Source of the DNA: Nanobdellota archaeon
GTDB taxonomy: Archaea > Nanobdellota > Nanobdellia > Pacearchaeales > GW2011-AR1
Length of the DNA: 64,000 nucleotides
Assembly: GCA_018815925.1 (NCBI GenBank)
Contig: JAHIWS010000020.1
Location: 28,041-92,040 of the forward strand
Reading direction: 5' to 3'
Under the pieces are notes generated by a model. The model did no database searches. It saw only the letters and a list, made by a program, of their open reading frames with translations, and was not told where the DNA came from. This document shows positions 1 through 64,000 of the stretch, piece after piece (position 1 is the first letter of the stretch; the number at the start of each line of letters is the position of its first letter). The position numbers were made by a program, and so were the translations under genes.

Positions 1-311
1 GAAATTGTTTGATTAAGCAAAGAGATCCCCTTTGCTTGGATATTCTGATCTTGTGATAAAATCAATCTATGGGCGGCCCTCATGCTCACTTCAAAAGAGA
101 GTATAAATTTTTTGGATAACTTCTCAATTTCAGGGAAGGCTATCTGTCTTATCACAATTTCAATGTCTTTGTAAATTTGTCTTTCAGTAACCTTAAATTT
201 TTCAGAAAGGCTTTTAACAACTTGCACAGGTATTCCAAAACCTCCGGCTGCATTAAGATAATTCAAAATATCATTTCTCCTTTCTATGTAGTTTCCTTTT
301 TTCTCTGCCAT
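1..311 (-). CDS. Partial HTH-type DNA-binding protein (runs off left edge)
   Basis: Reverse-strand reading frame MAEKKGNYIERRNDILNYLNAAGGFGIPVQVVKSLSEKFKVTERQIYKDIEIVIRQIAFPEIEKLSKKF...; winged-helix-like pattern; no stop before window edge. Confidence 0.7.
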   Translation of the reverse strand, partial: MAEKKGNYIERRNDILNYLNAAGGFGIPVQVVKSLSEKFKVTERQIYKDIEIVIRQIAFPEIEKLSKKFILSFEVSMRAAHRLILSQDQNIQAKGISLLNQTI

Positions 312-370
312 TTTTTGAATCAAATCGAAACAGGTTCTCTCTTAAAGGTCATTTCATATCCAAAACCAAT

Positions 371-471
371 AGTTCAAAGTTCATATCTATAGAAATATGA
401 ACTTTTGAACAATCTCTTGGTTTTTTGCTAAAAGTTCAAATAATCCAATTGAACTTTCTGAACTATTGAAC
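371..471. repeat. Cluster of GTTCAA/TTGAAC repeats in inverted arrangement (iteron/operator-like)
   Basis: GTTCAAAGTTCATAT (372-386) versus ATATGAACTTTTGAAC (395-410); AGTTCAA...TTGAACT (433-455); CTGAAC and TTGAAC up to 471. Confidence 0.7.
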
Positions 472-473
472 AA

Positions 474-2243
474 TCATAAAACCTTATATTGTCCATGAGA
501 TACTTTCTCGATTATTCCTGACACCTCCATTGTTTTGAGTGCATTATTGAAATTAGTTTTACCAATTCCTTTGTTAGCAGCTTTTTCTAATCCTTCATTT
601 GTTTGAAATTCTTTTATTCCTTTTTCCTTAAACCATTTCTTTAAAACTTCAATACATTTGTCCTCTTTGTTCTTTTTGACGAATTCGCCAGAGTAAACCA
701 TTTTAATCTCATCTTCAAGAAATGTAACCAAAAGTTTCATCGGTGGCAACTCTGATTCATTTCTATTCTTTAATTGTTTCAAAACCAAATTTCCTCCCTT
801 CCTTTCTGCTTTAAGAATTGCATCTGCATAATTTGCCAAGTCGCTTGATCCCCTTAACTCATCCATCTCATCTCCAGCAGATCCACCCTTACGATTATGA
901 TGTAACAAAAGAATTGAGCAATTGTACTTTTCGACTAAAGGCCTTAAAGTATCGACAAACAATTCAGATACACTTCCTGCATCATTCTCATCAAAAGAGA
1001 TGGCCCTTCTATAAGTATCAATCACTAATAACTTAGGTTTATGTTCTTCCAATATTTTCTCAATTGCTTCAATGTCTCTTTTTTTATCAATCTTAATTGA
1101 AGAAAAACAAATAAATCCAATATCATATTCTCCCGTCAACCCTAATCCCTTTTTAACCATCGAAGTTCTTTTTTTCATTATCGCATATCCATTCTCTTTA
1201 TCGAGATAAATTACTTTTCCTTTTTTGGATTTGAACTTATTTAAAAAATCATTACCTGACGCAACAGCATAACATATCAAGATAGCCAAAAAAGTTTTCA
1301 AGACTCCTGCCTTTCCGACTAACAAACACACAGATCTATTTGCGATAATCTTTTCAATTATCCACTCTAATCCTTCGGTTTCGTAATCTTTTAAATTGCC
1401 TTCCCAGATAATATTCAGATCAACTTTCTGTTCTTTAATTTCTCGTGGTTTTAATCCATATTTTTCTTCTGCAATTTTTAAAACATTAACAAAATCTACT
1501 TTTCTTAAAGAACCACTTTTTGCATCAGAACAATCCATAAGACCTTCCTTTACTGCGATTGCAGCTGCAGGACCCCCACCAGAATTGCATCTAAAACAGT
1601 GCCACGTATTCTTAAAAGGATTTATCCAAAAGTTAGATTTTGTCTCAGAACCATGAATAGGATGGGAACCATAATATTCACTTCCCTGTTTTTTCAATCC
1701 AGCAGTTCCCCAAATATCTACAACAGATAAGTTATCTATATCCGAATCTTGAATTATTTTTGATACAGGAATTTCTTTCTTATCTTGGAAAGGTTTAACA
1801 AATTCAATAAGCTGATCATAATTAAGATTTGTTATTGGGATGTCATTCATGGCTTCATAAATTTTTCCAGAAGGATGAACTGATCCTGGCCCTATAACCT
1901 GAGTTCCCTGGCTCTGAACCTCTCCAATATGTTCTCCCTCTAATTTTAAAATAATTTTTTTCTTTAACCCTTCAACAAAAAAATAATTATGCATTCCATT
2001 TCCTGTTTTAACCTTAAATGTCTGAGGTAACTTTCCATCTATCAACATCTGCAATTTTGTGCTATCAGCATCTATCACTGCAAGATTATCATATCCACAT
2101 AAAACCCCATAATTCTCATCAGGAAGAAAATTCTTAATTTCACTGTAAGAATATGGTTTGTTAACCCAATCTGATTCAAAAGGCTTTTTCGTTCCCTTTT
2201 TTATCCTACAGAATTTTAAGTTTTGTAATGTTTCTGGTATCAT
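474..2243 (-). CDS. Replication protein: prim-pol-like N-terminus, CHC2-type zinc finger, RepA/AAA_25-like helicase, C-terminal winged helix
   Basis: GVLCGYDNLAVIDAD, GTQVIGPGSVHPSG (prim-pol-like); WHCFRCNSGGG (zinc finger); VCLLVGKAGVLKTFLA (Walker A-like), KLLVIDTYRRA, ILLLHHNRKGG. Confidence 0.85.
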   Translation of the reverse strand: MIPETLQNLKFCRIKKGTKKPFESDWVNKPYSYSEIKNFLPDENYGVLCGYDNLAVIDADSTKLQMLIDGKLPQTFKVKTGNGMHNYFFVEGLKKKIILKLEGEHIGEVQSQGTQVIGPGSVHPSGKIYEAMNDIPITNLNYDQLIEFVKPFQDKKEIPVSKIIQDSDIDNLSVVDIWGTAGLKKQGSEYYGSHPIHGSETKSNFWINPFKNTWHCFRCNSGGGPAAAIAVKEGLMDCSDAKSGSLRKVDFVNVLKIAEEKYGLKPREIKEQKVDLNIIWEGNLKDYETEGLEWIIEKIIANRSVCLLVGKAGVLKTFLAILICYAVASGNDFLNKFKSKKGKVIYLDKENGYAIMKKRTSMVKKGLGLTGEYDIGFICFSSIKIDKKRDIEAIEKILEEHKPKLLVIDTYRRAISFDENDAGSVSELFVDTLRPLVEKYNCSILLLHHNRKGGSAGDEMDELRGSSDLANYADAILKAERKGGNLVLKQLKNRNESELPPMKLLVTFLEDEIKMVYSGEFVKKNKEDKCIEVLKKWFKEKGIKEFQTNEGLEKAANKGIGKTNFNNALKTMEVSGIIEKVSHGQYKVL

Positions 2244-2560
2244 AGTATTTGCTGTCCATATTTAATTTTGTTAATTGGTTCCTGCTTACTAAGCCAGCAG
2301 AAAAAGCATTCCTTCATGTAATAATTTTCTCGAATGAAAATCCTTCCACATTTACATTTGTATATTTTCTCTTCGTCAACTTCCATTCCAGTATTACACT
2401 CAAATCCGAGATTAACAGCACATTCGAAGCAGAGCCAGAGAATATCCCATCTACCACTGCTGTTCTGGTCAACATAATACATTTCTTTTATTCTCCCACA
2501 TAGTTTACATCTCCTTCCTTTTTTCATTTTAAAAATAAAAAGGGGATTTTTCATCCCCAA
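2240..2560 (-). CDS. Small zinc-binding protein (multiple CxxC)
   Basis: CKLCGRIKE, CFEC, CKCGRIF, CFFCW. Confidence 0.6.
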   Translation of the reverse strand: MGMKNPLFIFKMKKGRRCKLCGRIKEMYYVDQNSSGRWDILWLCFECAVNLGFECNTGMEVDEEKIYKCKCGRIFIRENYYMKECFFCWLSKQEPINKIKYGQQIL

Positions 2561-2564
2561 AAAA

Positions 2565-2885
2565 TTAAAGTGGCTTTAAGACAATCATTTCCTTTCCAAA
2601 TTTCGGACTTTTGTCTTTAGTGATTTTCACTTTCTGACCAATCCAATTGACGTCATCTTCGCCGTACTTTCCAATCAAATTTGAAATTGAAAAGTTGTTC
2701 AAGAAAACATCAAACTTCAATTGTCCGCTGTCTACTGTTGCCACTAATCTGTCGCCATGCTTGGTTTCCAGGTCCTTAATTTTCTGGATGGAAACATCCA
2801 TTTCCTTAACATATTCCAGATCTTCATCGGACGTCGGTTTGACCTTGATGGTCGGCAGAATTTCTTTAGCTTTTCTAAGCACCAT
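2565..2885 (-). CDS. Small hypothetical protein of the element, possibly OB-fold/ssDNA-binding
   Basis: ORF packed between element genes; beta-rich C-terminus; function is a guess. Confidence 0.5.
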   Translation of the reverse strand: MVLRKAKEILPTIKVKPTSDEDLEYVKEMDVSIQKIKDLETKHGDRLVATVDSGQLKFDVFLNNFSISNLIGKYGEDDVNWIGQKVKITKDKSPKFGKEMIVLKPL

Positions 2886-2925
2886 TGTTTAACCTCCTGC
2901 AATTTAATTATCTCTTCGAAGAGCA

Positions 2926-3111
2926 TCATTTTTCCGCCTCCTCTAAAGTCGAAATTTCAGAAATAGAAAGGAGGACAATTTTCCCAGTTTTATCTCTAAT
3001 TTTTATAAAAGAATTGTCTGCAGCTAACAAATGCCCACGGTAATAAAAGCTACTCCTTAAAATTATTTTGACATATTTCCCAATCAAATTATTACAATCA
3101 ATCGAATCCAT
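2926..3111 (-). CDS. Sm/Lsm-like small protein
   Basis: LIGKYVKIILRSSFYYRGHLLAADNSFIKIRDKTGKIVLLSISEI resembles an Sm-fold core. Confidence 0.55.
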   Translation of the reverse strand: MDSIDCNNLIGKYVKIILRSSFYYRGHLLAADNSFIKIRDKTGKIVLLSISEISTLEEAEK

Positions 3112-3113
3112 TT

Positions 3114-3296
3114 TTACCTCTTTTTTTTAATCTCCTCGAGAATTTGATTTAATTTTACTTCGACACTTTTTGATTGAAACATTCTTGATCGACAAAAAGA
3201 GGTTACAGTAGGGAACCCTTCCATCTTCGCAAGTTTCTCCAATCTCTCTTTCTCTTCCTTCGTCGCCTTTATCATAACGAAATGATTTTTAGCCAT
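3114..3296 (-). CDS. Small basic protein, possible ribbon-helix-helix regulator
   Basis: HFVMIKATKEEKERLEKLAKMEGFPTVTSFCRSRM pattern. Confidence 0.5.
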   Translation of the reverse strand: MAKNHFVMIKATKEEKERLEKLAKMEGFPTVTSFCRSRMFQSKSVEVKLNQILEEIKKKR

Positions 3297-3498
3297 TTTT
3301 CACCTCTTCAAATTTAATAAGTGTATTTTTTCCAGTGCTAAGAATTATAATTTGCCCATTCATTTTCAAAATTTCAAGAATTTCTTTAACAGTTCTGTAT
3401 CTCAACATAGCCTCTGAACAGATTTGGGAAGGAGAAACAGCTACATCTTTCTCCCTTAGATAATTTAACACCTTTTGAATAGATTTTGTATTTGCCAT
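3289..3498 (-). CDS. Winged-helix DNA-binding protein
   Basis: IQKVLNYLREKDVAVSPSQICSEAMLRYRTVKEILEILKMNGQIII. Confidence 0.6.
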   Translation of the reverse strand: MANTKSIQKVLNYLREKDVAVSPSQICSEAMLRYRTVKEILEILKMNGQIIILSTGKNTLIKFEEVKNG

Positions 3499-3503
3499 CT
3501 TGT

Positions 3504-3566
3504 TTGATATTTAATATCAATCAATAGTTCTTTTTTTATAAATCTTTTGGTTGGATATTAAGTATC
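3504..3566. promoter_or_regulatory. Operator-like palindromes in a divergent promoter
   Basis: Perfect palindrome TTGATATTTAATATCAA (3504-3520); related imperfect GATATTAAGTATC (3554-3566). Confidence 0.55.
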
Positions 3567-3622
3567 ATACTAATACTACACAATGACAACATTTATAAAA
3601 TCAGTTTGACATAAAATACAAT

Positions 3623-4540
3623 ATGGATATAAAAAAGAGCAGCAGCGGAAGAGACAAGATAAAAGTTATTGAAAGTGTCCCATATAGCCAATTAATATTT
3701 TTGATCTCCTCTGGAAAAACCTATGCATTAGAGATAGCTAAAGCCAGAGGGAAAAAAGATAGCTCCCCAACAGCAAAACAATTGGACCAGTTAAAAAAAA
3801 GGGGGTTTCTAACTTCAAAAAAAGGGGGGTTACTTAATAAGAATATTTATTCAATTAATTGGAAAAAAATTAATAAAGAATTTGTCAATTATGTTTTTAA
3901 CATTTTCGAGAAAGATGTTAAAGATTATAAAAAAATAAGTAAAAAAGAGCAGGATGAACCAAAGGAAAATCACTACAACGAACTTCTAAAAAAAATAAAA
4001 ACCAAAAACTTTGATAAGGATATCAAAAACCACGAGTACCTCATCACGTTATTAAAACTTACCTTCCCTCTTGTTGAGAATAGAGAAAAAACCATTAGAG
4101 AGATATTTGAAGATTTAAGAATAAATTTTCCTCAACCACCAGGCACTTTTGTTGATCACCCTTCAAAATTTCATGATGAAAAAAAGAGAAGAGAATCAGG
4201 AGAATACTACACAGATCTTATTGAAGGGAGAAAAAGAGATGAAAAATACGCCCAACTAGAAGAGTTCATTAAAATAACAAGAGGTGTTTCAGATACAGTT
4301 GGAATGCGTGGTATTGAACGTCTATGGAAATATCTGCAAATCAAATATACTGCTTCACACCCAAATAATGAAATAAGAAAAGAATTATTGCAAACAGTTC
4401 CAAAAGAGGTGATGGAAATTATAAAAGAAAATTGTTTCAAAGGAACAAAACCCACCGAAAATAAAGAAGAAGATTCTGAAAATGCAAATCAAAATGTTGT
4501 CTTATCGACGGAAAAAGGAGAAATTGAAAATGAAAAGTAA
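3623..4540 (+). CDS. Element-encoded protein with N-terminal winged-helix-like region
   Basis: Long ORF transcribed divergently from the element operon. Confidence 0.6.
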   Translation: MDIKKSSSGRDKIKVIESVPYSQLIFLISSGKTYALEIAKARGKKDSSPTAKQLDQLKKRGFLTSKKGGLLNKNIYSINWKKINKEFVNYVFNIFEKDVKDYKKISKKEQDEPKENHYNELLKKIKTKNFDKDIKNHEYLITLLKLTFPLVENREKTIREIFEDLRINFPQPPGTFVDHPSKFHDEKKRRESGEYYTDLIEGRKRDEKYAQLEEFIKITRGVSDTVGMRGIERLWKYLQIKYTASHPNNEIRKELLQTVPKEVMEIIKENCFKGTKPTENKEEDSENANQNVVLSTEKGEIENEK

Positions 4541-4636
4541 ATGTTCCTTTTATACCACACCTATCCTAAAACAGATACCGGCCCAATATGTTCTTACAGC
4601 CCCTGATACCCTCGAATTTAAAGGTTTTAGCTCTAT

Positions 4637-5788
4637 GTGCATTCTTGGTACTTTACAGGCTTAATTCCAGGAATCCACATAAATCTTGTAGGGGTTTCTA
4701 TTGTTTCTTTATCAGCATCTTTACTAGCATCTATAAACCCTCTTTATCTTTTGATTTTTATTGTTGCAACGGCAATCACCCACACTTTTCTTGATTTTAT
4801 TCCTAGTGTTTTTTTAGGATGCCCAGACACAGACACAGAACTTTCAATTTTACCGGGCCATGAACTTTTAAAAAAAGGCCAAGGATATTCTGCAATAATG
4901 CTAACTGCCTATGGGAGTCTAGCAGCAATATTTTTATTACTTATTATTACTTGGCCTTCAATAATAATTATTTCAAAAATACAAAACATTCTTCCAATAA
5001 TAATTCCAGGATTATTAGTATTAGCTACTCTTTTTTTAATTTCAACAGAAAAAAATAAATCAAAGGCGATATTTGCCTTTCTCTTAACAGGAATCTTAGG
5101 ATTAATTATTTTAAATTTAGAAAAAGTTGACCAACCTCTTCTTCCTTTATTAACAGGATTATTTGGAGGGGCAACAATTTTATTATCTATAAAAAACAAA
5201 ACCCAAATTCCCAAACAAACTCTTAAACTAACAAAAACTAAAATTTCCAAACCCATCTTAGGAGCTTTAATAGCATCCCCAATATGCTCTTTTCTTCCAG
5301 GTTTAGGATCAGGACAAGCAGCAATCATAGGAAATTCAATTGCCCAAACAAATAAAAAAGGTTTTCTAATTTTATTAGGTGCAACAAATACTTTAGTAAT
5401 GGGTTTTTCTTTTATCTCATTGTATGCAATATTAAAAACAAGAACAGGAGCAGCATCAGCAATTAAAGAAATTTTGGGAACCTTGGAAACAAATTATTTA
5501 ATTTTAATCCTGTTAGTAATTTTAATTTCAGGAGTAATTTCTTTTTATTTAACAAAAAACTTAGCAAAATTCTTTTCACACAAAATAACAAAAATAAATT
5601 ACACAAAAATTTCCCTAGCGACCCTATTAATATTAACACTAATTGTTGTCTTAGTTTCAGGTTTTTGGGGCTTGCTGATTTTAATAATCTCAACTCTAAC
5701 AGGAATCTATTGCATCAAACTAAAAGTAAAAAGAACTCTTATGATGGGTTGTCTAATGTTACAGACGATTTTATGGTATTTGTTTTAA
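4637..5788 (+). CDS. TctA/DUF112-like archaeal membrane protein, 5' end apparently disrupted
   Basis: FTGLIPGIHINLV, SPICSFLPGLGSGQAAIIGN and multiple TM helices; the N-terminus continues only in other frames. Confidence 0.7.
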   Translation: MHSWYFTGLIPGIHINLVGVSIVSLSASLLASINPLYLLIFIVATAITHTFLDFIPSVFLGCPDTDTELSILPGHELLKKGQGYSAIMLTAYGSLAAIFLLLIITWPSIIIISKIQNILPIIIPGLLVLATLFLISTEKNKSKAIFAFLLTGILGLIILNLEKVDQPLLPLLTGLFGGATILLSIKNKTQIPKQTLKLTKTKISKPILGALIASPICSFLPGLGSGQAAIIGNSIAQTNKKGFLILLGATNTLVMGFSFISLYAILKTRTGAASAIKEILGTLETNYLILILLVILISGVISFYLTKNLAKFFSHKITKINYTKISLATLLILTLIVVLVSGFWGLLILIISTLTGIYCIKLKVKRTLMMGCLMLQTILWYLF

Positions 5789-7197
5789 GCTTCAACCTCT
5801 CTCCAACAGCCAGGACACAAATTCTCTGCAGGCAAACCAACTGCCTCAACCATATCATTAAAATATTGAAATTTCAGACTAGTCAAACCTAAATCCATCC
5901 TAATAACTTCCACCATCCGGCCATATTTTTCAGAGTTCTCATCTGTATAAGATGTAATATCAAAAACATCTCTACCTTCAACTTTTTTCATTGCTCTTCT
6001 AGTAGCTAAATCCATTATTGATTTTGATCTTGAAAAATTTAAAAAATTACAAGCATGTGTCAAAGGTGGACAAGAAATCCTGGCATGAACCTCTGTTGCA
6101 CCATGTTTAAACAATTCTCGAACCTTTTCTTTTAATTGTGTTCCTCTAACAATAGAATCTTCTGTAATTATAATTTTTTTATTTTTAATAATTCTCCTAT
6201 TTCCAATTAATTTATACTCTGCAACTAAATCCCTTATTTTTTGATCTTGAGGCATAAAACTCCTCCCCCATGTCGGAGTATACTTTACAAAACCCCTCTC
6301 ATAAGGCAAACCACTCTTATTACTATATCCTATCCCGCTCCCAACACCAGAATCAGGGATTCCAAAAACAAAATCAACATCAAACCCTCCCTCATCTAAA
6401 TCTCTTTGAGCAAGAAATTCTCCAAATTGATACCTAATTTGTTCAGCATTAACCCCTTCATAACAAGAAGTAGGAAAACCATAATAAATTGGTAAAAAAG
6501 TACATAATTGTAATTTATTTCTAGGTTCTTTCAACTGCCTATACACTTCATTTGTCAAAAGCCCAATTTCTCCAGGCCCTAAATCTTTTTCAAATTCAAA
6601 ACCAAGATTTTCAAAAGCAGTAGTTTCAGAAGTAGCAGCCATACTGCCAAGCTTTCTTCCAACAACAATAGGAGTCCTACCAGATTTATCTCTAGCAAGA
6701 TAAATTCCCTCTTTAGTAAGTAACATTAATGAAGAACTTCCCTTAATCTCATTTTGCATAATCTCAATACCCTCAACAAAACTTTTTCCTTGAGAAATTA
6801 GATTAGCAATTAACTCAACTTGATTAAATTCTTCCTCAGTATTTTCAATAAAATTTTTTCCTTTTTCAAGCTCTCTTAAAGCAAGTTTCTCTAAATTTGC
6901 AATTTTTCCAACATGTGCTAACGCATAATTCCCTAAATGTGATTTAATTTTAAATGGTTGCACTTCATAATCACTAACAACCCCAATTCCACTCCTGGCC
7001 TTAACATTTTCTTTAAAATTAAAAAGCTGGGGTCTAAAAGGATAAAGCCCAATACTTTTTATCTTATAGTGAATATCTTTCCTATCATAAACAGCCATCC
7101 CTCCAATTTTAGTTCCCAAATGAAACTGGTAATCTGTTCCATAAAACAAATCATCTACACAATTTCGATCTGAAACAATTCCAAATATCCCTGACAT
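5785..7197 (-). CDS. purF: Amidophosphoribosyltransferase-like protein (PurF family), catalytic Cys replaced by Ser
   Basis: MSGIFGIVS N-terminus; PRTase part FVFGIPDSGVGSGIGYSN, KIIITEDSIVRGTQLKEKV. Confidence 0.8.
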   Translation of the reverse strand: MSGIFGIVSDRNCVDDLFYGTDYQFHLGTKIGGMAVYDRKDIHYKIKSIGLYPFRPQLFNFKENVKARSGIGVVSDYEVQPFKIKSHLGNYALAHVGKIANLEKLALRELEKGKNFIENTEEEFNQVELIANLISQGKSFVEGIEIMQNEIKGSSSLMLLTKEGIYLARDKSGRTPIVVGRKLGSMAATSETTAFENLGFEFEKDLGPGEIGLLTNEVYRQLKEPRNKLQLCTFLPIYYGFPTSCYEGVNAEQIRYQFGEFLAQRDLDEGGFDVDFVFGIPDSGVGSGIGYSNKSGLPYERGFVKYTPTWGRSFMPQDQKIRDLVAEYKLIGNRRIIKNKKIIITEDSIVRGTQLKEKVRELFKHGATEVHARISCPPLTHACNFLNFSRSKSIMDLATRRAMKKVEGRDVFDITSYTDENSEKYGRMVEVIRMDLGLTSLKFQYFNDMVEAVGLPAENLCPGCWREVEA

Positions 7198-7249
7198 AAA
7201 AACAAAAATTCAACCCCTCTTTTAAATTAAATTGTGGTAAAATAGGTAA

Positions 7250-10200
7250 TTAAACCCATTCTCCTAAACCTGTTTGTTTTTCAGCTTCCTTACCAAAAAT
7301 ACTATCAATATATCCTTTAACAAGTTCAAGGTTTTGTTTTACATAGGGTGAAAGATTATACTGCTTGGCTAAATTAAGCGCAGGTTCTAAATACTTTTTA
7401 ATTCCACCTTCATGAACTGTAAAAATTATTTTACCTCCACACTTAGGACAAATCCCTGTTAAAGGAGGCCTCCTTAAAATCTCATTGCAAGCAACACACC
7501 TAAATTCTTGGGTAGAAAACTTTCTTAAATTCCCCCTAAGATCTTTCATAAAATGTCTTTCAATTACTAACCTTGCTGTATCTGAAGTGTCGACAGCCCT
7601 TATTTTCTCAACTAACTCCATTTGATGTTTAAGTTTTTCTTGCATTGTTCCAAGACTTTTATAAGAAGAACATCTTATTCCTTTATTAAAATCAAAGGTA
7701 TCATGTGTATAACCCATTCCAATAAAAGGATTTTCTCCTTTGTCCAATAAACTTTTAACATTTTTTATTTTTACTTCAGACGAGTGTTTTTTTTGTTCAG
7801 CAGCCCGATAAAGTTCTAAAGGATAGCTCTTTACAAATTCAAAATCTAAAATCTGATCATCTACTTCCCCTGCATCAATTTTTGCATTTAAAACTAATGG
7901 AGCATCTTGGGTTCCTCCTCTGTGGCTTGGCAAAAACTGTCTTGAAAAATTTAACAAAACATCGCCCAACAACATCACAGCCATTTCATCACCATCACAA
8001 TCTCTTCTAATAGCCGCGTGCATATAAGGAGAAGCTAAAAGCCCAAGAGTTTTTGAAAAACCAATAAATCTACAAATTACTCCTGCACAATTATGGGGTG
8101 CCATACACACACCCATTTTACCTATTAAGTCATCCCTATTTTTTACATTATAAAAAGGTTTTAATTTGTAAAACCTAACAAGTTCCTCATCAACAAAATT
8201 AGCAACCCTAATAAAAACATCATCAGCTTTTTCATCAGGTGTATCAGGAGAACTTGGAAGAAGAATATCATGAGGCATTAATTCTATTATTTGTTCTTCA
8301 TTTACAATATCTTTTCCATCTATATCCTTAACATACCCCAGGTCCCTTAATTTTTCAACATCCACACCTATTTCCCTTGGTTTAAATGCAACCAAAGGAA
8401 GTTCAGTAGCATCAAACCTAATTGTCCCATCTTTATTTACTTGCAGCTCATTTCTTGCTCTTAAAATGCCTTTAGAAAGATTTTCCATCATATGTCCCTC
8501 TGAACTCGTACCTCTAACCCCTTTAATTAACAAAGGTATTTCTGTTTTTGAAAGCCCAAGATTTCCAACTGCTTCATTAAAAAAATGATTTATGTCCAAA
8601 GAAAAAGTACAATAAGTTTGTTTATATTCATGTTCTTCACAAGCAACAAAACTTTTTTCCTTGCACCTAGGACAATAATACATTTTTCGAGTTTTACACC
8701 CGCAAATTTCACAAACAGAATAAATTGTTTCTTTTTTACACTTATCACAATTGTAAATTGGAAATGCACTTCTAACACTCCCTTGCTCACAAGCAGCCTG
8801 AATACTCCTTAATCTTCCTCCTTCTTTTCCAACAGGAAATAAAACATTTGGGCTTCCAACAAGTTTCCTAAGTTTTGCTTTTTCAGGGCGCCCCATTCGT
8901 GCCCCAATAAATTCTCCTGATTTATCTCTAATTTCAAACTCAGAAACAGAATTAACAATCTCCAAAATATTTTTACCAGATTTGAATTTATTTTCATCCA
9001 TAAAATCCCTTAATAAATTTTTTTTATTGCAAACAAGTTCAAAATCAAGACCAAGATTAGCCAATAAAGCTTTACTATGTTCTTTATTTAAAACAACATT
9101 TTCAATTGTAACCACATGTTCTATACCTAATAATTCCAAAGCTCGCTTTCCTTGCTTAAAATTTTCTTGATCTATTTTTGCATATGGAAAAATTATTTTT
9201 CCATCAATCTTTGAAACTTTTAACCATTCAATAAGATTAAAAAATTCTAAAGGAGAAATTTCCTTCCAATAAAAAATATAATTTGGGTGCAAAGAAATCT
9301 CAAATTCCCTGCTTATTTTAACAGCCGTATCAAAATCTATATTAAAAAAATTTAAATTTCTTGAAAATTCTTTATCTTTCTCTTGTAATTCCAACCCCCA
9401 CCACTCTTCAACATATCCTGGTTTAATCAAATCAGCATTTCTGTTTGCAACATCACTAAAAGGAAAAAGAATGTCCCCTAGATAAATAATCTCCTCTACA
9501 TCAGGGTAAAATAATTTTGCTTCTTCAATTGATTTTAATTTTTTTACACTTCCATTAAATAATTTAACTATAGGCCCATCTATCTGATCACAAACCGTGA
9601 TTGCTGCCCCTTTAGTTGGTTTTTCAATCTTTAATTGACTTCCAATAGCCAAAAAACTATCTGTTATTGCCATTGTAGCAGGGTGTACAGAAGCTGCACT
9701 AAATCCAGACACCCTTCCCCTTCCATACCTAAATCTAAACGCTCCTGATCTTGAAGGATGCCCAAAAACAGGTCTTCCAGCAACAAGATCTTTAATATAA
9801 GTTGGGGAATCAAGTGCCTTTCCCACATCCCTTTTTTCATGAATTTTAATATACTCTTCAAGAAAATCAAAACCAGTGGATTTAAATCCTCTTTTTTTTA
9901 AACTTGTCAAAAGCCTAAAACCTTTTGCAGCTTTTTGAGCCAAACCTTCTCCAAGAATTAAACAAAATCCACTCCTCAAATAATTAGTTTCAACTCTTTC
10001 TAAATTTTTATAATTAGATACTTCAAGTTTTTCAGAAGGATCTCCTGAAACTTGGATAGGAAGATTCTTTGCTAAAAAAAGTGTTTCTTCTTCTGTAGGC
10101 ATATATTGGAGATTAGTGATTCTATCATGAAAATCAGAGAGTTCTGTAAATACTCTTTTTATTTCTTCCTCTGAAGGATCATGTTTTTCATACCCAAACA

Positions 10201-10711
10201 TTTCTCTAAGATAATCTATTAAAATCAAAACCATACAACTTGCAGTAGTTCCTGCACTTCGTATTGGTCCTGAAAAACCTGCAACAAAATAATCCTTGCC
10301 TTGTCTTGTTTTTCTAAGTTTTAACCCAGTATAACCTTCAATTGGGCTTGAAACAACACCTAAAGTAAGGTATGCAAAACCAACCCTAACACCTGCATCA
10401 ATTGCCTCAAGCAAATCTTTAAATTTACAAAATTTTTGTTTTGCAACCTCTTCTGCAATTTTAAATGCAACAGCCACATCTAATTTCCCATATTCTTTTT
10501 CAAGACCTAAAATCCTTTTTGCAATACTAGATTCTTCCATCTGAGGATAAATAGTAGATATTAACCCTACAACCTTTTCTGCCATACTCATAGCAAGAGG
10601 AATCTCAACCTTATCTACAGGATCTAATCCTTTAGCCCTAGCTTCCTCTGCAACTTCATAAACTCCTTTGACCCCCTCTTCAATCATCTTAAAATATTTT
10701 TGAGTGTTCAT
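7250..10711 (-). CDS. polC: DNA polymerase II (PolD) large subunit DP2
   Basis: 1153 aa; [40 protein letters not shown]; zinc-finger motifs; no obvious intein. Confidence 0.97.
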   Translation of the reverse strand: [1153 protein letters not shown]

Positions 10712-11289
10712 TTTAATTTCTCCAAGATTTCATACCAATCCTCAACTCTCTCGACATTATCAGGCAAACCATCTCCCTGATTCCAAGGTTTATCTAATAA
10801 AAAAACACCTATTCCTTTTTCAGCACAATCTAAACCATAAATTTCATTGTCATCTACTAAAAAATCTACTTTTTTCTCTAAACATATTTCAGCCTTGCTT
10901 CCATTTTCAGTAGGGTGGATACCCCCTGAATAAAAAATAGGGGTGTTAAAATTATTAAGATTCCTTTTGAAAAAACTTTCTGTTTCTCTTGAAACCTCCT
11001 TAGATCTTGAAGTAACAAAACAAGAAATATGTTTTTTATTTAAATCCTCAAAAACGTTTTTAAAATCAGAATAAAGGACCCTATCTTCAAAAAAACTAGT
11101 TTTCCTAAAATCTACAAGCAAATCTCTAAAAGAATCTTTATCTAACCCCAAACACTTCCAAATTTCAGAAGAATTTATATCTTCAAAAGAATAATTGGTA
11201 TTAAATCCCCTATTATAATATATAAGAAAAGGTTTCACAAAATCCACCACAGTATCATCCACATCAATTGCTATCTTCATCTTCCTCAA
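10708..11289 (-). CDS. HAD-superfamily 5'-nucleotidase-like protein
   Basis: MKIAIDVDDTVVDFVKPFL...VTSRSKE...DFLVDDNE. Confidence 0.7.
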   Translation of the reverse strand: MRKMKIAIDVDDTVVDFVKPFLIYYNRGFNTNYSFEDINSSEIWKCLGLDKDSFRDLLVDFRKTSFFEDRVLYSDFKNVFEDLNKKHISCFVTSRSKEVSRETESFFKRNLNNFNTPIFYSGGIHPTENGSKAEICLEKKVDFLVDDNEIYGLDCAEKGIGVFLLDKPWNQGDGLPDNVERVEDWYEILEKLK

Positions 11290-12850
11290 AATCCAAAATT
11301 TTAATTGCGCGAGTTTTTAAATTTAAAAGAGGAACCTTGCAATGATCAGGTTCATTTCCAAATTTTTCCTGATAGGGTGTCTTTCCCTCCCAACATGAAG
11401 CAGAAATCATCAAAATATTATTATAATAAGAAATCCCACTTTTATGCATATGTCCTGCAAAAAAAATATCAGGAACATCTCTAATAAGGTGTGCATCTTT
11501 TTCAAAAGGATAATACTGAACAGACTTGTGTGTAGGGGCAAGATGCCTATTTTTTAAAAGATATTTCATTATTTTTTCAGGACTATTTGCTGCTTTTTGT
11601 AACATGAGTTTTGGAATATTATTAACATAAAATGGAAAAGAAAATCCGTGATAACATAAAACATTGAAACCAGGAAAATTAATTTTTGCCCCTATATTAA
11701 CTGTTGATGGATTTTGAATAAGAATGACATTTTCCAATTCAGATATTGCCCAAGCATATCTTTTGTCTAAAATAGGTTGGGGTTCCATTAACCTAACACA
11801 ATCATGATTCCCAGGACAAATAATTATCTTAATATCTTTTCTTATTTTTCCAAGAAGTTCTGCCAACTCGGAAAATTGTTCTTCCAAATTTTTAATTTTA
11901 AGGTCTCTTTCTTGATTAGGATAATTACCTATGCCTGTAACAAGATCACCCCCAACAAACAAATATTTTATTTTTTCTACTTCAGATGTATTAGGAAGCT
12001 TTCCACTTAAATAAGTAATAAATTTCAAAAAACTTTTTTCTAAAAACTTTTTACTCCCAAAATGCAAATCTCCAATAAATAAAGCATATTCTTCTACAGG
12101 AGAGTTTTTTCTTTCTAAAAGCATAGATTCAGGAAAAATAATATCATTTACAAAAAAAATCTCCCTATTACCAACACCCTTAAAACCCAAAACAGAATCA
12201 AGAGCTATATCTTCTGCCTTTTGATACAAATCTTTTTTAGATGCATTAATTAAAACTTTTATTTTTCCAGTTAAATCTTCTACTTCTAACAAAATATTTT
12301 TATTTTTTGTTGTTCTCTTACTAGAAACAAGCCCTATAATAGAAACACCCTGCCTATTTCCTGAAATTTTATTTATGGATACAAGGTTTCCTAGCTCAGA
12401 ATGTTCTTCTAAAATTTCCCTCATATCTTTAAATCTTGTCTTAAAATATTTAACAAAATCTTTTACTTCAAGTTTTTTATTCTTTTGAATTTCAACAGGA
12501 AAAACCTTTACACCCTCTATAGCAGGTTGATTGCAAACTTCTTCCTCGATAGGTTCTACACAAACAGATGTTTCTTTTGAAATCTCAATACTCAACCCAA
12601 GTTTTATTTTAAGTTTTTCTAGTTTTTTTTGTTTTTCTTTTGGAAGAGTCAAAAAAACCTTGCTTACGCCCTCCATATTATTCTCAAAAATGTTTTTGGT
12701 TATTATCTTCTGTTGAGTATAGCTTCCCAATCTATCAATGATGAGTTTTATAGATTCTACATCCTCTACACCACTAAACAAACCTAAAACATCCTTATCC
12801 AATAAAAATCCTTTTTTTAGACAAAATCTTAAAATTTCTTTATTATCCAT
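11264..12850 (-). CDS. polB: DNA polymerase II (PolD) small subunit DP1
   Basis: OB-fold region then calcineurin-like motifs LFIGDLHFGSKKF, FVGGDLVTG, ICPGNHDCVR, AGHMHKSG. Confidence 0.95.
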   Translation of the reverse strand: MDNKEILRFCLKKGFLLDKDVLGLFSGVEDVESIKLIIDRLGSYTQQKIITKNIFENNMEGVSKVFLTLPKEKQKKLEKLKIKLGLSIEISKETSVCVEPIEEEVCNQPAIEGVKVFPVEIQKNKKLEVKDFVKYFKTRFKDMREILEEHSELGNLVSINKISGNRQGVSIIGLVSSKRTTKNKNILLEVEDLTGKIKVLINASKKDLYQKAEDIALDSVLGFKGVGNREIFFVNDIIFPESMLLERKNSPVEEYALFIGDLHFGSKKFLEKSFLKFITYLSGKLPNTSEVEKIKYLFVGGDLVTGIGNYPNQERDLKIKNLEEQFSELAELLGKIRKDIKIIICPGNHDCVRLMEPQPILDKRYAWAISELENVILIQNPSTVNIGAKINFPGFNVLCYHGFSFPFYVNNIPKLMLQKAANSPEKIMKYLLKNRHLAPTHKSVQYYPFEKDAHLIRDVPDIFFAGHMHKSGISYYNNILMISASCWEGKTPYQEKFGNEPDHCKVPLLNLKTRAIKILDFEEDEDSN

Positions 12851-12852
12851 TT

Positions 12853-14067
12853 TTAATTATAATTTAAAGAATGTTCAATTATCTCTTTTGCTTTTTCAAT
12901 TATATTCCTACCAATTGCTAATTTTATTTCCCTCATTCTCCCTCCTCTCCCTTTAGAAATAACCTTGACATTAATAATTCCCAACATATCAAACTCCTGA
13001 ATAATATCACTAACCCTTCTCTGGGTTAAAACTTCTAACTTATTCCTTATGCAAATGTCTTGATAAAGATTATAAACATCACCTGTAAAAATAGGGTTTT
13101 CTTTTTGTTTGTCTGATAATTTAATTATGGCACCTAAGACAACTTGAAACTGTTTAGGTTCAGAATCTATAACTTCTAAAATCTTATCCTTTTCTATCTT
13201 ATCATTAGCTTCATCTATATGTTTTAATAGAATTTTTTCTGAGTTATCTCGCTCTGCTAATTCTCCTGCAACTCTTAGTAAATCTAAAGCCCTCCTTGCA
13301 TCTCCATGTTCTCTAGCAGCATATGCAGCACACTTAGCTATCACACCTTCTTTAACTACCTCTGGTTTAAAAGTCAATTCTGATCTTTTTTTTAAAATTT
13401 CTTGGAGCTGCATAGCATTATAAGGGGAAAAAACTATTTCTTCCTCAGATAAAGAACTTCTAACCCTAGGATCAATCTCCTCTAAAAAAGTAAGATCATT
13501 ACTAATTCCTACAATACAAATCTGGGTTTTAGATAGTTCAGAATTTAACCTAGTTAAATTATACAAAAAATCATTAGAAATTTTTTTGACTGTTTGATCA
13601 ATCTCATCAAGGATAAGAACCAGCAATTGTTTTTCCGAATCAATAAGTTCTATGAATTTACTATAAACAGCCTGTGTCGGAAGACCTGTAGAAGGAACCT
13701 CTCCACCTAATTTTTTAATAAGTTCTGCTAAAATCCTATATTCTGTGTCAGAAATTTTTTTTAATTTGCAATTTAAATATTCTATTCTAAGTTTAAAATC
13801 AGCATCTTTTTTTACCCTTTTCAAAAGTTCATCTTTGACATATTGTATTGAAAGGGTTTTTCCTGTACCTGTTTTCCCAAATAAAAATAAATTACTAGTT
13901 TTTTCACCTCTCAAAGCAGGAGCCAATATAGAAGCAACTTGTTTTATTTGTTCTCCTCTATGTAATATCTCTTCAGGCCTATGATTTGACTGTAAAATTG
14001 ATTTATTTTTAAAAATCTTATTCTTATCAAAAGACTCAAAAATACCTTCTAATTCCTCTTTCATCAT
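12853..14067 (-). CDS. cdc6: Orc1/Cdc6 replication initiator
   Basis: LFLFGKTGTGKTLSIQYV (Walker A), VLILDEIDQ (Walker B), AAREHGDARRALDLLRVAGELAE, C-terminal wHTH. Confidence 0.96.
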   Translation of the reverse strand: MMKEELEGIFESFDKNKIFKNKSILQSNHRPEEILHRGEQIKQVASILAPALRGEKTSNLFLFGKTGTGKTLSIQYVKDELLKRVKKDADFKLRIEYLNCKLKKISDTEYRILAELIKKLGGEVPSTGLPTQAVYSKFIELIDSEKQLLVLILDEIDQTVKKISNDFLYNLTRLNSELSKTQICIVGISNDLTFLEEIDPRVRSSLSEEEIVFSPYNAMQLQEILKKRSELTFKPEVVKEGVIAKCAAYAAREHGDARRALDLLRVAGELAERDNSEKILLKHIDEANDKIEKDKILEVIDSEPKQFQVVLGAIIKLSDKQKENPIFTGDVYNLYQDICIRNKLEVLTQRRVSDIIQEFDMLGIINVKVISKGRGGRMREIKLAIGRNIIEKAKEIIEHSLNYN

Positions 14068-14559
<492 letters not shown>

Positions 14560-14841
14560 TTGTTTCTCTCTTGCTTTGTTATGCAAACTGAAAAAAATCC
14601 CTTTAGTGCTATATTGGGAAAAATGATAGTGACAAAAGAAGGAAAAAGATTAGGTTTTGTTAAAGATATAACTTTTGAAACACGATCAGGAGAATTAATT
14701 AATCTTGTAGTAAAAGATCCAACCCCTTATACTAAAAATCTTAATCTTGAAAAAACATCTTCTAATGATCTTTTAATTCCTTATAGTGCAATAATAGCCA
14801 TAGGTGATTTTGTTATTGTTTCTGAAGAGGATTTAATTTAA
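14560..14841 (+). CDS. PRC-barrel domain protein
   Basis: AILGKMIVTKEGKRLGFVKDITFETRSGELINLVV; start may be the internal Met at 14581. Confidence 0.75.
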   Translation: MFLSCFVMQTEKNPFSAILGKMIVTKEGKRLGFVKDITFETRSGELINLVVKDPTPYTKNLNLEKTSSNDLLIPYSAIIAIGDFVIVSEEDLI

Positions 14842-14882
14842 TTTACACAAATATTTAAAAACACACTTTTTATTTAAATAAA

Positions 14883-15314
14883 ATGAAACTTTTAGGATTT
14901 AATTTTACTAAAATAAGCATAGAGAAAAAAGATACAAGAGTAGATAAATTAAAAATAAACACTAAAATAGATCTTAAAGAGATTAAAGAAGTAGAACAAG
15001 GTTTATTTAAAACAAAAGAAAAACTAATTGCAATTAATTTTAATTATTCTATAGAATATGAACCTGAATTTGCAAAGATATATTTTGAAGGGGGTTTTGT
15101 AATTTCTCTAGAATCAAAAGATGCTAAAGAACTTTTAAAACAATGGGAAGAAAAAAAGACACCTGATGATATTAGGATTAAAATTTTTAATATTATCCTA
15201 AGGAAAACAAATGTAAAAGCACTACAATTAGAGGAAGAAATAGGGTTACCTTTTCATGTTTCTATGCCTATCATAAGAAAACAAGACCCAACAAACCAAA
15301 ATACAGAAACATAG
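14883..15314 (+). CDS. Conserved hypothetical archaeal protein (possibly SecB-like fold)
   Basis: AINFNYSIEYEPEFAKIYFEGGFVISLESKDAKELLKQWEEKK. Confidence 0.6.
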   Translation: MKLLGFNFTKISIEKKDTRVDKLKINTKIDLKEIKEVEQGLFKTKEKLIAINFNYSIEYEPEFAKIYFEGGFVISLESKDAKELLKQWEEKKTPDDIRIKIFNIILRKTNVKALQLEEEIGLPFHVSMPIIRKQDPTNQNTET

Positions 15315-15348
15315 GAAGAATTTTAAGTTATATTTCTTTTTATTTCTT

Positions 15349-15624
15349 ATGAAAATATCTAATATAAAAAGAGAAAAAATTTCAGAGCAAATTTTAGCAT
15401 ACCTTTACTCAATAAGCCCAAAACCAGCATTTACATCTCATATTGCGAGGGAAATTGCTAGGGATGAAGAATTCATTAAAGACCTCCTTTTTGAGCTTAA
15501 GAAGAAAAATCTAATCTTAGACATAAAAAAAAATGCCTTTGGATTACCCTATAAACGAAGATTAAGATGGAAATTGAGTAATTCAGCTTACAATTTCTAC
15601 AGACAACACCAACATCCTAATTAG
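15349..15624 (+). CDS. Winged-helix DNA-binding protein
   Basis: ISEQILAYLYSISPKPAFTSHIAREIARDEEFIKDLLFELKKKNLIL. Confidence 0.65.
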   Translation: MKISNIKREKISEQILAYLYSISPKPAFTSHIAREIARDEEFIKDLLFELKKKNLILDIKKNAFGLPYKRRLRWKLSNSAYNFYRQHQHPN

Positions 15625-15679
15625 TTTTTATATTTTTGACAATACTAAAATATTTATACTTCTTGTTTTACTATTATTT

Positions 15680-16348
15680 ATGGATCAAATAAAAGAAGCT
15701 TTCCAAAAAGTAAAACAAGATGTTGATTTATTAAAAAAAGATTTAGATTTCTTAAAGGAAAATATTGTTGAAACAAGACAAAAAATAATTGATTTATGCA
15801 ATATAGTCTTAAAATTATCTAAAAAAGAGGCTCCGACACATAAACAAGATATTCCAACAGTTTCGACACATCCTTCGACACATTCAACAAGGTTTAAGCC
15901 ATTAAAAACCCAAAATATGCTTATTTCCACTGGAAATCAAGGGGTTTCGACAGACAGACAGACAGACAGACAGACACACCAACAGACACAAAAAACACCT
16001 CAAAACACCCCCAATTCTATTGAAAATGCAGTTGAAATGTTAGAATCCTTAGATAATCTTAAAAGGGAAATTAGGCTGAAATTTAAAAGACTTACAGATC
16101 AAGAGTGGGTAGTTTTTTCAACAATATATCAATTTGACGAAGAGCAAATAAGTGCAGATCATAAAGCTCTTTCTAAGAAGTTAGGTTTATCTGAAAGTTC
16201 TATTAGGGATTATGTTGGGAGATTAATTAAAAAAGGAATTCCCGTCGAGAAAAAGAGAATAAATAATAAACAAATATCCTTATCTATTTCTCCCAATCTC
16301 AAGAAAATAGCATCTCTTCCTACAATTTTACAATTAAGAGAGCTTTAG
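15680..16348 (+). CDS. Coiled-coil + C-terminal HTH regulator with repeat-encoded linker
   Basis: N-terminal coiled coil, linker STDRQTDRQTHQQTQKTPQNTPN, C-terminal HTH ALSKKLGLSESSIRDYVGRLIKKGIPV. Confidence 0.75.
   Translation: MDQIKEAFQKVKQDVDLLKKDLDFLKENIVETRQKIIDLCNIVLKLSKKEAPTHKQDIPTVSTHPSTHSTRFKPLKTQNMLISTGNQGVSTDRQTDRQTHQQTQKTPQNTPNSIENAVEMLESLDNLKREIRLKFKRLTDQEWVVFSTIYQFDEEQISADHKALSKKLGLSESSIRDYVGRLIKKGIPVEKKRINNKQISLSISPNLKKIASLPTILQLREL
15949..15976. repeat. (GACA)7 tetranucleotide repeat inside CDS
   Basis: gacagacagacagacagacagacagaca read directly. Confidence 0.98.
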
Positions 16349-16529
16349 CTAGTTTTTATGTTAGCCGAATAACTTCCATTTTTTTCAAACTAGTATTAAT
16401 TTTAAGTCTCTTTTTCTAATTTTTTACTTTTTTAAATCTTAAAACCCTCTAAATTTCCTTTTTTATTTTTATTACTTTAAACAATTATTTGTTTTTAATT
16501 CTCACTTTTGATTTTTTAAATTTCTTTTT

Positions 16530-17189
16530 TTAATTTTTCTTATGCTTTTTTGGTCTTTTTACACTCACTTTTGATTTTTTCATTAATTTTTCTTTTATTT
16601 CATCAGGGATAAATACCCTTTTCTTACCATTATACTCTATTCTTTCTTCAATTATATCCCCTTTTTGTTTTATTCGATTTATCTGTCCTCTTATTGTTGA
16701 TTTAGATTTTCCTAACATTGCTGCCAAATCATCATAACTTAAGTTCATGTCACTATTTAAAAGTACCCACAAAATAGCCCTCTCAGTTACTGAAAATTGG
16801 TCTAATTTTGGTGTTTGAACAGCTGTTTGCACACCTGTTTGAACAGCATAAACACCTGTTTGTTTATCAAACACCTGTTTAGGTGTTTTAAACACCTGTT
16901 TAGGTTTTAACTCATTCATGATCGATAAAATATTTTTCAATCCTTCAAGCTCTTTTTTTATCGAAGACAAATCTTCTTTTAACCCTTCAATATTATTTTG
17001 TTGTAAATTTTTTTCAGATTCAAGGTGTTTTATCCATCCACTAACAGCACTAATATCTTTTTTAACAGCCTCAAAACCTTTTTTTGTGTCTTCTTCAACA
17101 CGTTCTACCTCTTTTTTTCTAGAAAACCACCTAAACATAGTATTTCTAAATACCTTAATTATATAAATCTTTCTATTTTTCGACGACAA
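16530..17189 (-). CDS. Coiled-coil + C-terminal HTH regulator, same architecture as the 15680-16348 protein
   Basis: N-terminal coiled coil; linker KPKQVFKTPKQVFDKQTGVYAVQTGVQTAVQTPK; HTH DLAAMLGKSKSTIRGQINRIKQKGDIIEE. Confidence 0.75.
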   Translation of the reverse strand: MSSKNRKIYIIKVFRNTMFRWFSRKKEVERVEEDTKKGFEAVKKDISAVSGWIKHLESEKNLQQNNIEGLKEDLSSIKKELEGLKNILSIMNELKPKQVFKTPKQVFDKQTGVYAVQTGVQTAVQTPKLDQFSVTERAILWVLLNSDMNLSYDDLAAMLGKSKSTIRGQINRIKQKGDIIEERIEYNGKKRVFIPDEIKEKLMKKSKVSVKRPKKHKKN

Positions 17190-17405
17190 TTTCCAAAGAT
17201 GTTAGTAAATAACATAAATAAAAAAGAGCAAAAAAGGTGCCAAAAATTAACTTTTTTCTATGCAAAAACAGTTGTTTATTTAAAAAAACACCCTTAGCAG
17301 CCTGTTTAAAACACCCTCAAACAACCCCAAACAACATAAACACCTGTTTGTTTTTTTAACTTTTCCATCGGTAAAGCACCATAAACAGCCTGTTTAAACA
17401 AACTC
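16811..17405. repeat. Dispersed AAACACCTGTTT / AGCCTGTTTAAA repeats
   Basis: At least seven CCTGTTT-containing copies between 16831 and 17395, both inside the CDS and upstream of it. Confidence 0.6.
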
Positions 17406-17412
17406 AATACAT

Positions 17413-17927
17413 ACTTAGGTAACCTTAGTGCACAATATGCCTAGGCTAAGAAGATTAATACAAAATTTTTTTTGGAAAGATAGTAAATTATCCCAAATAT
17501 CTTTAAAAAGATTATTATAATTCTTTCTTTATACCAAATAAACAAGGGCAAATAACCTTTAAAGAAGATCTTCTTTTTGGAGGAATTGAAGGAAAATTTT
17601 ACATTGATTTAAAAACACCTAATTGTATTTATGTTGTTGAAAACATCAAATATTCTATATCAACAGATAATGTTGTAAGTGTTGTAAGAGTTCCTTATAA
17701 TTTTGAGGGAAAGGAACGATCTGAATTAGGGGTAGCAAAATCATTACAAATTGTTTAGAAGATCCAAGAGCCCCTAAAGATTGGAAACCAAAACCAACCT
17801 AAGAATAATTCTTCATGAGGAAGGTTATGGACCTTTTAGCAAACCTCCTTGGGTAAAAGGCGGTCCTCCACACCCTACAAAAAATACTAAAATCCTTCTC
17901 TTTCACTTAGCTAACCTTAGTGCACAA
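17413..17927. repeat. 23-bp direct repeat pair ACTTAG(G/C)TAACCTTAGTGCACAA
   Basis: 17413-17435 and 17905-17927, one mismatch. Confidence 0.75.
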
Positions 17928-18340
17928 CTCCCACAGGCCACAAAAATTAAGGTCAAAAATAGGTGGAAAAACAGCAAAATATAATGGATCTTTTTAAAAA
18001 TAAATGATTTTATGTTTATTAATGGCAGATGAATTAAAAGATATAGGTGGGAAAACAATTAGTCCTGGAATCTATTATTTTCCTGAAAAAAACAATAACA
18101 TTTCTTTCAAATTATTTTAAATTAGTTTCTGTTCCTTTTTTAGGTAAAGGTTATTAGTGGGAACAACTCTTTGGGGTGTAGGTCTTCCTATTTCTCAAGA
18201 TCATCCTCCAGACCATAAAAGAGCAAGGAAAAGAGACTTACTACAGGAGAAATACCTGCATTAAAAATAAGAACTCAAACAGAAAGATTTGTTTCTCAAG
18301 ATAAAATAGAAGATTTCTTTAACTTACAAGCAGCCTAATT
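17540..18340 (+). pseudogene. Degraded coding remnants
   Basis: Short coding-like stretches (e.g. TFKEDLLFGGIEGKFYIDLKTPNCIYVVENIKYSISTDNVVSVVRVPYNF; LRIILHEEGYGPFSKPPWVKGGPPHPT; MADELKDIGGKTISPGIYYFPEK) interrupted by stops/frameshifts. Confidence 0.5.
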
Positions 18341-18477
18341 ACTAAAAACCAATTTTCCTCTATAAAACTTCTTACAACCTATATTAACAGAACTTTTTAC
18401 CCTACAATATATGAACTAAGGGGGTCCTAAATGCCCGTGAACCATAACTTTATATACCTAAGTGCACGTTATTTACT

Positions 18478-18690
18478 ATGAAAAAGAGGGAAAAAGAGAT
18501 TAAATGCAAACATTGTGGAGAATGTTGTAAAAGATTAAATTTTACAGACAAATTAATTATATCTCTTAATACATTTTCTTTTATGTTTTCTAAAAAGTGT
18601 AAATTCCTTAATCAAGATAATCTTTGTAAAATATATAATAACCGCCCTAAGATATGTAGAGATTGGATTTGTGGGGTTTTCAAAAAATGA
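18478..18690 (+). CDS. YkgJ-type cysteine cluster protein
   Basis: CKHCGECCKRLNF...CKFLNQDNLCKIYNNRPKICRDW. Confidence 0.85.
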   Translation: MKKREKEIKCKHCGECCKRLNFTDKLIISLNTFSFMFSKKCKFLNQDNLCKIYNNRPKICRDWICGVFKK

Positions 18691-19460
18691 TTACCACTAA
18701 ACCCTTAGCAGCAATATATGTAAGAGTTAGCACAGAAGAACAAGCAAGGCAAGGGGTGTCTTTAGCTGCACAAGAAGAGGCCTTACAGAATTATGCAAAT
18801 GCATTGGGTTATGATGTTTTGAAAATTTACAAAGATGAAGGAAAATCTGCAAAAGATATAAAGGGAAGACCAGAAATGGTGCAACTACTCATAGATGCAG
18901 AAGCACGTAAATTTCAGGCAATTTTTATCTATAAACTTGATAGGTTTTCAAGAAGCTTGAGAGATCTTATAGAAACAATTGCAAAATTAAAAGAATGGAA
19001 CATAGATTTTGTTTCTCTTCAAGATAAGATTGAGACTACAAGTGCATCAGGAAAATTAATGTTCCATATAATATCTGCTTTTGCTGAGTTTGAAAGAAAT
19101 GTTACCGGAGAAAGAACAAAATTTTCTATGGATAAAGTAGCAAGAGATGGAAATCCTATTACTAGAGCCCCTTGGGGATATAAATTAGAAAATAAAAAAC
19201 TAATTCCAACAGAGCATTCATATCAAGTCCAGGAGGTTTTTCAAGATTTTTTAAACCAAGACGTGAGCCTCACTAAATTAGCAAAGAAATATAGTTTCTC
19301 TGTCAATGGCTTAAAGAAAATTCTAACAAATCAAACTTATTTAGGAAAAATTAAGTTTGATAAGCAAACCCACCAAGGAACACACCAAGCATTAATATCT
19401 TCGACGCTCTTCAACCACGTTCAGAATAAATTAGAAAAGTTAGGGATAAAGAAGATTTAG
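18687..19460 (+). CDS. Serine recombinase (resolvase N-terminal + recombinase domain)
   Basis: AIYVRVSTEEQARQGVSLAAQEEAL, FIYKLDRFSRSLRDLI, SAFAEFERNVTGERTK; likely start at 18687 (ATGA overlap with upstream stop); ORF open from 18663. Confidence 0.92.
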   Translation: MITTKPLAAIYVRVSTEEQARQGVSLAAQEEALQNYANALGYDVLKIYKDEGKSAKDIKGRPEMVQLLIDAEARKFQAIFIYKLDRFSRSLRDLIETIAKLKEWNIDFVSLQDKIETTSASGKLMFHIISAFAEFERNVTGERTKFSMDKVARDGNPITRAPWGYKLENKKLIPTEHSYQVQEVFQDFLNQDVSLTKLAKKYSFSVNGLKKILTNQTYLGKIKFDKQTHQGTHQALISSTLFNHVQNKLEKLGIKKI

Positions 19461-19852
19461 AATTCAGATAAGTAATCTCTATCACTAAGTAGGCTTTTCA
19501 TAGTATTATTTTTAATATCTTTAGGAAGAATAAGTTCTTTATTAATAAATTTAAGTATCCTATTATAATTTAATCTTAATTTCATTCCTGGTTCAATATG
19601 ATTTGGGTTATTTCCAACAATTTTTTGGTTATAAGGATCATTATAAATATCCTTAGCATTAGCTTCTGGACCATAGTATCTTTGTGCAATTCCTGTCAAA
19701 CCTCTCTTAGAATCCTTTTCTCGTACAGTATAAAAAGCATCCCTTATAGGCGTTCCTGATGATCCTAGTCCAGCCCAAAGTGCAGATTCTACAACCTTAG
19801 GAAATAAACATAATCCCGCAATTGTTAAAAACTCTCTTCTACCAACTTCCAT
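19457..19852 (-). CDS. LysM-like domain protein with Tat-like N-terminus
   Basis: GRREFLTIAGLCLF then YTVREKDSKRGLTGIAQRYYGPEANAKDIYNDPYNQKIVGNNPNHIEPGMKLRL. Confidence 0.65.
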   Translation of the reverse strand: MEVGRREFLTIAGLCLFPKVVESALWAGLGSSGTPIRDAFYTVREKDSKRGLTGIAQRYYGPEANAKDIYNDPYNQKIVGNNPNHIEPGMKLRLNYNRILKFINKELILPKDIKNNTMKSLLSDRDYLSEF

Positions 19853-19942
19853 ACAAAATTTACTCTTTTAATATATTTAAAGATTATTGTGTTCCGCACA
19901 CCCTAAATTTTTTTAAATGAATTTTTATTTTATGATTTTTAA

Positions 19943-20120
19943 AAAAGAGTATCCAAAGACTTTTTAAAATATAAACAACCACACAATATATATTTTGATG
20001 CTGGAAATCCTGATTTAGATTATTATTTAACTCATAAAGAACACAGAAGACAAAAATATGTCTTTAAACACTATAGCTCTAAACAACCTAGAAGATTAAA
20101 AGAATTATCTATAAGAAGTT
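19943..20120 (+). pseudogene. Coding-like fragment without an ATG start
   Basis: KRVSKDFLKYKQPHNIYFDAGNPDLDYYLTHKEHRRQKYVFKHYSSKQPRRLKELSIRSLP. Confidence 0.35.
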
Positions 20121-20506
20121 TGCCTCATTGCCCTGGCCCTGGAATCTCCCGGTTTATAGGCTTCTTTTCTTCTTACATCTGCAACCAGTAAATTCCTATC
20201 ATAACTTAAAAAAGCTTCAGAAAGCTCTTTTGAATTCGTAAATTTAATAATAGCCCTTGATAATGCAACCCTTGCAGCTTCTATTTGTGATTTTTCCCCG
20301 CCACTTTTAACATTTATTTCAATATCAAAATTTAATTTTCCTAAAATTTTTTCAGCAATTCTTAAGGGTTCTTCTATTTTGAATTTATCAAATTTTTGAA
20401 GAGATGTAAATGGTTTTTTATTGATTGTGACTTTTCCAGAACCTTCTCTAATAAGGGCTTTTGCAATAGCCCTTTTTCTTTTTCCAGATGTAATTATTTT
20501 TTTCAT
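20105..20506 (-). CDS. rps9: 30S ribosomal protein S9
   Basis: GKRKRAIAKALIREGSGKVTINKKP...LLVADVRRKEAYKPGDSRARAMRQTSYR. Confidence 0.97.
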   Translation of the reverse strand: MKKIITSGKRKRAIAKALIREGSGKVTINKKPFTSLQKFDKFKIEEPLRIAEKILGKLNFDIEINVKSGGEKSQIEAARVALSRAIIKFTNSKELSEAFLSYDRNLLVADVRRKEAYKPGDSRARAMRQTSYR

Positions 20507-20561
20507 TTAAAATTGTATTTATGTTTATTTTGAATGAATGGAAATTTTATATTTACTTTTA

Positions 20562-20954
20562 TCATTTTTTTAGTTCATTAATTTTTAAAAATTTGGTTTT
20601 CTTTTCTTTTCCACCTATTATTTTTTTTGATTCTTCAAATTCCTTTGGAGTTTTAGAATAACATTTTATTCTTTTAAGAGCCTGTTTTCCTCTTCCTTTT
20701 CTATGATTAGGAATCATCCCCCTTATTGTTCTTTTAACAATTAAATAAGGAACTCTTGAAATTTTTGGGCCTTTTTGCCCACTTCCAACTCTTTGCCTTT
20801 TTGCTTCAAATTTTTCTTTAATATCTTTTTTATTGCCTGTGATGACTATTTGGTTACAGTTTAAGAGAACAATTTCTTCTCCTTTAAGTGCTTCTTTAGC
20901 AATATAACTAGCTAATCTTCCAAGAATTGCGTTTTTACCGTTGATTATTTTCAT
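20562..20954 (-). CDS. rpl13: 50S ribosomal protein L13
   Basis: NAILGRLASYIAKEALKGEEIVLLNCNQIVITGNK, RTIRGMIPNHRKGRGKQALKRIKCY. Confidence 0.96.
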   Translation of the reverse strand: MKIINGKNAILGRLASYIAKEALKGEEIVLLNCNQIVITGNKKDIKEKFEAKRQRVGSGQKGPKISRVPYLIVKRTIRGMIPNHRKGRGKQALKRIKCYSKTPKEFEESKKIIGGKEKKTKFLKINELKK

Positions 20955-21304
20955 CTTAAAACTACCAATCCTTTCCTTTCAGGATTTTTTTTAATTTCTT
21001 CTGAGATAGTTAAATATTCACAACCAGCCTGTTTTAGTTTTTCTTTCGCCTTTTCTGAAAAAGAAAAAGCAACCACTTTTATTTTCTTTCCTATTTCTCC
21101 TTGAGAAAGAATTTTTCCAGGAACAACAACATTTTCTTTTAATTTATCTACATTAAAATTTTTTTGTTTTTTTCTAGGGCCTGATAATATTTCAGCAACT
21201 TCTTTCCACCTTTTGTTTTTTTTAGCAAGTCTAATAGTTTCAACTAATTCTATATTATGCTTTTTTTTTGTTTGTTTTTCAATTTTAGTATTTGATTTAC
21301 TCAT
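20951..21304 (-). CDS. rpl18e: 50S ribosomal protein L18e
   Basis: WKEVAEILSGPRKKQKNFNVDKL...VVPGKILSQGEIGKKIKVVAFSFSEKAKEKLKQAG. Confidence 0.93.
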   Translation of the reverse strand: MSKSNTKIEKQTKKKHNIELVETIRLAKKNKRWKEVAEILSGPRKKQKNFNVDKLKENVVVPGKILSQGEIGKKIKVVAFSFSEKAKEKLKQAGCEYLTISEEIKKNPERKGLVVLR

Positions 21305-21315
21305 TTTTTGATTTT

Positions 21316-21372
21316 GCAGAAGTAGTTACCCTACTCTGCTAACGCTTGGTTTGACTCGCAGGTTTTGTAAAA
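21316..21372 (-). promoter_or_regulatory. Candidate structured leader upstream of L18e-L13-S9
   Basis: GCAGAGTAG-GGTAA-CTACTTCTGC stem-loop just upstream of the L18e start, in a locally GC-richer stretch. Confidence 0.4.
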
Positions 21373-21489
21373 ATGTTAGTTTTGAGATGTTTATAAAGGT
21401 TTTTATATGCTTAATTAATTCTTAGTTTATTAACCTTAAGCCTAATTTAAAGGAAAGTTTGATAAAGAAAAATTTGGTTATCTTTATAA

Positions 21490-21573
21490 GCGGAGTTGCT
21501 GGAGTGGTCAAACAGGATGGACTCAAAATCCATTAGCTTAGTGCTTACACAGGTTCGAATCCTGTACTCCGCA
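21490..21573 (+). tRNA. tRNA-Leu (CAA)
   Basis: Cloverleaf with long variable arm; anticodon arm ATGGA-CTCAAAA-TCCAT; GGTTCGAATCC; acceptor GCGGAGT/ACTCCGC. Confidence 0.95.
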
Positions 21574-21588
21574 TAAAAACCTTTACAA

Positions 21589-22314
21589 TCATTCTTTACT
21601 AATTTTTTTTCCAACTTCGGCTAAGCCTTTTTTTAAGATTTCAATAGATTTTTTAAAAATATCTTCACAAGGAAGATGACCAAAACTTTCAAGAGTTATT
21701 AAAAGTTCATTTGTTGGATTTATATTTATTAATTCTTTTCCTTGTTTTTTGAAGTATTCAAGACAAATACCACATTCATCACATTTTTCAGAATTTTGAA
21801 TTTTTATTTTTCCATTTTCAGAGGAAAAAACTTTGAGAGGACAAATATCAACAATTTCTGTTGGACAATTTCTGTCAACTTTAATATCAAAAATATTCCT
21901 ATAAAACATTAAACCTGGGGTGAATTTAGAGTGTTCTTTTCCTTTTCCGGTTTGTGTAGTTGCAACAAATTCTAATTCCTGACCCCTTTTTAAATCACTA
22001 ATAGGAATTTTATTATGTGCTGGTTGTATAATTCCTTTTAATTCCTCGGAGTAAACAGGTCCTTCTTTTTTTGAACTCAATTTAAGCTTAATTTCTTTTG
22101 ATTTTGGGCTTATTTTACTGCTTTCTAAAGGGATTAAACCTAACCTATGGGCAATTGTTTCATCATAAAGAGGAGAATCATTTTTTGAAATTTCCACACT
22201 CTCTATTGCAAGGGTTGGAATTTGGTTTATGTATCTTCTTATAGCATTTGCTAAACTTTCATTTATTTCTGCATTAAAAATAATCTGGTTTTCTTGTTTT
22301 TTTTGAAGTTTCAT
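21589..22314 (-). CDS. rpoD: RNA polymerase subunit D
   Basis: NESLANAIRRYINQIPTLAIESVEI...YDETIAHRLGLIPL; CDECGIC ferredoxin-like insert. Confidence 0.95.
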   Translation of the reverse strand: MKLQKKQENQIIFNAEINESLANAIRRYINQIPTLAIESVEISKNDSPLYDETIAHRLGLIPLESSKISPKSKEIKLKLSSKKEGPVYSEELKGIIQPAHNKIPISDLKRGQELEFVATTQTGKGKEHSKFTPGLMFYRNIFDIKVDRNCPTEIVDICPLKVFSSENGKIKIQNSEKCDECGICLEYFKKQGKELININPTNELLITLESFGHLPCEDIFKKSIEILKKGLAEVGKKISKE

Positions 22315-22350
22315 AGTATTTTTTAATATACTTTGTTTTTAAATTTATCT

Positions 22351-22773
22351 TTAAGGTCTTCGACCCCTTCGACCCCCTTTCTTTTTTGGGCCTCCTCTTG
22401 GAACCCTTGTTGTATCAAGGATATTTAAAATTTTAAATCCTGATCTCGATAAACTTTTTATTATAGCATTTGCTCCAGGACCAGGAGCAGGATTTCTGGT
22501 TTTTGCTCTTATTCTAACATATAGGAATTTAATACCTAAATCTTGAATGTTTTCTGCAATTCTTTTGGCTATAAACATGGCTATGGTTGGATTTGCTTTT
22601 AATCTTCCATGTTTTGTAACCATACCTCCTGTAACTTTTGAAATTGTTTTACCAGACATATCTGTTACATGTACTATTGTATTGTTAAAAGAGGTATAAA
22701 TATTTACAACTGCTTCTACTTCTTTTTTGGGTTTTTTAGGTGTTTTTTTGATTTCTGTTTTTTCTTCAGGCAT
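22351..22773 (-). CDS. rps11: 30S ribosomal protein S11
   Basis: YTSFNNTIVHVTDMSGKTISKVTGGM...DTTRVPRGGPKKKGGRRGRRP. Confidence 0.97.
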   Translation of the reverse strand: MPEEKTEIKKTPKKPKKEVEAVVNIYTSFNNTIVHVTDMSGKTISKVTGGMVTKHGRLKANPTIAMFIAKRIAENIQDLGIKFLYVRIRAKTRNPAPGPGANAIIKSLSRSGFKILNILDTTRVPRGGPKKKGGRRGRRP

Positions 22774-22775
22774 TT

Positions 22776-23243
22776 TTATTTATTTTTTTCTGTTTTAATT
22801 TTCTTTTTTAAACTAATTTTATCTTCTAATTCTAAAGGAACAATATATGAAGGAATATTAATAATCCTTTTATTAACTAACACTTTTTTATGAACTATTA
22901 ACTGCCGTGCACTTTTTGGCGTTGTAGCGAGTTTTTTAGTTAAAACTAATGTTTGAAGCCTTCTTTTTAAATAATCTTTTTTATCTAGAGAAAGAATATC
23001 TCCTATAGATTCAATTTTAAAACCAATTTTTTTTAACCCATTAAAAAGAACTTTTTGTTCATTTGAATCTGCAGAAATTAGTTTTTTAGCTTTTTCTCTT
23101 ATTTTTTTTATCTGAGCTTCTGCTTTCCAAATCTCTTTTTTGTTTTTTAACCCAAAATCTTTTTTTATCTGAGCTTCTTCGGCAATTCTAGTTTTATCAA
23201 AAGGTCTTTTTGGTTTTGAATATTTTTTGTGTTTACGTTTCAT
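22776..23243 (-). CDS. rps4: 30S ribosomal protein S4
   Basis: KYSKPKRPFDKTRIAEEAQIKKDFGLKNKKEIWKAE... with S4-domain motif. Confidence 0.95.
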   Translation of the reverse strand: MKRKHKKYSKPKRPFDKTRIAEEAQIKKDFGLKNKKEIWKAEAQIKKIREKAKKLISADSNEQKVLFNGLKKIGFKIESIGDILSLDKKDYLKRRLQTLVLTKKLATTPKSARQLIVHKKVLVNKRIINIPSYIVPLELEDKISLKKKIKTEKNK

Positions 23244-23818
23244 TTTTTCTTAACTTTCTTTTTAATTCCTGTTGCTTTTTTTCTGTTTTTTCTAAAATTA
23301 CTTCTTGTTCTTTGTCCTCTTGTTGGAAGTCCAGCCATGTGTCTATAACCCCTATAGCTTTTTATTTTCTTAAGCCTCTTAATATCAAAATCTGTTCTTA
23401 ATTCTAAATCGCTCCCCACCAAGTGTTTATTTTCACCATCTTCAAAATCTTTTTGCCTATTTACTAAATATTTTGGGATTCCAGGGTTTTTTAAAAATTC
23501 AACAATTTTTTTAATCTCTTCGTCTTTTAATGAACCAATTTTTCTATTTTTATTTATTTTAAGGATTTTACAAATAGCATTAGATAAAGCCCATGAGATT
23601 CCTTTTATCTTTGCTAGGCCAGGATATATCTTCATCTTCCCTTCTATATCTTTTGAAAGAATTCTAACTACTCTGTCTTCATACATTTGTTCTAATTTTT
23701 GTTCTTTAATACCTGAAATACTTTTATCTTCAAGTGCTTGTTTTTTAGTTTGGCTGCTTGCAGACGGGATAGCTAGAGGTTTTGTCTCTTGTCTTTTTTC
23801 TAATTTTTGTTCTTTCAT
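23240..23818 (-). CDS. rps13: 30S ribosomal protein S13 with N-terminal extension
   Basis: VVRILSKDIEGKMKIYPGLAKIKGISWALSNAICK...YRGYRHMAGLPTRGQRTRSNFRK. Confidence 0.95.
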   Translation of the reverse strand: MKEQKLEKRQETKPLAIPSASSQTKKQALEDKSISGIKEQKLEQMYEDRVVRILSKDIEGKMKIYPGLAKIKGISWALSNAICKILKINKNRKIGSLKDEEIKKIVEFLKNPGIPKYLVNRQKDFEDGENKHLVGSDLELRTDFDIKRLKKIKSYRGYRHMAGLPTRGQRTRSNFRKNRKKATGIKKKVKKK

Positions 23819-23820
23819 TT

Positions 23821-24357
23821 TTAATTTACAAATAAATTATATCTTTCGAGAGATGTTAACTCCTTTAAAATTCTTTTTTCAATTGCTTTTTGAGGATCAG
23901 GAAGGTTTTGAATTCTTTTTTTCATATCCTCAAAAGATTCAAAAGCTTTTTCTTTTCTTTTAGTGATGATTTCTTTCATGTGTTTTTTGCCTAAACCAGG
24001 AAGCATTTCTATTTGATGTATCCTTTTGTTAATTGCATCTGCTTTATTAAAAAATTCAACAAATTCTTTTTCTTTTTCTTTTACTACTTTCCCAATATGC
24101 TCTTCTAATTGTTGTTTTGCAGTTTCAGTTATTTTTTCTTTAGGAAGTCTTCCAAGAATATAATATATTTTATCTCTTTTTCCTTCCCCAATATAAACTT
24201 TTTCTCCTATTTCTAAACTAATTCCTCTTCTAGGGACTAATTCTAAAAGAGTAAATTGGGTTTCCCCTATAGCTTGTGCTATAGGCATCATTTTCCTATC
24301 CAAAGGATATCCATTTGGTAAAAATTCTAAGATTATTGCGTGGTCTTCCTTTGTCAT
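23821..24357 (-). CDS. DUF655-like protein (OB-fold + HhH)
   Basis: AIILEFLPNGYPLDRKMMPIAQAIGETQFTLLELVPRRGI; MLPGLGKKHMKEII. Confidence 0.85.
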   Translation of the reverse strand: MTKEDHAIILEFLPNGYPLDRKMMPIAQAIGETQFTLLELVPRRGISLEIGEKVYIGEGKRDKIYYILGRLPKEKITETAKQQLEEHIGKVVKEKEKEFVEFFNKADAINKRIHQIEMLPGLGKKHMKEIITKRKEKAFESFEDMKKRIQNLPDPQKAIEKRILKELTSLERYNLFVN

Positions 24358-24362
24358 TTTTT

Positions 24363-24668
24363 TTATTCGAATTCTTTAACAATTTTAAGTATTTTTTGGG
24401 CTTCATCCTCATTTAAACCAACATCTGTGAAAATTTTGTTTAATTCTTCCGCTGTCTCAGGCATTATGTCAATTATTTTACTAGTATGATTTTCATTAAT
24501 TTTCATTAAATCTAATGTTTCAATTTTTTTTCTAAATTCTTTAGCTTCTTTTGGTTTTAAATTAGTAAACTTTTTTATAAATGCAAGAACATCTGCTTTG
24601 CTATCTTTTGTTTTGAGAACATCTTCAAGACTTTCAGCCATACTGAGGGTTTTAATTTTTTCTATCAT
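24363..24668 (-). CDS. rpoF: RNA polymerase subunit F (Rpb4-like)
   Basis: LTNLKPKEAKEFRKKIETLDLMKINENHTSKIIDIMPETAEELNKIFTD-type pattern; conserved neighbourhood. Confidence 0.85.
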   Translation of the reverse strand: MIEKIKTLSMAESLEDVLKTKDSKADVLAFIKKFTNLKPKEAKEFRKKIETLDLMKINENHTSKIIDIMPETAEELNKIFTDVGLNEDEAQKILKIVKEFE

Positions 24669-24678
24669 TTTATGTGTT

Positions 24679-24936
24679 TTAATTTGGTTTTATTTTTTTT
24701 AAATGTATTGGAGGTATTAAAAATGTTTTCTCTTTGTTTTGATCCTTCATTTTTATAATATAAACCCCTCCTTTTTTACCTTCTACTACTCCGGTTCTTC
24801 CTTGAATTTTTAAAGGAAAACTTGATTTTACAGATGATTCTCTTTTTACACTTACTTTTTCTCCTTTTTTTAGTTCCTGAAAGTATCTACTAAGTTTTAG
24901 TTTTCCTTTTGTTTTAATTTTTTTCTTTTGAACCAT
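24679..24936 (-). CDS. rpl21e: 50S ribosomal protein L21e
   Basis: LKKGEKVSVKRESSVKSSFPLKIQGRTGVVEGKKGGVYIIKM. Confidence 0.85.
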   Translation of the reverse strand: MVQKKKIKTKGKLKLSRYFQELKKGEKVSVKRESSVKSSFPLKIQGRTGVVEGKKGGVYIIKMKDQNKEKTFLIPPIHLKKIKPN

Positions 24937-24970
24937 ATTTTACCCAGAAATAGCTTATTTAAAAAGGTAT

Positions 24971-25183
24971 CTAATTAAAATTTTTAGACCTAGAAAAATC
25001 ACCGGAAACGTCTGTAAAAGCCAAATCTCCATTTTTTCTTGCATTTTCCATATTTTGAACTATTGCTTTAAACATTTTTTCACCCCAAACATTTTTTCCA
25101 CATTTTTCACAAAAATCAATAACACTCTCATCAGAAATTTCTGCATGGCAATAAATACATTTTTTACTCATAGGATTCACCAC
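24971..25183 (-). CDS. Small zinc-ribbon protein
   Basis: CIYCHAEISDESVIDFCEKCGKNVWGEKMFKAIVQNMENARKNGDL. Confidence 0.7.
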   Translation of the reverse strand: MVNPMSKKCIYCHAEISDESVIDFCEKCGKNVWGEKMFKAIVQNMENARKNGDLAFTDVSGDFSRSKNFN

Positions 25184-25261
25184 TTTTTAAGCTGAATTAT
25201 TTGGGAAACAAAATTAGTTTTTAAACTTTTAGGAGAATTTTAAAGTTACTCTTTTAAGTTT

Positions 25262-26425
25262 TTATTTTTTTGGAAAGATTGTAAGAATACTATTTTTATC
25301 ATATAAAATATATTTTGTATCCAGGGTATCATATTTTTCAGGATCTTTTTTGTATTTTCTCTTAGAAATCCAGTTTTCTTTTGTTAAAGTGTCACTAATT
25401 TGTTTACTATTAATATTTATTCCCTTCTCTTCAGAAAAATATTTTTTTGTTTCTTTTCTCATTATTTTTGCAATTTTTTTATTAGAGTAATATTTCGTTT
25501 TTAACCCAATAATTCTCTCATTAAAACTTGTATCCCCCTCATAAGTCATTTCCTTTACAAGGGAATAGTTTGACCTCATATACTCTTTATTTTTTGCTTT
25601 GAAATTTCTTTCTTGATATTCTTTTAATTTTGGCTCAATATCCATGTTGTCTAGAGAAGCAAATTTAGGGTTTGTTATTTCAAAATTACATTTATTTTCA
25701 AGACCAATTTTTTTATTAATGCCCTTTTCTTGAGTATCCCTTTCAAGATTCTTTTTCTTAAAAACATCTTTTTCACCCTCTGCAACATATTTTTTATTTA
25801 TTTCTGATTCTGGTTTTTCAACCTGTATTCTTGTTAAATAAGAGGCTAAGTATTTTTCTGTTCCCATTCCTAATTTATTTAAATTAATTTTAGTTAACCT
25901 AACTCTCTTGTTTAATATTTCTTTAGGTAAAACTATAAATCCTTCAGAATTAGGAAAATAATCTACCCCCTCTACTAAAACCCCATAATCTGGTCCCGGA
26001 GTTCTTATTCCTTTTTTTGTATATCTTAGAAAGGTTTTTCCCAGGATTGTTGTACCTGCTTTTTCCAGAACATCGGCTCTTATTACTGATTTTTTATTTT
26101 TATCTTTTATATTTAGTGTAACTAGTTTTGGAGTTTGTTTTTTTGGTTCAACAAAATTAGCAAATTGTGCTTGGATTATTGGTTTTTCAAATTTGGAAAT
26201 TACTTCTAATTTTGCTTTGGGAAATTTTATATAAGGAGATTCTTTTTTATCTATTGTAAAATATCCTAGGCCTCCAATAGTCAAGATAGGAATAAAAAAA
26301 TATTTTAATAAAATAGATTTTATGCTTTGGTTTCTATAAAACTTTTTTGGAGTCCATACTTGAGCGTCACTAGAACGACTAATTGCTAGGAGTCTTTCCT
26401 TCATGTTCTTCAATCTAAATCCCAT
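25262..26425 (-). CDS. Hypothetical single-pass membrane protein
   Basis: Long ORF with one N-terminal TM segment. Confidence 0.6.
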   Translation of the reverse strand: MGFRLKNMKERLLAISRSSDAQVWTPKKFYRNQSIKSILLKYFFIPILTIGGLGYFTIDKKESPYIKFPKAKLEVISKFEKPIIQAQFANFVEPKKQTPKLVTLNIKDKNKKSVIRADVLEKAGTTILGKTFLRYTKKGIRTPGPDYGVLVEGVDYFPNSEGFIVLPKEILNKRVRLTKINLNKLGMGTEKYLASYLTRIQVEKPESEINKKYVAEGEKDVFKKKNLERDTQEKGINKKIGLENKCNFEITNPKFASLDNMDIEPKLKEYQERNFKAKNKEYMRSNYSLVKEMTYEGDTSFNERIIGLKTKYYSNKKIAKIMRKETKKYFSEEKGININSKQISDTLTKENWISKRKYKKDPEKYDTLDTKYILYDKNSILTIFPKK

Positions 26426-26464
26426 GTTATTTTAAGGTGTCTAAATTATTTATAAATTATTGTA

Positions 26465-27673
26465 TTACTCATACCTCAACGCATCAACAACATTTGTTTT
26501 ACTTGCTTGCATTGCTGGAAGAATCCCAGATATAGCACCTATTAAAAATCCAAATCCTAAACACCCTAAGATTAAATAGGTGGGAGCAGCTGCTTGTAAA
26601 AGATTTGTATTCAAAGAAGTAATTGCTATGTATTCTATTGTTTTACTTACTCCTAGTCCTAAACTAACTCCTATTATTCCTCCTACAAGCCCTAACATAC
26701 CAGATTCAATTAAGAAGATCATTAAAACATCTTTATTCTGCGCCCCAATAGCTTTCATAACCCCTATCTCTCTTGTTCTTTCAATAACAGAAGTATACAT
26801 TGTGTTTGCAATTCCAATTGCCCCTACAATTAGAGAAATAGCTGCGACTCCTGCTAAAAAAGCAGTAACAATATTAAGTATATTTCCAAAACTTTCTAAT
26901 AATTGATCAGGGGTGAGTATATCAAAATCTTGATTTTTTTCAGTAACATCCCTTAAATTTCTTAATTTTTTTTCAACTCTATCTGCAACTTCTAAAATAT
27001 CTTCTCCTTCATCAATTTGGACAACAATCCAATCAACTCTTTCAGGAATATTAAATAATTCTCTTGCACTTTCTAAACTCATTACAACCATTTGATCATC
27101 GTCAGGGTTTCCAATTTTTTCAAATACCCCCCTAACCTTGAAATCTTGGCCATTAATTATTAATTTGTTTCCAGTTTTTACTGGTTTTCCCCAGAGATTT
27201 CCTTCCTTATGATTAATCCCTAAATTAACCCCTGAATCTCCTTGTTGTAAAAATCTTCCTTCATTAACCTCAAGGTTTCCTGTTTCTGCAAAAAGATTAG
27301 TATGGAGAGCAACCCCCCAAACTAGCATATATCTTTCTGTTCCTGCAAATTCAATTTTGGCATTTCCTGCAATATAGTCAGCAACATCTTTAACCCCTCT
27401 AACACTTTTTATAGTGTTTACATCCTCTTCTCTAAGGATTGTTCCGCCTACACTTCCAGGAGGTCCAAGAAACCCTGTTGAAGGTTGGACAAAAAATTTA
27501 TCAGCTCCAAGAGTTTCAAATTGTTCTTTAACAGCTCCTTGTAAACCTAAAGACAAACTAATAAGCATAAAAATAGTTGCAATTGAAATGAAAATACCTA
27601 ACATGGTCAACCCTGTTCTAAGCTTTCGCTTCTGCAAGTTTCTCAAACCCAGTTTAAAGTAATCTGTTAGCAT
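26465..27673 (-). CDS. MacB-like ABC transporter permease
   Basis: GLRNLQKRKLRTGLTMLGIFISIATIF... IGIANTMYTSVIERTREIGVMKAIGAQNKDVL... Confidence 0.92.
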   Translation of the reverse strand: MLTDYFKLGLRNLQKRKLRTGLTMLGIFISIATIFMLISLSLGLQGAVKEQFETLGADKFFVQPSTGFLGPPGSVGGTILREEDVNTIKSVRGVKDVADYIAGNAKIEFAGTERYMLVWGVALHTNLFAETGNLEVNEGRFLQQGDSGVNLGINHKEGNLWGKPVKTGNKLIINGQDFKVRGVFEKIGNPDDDQMVVMSLESARELFNIPERVDWIVVQIDEGEDILEVADRVEKKLRNLRDVTEKNQDFDILTPDQLLESFGNILNIVTAFLAGVAAISLIVGAIGIANTMYTSVIERTREIGVMKAIGAQNKDVLMIFLIESGMLGLVGGIIGVSLGLGVSKTIEYIAITSLNTNLLQAAAPTYLILGCLGFGFLIGAISGILPAMQASKTNVVDALRYE

Positions 27674-27975
27674 TTTTCCTTTTCTTGTTTAATTAAATAA
27701 TCAATAATTTTTGAACCAAGGTTTTGATGGGAATGTCTTATTTTTATTATATCTTCTAAAGAAATATTTTTAGGCAGGCTTACATCAACAATTATTTTAC
27801 CAAAATTATTTTTTTCTAAAACATATACTGGTTCATGACCTAATTCAATAGCTTTATTATAATTTATTCTAGGGTTTCTCAAACAATTATCCAATACATC
27901 TTCTGGCCATTTTTGTTCCTTCCAAAATTCTCTTAATTGTTGCTCTTTGTTGAAGTATTTTTTGTTCATCCTCAA
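27667..27975 (-). CDS. Hypothetical small protein between two permease genes
   Basis: ORF slightly overlapping both neighbours. Confidence 0.6.
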   Translation of the reverse strand: MRMNKKYFNKEQQLREFWKEQKWPEDVLDNCLRNPRINYNKAIELGHEPVYVLEKNNFGKIIVDVSLPKNISLEDIIKIRHSHQNLGSKIIDYLIKQEKEKC

Positions 27976-29189
27976 CTCCTTAATGCATCAACCACATTTA
28001 ATTTACTTGCTTGCATTGCAGGAAAAATTCCTGAAATTATTCCTACAAAAAATGAAAATCCAACAGCCCCAATCAACAACCCATAATTTGCACTAACCCT
28101 AAATAAATTAATTCCAAGAGCTTGGCTAGCAATTGATGAGGCTCCAAAAGCAATACCTATTCCTATTAAAGACCCTATACTTCCTCCAACAAGCCCCAAC
28201 ATACCAGATTCAATTAAGAAGATCATTAAAACATCTTTATTCTGCGCCCCAATAGCTTTCATAACCCCTATCTCTCTTGTTCTTTCAACAACAGAAGTAT
28301 ACATTGTGTTTGCAATTCCAACACCTCCAACAAAAAGAGAAATCATAGCAATTCCAACAACAATTATGTTGATAATATTAAGAATTGTATTAACAGATTC
28401 TAATGATTGGAGGGGTGTTTCTACTGTAAATGTTTCTTCTCCCAATTTTTCATTTCTGTCATTTCTTAATTTTCTTTCAATTTCTTTAGCAATATCTTCT
28501 ATTTGGTTTTTATCTTGAACTTTAGCAACAATTAAATCATATTCTCCTTTTGTTTCAAAAAGATTTTGCATATCTTTTGTATTCATATAAATAATCCCAT
28601 TAAGTTGAATGCTGCTTGATTTTTCCAAAATCCCAATTATTTCAAAACTAAAATCATTAATTAAAACATTTTTTTCAATTAAAAATGGTTTTTCAAAATC
28701 ATTTGTTTCAAGAAAAAAATTTCCTAGCATAATTTTTCCCCTATCTCCTGGTTCTAATAAACGGCCTTGTTCTGCTTCAACACCTAAAGTTTCATAAAAT
28801 AAATTGGCTAGCTTTTTTTCATCAGGAACATCTGTTCCATATCCAAACCCAGAAATTTTATTATATTCTAATTTCCCAACCCTTATTAATCTTGGAATTA
28901 CAGCTTCTACTCCTTGGATATTTTCAATTATTTTAAGATCATTATCATTAAGTTTTTCAACAACAGTGCTTCCAGGAGGCCCAAACCCTGTCCCCTTATT
29001 TTGTATTGTTAGTCTATCTAAAGAAAGAGTCCCAAACTGGCTTGTAACAGCTTCTTGGAGCCCCTGACCCATAGAAATAAGAGCAACAACAGCAGCAATC
29101 CCAATAAAAATTCCTAAGATTGTCAACCAGCTTCTTAAACCACGTTTTCTTAAGTTCTTAAATGCAAGTGAGAAATAGTTTTGTATCAT
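27972..29189 (-). CDS. MacB-like ABC transporter permease (paralog)
   Basis: AFKNLRKRGLRSWLTILGIFIGIAAVVALISMGQGLQ... IGIANTMYTSVVERTREIGVMKAIGAQNK. Confidence 0.92.
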   Translation of the reverse strand: MIQNYFSLAFKNLRKRGLRSWLTILGIFIGIAAVVALISMGQGLQEAVTSQFGTLSLDRLTIQNKGTGFGPPGSTVVEKLNDNDLKIIENIQGVEAVIPRLIRVGKLEYNKISGFGYGTDVPDEKKLANLFYETLGVEAEQGRLLEPGDRGKIMLGNFFLETNDFEKPFLIEKNVLINDFSFEIIGILEKSSSIQLNGIIYMNTKDMQNLFETKGEYDLIVAKVQDKNQIEDIAKEIERKLRNDRNEKLGEETFTVETPLQSLESVNTILNIINIIVVGIAMISLFVGGVGIANTMYTSVVERTREIGVMKAIGAQNKDVLMIFLIESGMLGLVGGSIGSLIGIGIAFGASSIASQALGINLFRVSANYGLLIGAVGFSFFVGIISGIFPAMQASKLNVVDALRS

Positions 29190-29980
29190 TTTTTGGTTTC
29201 TTTATATAATTTTTTTAATTCAGGATTGTTTTTGATAAATTCAGAGATGGCTTGCTTATGACACCCTCTTTTTTCAGCTATTTCACTCTGATTTAATCCT
29301 TTTAATAAACCAGAAGCAATTTCATCATAAATATCTATATTTGCACAAGAAGGTCTTCCTCTTTTTATTTTTCCTTTAATTTCTTTTATTTCTTTAGCGA
29401 TTCTTAAGGTTTTTCCATAAGAGATTCCATAAACCTCACTTAGTTTTTTAAGAGAGATACCTTCTTCTGTAAAATTAATAATTTGTGTTCGTAGGTGCTT
29501 TTTTACTAAATAAGTGTTACGGGAAGATTCATAATCTTCTAACATTTCCATAAAAGATTTATTCCTCCTCACTCTTTCATGATATTCTTCAACAGCCCTC
29601 TTAAAAGGATTATATTTTTGGAAATTATTAAAAGAATTAAGACCCTCTAACAAATCTTCTTTTTTAATCATGGTGTGCTTACTAAAGTATTTTTCAGAGT
29701 TAGAATAAATATTTTTTTCTAAAGGAATTCCTCTTGCTGCAATGTGAAGTTTTAATTCATTCAGGGTTTTTTTACCAAGTTCCTTTGTTTTTTTTATTTT
29801 TTTTTCTGATAAACTCAAAATTTCCTCTATTGTAGGATATTCAAAAATTTTTTTGTTTAATAAATTCCAACCAATTACTAAAAGTCTGTTTGCAAGCTTA
29901 ACACTTTTTTCATCTTCCTGAATAGAACCTTGCAAAACAACCTCAAGGTTTTCTGGCCTAGAATAAGTTTTGTTTAACAT
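29186..29980 (-). CDS. Predicted regulator: RNAP alpha-CTD-like domain + C-terminal HTH
   Basis: SVKLANRLL...PTIEEILSLSEKKIKKTKELGKKTLNELKLHIAARGIPL; HTH segments SLKKLSEVYGISYGKTLRI and NQSEIAEKRGCHKQAISEFI. Confidence 0.7.
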   Translation of the reverse strand: MLNKTYSRPENLEVVLQGSIQEDEKSVKLANRLLVIGWNLLNKKIFEYPTIEEILSLSEKKIKKTKELGKKTLNELKLHIAARGIPLEKNIYSNSEKYFSKHTMIKKEDLLEGLNSFNNFQKYNPFKRAVEEYHERVRRNKSFMEMLEDYESSRNTYLVKKHLRTQIINFTEEGISLKKLSEVYGISYGKTLRIAKEIKEIKGKIKRGRPSCANIDIYDEIASGLLKGLNQSEIAEKRGCHKQAISEFIKNNPELKKLYKETKK

Positions 29981-29985
29981 AGGAG

Positions 29986-30351
29986 TTACCTCCCCGATTC
30001 TCTTTCTACTTTAGCCATCTTTTCTAAATAACTATTATATTTAGGGTTAGAAGGCAAAATAATATTAAAATCCCCTAACCATTCTTTATATGGTATCCTC
30101 TCACTTAAAAATTCAAGAGCACTATCCACTAAATAAGTTTCTTGTATGTCAGGCAAAACATTTCCATCATCCCTATTTATGTAAGAGAATTTAACAAAAA
30201 GATGTTTTTGATTTGTTCTATCTTTTCCAATATAAAGATAATCCTCCACATACACATTTCCCGTAAGATGGTCTTTCTTTCCCACTTTAACTTTTTTCCT
30301 AACATAATTTTTTAATTCATCTAAATTATTAATTTTAGTGACCATCTTCAA
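29986..30351 (-). CDS. Hypothetical protein
   Basis: ORF in compact same-strand array. Confidence 0.55.
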   Translation of the reverse strand: MKMVTKINNLDELKNYVRKKVKVGKKDHLTGNVYVEDYLYIGKDRTNQKHLFVKFSYINRDDGNVLPDIQETYLVDSALEFLSERIPYKEWLGDFNIILPSNPKYNSYLEKMAKVERESGR

Positions 30352-30523
30352 ATACTTCTAAATTATAATTTATTTGAGGATTCTTGTCTTTTTGTTTTTT
30401 TATAGAATCCCTTGCTCTTTTTTGATTATTTCTAAAATCTTTCATAGCTTTTTCTTCTCTATCTGCTTCTTCAAAACTAGGGTAAGTTATTCTAAAATTA
30501 TAGATGTTTTCATCCATTTTCAC
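30335..30523 (-). CDS. Hypothetical small protein
   Basis: ORF in compact same-strand array. Confidence 0.45.
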   Translation of the reverse strand: MKMDENIYNFRITYPSFEEADREEKAMKDFRNNQKRARDSIKKQKDKNPQINYNLEVFEDGH

Positions 30524-31419
30524 TCACTTCCCCTATTCTTCTTTTTTTTTCTTCTTTTTATTTTCCTATAAATTACCCAAATAATTATTAATAAAATAAT
30601 AATTCCAATATACAAACCTGTGTTACTTTTTTGTATTAATCCTTTTTCAAGGGCTTCTTCACTTGTATAAACTTTAAAAGGCAAATTTATGTTTTCTATT
30701 TGATCATTATTATCAAAGTCCTTGTAGGTTATTTTTGCTTTTAGCACAGGAGTTGTTGTTTTGTAAATAACATTAAATGTAGCAAAATCAGTATCATCTG
30801 CGTCAACACCCCCAATAAATATTTTACTTTTAGATAAAATTTCAAAACCTTGTGGGAAAATTTCAACAGACATAGATTTAATTTCTCCAAGACCCTTGTT
30901 TATTATTTCAAGAGAGAGTTTTCCTTCTTGTTCAAGAATAGGCGTTTCAATACTTGCTCCTTTTGCTTCAGCAGCAAAATCAAGCTCTGTTTTAGCACTA
31001 ACCCTTATTCCAAAACTTCCTGCTTTTTCATAATCATCATCATTATCATCTGCGTCTACATAAGTAATAACATAAGGAATATTATAATCTCCTGGTTCAA
31101 TATCTGTTGAAGCTTTTAGAGTAAAACTTGTTGAATCATCATCATCTTCATCAAGATCATCTAATTCTTTTTCAGAACTTCCTATAACAGTAAATGGAAG
31201 TGAAATTGATGTGCCATCAGGAAGAACATGAACAAGAATAATCTGAACAGAAACCTCTTCAATATCAAAATTTTGATTATTTTCTACATCAATGTTTACA
31301 CTACCTTGTTCTCCTGGATATATTGTAATGTAGTCTGCATCAACAACAAGGGCTGATGCAAAGCTTATGTTAATTAAGAAGATTAATGCTAAAAAAGGGA
31401 TTATTGATTTAGAGTTCAT
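30520..31419 (-). CDS. Secreted, membrane-anchored Ig-like (COG1361-like) protein
   Basis: N-terminal signal peptide, Asp-rich beta domain, C-terminal TM YIGIIILLIIIWVIYRKIKRRKKKK. Confidence 0.7.
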   Translation of the reverse strand: MNSKSIIPFLALIFLINISFASALVVDADYITIYPGEQGSVNIDVENNQNFDIEEVSVQIILVHVLPDGTSISLPFTVIGSSEKELDDLDEDDDDSTSFTLKASTDIEPGDYNIPYVITYVDADDNDDDYEKAGSFGIRVSAKTELDFAAEAKGASIETPILEQEGKLSLEIINKGLGEIKSMSVEIFPQGFEILSKSKIFIGGVDADDTDFATFNVIYKTTTPVLKAKITYKDFDNNDQIENINLPFKVYTSEEALEKGLIQKSNTGLYIGIIILLIIIWVIYRKIKRRKKKKNRGSE

Positions 31420-31648
31420 TTTGTACTCTAATTATACTTGATTTAATTAGGTTGGTGATATCAATAGTGATTTTTTCTAAATCTATTTTCTTTTCAGATT
31501 TAAACATATTAAAATCTACTTTCACATCTCCTTGATTTTCTAAAATAGGAATAATTAATCCATTAGAAGGGATTACGTAAGGTTCACTTTTACCCTTTTC
31601 TTTCACAGCATAAGTTAGATACTTTTCTTCCATTTTCTTAATTTCCAC
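31409..31648 (-). CDS. Hypothetical small protein
   Basis: ORF in compact same-strand array. Confidence 0.5.
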   Translation of the reverse strand: MEIKKMEEKYLTYAVKEKGKSEPYVIPSNGLIIPILENQGDVKVDFNMFKSEKKIDLEKITIDITNLIKSSIIRVQNEL

Positions 31649-31716
31649 ACAGAAATATCCTTTATAAATATTTCGATATTGTTACTACAGAATGATTACA
31701 ACAATTGGGTTTAATT

Positions 31717-32457
31717 TCAATCCTTAAGAATACATTCTGGAAGTTTCACTTTTTTCCATTTTCCATTTGTCTTTTTTTCCAAACTTTCTATTTTTCCATC
31801 TCTTAAAGAATAGAGTGTTTTAGCATATGTTTTTGCAATTTCAGGATCATGGGTAACAATAATGATTGTCCTTCCTTTTTTATTTAAATCTGTTAAAAAA
31901 CCCATTACTCTTTCACCTGTTTTTGTATCAAGATTTCCTGTTGGTTCGTCTGCTAAAAGGATATCTGGTTTATTTGCTAAAGATCTTGCAATAGCAACTC
32001 TTTGTTGTTGTCCTCCAGAAAGTTGATTAGGGTAATGGTTCATTCTATCTTCTAATTCCATTGATTTCAGAAGTTTTTCTGCTCTTTCCTCCCGATATTC
32101 TTTATCTTCATTTTGAAATAACATAGGGAGCATAACATTTTCTTTAGCTGTTAAATTAGGAATAAGATTAAACTGCTGAAATATAAACCCTATTTTTTTA
32201 CCCCTAAGTTGGGCAAGTTCTGATTCTTCTAAATTTTCTATGTTTTTTCCTTTAAGATAAATATCCCCTTTTGTTGTTAAGTCAAGACTTCCTGTTAAAT
32301 TCATAGCAGTACTTTTTCCACTTCCAGAAGGCCCCATTATTGCAACAAAATCCCCTTCTTGTATAGAAATATCAACACAATCAAGAGCTTTAACAAGAGA
32401 TTCCCCCATTTCATAATATTTTGCAGCTTGTTTTAATTTTATTATTAGAGGTTTCAT
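31717..32457 (-). CDS. MacB/LolD-type ABC transporter ATPase
   Basis: GPSGSGKSTAMNLTGSLD, QLSGGQQQRVAIARSLANKPDILLADEPTGNLD, TIIIVTHDPEIA. Confidence 0.97.
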   Translation of the reverse strand: MKPLIIKLKQAAKYYEMGESLVKALDCVDISIQEGDFVAIMGPSGSGKSTAMNLTGSLDLTTKGDIYLKGKNIENLEESELAQLRGKKIGFIFQQFNLIPNLTAKENVMLPMLFQNEDKEYREERAEKLLKSMELEDRMNHYPNQLSGGQQQRVAIARSLANKPDILLADEPTGNLDTKTGERVMGFLTDLNKKGRTIIIVTHDPEIAKTYAKTLYSLRDGKIESLEKKTNGKWKKVKLPECILKD

Positions 32458-32969
32458 TTTTTAATTTTGAATCTCGAAGCATAAGAATTTAATTGAGGGT
32501 TTGGATTTTCAGTAATTATAGATGTAAAAAAACCTCTTATGGTATTATTTGCAAAACCAAAATCAAGTTTAAGTATAGGGTTTTTTCCTAGTCTCAATCT
32601 TGAAATATTAAATCTTCCTTGAATAGGTTCTCTTAAATTTAGTTCTTTTCTAAATTTTTCATATATATCAATAATTCTTATTCTTCCTTCTAATAGGGTT
32701 TGCCTAAGAGTTTCAAGGTTTAAATCTCCTAATAAATTTTCATTAACCAAATTTTCCGCTATTGAATATCCTGCTTGCACTATACAAAGGTCTATTCCTC
32801 TTGGAGTAACATAGTGTGGTTGAATATGTCTTCTTGCAACAACAGGTTCATTAGGATTAAAATTAAAAACCCACTCTTTTTTATCATAGTCTATACTAGT
32901 AAGAGTCATAAATTCCGGAAGGTATACTTTTTCTCTAAGAAATTCAATTGTGTTCATTTTATTTTCCAT
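32454..32969 (-). CDS. Hypothetical protein, possibly hotdog fold
   Basis: CIVQAGYSIAENLV central helix-like motif; weak. Confidence 0.45.
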   Translation of the reverse strand: MENKMNTIEFLREKVYLPEFMTLTSIDYDKKEWVFNFNPNEPVVARRHIQPHYVTPRGIDLCIVQAGYSIAENLVNENLLGDLNLETLRQTLLEGRIRIIDIYEKFRKELNLREPIQGRFNISRLRLGKNPILKLDFGFANNTIRGFFTSIITENPNPQLNSYASRFKIKK

Positions 32970-33019
32970 ATATTTTTCTCAATCACAAGCTTTATAAATC
33001 TTCTTAATGCAATATTAAT

Positions 33020-33217
33020 ATGATAATTCCAGTGAGATGTATGTCGTGCGGAAAACCCATTGGACACTTGTGGGGAGATTTTAAAAAAAGAGTATCAGAA
33101 GGAGAATCTGAAAAAAAAGTATTAGATGAACTGGGGTTAGAGAGATTCTGCTGTAGATCAATGTTCCTAGGACAAGAAGATTTTATAGAATTAATTGGAA
33201 AGTTTAAAAAGAGTTAA
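33020..33217 (+). CDS. rpoN: RNA polymerase subunit N (Rpb10)
   Basis: MIIPVRCMSCGKPIGHLWGDFKKR...LGLERFCCRSMFLGQEDFIE. Confidence 0.97.
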   Translation: MIIPVRCMSCGKPIGHLWGDFKKRVSEGESEKKVLDELGLERFCCRSMFLGQEDFIELIGKFKKS

Positions 33218-33478
33218 TCATTTCATTTTCCACCTGCTTTTATATCCACAATTTTCACATTCAACTGATTTTATTTTACTCTTTATTTTTATTTTAGGGT
33301 TTTGATAAGGTGTAAAACATTTTTTACAAAAAAGTTTTCTTTTTTTTCCTAGTTTAATATTGTAAGACATAGCCAACCTCTTAATTTTCTTAATCTCCTT
33401 GGTTTTTTTGTTTTTTAAATGATTGAAAAATTCTTTAATTTGTTGTTCTGCTTTTGTTTTTGATATTTTTTTTTTCAT
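33218..33478 (-). CDS. rnp4: RNase P protein component 4 (Rpp21/Rpr2)
   Basis: AMSYNIKLGKKRKLFCKKCFTPYQN...VECENCGYKSRWKMK. Confidence 0.87.
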   Translation of the reverse strand: MKKKISKTKAEQQIKEFFNHLKNKKTKEIKKIKRLAMSYNIKLGKKRKLFCKKCFTPYQNPKIKIKSKIKSVECENCGYKSRWKMK

Positions 33479-33528
33479 AAAACAATTAAGAAAGTAATCT
33501 TTAAAAACCCTTAAAACAACATACTTTT

Positions 33529-33642
33529 GAAGACGGCCATAATAGGTTGGAAATACCTGTTACCATTCCGAACACAGAAGTTAAGCTTCCTATGCTGTTT
33601 GTTTTAGTGGCCGATAAGCTGCGAAGCATCAGTGCTGTCTTC
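33529..33642 (+). rRNA. 5S rRNA
   Basis: GAAGACGGCCATAATAGGTTGGAAATACCTGTTACCATTCCGAACACAGAAGTTAAGCTTCCTATGCTG...; GAAGAC/GTCTTC terminal helix. Confidence 0.92.
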
Positions 33643-34605
33643 TTTAATTTTCTTTTTTATTTCATCAGTTGTGGTGGTTGCTGTTCCTTGTTTTTCAACA
33701 ACAACACCAGATGCATAATTTGCTATTTTAATTGCTTCAGACATACTTAAACCAGAAGCTAAACTTAAAGCTAAAGTAGCAGCAAAAGTATCTCCTGCTC
33801 CTGTAACATCTCTTACTTGCCTAGCTTTGGTTTCAATCATTACAGATTTTTCTTTTTCATATTTAAATACACCATCTTTTCCCAGGGTTATTATGGCATA
33901 TTTTGAATTTACTCTTTCACAAAGTTTTCTACCCATTTCTTCAAGAACATCTTTTTTATTTTCATATTTTATCCCAGTCATTTGAAATGCTTCTTTTTTG
34001 TTAGGACGTATTATGGTGCAATCTTTAAAATAATGTAAATTTTGAGGTTTTGAATCAACAAGGATAGGGATTTTTTTAGTGTTAGCAGACTTAATTATTT
34101 GTTGAGATAATTTATCATTAAAAAAACCTTTGTTATAATCAGAGAAAATAATAAAATCACATTTTTCTAAATTCTCTTCTATATTTTTTTGATATCTTAG
34201 GTCAATTTTTTTTCTATTTTTTTCACCATAATTTAATCTTGTTACTTGCTGACCATGTGCCATTATTCTTTGTTTTAGGAGAGTTTTATTTCCATTATAA
34301 ACTGGTTTTAAGATTATTCCTTTTTCTTTACATAATTCTTTTATTTTTTCACCAGAATAATCTTTTCCAAGAACACCATAGAGTTCGCATTTTCCTCCAA
34401 GTGAAACAATATTATTTGCTACATTTGCTGCTCCCCCCAGAGCATATGTTTCTTCATTTTCTTCAACATTTACATTTGGTGCAGCATGTTGCTCAGGATT
34501 TAATTTTTTTATTTCTCCCCAAGAAAATTTATCTAATATAAGATCCCCATACACTAAAATATTTTTGTCTTTGAAATTATCAAGAGCATCCACCAAATTT
34601 TTCAT
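33604..34605 (-). CDS. RfaE1/HldE-like sugar kinase (PfkB family)
   Basis: ILVYGDLILDKFSWGEIKKLNPEQHAAPNVNVEENEETYALGGAANVANNI; VRDVTGAGDTFAATLAL. Confidence 0.9.
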   Translation of the reverse strand: MKNLVDALDNFKDKNILVYGDLILDKFSWGEIKKLNPEQHAAPNVNVEENEETYALGGAANVANNIVSLGGKCELYGVLGKDYSGEKIKELCKEKGIILKPVYNGNKTLLKQRIMAHGQQVTRLNYGEKNRKKIDLRYQKNIEENLEKCDFIIFSDYNKGFFNDKLSQQIIKSANTKKIPILVDSKPQNLHYFKDCTIIRPNKKEAFQMTGIKYENKKDVLEEMGRKLCERVNSKYAIITLGKDGVFKYEKEKSVMIETKARQVRDVTGAGDTFAATLALSLASGLSMSEAIKIANYASGVVVEKQGTATTTTDEIKKKIKEDSTDASQLIGH

Positions 34606-34716
34606 ATTTAACTTATTTAAGTTTGTTTTATAAGTGTTATGAAATAAGGATATCTATTTTTAAAGGTATAATGCGGAACTCAAATTAAAATTTGGTTGCT
34701 CATCTTTTTAGAAAGA

Positions 34717-34800
34717 TGCGGAAGAAAGGATTCGAACCTTCGCAGACACTAAGCCACAAGAGCCTTAATCTTGCCCGTTTGACCACTCCGGCACTTCCGC
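34717..34800 (-). tRNA. tRNA-Leu, anticodon AAG as read
   Basis: GCGGAAG acceptor; anticodon arm CAAGA-TTAAGGC-TCTTG; long variable arm; GGTTCGAATCC. Confidence 0.88.
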
Positions 34801-34838
34801 ATATTCTTTACCTGTATTTCTAATATAAAAAGTTTGCT

Positions 34839-35111
34839 CTACAAAAAACTAAAAATTCCCTTTTGAAGAAGAAGCAAACCAAAAATAATAAAAACTAATT
34901 TTGGAATATTAAAAATCAATAAAAAAAGGAAAAGAATCCCCGATAAAATATCAACCCAACTTCCAAAATCTTTTAGTAAACCTAGACTAGATTTAGAAAT
35001 TAAAATTAATCCAAAAACAAGAAATATTTTATTTGGAAGATTTATTAAAGACCCGCTTATTAAAATTAATCCAGCAATTATATCAAAAATGCCCAAAGCC
35101 TTAACCAACAT
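34839..35111 (-). CDS. Small integral membrane protein
   Basis: Four hydrophobic segments. Confidence 0.6.
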   Translation of the reverse strand: MLVKALGIFDIIAGLILISGSLINLPNKIFLVFGLILISKSSLGLLKDFGSWVDILSGILFLFLLIFNIPKLVFIIFGLLLLQKGIFSFL

Positions 35112-35145
35112 ATTTTTTAAACTAAAAACCTCTTTAAAAATATAT

Positions 35146-35276
35146 GCGCCTGTAACTCAGTCTGGATAGAGTGCTTCCCCCCTAAAGAGATGAATTTGTT
35201 CATTTACTTACACCAAATATTTAGTTGGGGTGTGGGGGAAAGGAAGAAGTCGTAGGTTCAAATCCTACCAGGCGCG
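35146..35276 (+). tRNA. tRNA-Arg (CCT) with an approx. 56-nt intron at about 35185-35240
   Basis: Acceptor GCGCCTG/CAGGCGC; D-stem ACTC/GAGT; anticodon stem CTTCC/GGAAG; T-arm GTAGGTTCAAATCCTAC; BHB-like CCCC/GGGG with TAA and AAA bulges. Confidence 0.82.
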
Positions 35277-35329
35277 TTTTTTATTAATATAGAAAACCTT
35301 TAAAACAATCCTTTTATTTTATCTTTTAT

Positions 35330-35401
35330 GCGTGGGTAGGTCAATGGCTAGACTCTCTGCCTTCCAAGCAGATTATCCGGGTTCGAATCCCGGCCTGCGC
35401 A
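35330..35401 (+). tRNA. tRNA-Gly (TCC)
   Basis: Anticodon arm CTGC-CTTCCAA-GCAG; GGGTTCGAATCCC; acceptor GCGTGGG/CCTGCGC. Confidence 0.94.
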
Positions 35402-35406
35402 TACGA

Positions 35407-35425
35407 CGTGAACTTTTTGTTCACG
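35407..35425 (+). terminator. Hairpin CGTGAAC-TTTTT-GTTCACG downstream of tRNA-Gly
   Basis: Perfect 7-bp stem, T5 loop; role uncertain. Confidence 0.35.
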
Positions 35426-35465
35426 GAGTCATGGAGCCCTATTTCCGACCTGCATTTTAAATAAA

Positions 35466-36368
35466 ATGGAAGAACAAGGAAAATCAGAAAAAAGAACATT
35501 TGAAAGTTTTCACAATAAGTATTACAAGCTGTTTTTACTAATTCCACTTTGCCTTATTGTTTTCTCTCTCCTTTATATGGGGATGTTTTATTCTAAAAAT
35601 AATGATTTTATTTACAAAGATGTCTCTTTAACAGGAGGAACTTCTGCAACTATTTATGGAAAAATAAATACAGAAAATTTAGAACAAGAATTATCAAATA
35701 AACTAGATGATGTTGGGTTTAGAGAAGTTTATGATGTGGTAACAAGAGAACAAAAAGCAGTAATAATTGAGACAAAATCAGATATTGAAACCACTAAACA
35801 AGTTCTTGAAGAATACCTTGGTTATGAGCTTGATGGAGAAAACAGCAGCTTTGAATTTACAGGTTCTGTTTTAAGTGAGAATTTTTATAACCAACTTTTA
35901 ATAGCAATTTTAATTGCTTTTGTTTTTATGGGGGTGGTTGTTTTTATTATTTTTAGAACTTTTATTCCTTCTGCAGCAGTTATTATTTCAGCTTTTGCAG
36001 ATATTTTGATGACTCTAACACTAGTTAATATGTTGGGGATGAAAATGTCAAGTGCAGGAATTGTGGCTTTTTTAATGTTAATTGGTTATTCAGTTGATAC
36101 AGATATCCTTTTAACAAACCGTATTTTAAAGAGAAGAGAGTGGAGTTTAAACCAAAGGATTTTTGGGGCTTTTAAAACAGGAATAACAATGACTCTAACC
36201 TCTCTTTTAGCAATAGTTTTTGCACTTTTAGTTGTAAAATCTTTTTCAGTAGTTTTAACACAAATTTTTACAATACTTGTTATAGGATTGTGTTTTGATA
36301 TTTTTAATACTTGGGTAACCAATGTATCAATACTTAAAGGGTATATGGAAAAAAAACATGGCACTTAA
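35466..36368 (+). CDS. secF: Protein-export membrane protein SecF
   Basis: DVSLTGGTSATIYG; FRTFIPSAAVIISAFADILMTL; GYSVDTDILLTNRIL. Confidence 0.92.
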   Translation: MEEQGKSEKRTFESFHNKYYKLFLLIPLCLIVFSLLYMGMFYSKNNDFIYKDVSLTGGTSATIYGKINTENLEQELSNKLDDVGFREVYDVVTREQKAVIIETKSDIETTKQVLEEYLGYELDGENSSFEFTGSVLSENFYNQLLIAILIAFVFMGVVVFIIFRTFIPSAAVIISAFADILMTLTLVNMLGMKMSSAGIVAFLMLIGYSVDTDILLTNRILKRREWSLNQRIFGAFKTGITMTLTSLLAIVFALLVVKSFSVVLTQIFTILVIGLCFDIFNTWVTNVSILKGYMEKKHGT

Positions 36369-37881
36369 ATTTACTTGGAGAATTTGGATTTTAATCTTTG
36401 TTTTGGTTTTGTCCCTATTGTCTATTTTTGGAATTCCTTCTTTTCAAAAAGGGGTTATAATAAAAAGTGTAGATACAAATTCAACAGCTTTTGAACAGGG
36501 ATTAAGGGCAGGACAAATAATAACTTCAATTGACGGAAAAAAAATAACTAATATAGGGGACTTTTCATCTTCACTTGAAAACAAATATAATTTTAATGAA
36601 AGTGTTAAAATAATAATTCATACAAAAGATTCTGAAATAATTTTATTTTCAAAAATCCCTCCAGAAATAATTGTATCAGAAATACAAAAAACAAATATTA
36701 AAATGGGTTTGGATTTAGCAGGAGGATCAAGAGCACTAGTTCAGGCTCAAGATAAAAAGCTTACTAGTTCAGAAGTTAATGATTTAGTAGATGTTATAAG
36801 TAATCGGTTAAATGTTTATGGGATTGCAGATTTGAATATAAGACCTGTTTCAGATTTGTCTGGAAATAATTTTATGTTAATTGAGATTGCAGGAGCAACT
36901 CCTAAAGATTTAGAAGAATTAATTTCTAAACAAGGAAAATTTGAAGCAAAAATAGGAAATGAAACTGTGTTTATAGGTGGAGAAAAAGATATTACTTCTG
37001 TTTGTAGAAATGATGCAACTTGTGCTGGAATAGTGTCTTGCCAAGTTTCAGGAAATTCAGAGTTTTGCAATTTTAGGTTTACAATTTATTTGAGTGAGGA
37101 AGCTGCAAATAAACACGCAGAAATAACAGGAAATTTAGATGTAAATGCAACTAATCCAGAATATTTGTCTGAAAAACTAGATTTATATCTTGATGATAAG
37201 CTTGTAGATAGTCTTTTTATTAGTAAAGGTCTTAAAGGAAGGGTAACAACTCAAATAGCTATTTCTGGTTCAGGAAGTGGACAAACAAGAGCAGAAGCAT
37301 ATGATGCTGCTGAAGAATCTATGCACAAACTACAGACTGTTTTAATCACAGGAAGTCTCCCCTATAAATTAGAAATTGCTAAATTAGATACAATATCCCC
37401 TATACTTGGAGACCAATTTATAAAAAATATTTTTTTAGCTGGTTTTTTAGCCCTTTTAGCAGTAGTCTTAATCATCTTTTTTAGATACAAAAAAATAAAA
37501 TCTTCACTAGCATTATTACTTACAAGTGTTTCTGAAATTGTTATTATTTTAGGGATTGCTTCTTTAATTGAATGGAATCTTGATTTGCCAAGTATTGCTG
37601 GAATCCTTGCAACAATAGGTACTGGAATTGACCAACAGATTATTATTTTGGATGAAGCAAAACAAACAGCTTTTCTAAGTATAAAACAAAAGTTAAAAAG
37701 AGCATTTGCAATCATCCTTGGGGCTTATTTTACAGCAGTTGTGGCATTACTTCCCTTACTTTGGGCTGGAGCAGGTTTATTAAAAGGTTTTGCAGTAACA
37801 ACAATTATTGGGATAACAACAGGTATTTTAATAACAAGGCCTGCATTTACAGACATGGTGAAAAAAATAGAAGAAGATTAA
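36322..37881 (+). CDS. secD: Protein-export membrane protein SecD with PDZ-like insertion
   Basis: MGLDLAGGSRALVQAQ; GIADLNIRPVSDLSGNNFMLIEIAG; GIDQQIIILDEAK; PDZ-like GVIIKSVDTNSTAFEQGLRAGQIITSIDGKKI. Confidence 0.92.
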   Translation: MYQYLKGIWKKNMALKFTWRIWILIFVLVLSLLSIFGIPSFQKGVIIKSVDTNSTAFEQGLRAGQIITSIDGKKITNIGDFSSSLENKYNFNESVKIIIHTKDSEIILFSKIPPEIIVSEIQKTNIKMGLDLAGGSRALVQAQDKKLTSSEVNDLVDVISNRLNVYGIADLNIRPVSDLSGNNFMLIEIAGATPKDLEELISKQGKFEAKIGNETVFIGGEKDITSVCRNDATCAGIVSCQVSGNSEFCNFRFTIYLSEEAANKHAEITGNLDVNATNPEYLSEKLDLYLDDKLVDSLFISKGLKGRVTTQIAISGSGSGQTRAEAYDAAEESMHKLQTVLITGSLPYKLEIAKLDTISPILGDQFIKNIFLAGFLALLAVVLIIFFRYKKIKSSLALLLTSVSEIVIILGIASLIEWNLDLPSIAGILATIGTGIDQQIIILDEAKQTAFLSIKQKLKRAFAIILGAYFTAVVALLPLLWAGAGLLKGFAVTTIIGITTGILITRPAFTDMVKKIEED

Positions 37882-37913
37882 AAAGATATTTTTGATACAT
37901 AAATGCTTTTAAA
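37880..37913 (+). promoter_or_regulatory. Shared 34-bp upstream element, copy 1
   Basis: AAAAAGATATTTTTGATACATAAATGCTTTTAAA; 2 mismatches to 41020-41053. Confidence 0.5.
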
Positions 37914-37934
37914 GATTTTTTTAATAAAAAATTT

Positions 37935-39059
37935 ATGAAGATAATTCAGCTTACAGCTTTTTTTTTACCTGTTGAAGGAGGAATGGAGCAACATGTATTA
38001 AATCTTTGTAGAGAATTACAAAAAAATAACCATTCTGTAGAAGTTATTTGTTCAGATTCAATGAGAGAAGGAACAATTTTTATAAAAAAAGAAAAGATCC
38101 AAGGGATTAAAATTACAAGATATAAAACTTTTTGGAATATAACCAAACTATCAAAAATTTTTCCTGGTTTTATTTTTGATTTATTTAAAAAAGATTATGA
38201 TCTCTTACATGTTCATTCTTATAGGCAACCTTATACATTAATGGGTTTAATTGTGGCAAAGTTAATGAAAAAAAAATGCATAATAACTACTCATTGCCCT
38301 TTGCATCAAAAAGGAACCAGATCTAGAGGAACATATTTTTTAGCAGTTTTATATGACCGTATTTTTGGAAAAATTGCATCTAAATTTAACCACATAATAG
38401 GGATTGCAAATGAGGAAATATCTTTTTTCTCAAGGTATGGGATAAATAACAAAAAAATTACTATAATCCCTAATGGGATAACAAAAAAAGAATTTAAAAT
38501 AGGAAATAGGCAAGAATTCAGAAAAAAATATAAAATAAAAAAAAATGATTTTGTTGCATTATTTACTGGAAGAATTCACAAAACAAAAGGCCTCCAGAAT
38601 TTAAAATATGCTGTAGATAATCTCCCAAAAATAAAATTCGTTTTTGCAGGTTTAAATGATGGGTATATGAATTACTTAAAAAAAATGTACTGTAAGAATA
38701 AAAATGTGATTTTTACTGGTAAAATAGACCATCTTAAAATGCCTAATGCATATGCGGCAGCAGATATTTTTATTCTTCCTAGTGATTATGAGCCTTTTGG
38801 TATATCTCTTTTAGAGGCAATGGCTCAAAGATTACCTATAATTTCTACTAATCAAGGAGGGCCGGTCGATTTTATAACAAAGGATTTTGGATTTCTGATA
38901 AATCCAAAAAATCAAAAAGAATGGTTTAATTTAATAAATTATTTACTAAAAAATCCAAAAAAAAGAAAAAAAATGGGAAAATATGCTAAAAAAGAAGCTG
39001 AAAACTACCTCTGGACCAATATAGGAAAAAAAATAATAAAAGTGTATGAAACTTGTTAA
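37935..39059 (+). CDS. Glycosyltransferase (GT4-like)
   Basis: FFLPVEGGMEQHVLNLCRELQ; AADIFILPSDYEPFGISLLEAMAQRLPIISTNQGGP. Confidence 0.92.
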   Translation: MKIIQLTAFFLPVEGGMEQHVLNLCRELQKNNHSVEVICSDSMREGTIFIKKEKIQGIKITRYKTFWNITKLSKIFPGFIFDLFKKDYDLLHVHSYRQPYTLMGLIVAKLMKKKCIITTHCPLHQKGTRSRGTYFLAVLYDRIFGKIASKFNHIIGIANEEISFFSRYGINNKKITIIPNGITKKEFKIGNRQEFRKKYKIKKNDFVALFTGRIHKTKGLQNLKYAVDNLPKIKFVFAGLNDGYMNYLKKMYCKNKNVIFTGKIDHLKMPNAYAAADIFILPSDYEPFGISLLEAMAQRLPIISTNQGGPVDFITKDFGFLINPKNQKEWFNLINYLLKNPKKRKKMGKYAKKEAENYLWTNIGKKIIKVYETC

Positions 39060-40063
39060 ACCTCTTTTTTAAAATGTGTTTTAATTCTTTTTATTAAAAA
39101 AACAAAATTAAGAGGATATAATTTACTTTTTGGCATACCATTTTTTTCTTTACAATTTTTACACAAGTCATTTGATTTAAAATCATTTTTTATGTGTTGT
39201 GTTCTTAGTTTTTTCATTTTTTGATTGTTCCAAATTTCTTTTAAGGATTCTTTATTCAAATCACCTAAAACATACTTAGCATCATAGTCATAACAACAAG
39301 GAACAACTCTACCATCCCAGAGGATAGTCATCCTATGCCAAGCTCTGACACAGGGATAAGGGCTCCTCTTATGAAATGCTTTTGATAATTGTTCTTTGTC
39401 TGCCAACCTCTCTATATCTTTTGAAGAACCCTCCCAAGTAACAAAGTCTTTTATTTCAACCTCATCTACACCTTGTTTATCCCATTTTTTCTTGAACTCT
39501 TTTATTTTATTTTTTGTTATTTTCATATTTATCATAGCTATTACTATAAGAGGTTTTTTTCTTTTTCTTTTGTATTTGATTATCTCGTTTATGTTTGAAA
39601 CCGCTTTTTCATAATTGGCAGTAATTCCCCTAATTCTTTTGTACATTACTGGATCTGTTCCGTCTAAAGAAATATGTAGTTTGTCTAAACCTGCGTCAAT
39701 TATTTTTTTAGCCATCTCTAAATTTATAACAGAAGCATTAACTGAAATAAATGTTTTAATTCTTTTTTCTTTAGCATATTTTATCATTTTATCTAATTTA
39801 GGGTGTAATAGTGACTCTCCAAAATGATGTAGCCCAATACTAGGGGTGTATCCCTTTAATTGGTCAATTATTTTTTTATAAAGATTAATATCCATATGCC
39901 CTAATTTTCTTTTCATATATTTTCTTGGACACATTATACATTTCATAGGGCAATGATTTGTGGGTTCTATATTGTATACTTCAGGATACCCCAAACATTT
40001 TATTTTTCTATGGAAATAAGAATAAAAATTCAAGAATTTATTTACAAATTGTTTAAGATTCAT
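39056..40063 (-). CDS. Radical SAM protein with SPASM-like C-terminus
   Basis: IEPTNHCPMKCIMCPR; CCYDYDAKYVLGDLNKESLKEIWNN; CKNCKEK. Confidence 0.92.
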   Translation of the reverse strand: MNLKQFVNKFLNFYSYFHRKIKCLGYPEVYNIEPTNHCPMKCIMCPRKYMKRKLGHMDINLYKKIIDQLKGYTPSIGLHHFGESLLHPKLDKMIKYAKEKRIKTFISVNASVINLEMAKKIIDAGLDKLHISLDGTDPVMYKRIRGITANYEKAVSNINEIIKYKRKRKKPLIVIAMINMKITKNKIKEFKKKWDKQGVDEVEIKDFVTWEGSSKDIERLADKEQLSKAFHKRSPYPCVRAWHRMTILWDGRVVPCCYDYDAKYVLGDLNKESLKEIWNNQKMKKLRTQHIKNDFKSNDLCKNCKEKNGMPKSKLYPLNFVFLIKRIKTHFKKEV

Positions 40064-40101
40064 TCATTTTTTTAAACAACACCCTTTAAAATGATTTCTA
40101 A

Positions 40102-40962
40102 TCAATCCTCCTCTAAAACCACTGGATTTTTTTGAATATATTCTTTATACCATTCAATGGTTTTTCTTAAACCTTCTTCTAAAGGTGTTTTGGGCATATA
40201 CCCTAATTTTTTAATTTCAGAACAATCTAAACTTACTTTTTGAGGTTGAGCTATTTCTGCTGAATAGCTATTTATTTGACTTTTGCTTCCTGTTAATTCT
40301 AAAATGTATTTGGCTTCATCATAAACATTGTACTCTTCTTTTCCACTAATATTATATTCTTTATTCCACTCATTAGAATTTATTGTCAGCATTGTTCCTT
40401 CAATAAAATCATCAATATAAGTAAAATCAAGGGTTTTAGTTAAAGGATTTCCAAAAATCTTTAATTCTTCACCTCTTAGTGCAGCTAGGATATGTAAATG
40501 AACAAGTCTTTTACTTAAATCCCAGAAAGGTCCATAGACTGTTGAAGGACGAATAATAATATATTCAATCCCATAAGAATTGTAAAAACCTTTACAAAGT
40601 TCCTCACCATAAATTTTAGAAGCAGTATAAGAATTTTTTTCAGGACTCAAAATCCTAGATGAGGAAAAAAAAACAAATTTTGGAATTTTATGTTTTCTAC
40701 AAAAATCTAAAGCATAAAAAGTCCCTTGAGCATTATTTAGATTAGCTATTTTTGGATCTGCAACCATCTTATTTATTTTAACATGTGCAGCTGCATGTAT
40801 GAAAAGGTCTATTGAAGTATCTATTTCTAAATTTTTTAACCAAGAAAGATCAGACCCAGACCTATGATCTATGCTTCCAACAATTTTGTGGCCTTCTTTA
40901 ATTAATCTTTTTTCCAAAGCAGAACCTATCAGCCCTTTATTTCCAGTAATAAAAATATTCAT
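40102..40962 (-). CDS. NAD-dependent epimerase/dehydratase (extended SDR)
   Basis: MNIFITGNKGLIGSALEKRL; YTASKIYGEEL; IIIRPSTVYGP. Confidence 0.88.
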   Translation of the reverse strand: MNIFITGNKGLIGSALEKRLIKEGHKIVGSIDHRSGSDLSWLKNLEIDTSIDLFIHAAAHVKINKMVADPKIANLNNAQGTFYALDFCRKHKIPKFVFFSSSRILSPEKNSYTASKIYGEELCKGFYNSYGIEYIIIRPSTVYGPFWDLSKRLVHLHILAALRGEELKIFGNPLTKTLDFTYIDDFIEGTMLTINSNEWNKEYNISGKEEYNVYDEAKYILELTGSKSQINSYSAEIAQPQKVSLDCSEIKKLGYMPKTPLEEGLRKTIEWYKEYIQKNPVVLEED

Positions 40963-41019
40963 ATTTTAATGATTTTTTTTCAATTTTTAAAAATATATGT
41001 AGTATAACTAAACTATCTT

Positions 41020-41053
41020 AAAAAGATACTTTTTATACATAAATGCTTTTAAA
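41020..41053 (+). promoter_or_regulatory. Shared 34-bp upstream element, copy 2
   Basis: AAAAAGATACTTTTTATACATAAATGCTTTTAAA. Confidence 0.5.
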
Positions 41054-41102
41054 ACTCTTTTGAATTTTATTATTAACTTAAAAAGAGATTTATTAATTAA
41101 AA

Positions 41103-41978
41103 ATGAAAATAGGTTTTATAGGGTTGGGTTTTGTTGGGGGTGCAACAAAACAAGTTTTTGAAAAAAATCACGAAACATTCACCTATGATAAATATAAAGA
41201 ACCTTATAATTCAGAAGAACATTTGAAGTCTGTAGCTGAAAATTCTGAAATTATTTTTTTATCTCTCCCAACACCTATGAAACCAAGCGGAGAAATAGAC
41301 TATTCTGCTATCTATGACTCTTTAGATAATTTAAAAAAAACCTTAGAAGAAATTAAAAGATCTCCTGAAGAAATTATAATTGTCATTAGATCAACATCAG
41401 TTTCAGGTTCTTCTGATAAACTTGCGGAACAGTATCCTTTTAGATTTGCAGTAAATCCAGAGTTTTTAACAGAAAGAAATGCTTTAGAAGATATGAAAAA
41501 AACAGACAAGGTAGTCATTGGAACAAGTTCTTTAGAAGATTATCAAAAGATATATCAAGCTTATCACCCTGTTTTCCCTTATGCTAGATATGTCCATGTT
41601 GATAGAAAGACTGCAGAAATGATAAAATATTCTGCAAATGTTTTTTTAACAGGGCAAGTAACTCTTGCAAATGAAATTTATCAAATTTGCCAAGTTCTTG
41701 GTGTAGATTATAAAACAATAAAAGAGGTTGTGTTGTTTGATAAGAGAATAGGAACCCATATAAACGTTCCAGGTCCTGATGGAGATTTAGGTTTTGGGGG
41801 AAAATGTTTCCCAAAAGACATTAATGCCTTAATTTATTTAGCTAGAGAAAAAATGTATAGGCCTTATTTACTTGAAGAAATGTGGAGGTTAAATGAAAGG
41901 ATAAGAACAAAAAAGGATTGGTTTGATATACCTGGAGCAACCTCTGAAAACCAGAATTTTAAAGAATTTAACAATTAA
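41103..41978 (+). CDS. UDP-glucose/GDP-mannose dehydrogenase-like protein (short form)
   Basis: MKIGFIGLGFVGGA; VNPEFLTERNALEDM; GFGGKCFPKDINAL. Confidence 0.85.
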   Translation: MKIGFIGLGFVGGATKQVFEKNHETFTYDKYKEPYNSEEHLKSVAENSEIIFLSLPTPMKPSGEIDYSAIYDSLDNLKKTLEEIKRSPEEIIIVIRSTSVSGSSDKLAEQYPFRFAVNPEFLTERNALEDMKKTDKVVIGTSSLEDYQKIYQAYHPVFPYARYVHVDRKTAEMIKYSANVFLTGQVTLANEIYQICQVLGVDYKTIKEVVLFDKRIGTHINVPGPDGDLGFGGKCFPKDINALIYLAREKMYRPYLLEEMWRLNERIRTKKDWFDIPGATSENQNFKEFNN

Positions 41979-42028
41979 TATATTTTTAATATGTCAAATT
42001 TAAAAAGGGTATTTTTCTAATTATTAAA

Positions 42029-42505
42029 ATGCGTCCTTCTGAACATATATTTTTAGGAATAATCTTTTCCTTATTTTTATTTATCTTTTTTCCAAAAATA
42101 GGGTTTATAGGTTTTTTACTTATTTTTCTTTCAACCGTGTTAATTGATATAGACCATTATGTTTATTATGTTTACAAAAAAAGAGATTTAAGTTTAAAAA
42201 AAGCTAGAAAATGGAACCTTGAATTAGGTAAAAAGTGCTTTTATTTAATACAAAATAAAAAACAGAAAAATTTTCATGGGGTTTTCTGTTTTTTTCATGG
42301 AATTGAAATAATTATTATTATGTTTTTTTTATCGATTTTTTCAAGAATATTTTTATTTATTTCCTTGGGTTTAACTTTTCACCTCCTTTTAGATATTTAT
42401 TCCGAATATAGGTGTATTGGAAGAGTTACTAGTAAGTTTTCACTAATAGTTGATATCATAAGAAATAAAAAAACTGAATTTATTGAAGATTATCAAAAAT
42501 GTTAA
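42029..42505 (+). CDS. Membrane-bound metal-dependent hydrolase-like protein
   Basis: MRPSEHIFLGIIF; IDIDHYVYYVYKK; FHGIEIIII; HLLLDIYSEYR. Confidence 0.6.
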   Translation: MRPSEHIFLGIIFSLFLFIFFPKIGFIGFLLIFLSTVLIDIDHYVYYVYKKRDLSLKKARKWNLELGKKCFYLIQNKKQKNFHGVFCFFHGIEIIIIMFFLSIFSRIFLFISLGLTFHLLLDIYSEYRCIGRVTSKFSLIVDIIRNKKTEFIEDYQKC

Positions 42506-42942
42506 TAAAAAAATTTTTTGAAGAGATAACTTTTCTAGGGGGGGTTCTTTTTTATAGTATTTTTTTATTATATTTTTTATTAGAACAAAAATACATTTAT
42601 TTTGGTATACTTTTGACTTCCTTAATTTTAGTATATTTTGTCACATTTCTCATAAGAATCTTTTATTTTAAAACCCGTCCAGAAAAAGTAAAATACAATA
42701 ATTTTTTAGAAAAAATAGATGCTTCAGCATTTCCTAGCATCCATGCGGCAAGAGTGTTTATTTTATTTCTTTTTTTTATTTCTTTTATTAATAATTTTTA
42801 TTTCTTTTTTTTATTTTTACTTTTTGTATTGTTTTTAACTATTTATTCTAGAATTTACCTTAGAAAACATGATATAGTGGATGTTTTTGGGGGGCTTATT
42901 CTAGGTACAATATCTTTTTTTGTATCCTTCTTAATTTGGTAA
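42499..42942 (+). CDS. PAP2-family membrane phosphatase
   Basis: KTRPEKVKYNNFLEKIDASAFPSIHAARVF; YSRIYLRKHDIVDVFGGLILG. Confidence 0.8.
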   Translation: MLIKKFFEEITFLGGVLFYSIFLLYFLLEQKYIYFGILLTSLILVYFVTFLIRIFYFKTRPEKVKYNNFLEKIDASAFPSIHAARVFILFLFFISFINNFYFFFLFLLFVLFLTIYSRIYLRKHDIVDVFGGLILGTISFFVSFLIW

Positions 42943-43797
42943 ATAATAAAAACTAAAGATAATAATTATTAACCAAAATAACAAAGCCAGGATAATTTTC
43001 TTATCAAAAATAAATTTTTCAGGGTTTCTTATTTTTTCAGGAGAATTATATAGGTTTTGGAAAAACATAATTACTATATACAATGCTATGGGTACACTTA
43101 AAAGAAGTGTTGGTTTAAAATTTAAGACACTATAAATAGAAAAGAAAACAAATACACAAGCAATTGAAATTATTGATAAAATCTCTAAAATTTTTTTATC
43201 AGAACTAGTGAAATTTGGCCTGTATTTTTTAATCCCTTTCATCATAATTTCCAAAGAACGTTTTGAACTAACTAAAAATATAGATAGAAAAAAAGTTATA
43301 AGGATAACCCAAATAGAAACAGGGGATTTTATTATGAATGTTCCAGAGACAGCCCTTATCACAAAATTTAAAGAGATAAAAATAATATCTAAGTAAGGAA
43401 TATTTCTTATATCTAAATTATATATTTGGGAAAGAATAAAAAGTAGAAGGATAGAGTATAAAAAAAGACCTCCTAAAAATGAAGCAATTAGTAATGATAA
43501 TACAAAAAGGACAACAGAGGTTATTATTGCCGGATTTTTTTTTATTTTTCCAGATGCAATAGGGCGAGTGTTTTTTTCAGGATGGTTTTGATCTTTTTTT
43601 ATATCTAAAAGATCATTAATTATATAATAAGAAGAGGAAATAAAACAAAGTGAAATAAAACCAAGGATTGTCAGGAAAAAAAATTCTTTATTAAAAAGAT
43701 TTAATGAAAAAATAAGTGAAATAAAAATTATAAGGTTTTTATACCACTGCTCAACACGCAACAATCTCAAAGAATCCTTAATCTGCAACATATACAA
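42931..43797 (-). CDS. UbiA-family prenyltransferase, decaprenyl-phosphate phosphoribosyltransferase-like
   Basis: RVEQWYKNLIIFISLIFS; YYIINDLLDIKKDQNHPEKNTRPIASGKI. Confidence 0.85.
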   Translation of the reverse strand: MYMLQIKDSLRLLRVEQWYKNLIIFISLIFSLNLFNKEFFFLTILGFISLCFISSSYYIINDLLDIKKDQNHPEKNTRPIASGKIKKNPAIITSVVLFVLSLLIASFLGGLFLYSILLLFILSQIYNLDIRNIPYLDIIFISLNFVIRAVSGTFIIKSPVSIWVILITFFLSIFLVSSKRSLEIMMKGIKKYRPNFTSSDKKILEILSIISIACVFVFFSIYSVLNFKPTLLLSVPIALYIVIMFFQNLYNSPEKIRNPEKFIFDKKIILALLFWLIIIIFSFYYLPN

Positions 43798-43827
43798 AAA
43801 ATATGAATAATCTTTAAATACCTTTCT

Positions 43828-44889
43828 TTGACTTTTCTTCTTATGAAGAAATTAATGGTTACAGGAGGTGCTGGATTTCTTGGGTACCATATTTGTAAAA
43901 AACTCTCTAAGGAATTTGACAAAATTATTATAACAGATATAGATTTTTTCAATAAAAAAGAATATGCTAAAAACATTGAATATTTTAAATTAGATGTAAG
44001 GGATAAGAAAGGGATGGAAAAATTAATAAAATTGCAAAAACCAGATTTTATAATCCATGGGGCTGCTGCTCTTCCTCTTGCCCAAAAAAAAACAATTTTT
44101 CAGGTTAATCTAGAGGGGATAAAAAATATTTTAGATCTTTCACTAAAAAATAAAATTAAAAGGGTTGTTTTTATTTCTTCTACAGCAGTATATGGGATTC
44201 CACAAAAATACCCTATTTGCGAAGAAGATCCTATGGTGGGTGTTGGGCCATATGGGAAAACAAAAATTATTTCAGAAAAATTGTGTGAAAAATATAGGAA
44301 AAAAGGATTATGTATTACAAGTATTAGACCCAAAACATTTATTGGGACAAACAGATTAGGTGTTTTTCAAATTTTATATGATTGGGTTGAGACTGGTGTA
44401 AAAATACCTATCATAGGAAATGGTAAAAATAGATACCAATTACTAGAAGTAGAAGATTTGGTAGATGCAATTTATTTAGCTTTGATAAAACCAAAAGATA
44501 AGGTGAATGATATTTTTAATGTGGGGGGGGAAAAATTTAAAACAGTCTATGAAGATGTTTCTGAATTATGCAAATTTGCAAACTCTGGAGCCAGGGTTAT
44601 GAGAACCCCTGCATTTTTGATAATTTTTGCCTTAAGATTTTTTGAGATGTTAAATTTATCTCCTTTATATAAATGGGTTTACGGAACTGCTCAAAAAGAT
44701 TCTTTTGTTTCTATAGATAAAATCAAGAAACAATTAGGGTGGGAACCCAGATACAGCAATGCCCAAGCACTTATACGTTCTTATAAATGGTATATAGATA
44801 ACAAACCCACACTTGCTAAAGAAGAAGGGATAACCCATAGAGTGCCTTGGGCCCAAGGGGTTTTAGGCTTATTTAAAAAAATCCTTTAG
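43828..44889 (+). CDS. NAD-dependent epimerase/dehydratase
   Basis: KLMVTGGAGFLGYHICKKL; YGKTKIISEKLC; SIRPKTFIG. Confidence 0.87.
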   Translation: MTFLLMKKLMVTGGAGFLGYHICKKLSKEFDKIIITDIDFFNKKEYAKNIEYFKLDVRDKKGMEKLIKLQKPDFIIHGAAALPLAQKKTIFQVNLEGIKNILDLSLKNKIKRVVFISSTAVYGIPQKYPICEEDPMVGVGPYGKTKIISEKLCEKYRKKGLCITSIRPKTFIGTNRLGVFQILYDWVETGVKIPIIGNGKNRYQLLEVEDLVDAIYLALIKPKDKVNDIFNVGGEKFKTVYEDVSELCKFANSGARVMRTPAFLIIFALRFFEMLNLSPLYKWVYGTAQKDSFVSIDKIKKQLGWEPRYSNAQALIRSYKWYIDNKPTLAKEEGITHRVPWAQGVLGLFKKIL

Positions 44890-46131
44890 GATAATGTTTG
44901 TTACTTTTATGCCTGATTCTAAGGCTACATTCATATTTCTTATTTGAGGGTATGTTAGTTGAATTCCTGCAAAATAAACATCCCTTAGGGGGGTTTTGTA
45001 GGGTGGCATATATTTAGGATACTTAATATCATATATTGGTTCTGCATATTTTGTTTTAAACACTTTTGCCCATTTTATTTTGGATAGGGGGTAATATTTT
45101 TTTATTACCTGAAGGTATTCTTTTTTTATTATTTCTTCACTTAAATTCAAGTCCTCTTCACTTCCACCATATCTTAAAATCCAGTTTATTTTATCTTTAT
45201 AATTATCAGAAAGAACAGAATGTTGCATCAAAATATGTATTTTTTCATTAAAAAAATTTGTCCAATAAACTCCCTTTTCTAAAAAATTTTCGCTTCCAAA
45301 ACACACACTTACTGCAGGACAATATTTTATTTTTGATAATTGCTCTTTGAATGGTTTGGGGATTCCAATAGAAATATTTGTAAAAATTTCAAAAGGAATT
45401 GTATTTATTAAAATATCGTAATTTATTTTTTTACCTGAATTAATCAAATACTTTCCATTTAAGTTGATTTTTTGTATTTTTGAATTTATTTTTATTTTTC
45501 CTTTGTTTTTTTTAATTTCTCTTTCTAATCCATCTATAATACACTGGTATCCTTTTTCTGGAAATGAAAAAAAATCTTGAATTTCTTTTTCATATAATCT
45601 ATGTGCAAATTGTTTAGCAGAAATTTTGTTTAAAGATACACCAAATTTGTTTCTTGAATATAAATGGAAAAAAATTTTTTGAGTTACAACTTTTCCAGCG
45701 TATTTATCTAGCCATTTTTGAGCATCAAGATTTTCAGATATTTTTTTTGGATTTAATATAAATAAAGTATATGCTCCGAAAAGACCAAACCTTATTTTTT
45801 CATATAAATTAAGATACTTGAATTTTAACAAACCAAAAAAAGAATTAATTGGGTTGATTTTTTTATTAATTCCTATAGACACCTTAATTCTTTGCCAATT
45901 TAACTTAACTTCTTTTGAAAATCTTTGCAAGTATATCTGAGTAATTTTATTGCTTTTTATTATGTGGTGATAATACTTTGGAATTGTTTCTCCTTTATGA
46001 TTAAAATTAGCAGCTAAGCCTCCTAAATAAGATTCTTTTTCAAAAATTTTAACATTAAAGTATTTAGAAAGAATTTCTCCTGCTGTTAACCCTGCCAAAC
46101 CACCTCCTAAAATAACAATTGTCTTTTTCAT
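44869..46131 (-). CDS. FAD/NAD(P)-binding amine-oxidase-like protein
   Basis: VILGGGLAGLTAGEILSKYFNVKIFEKESYLGGLAANF; C-terminal VYFAGIQLTYPQIRNMNVALESG. Confidence 0.87.
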   Translation of the reverse strand: MKKTIVILGGGLAGLTAGEILSKYFNVKIFEKESYLGGLAANFNHKGETIPKYYHHIIKSNKITQIYLQRFSKEVKLNWQRIKVSIGINKKINPINSFFGLLKFKYLNLYEKIRFGLFGAYTLFILNPKKISENLDAQKWLDKYAGKVVTQKIFFHLYSRNKFGVSLNKISAKQFAHRLYEKEIQDFFSFPEKGYQCIIDGLEREIKKNKGKIKINSKIQKINLNGKYLINSGKKINYDILINTIPFEIFTNISIGIPKPFKEQLSKIKYCPAVSVCFGSENFLEKGVYWTNFFNEKIHILMQHSVLSDNYKDKINWILRYGGSEEDLNLSEEIIKKEYLQVIKKYYPLSKIKWAKVFKTKYAEPIYDIKYPKYMPPYKTPLRDVYFAGIQLTYPQIRNMNVALESGIKVTNIILKDFFK

Positions 46132-47063
46132 TTTTGCATAAAATTTGTTAAAATATAGTTTTTAGAATTTATCATTTCTTTTACTCCTTGTTTATAAGAA
46201 GTATATTTTATTCCAAATTCTTTTTCCCAATTATCAACAGCAAATATGTCTCCAGCAGTTAAAGCTTTTAATTGATCTACTACAAAAGCTTTTCTATTTG
46301 TAAAAAAATTATGTATTTTCAATAAAAAAACAAATATTGGTATAGGCACCTTAATAAAAATTTTATTTTGTTTATTTTGTTTATAGATTTCTTTAATTAA
46401 ATCAATAAAATATATTTGTTCTTTTCCTATTATGCTGTAAATTTTATTTTTTGGTTTTTTTTCTATTAATTTTAAAAGTATCTTAATAAAATTTTTAACA
46501 TATAATGGTTGCCTTATATAATCTCCTTTTCCAGGAAAAATAATTATAGGTGACTTTTCAAATTTTTTTACAATAAAATTTAAATGTTTAATATCAAAAC
46601 AACCATACATTAAAGGGGGTCTTAAAATAGTGTGGGGGATTTTACTTTTTTTAACAAGGTATTCTCCTATTTTTTTCGTATTAGTATAATAATCTTTTGC
46701 AATAGACATTACAACAGAAGAACTAATATGGATTAAATTTTTAATTTTATTTTCTTCACAGGTTTTAATTATATTTTCTACACTTTTTATGTTATTTTTA
46801 ATATAGGGGATCTTTTCAGAATCTGAAATTTGTGCTTGTAATTGAATAACACAAAAACCATTCTCAAAATACCTCCCCCAAAATTTATCTAAAACAGATA
46901 AATCAGCACATACTGTTTGAATTTTAGGATTAATTTTCTTTGCTAATCTTAAATTATTTTTATTTTTATCTATTGCAATTACATTGTATTTTTCACAATT
47001 TATTGAATTTAACAGATTTAACCCCACAAGTCCGGCTGCCCCTGTAATTATAATTTTTTTCAT
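46128..47063 (-). CDS. NAD-dependent epimerase/dehydratase
   Basis: KKIIITGAAGLVGLNLLNS; HISSSVVMSIAKDYYTNTKKIGEYLVKKS. Confidence 0.82.
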   Translation of the reverse strand: MKKIIITGAAGLVGLNLLNSINCEKYNVIAIDKNKNNLRLAKKINPKIQTVCADLSVLDKFWGRYFENGFCVIQLQAQISDSEKIPYIKNNIKSVENIIKTCEENKIKNLIHISSSVVMSIAKDYYTNTKKIGEYLVKKSKIPHTILRPPLMYGCFDIKHLNFIVKKFEKSPIIIFPGKGDYIRQPLYVKNFIKILLKLIEKKPKNKIYSIIGKEQIYFIDLIKEIYKQNKQNKIFIKVPIPIFVFLLKIHNFFTNRKAFVVDQLKALTAGDIFAVDNWEKEFGIKYTSYKQGVKEMINSKNYILTNFMQK

Positions 47064-47145
47064 AAAATTTAGGATTTTTAAGAATATTTAAAATTATATA
47101 GCCTGGAATAGTCATCTTTTTAAAGATTTTTTTTTTCAATAATCA

Positions 47146-47766
47146 ATGGACCAACACAATTTACTTTTAAAATTCAAATTAGAAAAAGTTGCCTCCTTGA
47201 TTAAACCAAATTCAGTAGTTTTAGACATAGGATGTTATGATGGGAGGTTAAAAAAATTTATTCCTTCTTGTGATTATTATGGTATTGATGTTAATAAAGA
47301 ATGCATAGATAAATTAAAAAAACAAAGAATAAAAGCAAAACAAGTTGATTTAAACAAAGAAGAAATTCCCTTTAAACCAAAAAAATTTGACTATATTTTT
47401 TTATTAGATATTTTAGAGCATTTAGTGGACCCAAAAAAACTTCTATTAAAATTAAAAGAAAGATTAAAACCTCATAGCAAATTAATAATTACCTTACCTA
47501 ATGATTACCATATTTTAAATAAAATAAGATTTTTATTTAATAAGTCACTTACAGAAAATCCATTTAATCCCTTTGGTCACCTTCATTTTTTTCCTATTTC
47601 TTTTGCAGATAGTTTTTTAAAAGAACAAGGATATGAAATTTTGAAAAAAGAATTTTTAGCTCCTGTAAAACCTTTGATTCTCCCAAAGGGCTTAAAAAAC
47701 ATATTATCTAACTTATTTCCACAAACATTTTCTAGAAACATACTTTATGCTGTTAAACTTAGCTAG
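47146..47766 (+). CDS. Class I SAM-dependent methyltransferase
   Basis: SVVLDIGCYDGRLKKFIPSCDYYGIDVNKE; FDYIFLLDILEHLVDP. Confidence 0.9.
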   Translation: MDQHNLLLKFKLEKVASLIKPNSVVLDIGCYDGRLKKFIPSCDYYGIDVNKECIDKLKKQRIKAKQVDLNKEEIPFKPKKFDYIFLLDILEHLVDPKKLLLKLKERLKPHSKLIITLPNDYHILNKIRFLFNKSLTENPFNPFGHLHFFPISFADSFLKEQGYEILKKEFLAPVKPLILPKGLKNILSNLFPQTFSRNILYAVKLS

Positions 47767-47773
47767 AAATTTC

Positions 47774-49111
47774 TTAAGCTTTATTGTATACACAAAGTTC
47801 TTTATAACATCTATTTAATTTAAAATTATTTGGTTTTTTTGCATCTTTTCTAAGTACAAGAACGTAGTTTTCATAGGTTATATCTTCTGTTCTTTTAAAA
47901 TTAGCAACTATTTCTAAATCACTTTTTAGTTTTAGTTTAGGCTCCACACCTAATTTATAACTTCTAATAATTGTTTTATTCTCAATACTTGCTTCATAAT
48001 CCTCCCACCAAACAAACCTTGGATTATCTTTCCACCAAAAAGCAGCAAGAACAGTGGCTTCTGAAGGTCCTGCTATAACATAATCTACCTCAAAATCTTG
48101 ATTTATTTGTTTTAGGTCTCTTTGTATCAAAATTTCACCATTAATCCCAAAAAAACTAAAAATAAGAACTATTATGAATATGGTTGAAATTATATTATTT
48201 ATTTTAATTTCTTTATCATTTAAACTTTTACTTAACAAAATCAAAATTATAGGAGAGAGAATTAAAAAATACTTTAATTGTTGCACCCTTAATAAAAATA
48301 TCAAACCAGATATACTAAGAAAAATTAGGTGTTTTTTATATTTATTAAAATTAATTTTACAAATTTTAAACAAAAATGGAGAAATTAAAACAACAATACT
48401 CAAAATCCAGAAATTTGATAAAAAATTTATTCCTTTTGTTAAAGGGTTTAGTCCTAAAAAAACCATAAAGTTATTTCCAAAATACCTAATTAAAGAATAA
48501 AAAGGCATTTTAAAGAGGTAGTACTCTTGTATACCTCTTGGGAGAAAACCTATAAAAATAGCAACTACATATTTCACAACATTTACAAAGGAATTTTTCC
48601 AAAAATAAACTAATATAAAAATTGTTCCAATTAATATCATGGGTGTATAAAAGGCACAAGCTATTCCCAAAAATAAACCGGAATAAAGTAACCTATGTTT
48701 TGAGTCTTTTTTATAAAAAAAGATAAAAGATAACAAAAAAACAAATGTTGCTGGTAAAACAGGAGTTGTTTGAATAGAAACGTACCATGTTAAAGGAGAA
48801 AAAGCAAAGAGTATAAAAGCGGTTTTATTCTTTAACCAAAATAGCAAAACAACACCAATTAAAAAAACCCACAAAATATTAACTATTTTTAACATTATAA
48901 AACTAGGCCAAACTTTCAAGAATAAAGAAATAAGTGCAGGATAAATTAAAGCATGACCAGAAAAAAGGTTAATATTTTTAATCCCTGCAAAATTTTTTGC
49001 AATATTGATATACTCGTAGGAATCATGAAAACCTATTTTTGTAGAAAAAACAGCAAATAGGACTAATAAACAACCAAAAAAAATTAAGTGTTGGTGTTCT
49101 TTTTTTACCAT
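47774..49111 (-). CDS. Multispanning membrane protein, probable GT-C-like glycosyltransferase
   Basis: About ten TM segments; KIGFHDSYEYINIAKNF acidic loop motif. Confidence 0.65.
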   Translation of the reverse strand: MVKKEHQHLIFFGCLLVLFAVFSTKIGFHDSYEYINIAKNFAGIKNINLFSGHALIYPALISLFLKVWPSFIMLKIVNILWVFLIGVVLLFWLKNKTAFILFAFSPLTWYVSIQTTPVLPATFVFLLSFIFFYKKDSKHRLLYSGLFLGIACAFYTPMILIGTIFILVYFWKNSFVNVVKYVVAIFIGFLPRGIQEYYLFKMPFYSLIRYFGNNFMVFLGLNPLTKGINFLSNFWILSIVVLISPFLFKICKINFNKYKKHLIFLSISGLIFLLRVQQLKYFLILSPIILILLSKSLNDKEIKINNIISTIFIIVLIFSFFGINGEILIQRDLKQINQDFEVDYVIAGPSEATVLAAFWWKDNPRFVWWEDYEASIENKTIIRSYKLGVEPKLKLKSDLEIVANFKRTEDITYENYVLVLRKDAKKPNNFKLNRCYKELCVYNKA

Positions 49112-49217
49112 CTTTCTTATGGTTTTTTCTGTTTTAAATAAATTTCTACACTCTTTTTAAGCTAAATAATTAAAAAACCTCAGCAACCTTTATAAGCTTC
49201 TTTTAATAGGGAAAAAG

Positions 49218-49631
49218 ATGAGGTCTTTTAAGAGAATTTTTAATAGGGAGATTTATAAACAATTTTTCAGATTTTGTTTCATAGGGTTGACAATTACTGT
49301 CTTTTCTTATATACTTTTTTTAATTTTGTATTATTTTTTGTCAATTAATTATATTTTTTCAGCAGGAGCAGGATTTATTGGAGGGGTTTTATTGGGCTTT
49401 GTTTTTAATAAAATCTATACTTTTAAGTCTAAAAGAAAATCTTTTTCAACAATTTTACAATATTTTTTAGTTTATGGGTTTTCTCTCTTTTTTACGATGT
49501 GGTTAATTAAATTTTTAGTAGAAAAGATGTATTTTAATCCAATAGTAGCAAACTTAATCCTTCAACCATTTATTGTATTAATTAATTTTTTTGGAACAAA
49601 AATACTCGTATTTAAAAATAAAAAATGGTAG
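49218..49631 (+). CDS. GtrA-like membrane protein
   Basis: FCFIGLTITVFSYILFLILYYF; GFVFNKIYTFKSKRK; FGTKILVFKNKKW. Confidence 0.85.
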   Translation: MRSFKRIFNREIYKQFFRFCFIGLTITVFSYILFLILYYFLSINYIFSAGAGFIGGVLLGFVFNKIYTFKSKRKSFSTILQYFLVYGFSLFFTMWLIKFLVEKMYFNPIVANLILQPFIVLINFFGTKILVFKNKKW

Positions 49632-51160
49632 AAAAAACAAAAGATTATAAGTTAGAAAAAAACTTAAAATTAATAGCTAAAACTTCTATGGTTGTTTTTA
49701 TTGGTATTTTTTTATCAAAACTTTTAATGTATATTTATAAAATTATCATTGCGAGATATTTTGGACCAGAAATTTATGGTGTTTTTTCTTTGTCAATAAT
49801 GGTTCTTGGATGGATCCTATCTTTTGCTGCTTTGGGTCTTTCAGAGGGGTTTTTGAGATTTGTTCCGCTTTATAGAGGAGAAAAAGGAGCAAACAAAATA
49901 AAATCTCTTTTTAGATTTTCAATGATTTTATTAATTTCAACAAGTATTTTTTCAGGACTAATTTTATTCTTTTTAGCTGACTTTATAGCAATAAATTTTT
50001 TCCATAATGCATTACTGGGAAGATTTTTAAAATATTTTAGTTTCTTAATTCCTGCATATCTTCTTTCAACCTTTTTTGTATCAACATTAAGATCATTTGA
50101 AAAAATTTCTTTATTTTCTTTCTTAACAAATATATTTCAAAATGTTATTAAAGTAGGTTCCTTGGGTTTATTTATTTTTTTAGGATTTAAGGTTAATTCA
50201 GTTATTTTTTCATATCTTGTAGGAATTTTTTCTTTGCTTATTGTATCCTATTTTGTTTGTAAGAAAAAAACACCTGAAATTTTTGGAAAATCTTTTTTAG
50301 ATAAAAAAGCCAAATCAAATATCATTTCAGATTTTTTTTCATATTCTTGGCCACTAATGTTTTTCTCTTTTAGTGTTAGTATTTTTCCTTGGATAGATTC
50401 TTTTGCAATAGGGTTTTTTAAAAATGTTTATGATGTAGGAATATATAATGCAGCAGTTCCTATTGCTTTTCTTCTTTATTTTGCTCCAGAAATATTTGTT
50501 CAATTATTTTTTCCATTAATCACTAAAGAATTTTCGAGAAAGAACTTAGATTTAATTAGAGAATTAAGCAAACAAGTAGGGAAATGGATATTTGCATTAA
50601 ATTTACCTTTTTTATTGATTTTAATAGCTTTTCCAGGGGCAATAATAAATCTTTTGTTTGGACCACAATATATAGAGGTTGAACAAGCTTTGAGGATTTT
50701 ATCTTTTGGTGTTTTCTTAGCATCCATATTTAGGATTTCTGATGTTTTAATAGCGATGAAAGGAAAATCAAAAATAATTTTGATAAATATTGTTGTAGCT
50801 TCTACAATAAATCTATTTCTGAATTTTTTGTTAGTCCCAAAATATGGGCTCATCGGAGCTGCCTTATCTACAACTATTTCTTATGTTATATTAAGCATGA
50901 TGCAAATGTTTGAAGCTAAACATTATCTTTCTATAGTTCCTTTAAAAAGAGAGATTATAAAAATATTATTAGTTTCAATGATTCCCTTAACTTTACTTTT
51001 AATTATAAAACAGTTTTTACCCTCCACTATTATGGGGATTATATTACAAGGAATCTTTTTTGTCTTAGTATATATTTTATTGATTTTGTCAACTAAATGT
51101 TTAGATAAAAATGATTGGATGATCTTGAAAACAATCAAAAATAAATTGTTTTTTAAATAA
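49625..51160 (+). CDS. Polysaccharide/lipid flippase (MOP superfamily, RfbX-like)
   Basis: IARYFGPEIYGVFSLSIMVLG; SFAIGFFKNVYDVGIYNAAVPIAFLLYF; multiple TM. Confidence 0.92.
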   Translation: MVEKTKDYKLEKNLKLIAKTSMVVFIGIFLSKLLMYIYKIIIARYFGPEIYGVFSLSIMVLGWILSFAALGLSEGFLRFVPLYRGEKGANKIKSLFRFSMILLISTSIFSGLILFFLADFIAINFFHNALLGRFLKYFSFLIPAYLLSTFFVSTLRSFEKISLFSFLTNIFQNVIKVGSLGLFIFLGFKVNSVIFSYLVGIFSLLIVSYFVCKKKTPEIFGKSFLDKKAKSNIISDFFSYSWPLMFFSFSVSIFPWIDSFAIGFFKNVYDVGIYNAAVPIAFLLYFAPEIFVQLFFPLITKEFSRKNLDLIRELSKQVGKWIFALNLPFLLILIAFPGAIINLLFGPQYIEVEQALRILSFGVFLASIFRISDVLIAMKGKSKIILINIVVASTINLFLNFLLVPKYGLIGAALSTTISYVILSMMQMFEAKHYLSIVPLKREIIKILLVSMIPLTLLLIIKQFLPSTIMGIILQGIFFVLVYILLILSTKCLDKNDWMILKTIKNKLFFK

Positions 51161-51195
51161 GCAAATTTTAAAAACAGACCCTTTCTATATTTAAA

Positions 51196-52074
51196 ATGAT
51201 TAATAAAACAAAGTATTTTTTATTTAGTTTTGTTCCAAAAAGGTTTAGGAAAATTTTAAAAAATTTTTATTATGATTTTATAGCTTACCCTTTGCATGCC
51301 TTAAAAAACAGATATTTTTATGGGGTACCAGATTTTTTTGACGGCATTGCATTAGAAACAACCACTTATTGTAATTTAAGGTGTGAATTTTGTCCAAATA
51401 GTAAATATCCTAGGGGATTAAAGAAAAACACCAAACTAATGGATCTTCATTTAATAAAAAAAATAATAAATGAATTATCTGAAATAAGGTTTAGAGGAAG
51501 AGTTTTTCTTCATTTTTATGGGGAACCCCTTACTGATGAAAGATTACCCGAAATTCTTTCCTATATTAAGAAGAAACTTCCTAAAAATCCTGTCCAAATC
51601 AATACAAATGGATTTTTACTAACACTAGATAAGTACAAGCAATTAATTAAATTAGGAGTAGATAAATTTATGGTAAGCCAATACGGAAAAACAATGCCGG
51701 TTCCAATAAAAAAAATTTTAGATTATTTAAAAAACAAACCAAAAAACCAAAACAAAATTCATTATAGAGTATTTAATGAAAATTCTTCAGGAATTTCTAC
51801 TAGGGGGGGAGAAATAGCCTTGGAGCATGCAATTGATTTTGAGAGGCCTATTTGCACTTATCCAGGGGTTGCCTTATCAATTAATTATGCTGGAGATGTA
51901 ATGGTTTGTTGTAATGATTATCATCATACAATGGATGTAGGAAATTTGAAAAAAGAATCATTAATGGAAATATGGAAAAAACCAAAGTATGTTAAATTTA
52001 GAAAAGATCTCAGAAATAAGAAATTTCTTTTGCCTATTTGCAAATTATGTGTAGGGAAAAATGAAAAAACTTAA
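51196..52074 (+). CDS. Radical SAM/SPASM protein
   Basis: LETTTYCNLRCEFCPNSKYPRGL; VMVCCNDYHHTMDVGNLKKESLMEIW; CKLCVGKN. Confidence 0.92.
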   Translation: MINKTKYFLFSFVPKRFRKILKNFYYDFIAYPLHALKNRYFYGVPDFFDGIALETTTYCNLRCEFCPNSKYPRGLKKNTKLMDLHLIKKIINELSEIRFRGRVFLHFYGEPLTDERLPEILSYIKKKLPKNPVQINTNGFLLTLDKYKQLIKLGVDKFMVSQYGKTMPVPIKKILDYLKNKPKNQNKIHYRVFNENSSGISTRGGEIALEHAIDFERPICTYPGVALSINYAGDVMVCCNDYHHTMDVGNLKKESLMEIWKKPKYVKFRKDLRNKKFLLPICKLCVGKNEKT

Positions 52075-52540
52075 TTTAGGTTGTGGAGAAGACCTCAAAA
52101 AGGGATGGGATAATGTAGATATAAGGAAATTACCTGGAATTACAAATGTTTTTGATCTTGATAAATATCCTTATCCTTTCAAGAATAATACCTATAATGA
52201 AGTTTTGATGAAAATGATTTTAGAACATTTAAAAGAACCAATAAAAACCTTAAAAGAGGTAATAAGAATTTCTAAACCTAATGCAAAACTAACCATTATT
52301 GTACCTCATGCATTTTCTTATGCTAGCAAAACAGATATACAACATAAAACAAATTTTACTGAAAATTCTTTTACAGAAGAGTTATTAAAACAATATGCGT
52401 TGACTAACCTAAGATTAATTGGAAAATCATTTATTTTTAAAAACAACTGGAAAAGGTTCATTCCTTTTAAAAATTATCTAAAGATTTTTTTTAATGGGGT
52501 TTATGAAGATATTTGTTTTGAATTTATAATAAAAAAATGA
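52061..52540 (+). CDS. SAM-dependent methyltransferase-like protein
   Basis: KKLNLGCGEDLKKGWDNVDI; LEHLKEPIKTLKEVIRISKPN. Confidence 0.87.
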   Translation: MKKLNLGCGEDLKKGWDNVDIRKLPGITNVFDLDKYPYPFKNNTYNEVLMKMILEHLKEPIKTLKEVIRISKPNAKLTIIVPHAFSYASKTDIQHKTNFTENSFTEELLKQYALTNLRLIGKSFIFKNNWKRFIPFKNYLKIFFNGVYEDICFEFIIKK

Positions 52541-53616
52541 AAATTGCCATCTTTATCCCATATATAGGGGGCCTAGGAGGTCACCAAAGAGTAATTGTGA
52601 AGTTAGCTACTTATCTTGAATCCAAAAAACACAAGGTAGAATTATTTACCCAAAGACATAATAAAGAAAATTCAATCCCTGGATTTAAAAACCTTAAAAT
52701 AAATATTCTAAAGCCCTCACAAAAAATTTTTGCCCCTTTTGTTTTTTTGTTCAAAAAAATTAAAAATTTTGATGTGGTGGTAGTAGGGGCTTTTCCAGCG
52801 ACTCTTTCCACAATTAGAAATAAACCCTCTTTTTATATTTGTTATACTCCTAAAAGAGATTTTTATGACTTAAAAAAATTTGCACTAAAAAATTCCTCTT
52901 TTTTTGGAAAATTAAAAATCTTTTTGAAAAATCTTTTTTTTAAAAAAATTGATTTTATTGCAGCTCAAAAAGCAACAGTGATATCTCCAATTAGCAAAAC
53001 AATTCAAAAAAGAACACAAAAGTATTATAAAAGAAAGACAACAGGAATAATATACCCTGGAATTGATTTTAATAGTTATAAAACAGGAAAATATGGGGAT
53101 TATCTTCTTTGTGTTTCAAGGTTTCTCCCTGCTAAAAGAGTTGATTTAGTAATTAAAGCAATGGATTTTGTCAAAAATAAAAAAATAAAATTATATATTG
53201 TTGGAGAAGGGCCAGAAGAAAAAAAACTAAAAAAATTGTCTAAGAAATATAAGGATGTTAGATTAATTGGAGAGGTTAGTGATAAGGAATTAATAAGGTT
53301 GTATTCAAAATGTCTTGCAGGAATTTATATGCCTTTTAATGAGGATTGGGGGCTTGTTCCTTTGGAATTTGGTGCCTCTGGAAAACCAACTATAGGGGCA
53401 AATGAAGGAGGATTAAGGGAGACAATCGTCGACAAAAAAACAGGATTTTTAATTAGTAATCCAACTCCAGAAAAGATATCCAATAAAATAAACTATTTTG
53501 TACAGGATAAAAAAAGAGCAAGGAAAATGGGGGAAGAAGCCAGAAAAAGAGCAAAAAACTTTGATTGGAAAAACCTTTTACCTGAATGGGAAAAATTGAT
53601 TTTAAAAGTACACTAA
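52537..53616 (+). CDS. Glycosyltransferase (GT4-like)
   Basis: IPYIGGLGGHQRVIVKLA; LLCVSRFLPAKRVDLVIKAM; EFGASGKPTIGANEGGLRETI. Confidence 0.92.
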   Translation: MKIAIFIPYIGGLGGHQRVIVKLATYLESKKHKVELFTQRHNKENSIPGFKNLKINILKPSQKIFAPFVFLFKKIKNFDVVVVGAFPATLSTIRNKPSFYICYTPKRDFYDLKKFALKNSSFFGKLKIFLKNLFFKKIDFIAAQKATVISPISKTIQKRTQKYYKRKTTGIIYPGIDFNSYKTGKYGDYLLCVSRFLPAKRVDLVIKAMDFVKNKKIKLYIVGEGPEEKKLKKLSKKYKDVRLIGEVSDKELIRLYSKCLAGIYMPFNEDWGLVPLEFGASGKPTIGANEGGLRETIVDKKTGFLISNPTPEKISNKINYFVQDKKRARKMGEEARKRAKNFDWKNLLPEWEKLILKVH

Positions 53617-53677
53617 CTTATTTAAATTAAAAGATTATCTAAATTTATAAAAACAATAAAAAACTCCTTGATAAAAA

Positions 53678-54670
53678 ATGTCATTAATAAAAAAAATTCA
53701 AAATGAAACAACTAAGAATTTTATCTTCTTTTTTTATAGAAATGTTTTAATAGTAATCTTTTTAATTAAGTATCTCAACCCATTTGGAAAAAAATCTACA
53801 ATTAAAGATGTCCATATTGAACTCTCAAATATTTGTAATTTAAAATGTAAATGGTGTGCATCTTCAATAAATGAAATGAGAAAAGGACAATTTTTTAAAA
53901 AAGAACTTATGAAAAAGTTTTTAGATAATATAACTTTAGATAAAAGGTTTGATAAACTTAGAACAATTAGATTGTGGGGAATAGGGGAATCTTTACTTAA
54001 CCCGGAATTTTTAGAAGTATTAACAATGATAAAAAATTATAAAAATAAAGCACACAAAAAACATTCTAATTTTCCAGAGATAATGTTAACTACAAATGCA
54101 ACTCTTTTAAACCAAAACCTATCAAAAAAAATAGTTCAAATTGGTGCCCTAGATGAAATAAGATTTAGTCTAGATGGAGGGACAAAAGAAAAATTTGAAA
54201 AAATAAGGGTGGGGGCAAAATGGAGTAAGGTTTATAAAAATGTTAAAAATTTTATCAAAATAAATAGGGGCAAAATAAGAGTAAAAATAGATTGTGTTAT
54301 GGAAACAGAGATAGGAAAAAAAGATTATTTTTCTAAAGAGTGGGAAGAGTTATTCAAATTAGTAGATTATCATGCTATAAGGTATCCTAGTGAATTTGAT
54401 GGGAATGCTAATATTAAAATAACTACTAGAAAAGAAAAATCCCAAAAAAGTTGGATATGTTTTGCATTAATGCATTCTTTATTTATTCTAGCTAATGGAA
54501 ATGTGAGTGTTTGTTGTTTAGATTGGAGTGGAAGAGGTGTTGTGGGGGATTTTAATAATGAAGATTTGTATACTATTTATACTTCTAAAAAAAGAAAAAA
54601 TATGATAAATAATATTTTACTAAAAAAGAAACATAAAGTACCTTTATGTAGGAATTGTAGGTTTGTATAA
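53678..54670 (+). CDS. Radical SAM/SPASM protein
   Basis: IELSNICNLKCKWCASS; VCCLDWSGRGVVGDFNNEDLYTIY; CRNCRFV. Confidence 0.9.
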   Translation: MSLIKKIQNETTKNFIFFFYRNVLIVIFLIKYLNPFGKKSTIKDVHIELSNICNLKCKWCASSINEMRKGQFFKKELMKKFLDNITLDKRFDKLRTIRLWGIGESLLNPEFLEVLTMIKNYKNKAHKKHSNFPEIMLTTNATLLNQNLSKKIVQIGALDEIRFSLDGGTKEKFEKIRVGAKWSKVYKNVKNFIKINRGKIRVKIDCVMETEIGKKDYFSKEWEELFKLVDYHAIRYPSEFDGNANIKITTRKEKSQKSWICFALMHSLFILANGNVSVCCLDWSGRGVVGDFNNEDLYTIYTSKKRKNMINNILLKKKHKVPLCRNCRFV

Positions 54671-55526
54671 AATGAAAAAAGAAAACAGAAAAAAAGTATA
54701 TAACACAACAGAAAGTATAAAAAAAGTATTAAGATATGTGGTGCCAAGAAATTTAAGAAAAAAGTTAAAGAATTTATATTTTCCTGATAAAATAGCTTGG
54801 TCTATTAAAAGGAAAAATATAAAAAAATTTTATGCACATTTTATCAATAAAAACGATTTGGTATTTGATATAGGGGCAAATAAAGGACAATTTACAGAAA
54901 TTTTTGCAGAGTTAGCTAAAAAAGTAATTGTTCTAGAGCCAAATAAAGATTTGGTTAAGGTATTATTGAATAAATTTAAAAAAAATGATAAAATTATTGT
55001 AGTTCCAAAAGGAGTTTCAGATAAAGGAGAGATAAAGGATTTTTATGTTAATTTAGATCAAGATTGCTGCTCGACTTTTTCAAAAGAGTTTAAAGAATCT
55101 AGAATAAGTAAACATACTCCTAATTGGGAAAAGAGAGATAAAATAGAAATGACCACTTTGGATAAATTAATAGAAAAATATGGGAAACCCAAATTTATTA
55201 AGATAGATGTTGAAGGTTATGAGAAAGAAGTTCTAGGGGGGCTTAACATCCCCGTAAAGTTCCTTTCATTTGAATTCTCTAGATTATTTAAGGAATTAAA
55301 AGATACAGAAGACTGCATAAAAAAAATAAAAAAACTCAGCAAAAATTCAAAGTTCAATTTTTCTTTTTCTCATGATTATGAATTTGTTTCAGAATGGGGT
55401 AATCCAGAAAAAATTATTAAGCAAATAAAAAATACTGTTAAAAATTTAGAAGACATAAAAGACCAAGATGAATTGTTAAAACTGTGGGGCAAGATTGGTG
55501 GAGATATTTATGTTAAAATGTTTTAG
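54663..55526 (+). CDS. FkbM-family methyltransferase
   Basis: DLVFDIGANKGQFTEIFAELAKKVIVLEPNKD; FIKIDVEGYEKEVLGG. Confidence 0.9.
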   Translation: MYKMKKENRKKVYNTTESIKKVLRYVVPRNLRKKLKNLYFPDKIAWSIKRKNIKKFYAHFINKNDLVFDIGANKGQFTEIFAELAKKVIVLEPNKDLVKVLLNKFKKNDKIIVVPKGVSDKGEIKDFYVNLDQDCCSTFSKEFKESRISKHTPNWEKRDKIEMTTLDKLIEKYGKPKFIKIDVEGYEKEVLGGLNIPVKFLSFEFSRLFKELKDTEDCIKKIKKLSKNSKFNFSFSHDYEFVSEWGNPEKIIKQIKNTVKNLEDIKDQDELLKLWGKIGGDIYVKMF

Positions 55527-55574
55527 TCTATTTACCTTAATAAAATTTATAAAACACTTTATTTTAGACTTTTT

Positions 55575-56954
55575 ATGAAAATTATGCTTTGTTTGGCTCC
55601 ATGGGATTTATGGGAACAAGAAGAGGATACAATGTATCCCTTAGGATTGGCATATTTAGGAGCAATACTTGAGAAACACGGACATACAACAGAGTTGCTT
55701 AATTTAACTAATTCTAATTGGGATAAAATTAAGTTTAGTGCCGAAAAAAAAATAAAAGAATTTAATCCAGATGTTTTTGGAATTAGTATTTTATCAAATA
55801 GTAGAGTATCTACTAAAAAGGTTTTAACATTAGTTAGAAAAATAAGTCCTAAAATCATCATCATTGCAGGAGGAGTTCATACTACTTTTTTATATGAACA
55901 AATATTAAATTATTATCCTGTAGACTATGCGGTATTGGGAGAGGCCGATTACACTATTTTAGATTTAATAGAAGCAATAGAGAAAAAGAAACCACTATCT
56001 TTTTTTAGAAAGATTAAGGGAATAGCCTTTAAAAATAAAAATGAAATTATCACCAATTGTTCCCAAGAGAGAATTAAGAATCTTGACTTGTTGCCTTTTC
56101 CAAAACATGAATATTTTCAAAATATTATTAAAAAAAATAAAATTGCTTATATTATGAGTTCTCGTGGGTGTCCTTTTAATTGTACTTTTTGTCCAAGCTC
56201 CGCTTATTGGGGGAGGAGAATGGTTCAAAGAAGTGCAGAAAATGTTTTTGAAGAAATGCTGTATCTCAAGAAAAAATTTCCAGAGATTGAAATAATACGT
56301 TTTTTAGATGATGAGTTTGTAGTTAATAATCAAAGAGTAATTGAAATTTGTAAATTGATTATAAAAAATAATTTTAAAATAGCTTGGGGGTGTCTTGGAA
56401 GAGCATCTTCAATGAATGAAGAACTGTTAAAATGGATGAAAAAAGCAGGTTGTTTTGAAATTACTTTTGGGGTAGAAAGTGGATCTCAAAGGATTTTAGA
56501 CAGGATAGGAAAAAAAGTTAGAATTAAACAGATAATTGATACTTTTAAACTATGTAAACAATACAAAATTAATACAAGATGTTTAACAATGGTTGGAAAT
56601 ATTGGAGAAAATTCTGAAAGTGTAAAAGAAACAATTAAATTAGCTAAAATTCTAAAAATTAGAACAGAGCCTGCTATTTTGATTGTTTTTCCTGGAACAG
56701 AAGTTTATAAGGTTGCAAAACAAAAAGGTTTTCTTGATGATACATACTGGTTGGGCCAAGGTTTACCTCCTTTATTCAATGTTGAACATCCTAAATATAA
56801 ACTTTGGTGGTGGTCTTTTAAAACCGGATTAATAACAAATTTTTATGCAGATGATGGAGATCTAAATGGCTTTTTGAAGATGAAATTTCTTAATAAAATA
56901 AATTCCCATAATTTTTTAAGAATTTTTAAAAGATATGTTTCTGATAAATTTTAA
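55575..56954 (+). CDS. B12-binding-domain radical SAM protein
   Basis: YPLGLAYLGAILEKHGHTTELLNL; SSRGCPFNCTFCPSSAYWGRRM. Confidence 0.92.
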   Translation: MKIMLCLAPWDLWEQEEDTMYPLGLAYLGAILEKHGHTTELLNLTNSNWDKIKFSAEKKIKEFNPDVFGISILSNSRVSTKKVLTLVRKISPKIIIIAGGVHTTFLYEQILNYYPVDYAVLGEADYTILDLIEAIEKKKPLSFFRKIKGIAFKNKNEIITNCSQERIKNLDLLPFPKHEYFQNIIKKNKIAYIMSSRGCPFNCTFCPSSAYWGRRMVQRSAENVFEEMLYLKKKFPEIEIIRFLDDEFVVNNQRVIEICKLIIKNNFKIAWGCLGRASSMNEELLKWMKKAGCFEITFGVESGSQRILDRIGKKVRIKQIIDTFKLCKQYKINTRCLTMVGNIGENSESVKETIKLAKILKIRTEPAILIVFPGTEVYKVAKQKGFLDDTYWLGQGLPPLFNVEHPKYKLWWWSFKTGLITNFYADDGDLNGFLKMKFLNKINSHNFLRIFKRYVSDKF

Positions 56955-58354
56955 CTCCAGGATTGAGATCCAGAATATTTTCTAGTTATTTTTTTAAATT
57001 TTTTTAAAACGTGTTCGACATTTCCTCTTTTTACCCAATATATAGCTTTTTTTATACGTGTTTGATAATATCTATAATTCCAAAATTTTTCAGCTGTTTT
57101 TTCTAAAAGATTGTTTGGAATTTCGCTAAAATTATGTTTGATTGTTTTAAGGTCACCAGTCCAATCCGCCCATTCTTTCAATGTTTGAGGTTTTGTGATT
57201 TTACCTTCTTTAACTAAATCATCAAATATTTTACTTCCAGGAAGAGGATTAAATATTTTAACATCTGCAATATCTGGTTTAAATTTTTTTATAAAATTTT
57301 CAGTCATTTTCATTTCTTTAGTAGTTTCAGTAGGAATCCCTACCATAAAACTAGCATCATTAAAAATTCCAAATTTATTTATTAATTTTAAAGCTTCACC
57401 TTGTTTTTTAACAGTAATTTTTTTATTTAGGAAATCTAAAACTCTTTGACTTCCAGATTCAGAACCTAATTGTATTGTATTACATCCTGCTTTTTTCAAA
57501 GCCCCCAAAACTTCTGGATTAACAAAATCTGCTCTACCAAAAACAAAAAAACTTATTTTGTTTTTATAATTTTTTTCTAAAAAATTACATAATTCAATAC
57601 ACCTTTTTTTAAAAGTCATAAAATTTTCATCAGAAATAGTAAATTCAGTTACACCCCCCTTGTCAATAACTTCTTTAAACATTTTTTTTGTTTTTTCTAT
57701 ATCATAAAACCTAACACATGGATGCCCCTTTTCACCCCACATTTGAACATTATAGCAAAAATTACATGTTCCAGGGCACCCCCTGCTTGTACTAAGAAAA
57801 ATTTGAGAATATTTTTTAATATCAATTAAATCAAAACTAGGAAATTCAAGGTTTTTTATATTTAAAAATTTTCTTAAGGGGTTTTTATTGATATTTCTTA
57901 ATTTCTTAATTTTTTTAGGGTCTTTATCAAATACATCACAAAACTCTAAAAAAGCATCATCAGCTTCCCCCCTAATGATGTAATCTACAAAGGATTCTCT
58001 TAAAACAGAATCTGGTTCTATAGTAGGATGCACCCCTCCAACAATAATAATTAGGTTTGGGAATTTTTTTTTAATTAATGGTCCTAAATAAATTATATCT
58101 AAAAGCATAGAAGAAGTCATTGCAGTAAATCCAATTATGTCTGGGTTAAATTTCTTAATAAAATCAAAAAACAAGGAGTCATCTAAATTAACATTCCTAT
58201 CATATATTTTCACAGGATGTTTATTCTTTAAAGGGGCTGCAACCCACATTAAACTATAAGGAGCAGAATATTTTTCTTTTGACTTCTTTTTTAAATCCCT
58301 ATGGGGCTGAACTAAAAGCACTCTTGTCATTTTTAGTGTGTTTTCAAACATCAT
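56951..58354 (-). CDS. B12-binding-domain radical SAM protein
   Basis: IIIVGGVHPTIEPDSVLRESFVDYIIRGEAD; STSRGCPGTCNFCYNVQMWG. Confidence 0.92.
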   Translation of the reverse strand: MMFENTLKMTRVLLVQPHRDLKKKSKEKYSAPYSLMWVAAPLKNKHPVKIYDRNVNLDDSLFFDFIKKFNPDIIGFTAMTSSMLLDIIYLGPLIKKKFPNLIIIVGGVHPTIEPDSVLRESFVDYIIRGEADDAFLEFCDVFDKDPKKIKKLRNINKNPLRKFLNIKNLEFPSFDLIDIKKYSQIFLSTSRGCPGTCNFCYNVQMWGEKGHPCVRFYDIEKTKKMFKEVIDKGGVTEFTISDENFMTFKKRCIELCNFLEKNYKNKISFFVFGRADFVNPEVLGALKKAGCNTIQLGSESGSQRVLDFLNKKITVKKQGEALKLINKFGIFNDASFMVGIPTETTKEMKMTENFIKKFKPDIADVKIFNPLPGSKIFDDLVKEGKITKPQTLKEWADWTGDLKTIKHNFSEIPNNLLEKTAEKFWNYRYYQTRIKKAIYWVKRGNVEHVLKKFKKITRKYSGSQSWS

Positions 58355-58387
58355 TAAACTTATAAATATTATTATTAGGTTTTATTC

Positions 58388-60046
58388 ATGACAAAAAACA
58401 AGATTTTGTCTAACTTAAAAAATAAAAAACTTTTGCTTGTTGCATGGGGGGCAAGTATTAGTACACATTATCAATGTAGGGATTGGATACCTCCTTTTAA
58501 AAAAATATTCAAAGAAATAGTTATTTTTAGCCAGAGAGATTCTATTTTTCATCATGGAAAAAAAGAGATGAATAAAAACTTTTTAAATCTTTTAGCAAGA
58601 GAAAAACCAGATTATTTATTACTGGCACTAAACTATGATGAATTTTATACAGAAACTCTTTTAAAAATTAGAAAAATTTCCCCTCAAACAATAATTATTA
58701 ATTTTTTTGGAGATGATATGTGGAGATATGATGATTGGGGAAGACATTATTCTCTTTTTTCAGATTATATTTTCACTACTGAAAAAAAACACCCCTTTTT
58801 TATAAAAGACGGAATTGAAAAAGAAAAAATTTTTTTTGTTCACGGAGTTAATACGGAATTTTATAAACCATCTAAAACAAGTGTAAAATATGATGTAAGT
58901 TTTATAGGAGGTCCTATTAGGGATAGACCTGATTATATAGCCTTTCTTAAAAAACAAGGAATCAATCTTACTCTTTTTGGTTTTCAATGGGATAAATTTG
59001 AAGATTTAAAAGAAATTTATAAGGGAGTTCTTAGTCCAGGTGATTATGTAAAATTAGGGGGCCAAACAAAAATTAATCTAAGTTTTTCTAAAACAGCTTT
59101 AAAACAAAAAGGAGAAAAAGATACCCAATTTAAAGGACGTATTTTGGAGATTCCAGCAACAAACTCTTTTATTTTAATAGAAAAATTTTATGGTTTTGAA
59201 AAATTTTCAAAGAATTTTCAAAGGCTTTTATTTAGTGGCAAAGAAGATCTTCTTAAGAAAATAAAATATTATCTTGAAAATGAAAAAAAGAGAAAAGAAG
59301 CATCAAAAAAACTCTATAATGAAATAAAAAAAGATTACACCTGGTATGCTCTTTTTTTGAAAGCCTTTATAAATATAGAAAAAAAACCAATTTTTAGAAA
59401 ACAAAATTTTAATTTACACAAAAAAATAATATCTCTTTCTAGACAAGACTTATTTTTAGAACAAAGCTTGTTGAGGGATAAAATTAAAGATGCTGATTAT
59501 GTTAAATTTAAAACCAAAAAATCTTCTGAAAATAAATTTAGAGATTTTTTCCAATCACATTCTTTAGAAAAATCTAATAAACAAATTAGCTGTTGTGATT
59601 ATAATGTTTATTCCCCTTTAATAGGAAATTTCTTGATGTTCCAATCAAAAAAAGCTTTTAACTTTCTTACAAAAGAAAAATTTGATAATCTTATTATACC
59701 GGACCAGTTAATGTTAACCAAAGAATTTTTTTTAAAAAATATTAAAAAATTTCAAGCATATTTCAAAGGCAGAAAAGTGGATATTCTTGATGAAAATAAC
59801 AATATTTTTGTTTCAATCCCTTTAATTAATATTTTTAAAATCAAATTAAAAAAATATGAAATATCAGAAAAATTTTTTAGGCTTAAATTTTTGGACAAAC
59901 TTTATCCCATTTATTATCAAAAAAAATTTTCTATTTATCCTTTTAAATTATTTTTAGCAGGAGTCTTTGGAAAAAAATTTATTTTTGGTTTCTTTAAAGA
60001 AATAATTTTTAATAAATCTAATAAATATAAATTAAAATATATGTAA
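58388..60046 (+). CDS. CgeB-like glycosyltransferase
   Basis: INFFGDDMWRYDDW; KIFFVHGVNTEFYKPS; VSFIGGPIRDRPDYIAFLKKQG. Confidence 0.72.
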   Translation: MTKNKILSNLKNKKLLLVAWGASISTHYQCRDWIPPFKKIFKEIVIFSQRDSIFHHGKKEMNKNFLNLLAREKPDYLLLALNYDEFYTETLLKIRKISPQTIIINFFGDDMWRYDDWGRHYSLFSDYIFTTEKKHPFFIKDGIEKEKIFFVHGVNTEFYKPSKTSVKYDVSFIGGPIRDRPDYIAFLKKQGINLTLFGFQWDKFEDLKEIYKGVLSPGDYVKLGGQTKINLSFSKTALKQKGEKDTQFKGRILEIPATNSFILIEKFYGFEKFSKNFQRLLFSGKEDLLKKIKYYLENEKKRKEASKKLYNEIKKDYTWYALFLKAFINIEKKPIFRKQNFNLHKKIISLSRQDLFLEQSLLRDKIKDADYVKFKTKKSSENKFRDFFQSHSLEKSNKQISCCDYNVYSPLIGNFLMFQSKKAFNFLTKEKFDNLIIPDQLMLTKEFFLKNIKKFQAYFKGRKVDILDENNNIFVSIPLINIFKIKLKKYEISEKFFRLKFLDKLYPIYYQKKFSIYPFKLFLAGVFGKKFIFGFFKEIIFNKSNKYKLKYM

Positions 60047-60051
60047 TTTTG

Positions 60052-60993
60052 TTATATTTTTTCTATTTCTTCAACTACAGAATTAACATCGATCCTACAC
60101 CTCTTTTGGATATTCTCTCTTCCGTAAATATAGAAGTAATCTTTTAATCCAATTCTTTTTAATTTTGTATTAAGGTTCCCATCCATAATAATTTCTGCAA
60201 TAATGCTTCCAAAACCACCATCTAAAAGATGTTCTTCTATAGAAACAATTGCCTTATATTTTGCCAAGGTATTTTTTAAGTCAGTGGAAATTGGTTTTAG
60301 CCTATAAATATCAATCACTCCAATGTTTCTCCCTTTTTCTAAAAATTTTTTCCTTATTTCTAATGCATTGTGAACCATATTTCCTGTAGCAATTATTGCA
60401 ATTTCTCCTCCTTTTTCTAATTCTTTGAATCCAGATGTAAAATCATCATATTGATAGTACTTTGATAAGTCTGGAACTAATTTTCTATCAAGTCTCGTGT
60501 AGGTTGGATTTGGAGATTTGTAGACAATTTCTGAAACATTTTTAGCCATATCACTATATGATGGAGAGTATATTTCTAAATTGGGGATAGCCCTCATAAT
60601 AGTGATATCTTCTGTTAAGTGGTGTGTAGGCCCAGAATCATCATATCCTACTCCTGCTCCAACCCCTAAAATATTAATTGGAATTTTCATAAGTCCTGCA
60701 TTTAATTTTATGAACTCATGGCATCTTGATGTTGTAAAAGGAGCAATAGCAAAAGTATAAACTTTTTTACCTTCTAATGCAAGACCTGTAGCAACAGCAA
60801 TCATGTTTTGTTCAGCAATACCTACATTTACAAAGTTTTGTGGAAGTTCTAATCTAAACAGATCTAATGCAGGAGCGCCCATGTCTGCATTTACCATCAC
60901 AACATTTCTATCTTTTTTGGCAAGCTCATGCATTTTACCTATAAATTCATCTCTCATATGTTTTTGATTATCCATTTTAAAAAAAACACTCAC
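60052..60993 (-). CDS. Transketolase, C-terminal section
   Basis: VMVNADMGAPALDLFRLELPQNFVNVGIAEQNMIAVATGLALEGKKVYTFAIAPF. Confidence 0.93.
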   Translation of the reverse strand: MSVFFKMDNQKHMRDEFIGKMHELAKKDRNVVMVNADMGAPALDLFRLELPQNFVNVGIAEQNMIAVATGLALEGKKVYTFAIAPFTTSRCHEFIKLNAGLMKIPINILGVGAGVGYDDSGPTHHLTEDITIMRAIPNLEIYSPSYSDMAKNVSEIVYKSPNPTYTRLDRKLVPDLSKYYQYDDFTSGFKELEKGGEIAIIATGNMVHNALEIRKKFLEKGRNIGVIDIYRLKPISTDLKNTLAKYKAIVSIEEHLLDGGFGSIIAEIIMDGNLNTKLKRIGLKDYFYIYGRENIQKRCRIDVNSVVEEIEKI

Positions 60994-61813
60994 TTAATTC
61001 TTGTTTTGCTTTTTCAGCTGCTTCTCCTCTTGGAGCTGCACCATGCATCAAAGGAAAATGCTCCATAGAACAAATACCTTTTCCTTTAATAGTGTCTGCA
61101 ATTATCACAAGAGGCTTCGTAAATCTAAAAGATCTAAAGTCATAAAGAGCGTTTAATAATTCCTTAACAGAATTTCCATTTACCCTTTTAACTTCCCATC
61201 CAAAAGACCTCCATTTATCTTCTAAAGGTTCTAAACTAAGGGCCCGTTCAGTATATTCAATAACCCCTAACCAATTTCTATCAATAATTGCTATTAAATT
61301 ATTTAGTCTATTATGTCCTGCAAACATTGCAGCTTCCCAATTAGAACCCTCATAAAGTTCTGCATCTCCTAATAAAACAAAAACAAAATGGTCTTTTCTA
61401 TCCATTTTAGCTGCAAGTGCCATTCCTGCACCAACACCCAACCCATGACCTAAAGACCCTGTAGTAATTTCTACTCCAGGCACATCACATTGTAAATGAA
61501 CTCCAAATTTTGCGTTTTCTTTACAAAAATCATTAAGCCATTCTTTAGGAAAAAAACCTTTATCAGCAAGAGTAACATATAAAATAGGGCTTCCTTGACC
61601 TTTACTTAAAATAAATCTGTCTCTTCCATCCCATTTAGGATTTCCTGGCTTTTGTCTTAGAATATTTCCATAATATAAAACAGCAAGTATTTCAGCACAA
61701 GACATAGAAGAAGTAACATGACCTGTACAAGCTCCAATACATAGGTTAAGAGTAGATTGTTTTAATTCATGTGCCTTTTTTTCTAATTCTTTTATGATAT
61801 TTTCTTGCATCAT
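60977..61813 (-). CDS. Transketolase, N-terminal section
   Basis: GHVTSSMSCAEILAVLYYG; GSLGHGLGVGAGMALAAKMD; LLGDAELYEGSNWEAAMFAGHNRLNNLIAIIDRN. Confidence 0.94.
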   Translation of the reverse strand: MMQENIIKELEKKAHELKQSTLNLCIGACTGHVTSSMSCAEILAVLYYGNILRQKPGNPKWDGRDRFILSKGQGSPILYVTLADKGFFPKEWLNDFCKENAKFGVHLQCDVPGVEITTGSLGHGLGVGAGMALAAKMDRKDHFVFVLLGDAELYEGSNWEAAMFAGHNRLNNLIAIIDRNWLGVIEYTERALSLEPLEDKWRSFGWEVKRVNGNSVKELLNALYDFRSFRFTKPLVIIADTIKGKGICSMEHFPLMHGAAPRGEAAEKAKQELSECFF

Positions 61814-61906
61814 AATCTAACCAAATATCTACTTTTAATATTTTCTATTGTAAACTATATATTTTAAGTAAACCATAATAAACTTTAAGAACAGGAATTT
61901 ACTTTT

Positions 61907-63406
61907 GTGACTATGGAAAATTATGGTCTTGATCTCTTTTTAATTAATGTTGGAGGAACAAAGAAAAGAGTTTACCAAGAATTAAGTAAAGATTATTCTG
62001 CTATAGAACCTCCTTTTTGGGCAGCATTAACTGCAGGCTTTATTAGAAAAAAAGGTTTTTCTGTGGACATACTTGATGCTAATGCAGAAAACCTTACCTA
62101 TGAAGAAACAGCAAAATTAATTGAAGAAAAAAATCCAAGGTTTGTTAATATTGTAGTTTATGGGCAACACCCTTCAGCATCCACTCAGTTAATGACTGGT
62201 GTTGGTACTCTTTGTAATTTAATTAAATCAGAAAACAAGGAAAGAAAAATTATTTTAACAGGTCTGCATCCTTCGGCGGTACCTAAAAGAACCATTGAAG
62301 AAGAAAATTGTGATTTTGTGTGCGAAGGTGAAGGTTTTTATACAATTTTAGAACTTTTAAAGAACAAGAGTTTAAATGAAATCCCTGGATTATGGTGGAA
62401 AGAAGAAGAAAAAATAAAGAACAATCTTAGGTCTCCAAATGTATTAAATCTAACAGAAGAATTGGATGAGGTTGCTTGGGATTTATTACTTTTAAAAAAA
62501 GGAAAATATAAGGCACATAATTGGCAGTGTTTAGATAATTTAGGACTAAGGCCTTATTATGCATCTCTTTCTACAAGTATGGGTTGTCCTTTTAATTGCA
62601 ATTTTTGTTCAATTAAAGCTACTTTTGGAGGAGAAAGAAGAATAAGATACTGGGATCCTAATTGGGTTTTAAATCAAATTGATATTCTTGTAAAAGAATA
62701 CAATGTAAAGGTTATAAAAATAATTGATGAGATGTTTATTTTTAATTCTGAACATTATTTGAAAATAGCAGATGGATTAATAGAAAGAAATTATGATTTG
62801 AATATCTGGGCCTATGCAAGAGTAGATATAACTAAAAATGTTAATATAGATACTTTAAGAAAACTCAGAAAAGCAGGATTTAAATGGCTTTGTTTAGGTT
62901 TTGAGGCAGGAAGTGAAGAAGTTTTACAAGATGTTAAAAAAGGAACTTTTACTAAACAAGACATGTTGGATGTGAGTAAAAAAGTTAGAGATGCCGGAAT
63001 AAATATTTTAGCTAATTTTTTATTTGGATTGCCTGAAGATAATTTTGATACAATGCAAGAGACCTTGGATCTTGCTATTAAAATGAATTGTGAATTTGCA
63101 AATTTCTACTGCACAACTGCCTGGCCAGGTTCTGAACTTTATAGAGAGGTTCTTGAAAAAAATACAAAACTTCCAAAAAAATGGGAAGATTATGCCCAAC
63201 ACGCTTATGCATTCATACCTTTACCAACAAATAATTTGTCTCCAAAAGAAATTTTAGAGTTTAGAGATTATGCTTTTGATACTTATTTTAAAAACCCAAG
63301 ATATCTTAAAATGATTGAAGAAAAATTTGGAAAACAAGCACGAGAACATATAGAAGAAATGACAAATTTTAAATTAAAAAGAAAGTTGTATGGAGATATT
63401 AAATAA
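61907..63406 (+). CDS. B12-binding-domain radical SAM protein
   Basis: ILTGLHPSAVPKRTIEEENCDFVCEGEGFYTI; STSMGCPFNCNFCSIKATFG. Confidence 0.93.
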   Translation: MTMENYGLDLFLINVGGTKKRVYQELSKDYSAIEPPFWAALTAGFIRKKGFSVDILDANAENLTYEETAKLIEEKNPRFVNIVVYGQHPSASTQLMTGVGTLCNLIKSENKERKIILTGLHPSAVPKRTIEEENCDFVCEGEGFYTILELLKNKSLNEIPGLWWKEEEKIKNNLRSPNVLNLTEELDEVAWDLLLLKKGKYKAHNWQCLDNLGLRPYYASLSTSMGCPFNCNFCSIKATFGGERRIRYWDPNWVLNQIDILVKEYNVKVIKIIDEMFIFNSEHYLKIADGLIERNYDLNIWAYARVDITKNVNIDTLRKLRKAGFKWLCLGFEAGSEEVLQDVKKGTFTKQDMLDVSKKVRDAGINILANFLFGLPEDNFDTMQETLDLAIKMNCEFANFYCTTAWPGSELYREVLEKNTKLPKKWEDYAQHAYAFIPLPTNNLSPKEILEFRDYAFDTYFKNPRYLKMIEEKFGKQAREHIEEMTNFKLKRKLYGDIK

Positions 63407-63820
63407 TTATTTTTCTTTTCCAAAATACTCTTTTAAAATTTCTAATCCATGTTTTGTTAAAGGAATTGTTTCTATCTCCTTTTTATTAAAAAAAGCAAAT
63501 CCTGCTCCTTCACTTAGTTTTATTTCAGAAGTTTTTTCATTAAATCTACAAATGTAAATTTGATCCTGTCCCTTTTTGACTATGTTATCATATTTTATTT
63601 CAAAATTATAGTTTTTATAAAATTTAATAATTTCTATATTGATTCCTAATTTTCTTTTTAATATTTCTTTAAGTGTTTGTTGAGGTTCTTTATTTTCTTT
63701 TAAGGCCCCTCCAAAAAAACACCATTTTCCTGGAATCCAAGGATGCCCTAAATCTTTTTTTTGAAGAAGGAATTCATTATTTGAATTTAAAATTATTGCA
63801 GCCAAAACAATATTTTCCAT
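63407..63820 (-). CDS. NUDIX hydrolase
   Basis: WIPGKWCFFGGALKENKEPQQTLKEILKRKLGI; divergent Nudix box. Confidence 0.8.
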   Translation of the reverse strand: MENIVLAAIILNSNNEFLLQKKDLGHPWIPGKWCFFGGALKENKEPQQTLKEILKRKLGINIEIIKFYKNYNFEIKYDNIVKKGQDQIYICRFNEKTSEIKLSEGAGFAFFNKKEIETIPLTKHGLEILKEYFGKEK

Positions 63821-63859
63821 ACATTTTTTTATTGTTTTTTATTTAAATAATTTTATATA

Positions 63860-64000
63860 GGCATTGTTGAAAAAGTCCCAGGATAAATTTAATTACCCTG
63901 GGATATTCTAATCATTGAGGTGATTAGAATGAAAAAAGAAGTGAAACTGGCTAGAAAAATCAATCGGTTTTTGAAACAATTAAATTATAGGGAATATTTA
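63860..64000 (+). mobile_element. Left end of an insertion sequence with transposase start (family not assigned)
   Basis: AGGCATTGTTGAAAAAGTCCC end-like sequence; MKKEVKLARKINRFLKQLNYREYL from 63929; the other end lies outside the window. Confidence 0.5.

Follow-up and report, generated by a model that had tools for sequence, protein, structure and literature searches.

A terminase-carrying element without recognisable virion genes integrated in tctA of a Nanobdellota archaeon

In bacteria, gene transfer and defence depend centrally on satellites that hijack tailed viruses. These satellites usually borrow the TerL of their helper and keep TerS at most. Riding in the particles of another virus is well known in bacteria and, to our knowledge, hardly described in archaea, where the satellites we know of ride spindle-shaped viruses. 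The only published element known to us that has a terminase without a capsid was dismissed as a relic. Judged by gene content, the closest precedent for the element described here is NitKor-E1 of Candidatus Nitrosopumilus koreensis AR1 (Thaumarchaeota), whose terminase its authors considered a likely relic (PMC6563490). For the replicase, the nearest described proteins are pRN1 ORF904 and the PrimPol-PV1 set, for example PrimQH (PMC5862659), which hold the same AEP, zinc-binding, RepA-type helicase and winged-helix domains in one protein.

The window analyzed here is a stretch of 64,000 nucleotides from a Nanobdellota archaeon with a small genome (contig C13). An initial annotation took window positions 1-4540 for part of an integrated plasmid- or virus-like element. 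The att sites, an empty site and an integrase bear this out. It was right that the right end belongs to an element but not about the extent, as the end lies at 4655-4660 and the element reaches about 15 kb to the left of the window. When the sequence was extended 28 kb leftward, as that annotation had proposed, the remaining ~15 kb came into view, with the integrase and attL 15 kb away and terminase genes just beyond the window edge. The whole mobile element measures 19.6 kb (C13:13,083-32,700), and window positions 1-4660 are its right end, about a quarter of it.

The element is inserted in the host gene tctA, near codon 20. The gene now begins at a GTG inside the end of the element, and its first ~20 codons have been displaced; the 5′ fragment, MLLEVFIFILLGILAGTITGL, sits at attL. 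Joining the two flanks at the att core restores an intact tctA of 395 codons, encoding a 395-aa TctA. Misassembly is unlikely because both tctA halves flank the element on a single contig and rejoin in frame. No long att direct repeats were found, only a 6-bp core with imperfect flanking similarity. In relatives, tyrS and tctA are ~100 bp apart, which is the empty site, compared with 19.7 kb in this genome; tctA orthologs are present in 48 of 56 relatives. A core-genome gene cluster, which would be syntenic there, is ruled out, as the cluster is absent from relatives. Integrase, att sites and empty site together mark it as a site-specific integrative element.

The left end encodes a two-gene integrase, consisting of a tyrosine recombinase (PF00589, 6e-26) with intact R, HxxR, H and Y motifs and a partner HTH-like protein. 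We considered the partner as a split core-binding domain and rejected this, since its model (pLDDT 71) resembles, weakly, the HTH domains of ParB, KorB and Noc. The cargo comprises type III-like R-M genes clustered with genes for nucleases. As far as the cargo goes, two elements side by side are an alternative. We favour a single unit, with one outer att pair, the integrase at one end and, at the other, a regulator of the 305-aa type, which genome G227 has as well.

In genomes G357 and G022, which belong to two further genera, the same integrase pair sits at the identical codon of tctA, and G227 is a probable fourth insertion. These sister elements carry different cargo and have no terminase, so the backbone they share is not viral. 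A PHROG 1383 "virion structural" match in the G022 element was set aside, because the sequence looks LemA-like and not like a capsid. At the right end, the 305-aa protein resembles the gene at the matching place beside tctA in G227 (32% over 144 aa, E 5e-11), and G022 has a MarR/HTH_45-like gene in that position. The TATA-box-like motif just inside attR also recurs at the matching place in the right ends of G227 (CCTTTTATACCACA) and G022 (CCTTTTATACCACA). It is possibly, and this is a guess, a promoter that the element supplies for tctA.

The 589-aa replicase had been described as a fusion of prim-pol, CHC2-like zinc and RecA-like helicase, and Pfam, PDB sequences, a structural model and the catalytic residues all agree. 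The AEP prim-pol covers residues ~1-150, a DnaG/CHC2-type zinc domain with H-H-C-C ligands 172-225, a RepA/AAA_25 helicase 280-490 and a C-terminal winged helix 520-589. The HMM search suggested earlier gave matches that all exceed the Pfam cut-offs: Prim-Pol PF09250 (E 1.2e-12), Zn_ribbon_DnaG (9e-8) and AAA_25 (2.7e-29). Sequences of solved structures matched as well, namely the DnaG zinc domain 1d0q (1.7e-8) and RepA 1g8y (2.6e-8). The N-terminus was likewise to be checked by structure prediction, and its AlphaFold model (pLDDT mostly 81-91) has an AEP fold as in pRN1 ORF904; the pRN1 prim-pol is the nearest fold (1rni, 1ro0 and 3m1m, Foldseek E 3e-9 to 3e-8, probability 1.00). The catalytic residues are present: D58/D60 (motif I, DxD) and H85 (motif II) are invariant in 7 homologs, and the acidic residue of motif III is E108 here and D or E in the homologs. 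From sequence and model, the protein is predicted to belong to the AEP prim-pol replicases of mobile elements. Its order of AEP, PriCT/ZnBD, P-loop helicase and WH is the one that defines PrimPol-PV1/PrimQH (PMC5862659).

The open reading frames around the replicase lie where they had been placed (Table 1). The functions proposed for the small proteins are less firmly backed: RHH, wHTH and Sm-like have matches below curated cut-offs, and the zinc ribbon is seen by eye, Pfam giving nothing significant for that protein. The second 106-aa protein could possibly be an OB-fold ssDNA-binding protein, which again is a guess. Homologs of the Sm-like protein adjoin replicases in elements of the same archaeal order (G025, two loci in G027, G372, G227, G277 and G389). 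The RHH protein shares 41% identity with an RHH protein from the tctA element of G227, and 42% with another RHH protein that lies beside the integrase of its own element.

Table 1. Right-end features of the element (window coordinates unless marked C13). Matches for the Sm-like, RHH and wHTH proteins are all under curated cut-offs.
Feature	Position	Strand	Evidence or remark
TerL, 467 aa	C13:26,515-27,918		wholly left of window, 7 bp beyond TerS-like gene
TerS-like gene, HTH, 145 aa	C13:27,926-28,363; window part 1..323	-	HTH_11 E 6e-4; adjoins TerL upstream
Replicase, 589 aa	474..2243	-	Pfam, PDB sequences, AlphaFold model with Foldseek, motifs
Cysteine-rich (zinc-ribbon-like) protein, 106 aa	2240..2560	-	four CxxC/CxC pairs, by eye
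Second 106-aa protein	2565..2885	-	phrog_11517 at E 0.008 only; no Pfam match
Sm-like protein, 61 aa	2926..3111	-	Pfam DUF6897 0.003 / LSM 0.02
Ribbon-helix-helix (RHH) protein, 60 aa	3114..3296	-	NikA-like 1e-4
Winged-helix (wHTH) protein, 69 aa	3289..3498	-	TFIIE_beta 2e-4; phrog_633 transcriptional regulator 6e-4
Divergent regulator-like protein, 305 aa	3623..4540	+	right end of element
CCTTTTATACCACA motif, TATA-box-like	4546..4559	+	just inside attR
Host tctA (TctA/DUF112-type permease)	4637..5788	+	TctA PF01970 E 2e-41
attR core ACAGGC	4655-4660		attL copy at C13:13,083-13,088, left of window

A TerS-like/TerL pair follows the replicase immediately and reads the same way. The 467-aa protein is certainly TerL: it matches Terminase_3/6N and phrog_979 (3e-25), and its Walker A/B and nuclease acidic residues are intact and invariant. 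The 145-aa protein is, by its sequence, probably TerS; we infer this in part from a weak match (43% over 44 aa, E 7e-4) to the ORF just upstream of TerL in the viral contig L056. The 200-aa gene that follows TerL was considered as a duplicated TerL nuclease domain and is unsupported as such (hhalign probability 0.9%). Among 281 genomes of the class, TerL was found in two, the second being a fragment. The terminase-bearing form is so far unique.

The nearest TerL relatives are viral (52-65% identity). In the twelve closest viral loci (L005-L016) a portal ORF, confirmed by PHROGs, stands right behind TerL in every case, unlike here, where none does. All of these near relatives belong to full tailed viruses, and this brings in the main rival explanation, a defective provirus. 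On that view the integrase, replicase and TerS-TerL pair would be what is left of a temperate tailed virus after a clean deletion of its head and tail genes, the R-M genes would have been gained, and the terminase would be a relic. In L007 and L009, TerL (56%) has a prim-pol protein (27%) ~3.5 kb upstream, matching the gene order of this element. Tailed proviruses that carry defence cargo have been published for Woesearchaeales (PMC11705971), as has a defective archaeal provirus, and a relic is what the authors of PMC6563490 favour for NitKor-E1. However, tctA elements devoid of viral genes have the same integrase and regulator backbone, head and tail remnants are absent from a sequence that is 91% coding, and TerL retains all its catalytic residues. 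We consider this explanation possible but doubtful.

An ordinary integrative plasmid or defence island, moved by natural transformation, conjugation or vesicles, would have the terminase as a passenger or in a non-packaging role. The tctA elements of G357, G022, G227 and G414 do move without a terminase, Sm-like and replicase modules recur at other plasmid-like loci, and the zinc region of the prim-pol protein is closest, among named plasmids, to that of the 12-kb Methanothrix plasmid pH6Ac (32%). Yet TerS-like and TerL proteins with intact ATPase and nuclease motifs, encoded in the replicase transcription unit, are best explained by packaging, which makes this account unlikely.

No capsid had been seen in the window, and no recognisable portal, head protease, HK97 capsid or tail gene was found in the whole element with Pfam and PHROGs. 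When the element was searched by tblastn with virion genes of relatives, one 38-aa match at chance level was obtained and nothing else. Profiles for portal (phrog_9232, phrog_12) and capsid (PF05065) found nothing in the MAG, with positive controls. Since 91% of the element is coding and every gap is at most 380 bp, there is no space for a decayed head module. Among the features of a tailed virus or provirus, a TerL with intact motifs is present, and portal, protease, capsid and tail genes were not recognised. The element could still be a complete virus if its capsid and portal had diverged too far for the profiles and were among the 290-, 305-, 321- and 198-231-aa proteins, several ORFs being without annotation. 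This is very improbable. Assigned functions (MTase, helicase, TerL and replicase) account for every ORF above 325 aa, and none of portal size is left over. Of the smaller proteins, the one of 321 aa carries a membrane segment at its N-terminus, the one of 305 aa resembles a regulator and has a homolog in G227, and the one of 290 aa drew no match in viral contigs. A search of IMG/VR gave no close relatives of the replicase, the integrase or the 200-aa and 290-aa proteins.

With its own integrase, replicase and terminase but no recognisable shell genes, the element may travel in the particles of another virus. Like PICI/P4-like phage satellites, it has an integrase and a replication module and lacks recognisable virion genes. 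Of the means for diverting packaging, it has a certain TerL and a probable TerS, and no pac or cos site was recognised. We prefer, at about even confidence and from gene content, the explanation that a plasmid-like integrative backbone acquired a complete terminase and that a helper tailed virus packages it, so that it would work like a phage satellite. The backbone would be a plasmid-like tctA-integrating element and the terminase would come from a tailed virus. We infer its mobilisation as follows. On infection by a related tailed virus the element would excise and be copied by its own replicase; its terminase would dock on the portal of the helper and pack element DNA into helper procapsids. 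In the next host the integrase would insert the element into tctA, and the R-M and nuclease cargo would defend that host. Tailed viruses do occur in the same archaeal family, where contig L166 has TerS, TerL and ORFs of portal and MCP size. Carriage of both TerS and TerL without a portal is unusual among satellites and counts against the satellite reading, as do the weak TerS call, the single occurrence of the terminase-bearing form and the relic view published for NitKor-E1.

A second case of a complete terminase without a capsid, placed in the replicase operon and with non-viral sister elements, speaks for the possibility that elements of this kind are functional. With its named att site, its integrase family and its terminase, the element is open to testing. 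It also marks tctA, a protein-coding gene of uncultured archaea, as a mobile-element hotspot; the 5′ end of that gene is replaced by the element. Tentatively, and with somewhat less than even confidence, we propose an archaeal satellite class outside the fuselloviruses, in which plasmid-like tctA elements that gained a complete TerS-TerL terminase, and no portal or capsid, would travel in tailed viruses infecting small-genome archaea. NitKor-E1 would then count as a second, independent instance.

NitKor-E1, a cryptic element, is likewise integrated in an archaeal chromosome and has a tyrosine integrase and a PD-(D/E)XK nuclease; its TerS gene directly precedes TerL, and tailed-virus genes are otherwise lacking (PMC6563490). 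It comes from another phylum, and the summary of that paper gives VapBC and makes no mention of a prim-pol replicase. Bacterial PICI/P4-like satellites are also 15-20 kb long, have the integrase at one end and encode a primase-helicase of their own; they too carry packaging gene(s) along with defence cargo and have no capsid genes. In contrast to them, the element here has an archaeal host, TerL plus TerS without a portal, and unrelated integrase and regulators. Compared by domain order with pRN1 and the PrimPol-PV1 set, the replicase differs in its zinc domain, which is DnaG/CHC2-like with His instead of Cys as the first ligand. The Woesearchaeales WATPV proviruses (PMC11705971) are also integrated, carry defence cargo and come from an order of small-genome archaea; they have capsid and tail genes and DISARM/Dnd cargo, whereas the element here has type III-like R-M.

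We compared the region with the genomes of relatives, among which tctA was found in 48 of 56 and tyrS in 55 of 56. By the initial annotation, synteny of its gene cluster in core genomes of relatives would speak against a mobile element. In G005, G024, G027 and G002, tctA and tyrS are divergent neighbours with a gap of ~100 bp, versus 19.7 kb here. The displaced tctA start, MLLEVFIFILLGILAGTITGL, adjoins tyrS and is directly followed by a stop codon; the remainder, TGLIPGIHINLVG..., begins at window position 4655. When the flanks were joined at the common ACAGGC, a single 395-codon tctA with zero internal stops was obtained. Because this joining restores tctA and the displaced start lies beside tyrS, we placed the element at C13:13,083-32,700 (19.6 kb; C13 is the host contig). 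Its coding density is 91% and its GC content 31.5%, versus 28-29% in the flanks. The window, bases 28,041-92,040 of C13, holds just its last 4.66 kb. Extension to the left thus located both the other boundary and the integrase. With integrase, att core and the empty site in relatives, the earlier proposal of an integrated plasmid- or virus-like element was upheld and sharpened.

Features of the element, its flanks and related loci (L004, the element's own locus; element genes from left to right)
Feature	Position	Remark
tyrS	C13:12,043-12,993	
158-aa HTH-like partner of integrase	C13:13,178-13,654	
Tyrosine recombinase	C13:13,654-14,502	PF00589 6e-26; catalytic R, HxxR, H, Y all present
Small RHH gene	C13:14,551-14,730	
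147-aa and 101-aa proteins	after small RHH gene	
290-aa protein	C13:15,950-16,822 (L004:1950-2822)	after 101-aa protein; no relative in Pfam, PHROG, NCBIfam, PADLOC or IMG/VR
DUF4238 protein	after 290-aa protein	1.4e-42
198-aa protein	after DUF4238 protein	
Cas4-like PD-(D/E)XK nuclease	L004:4654-5301	after 198-aa protein
ResIII-type helicase/restriction protein	after Cas4-like nuclease	
DUF365 protein	after ResIII-type protein	
231-aa protein	after DUF365	PD-(D/E)XK-like by eye
Type III-like Mod methylase	after 231-aa protein	PADLOC MTase_III 8.5e-84
wHTH gene	after Mod methylase	
321-aa membrane-anchored protein	after wHTH	
200-aa protein	between 321-aa protein and TerL	no assigned family
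TerL, TerS-like protein, replicase operon, 305-aa regulator-like protein	right part of element	in this order
Host tctA	window 4637-5788	
DP2-type archaeal DNA polymerase subunit	window 7250-10711	by eye
Other tctA insertions	L156:1-14510; L158:4830-17390; L193:2048-10501	in G357, G022 and (probable insertion) G227, respectively
Sm-like loci	L092:12339-12515; L087:720-926; L162:9705-9890; L188, L189, L192, L194	

The minus-strand ORF array (window 474-3498) and the divergent ORF (3623-4540) were found where first described. The predicted fusion of prim-pol, zinc finger and RecA-like helicase in the 589-aa replicase was confirmed by Pfam scores above curated cut-offs (Prim-Pol PF09250, 1.2e-12; Zn_ribbon_DnaG, 9e-8; AAA_25, 2.7e-29). 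Among PDB sequences, residues 172-241 match the DnaG zinc domain 1d0q and residues 292-470 match RepA 1g8y. In an AlphaFold model from a seven-sequence alignment, residues 1-150 form a confident domain (pLDDT mostly 81-91), and the helicase part is of poor quality. Among solved structures, Foldseek places this N-terminal domain closest to those of the pRN1 prim-pol (E 3e-9, probability 1.00), which has the AEP fold that had been suggested. Homologs keep D58 and D60 (VIDADS), H85 (HNYFF) and the acidic motif III (E108). The first zinc ligand is His, not Cys (SHPIH...HCFRC), likewise in homologs L160 and L161. In domain architecture, the replicase agrees with PrimQH as described within the PrimPol-PV1 supergroup (PMC5862659).

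The ~60-aa Sm-like protein (window 2926-3111) was found by profile search in 16 of 180 genomes. A replicase-like ORF adjoins its gene or lies within three genes of it in at least eight loci. Within this archaeal order, the replicases with which it is linked in mobile loci have helicases of several unrelated types. It possibly serves RNA-based replication control.

Integrase relatives (41-76%) occur in G414, G357, G417 and G022, paired every time with the 158-aa partner. In G357 and G022, an insertion interrupts tctA at the identical codon; the pair lies at one of its ends, and the other provides a new in-frame tctA start (MLLALLAALLLGVASGTITG/LIPG and MAILGLLVALLLGVTCGTLTG/IIPG). G227 has the short-start tctA MYSRTFTG/LIPG, compared with MHSWYFTG/LIPG here; next to it come a gene related to that of the 305-aa protein (32%, E 5e-11) and then RHH and Sm-like genes, in the order seen here. 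The second end of this probable insertion is off the contig. One tyrosine-integrase family uses the tctA 5' end as an insertion hotspot in at least three to four genera; there, the inserted element swaps out the first ~20 codons. A TATA-like CCTTTTATACCACA motif lies just within attR in three elements, here at window 4546-4559 and elsewhere at the right ends of L193 and L158. It could drive transcription of the re-started tctA or serve as an integrase site.

No recognisable terminase or capsid gene was found in these sister elements. The Cas4-like nuclease is 89% identical to that of G357 (L156:4457-5134), which on sequence evidence indicates recent cargo exchange between tctA elements. Core genes of these two genera are far less similar. 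Since the sisters have neither gene and cargo is swapped, we read the backbone as a plasmid-like integrative element, to which the terminase looks like an addition.

TerL matches Terminase_3 (8e-8) and Terminase_6N (3e-7), as well as large-terminase families of PHROG (3e-25). Its Walker A (GGASGGGKS) and Walker B (AVIDEA) motifs are intact, as are the nuclease acids, and all are conserved among aligned viral TerLs (49-63% identity). With such motifs in place, it is improbable that the terminase is cargo lacking a packaging role. Its relatives belong to tailed viruses: 424 IMG/VR stretches were confirmed (top 64%), and further ones lie in Bacteroidota prophages and in Cellulophaga phage phi10:1 (46%). 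The twelve nearest viral loci (L005-L016) all have a portal homolog directly behind TerL; in L017 and L018, 495- and 771-aa ORFs lie there, for which the search gave no portal link. According to PHROGs, TerL is followed in L009 and L010 by genes for portal, protease and capsid, and a portal is confirmed in L005 and L025. In the element, a 200-aa gene with a 4-bp overlap occupies this place, followed by a strand switch. A provirus reduced by clean deletion is the main rival reading, which we consider less likely than a satellite but quite possible.

Portal profiles phrog_9232 and phrog_12 and capsid profile PF05065 had zero matches in the MAG, and known genomes used as controls were positive. 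Dozens of head genes of relatives, compared with the element by tblastn, gave a single 38-residue match (E 0.001), taken as chance. A complete virus with unrecognised genes is very unlikely.

The integration site, integrase, replicase architecture, intact terminase and lack of recognisable head/tail genes, all observed, are the basis for a phage-satellite-like element packaged via a helper, to which we give an even chance. Such an element would excise from tctA, replicate by its own replicase, be packaged through the portal of the helper, and after transfer reintegrate in a new host. The assembly carrying C13 is 0.93 Mb and 88% complete, therefore a helper provirus may be present elsewhere in the host genome. 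Genome size and kin point to a DPANN host, probably of Woesearchaeales type. Contig G221:C4 (L166, 1-12365), a viral fragment, encodes a TerL of 22% identity; around it, ORFs sized like TerS, portal and capsid genes follow the usual order, and are named by size and order. Judged from such genes, tailed viruses infect the same archaeal family, and this apparent tailed virus is a candidate helper type.

In Thaumarchaeota, integration was reported at the 3' end of genes, whereas the tctA elements use the 5' end of a protein gene. Woesearchaeales tailed proviruses bearing defence cargo are on record (PMC11705971). Satellites of archaeal viruses are mentioned briefly in a review (PMC11389934); the open-access literature searched gave no example of an archaeal satellite with a terminase. 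The surprising part is a complete terminase on what looks like a non-viral integrative backbone in archaea. Of published elements, the closest is NitKor-E1, a cryptic integrated element of Candidatus Nitrosopumilus koreensis AR1 (Thaumarchaeota), with a tyrosine integrase, a PD-(D/E)XK nuclease and TerS-TerL only, which its authors judge likely to be a relic (PMC6563490).
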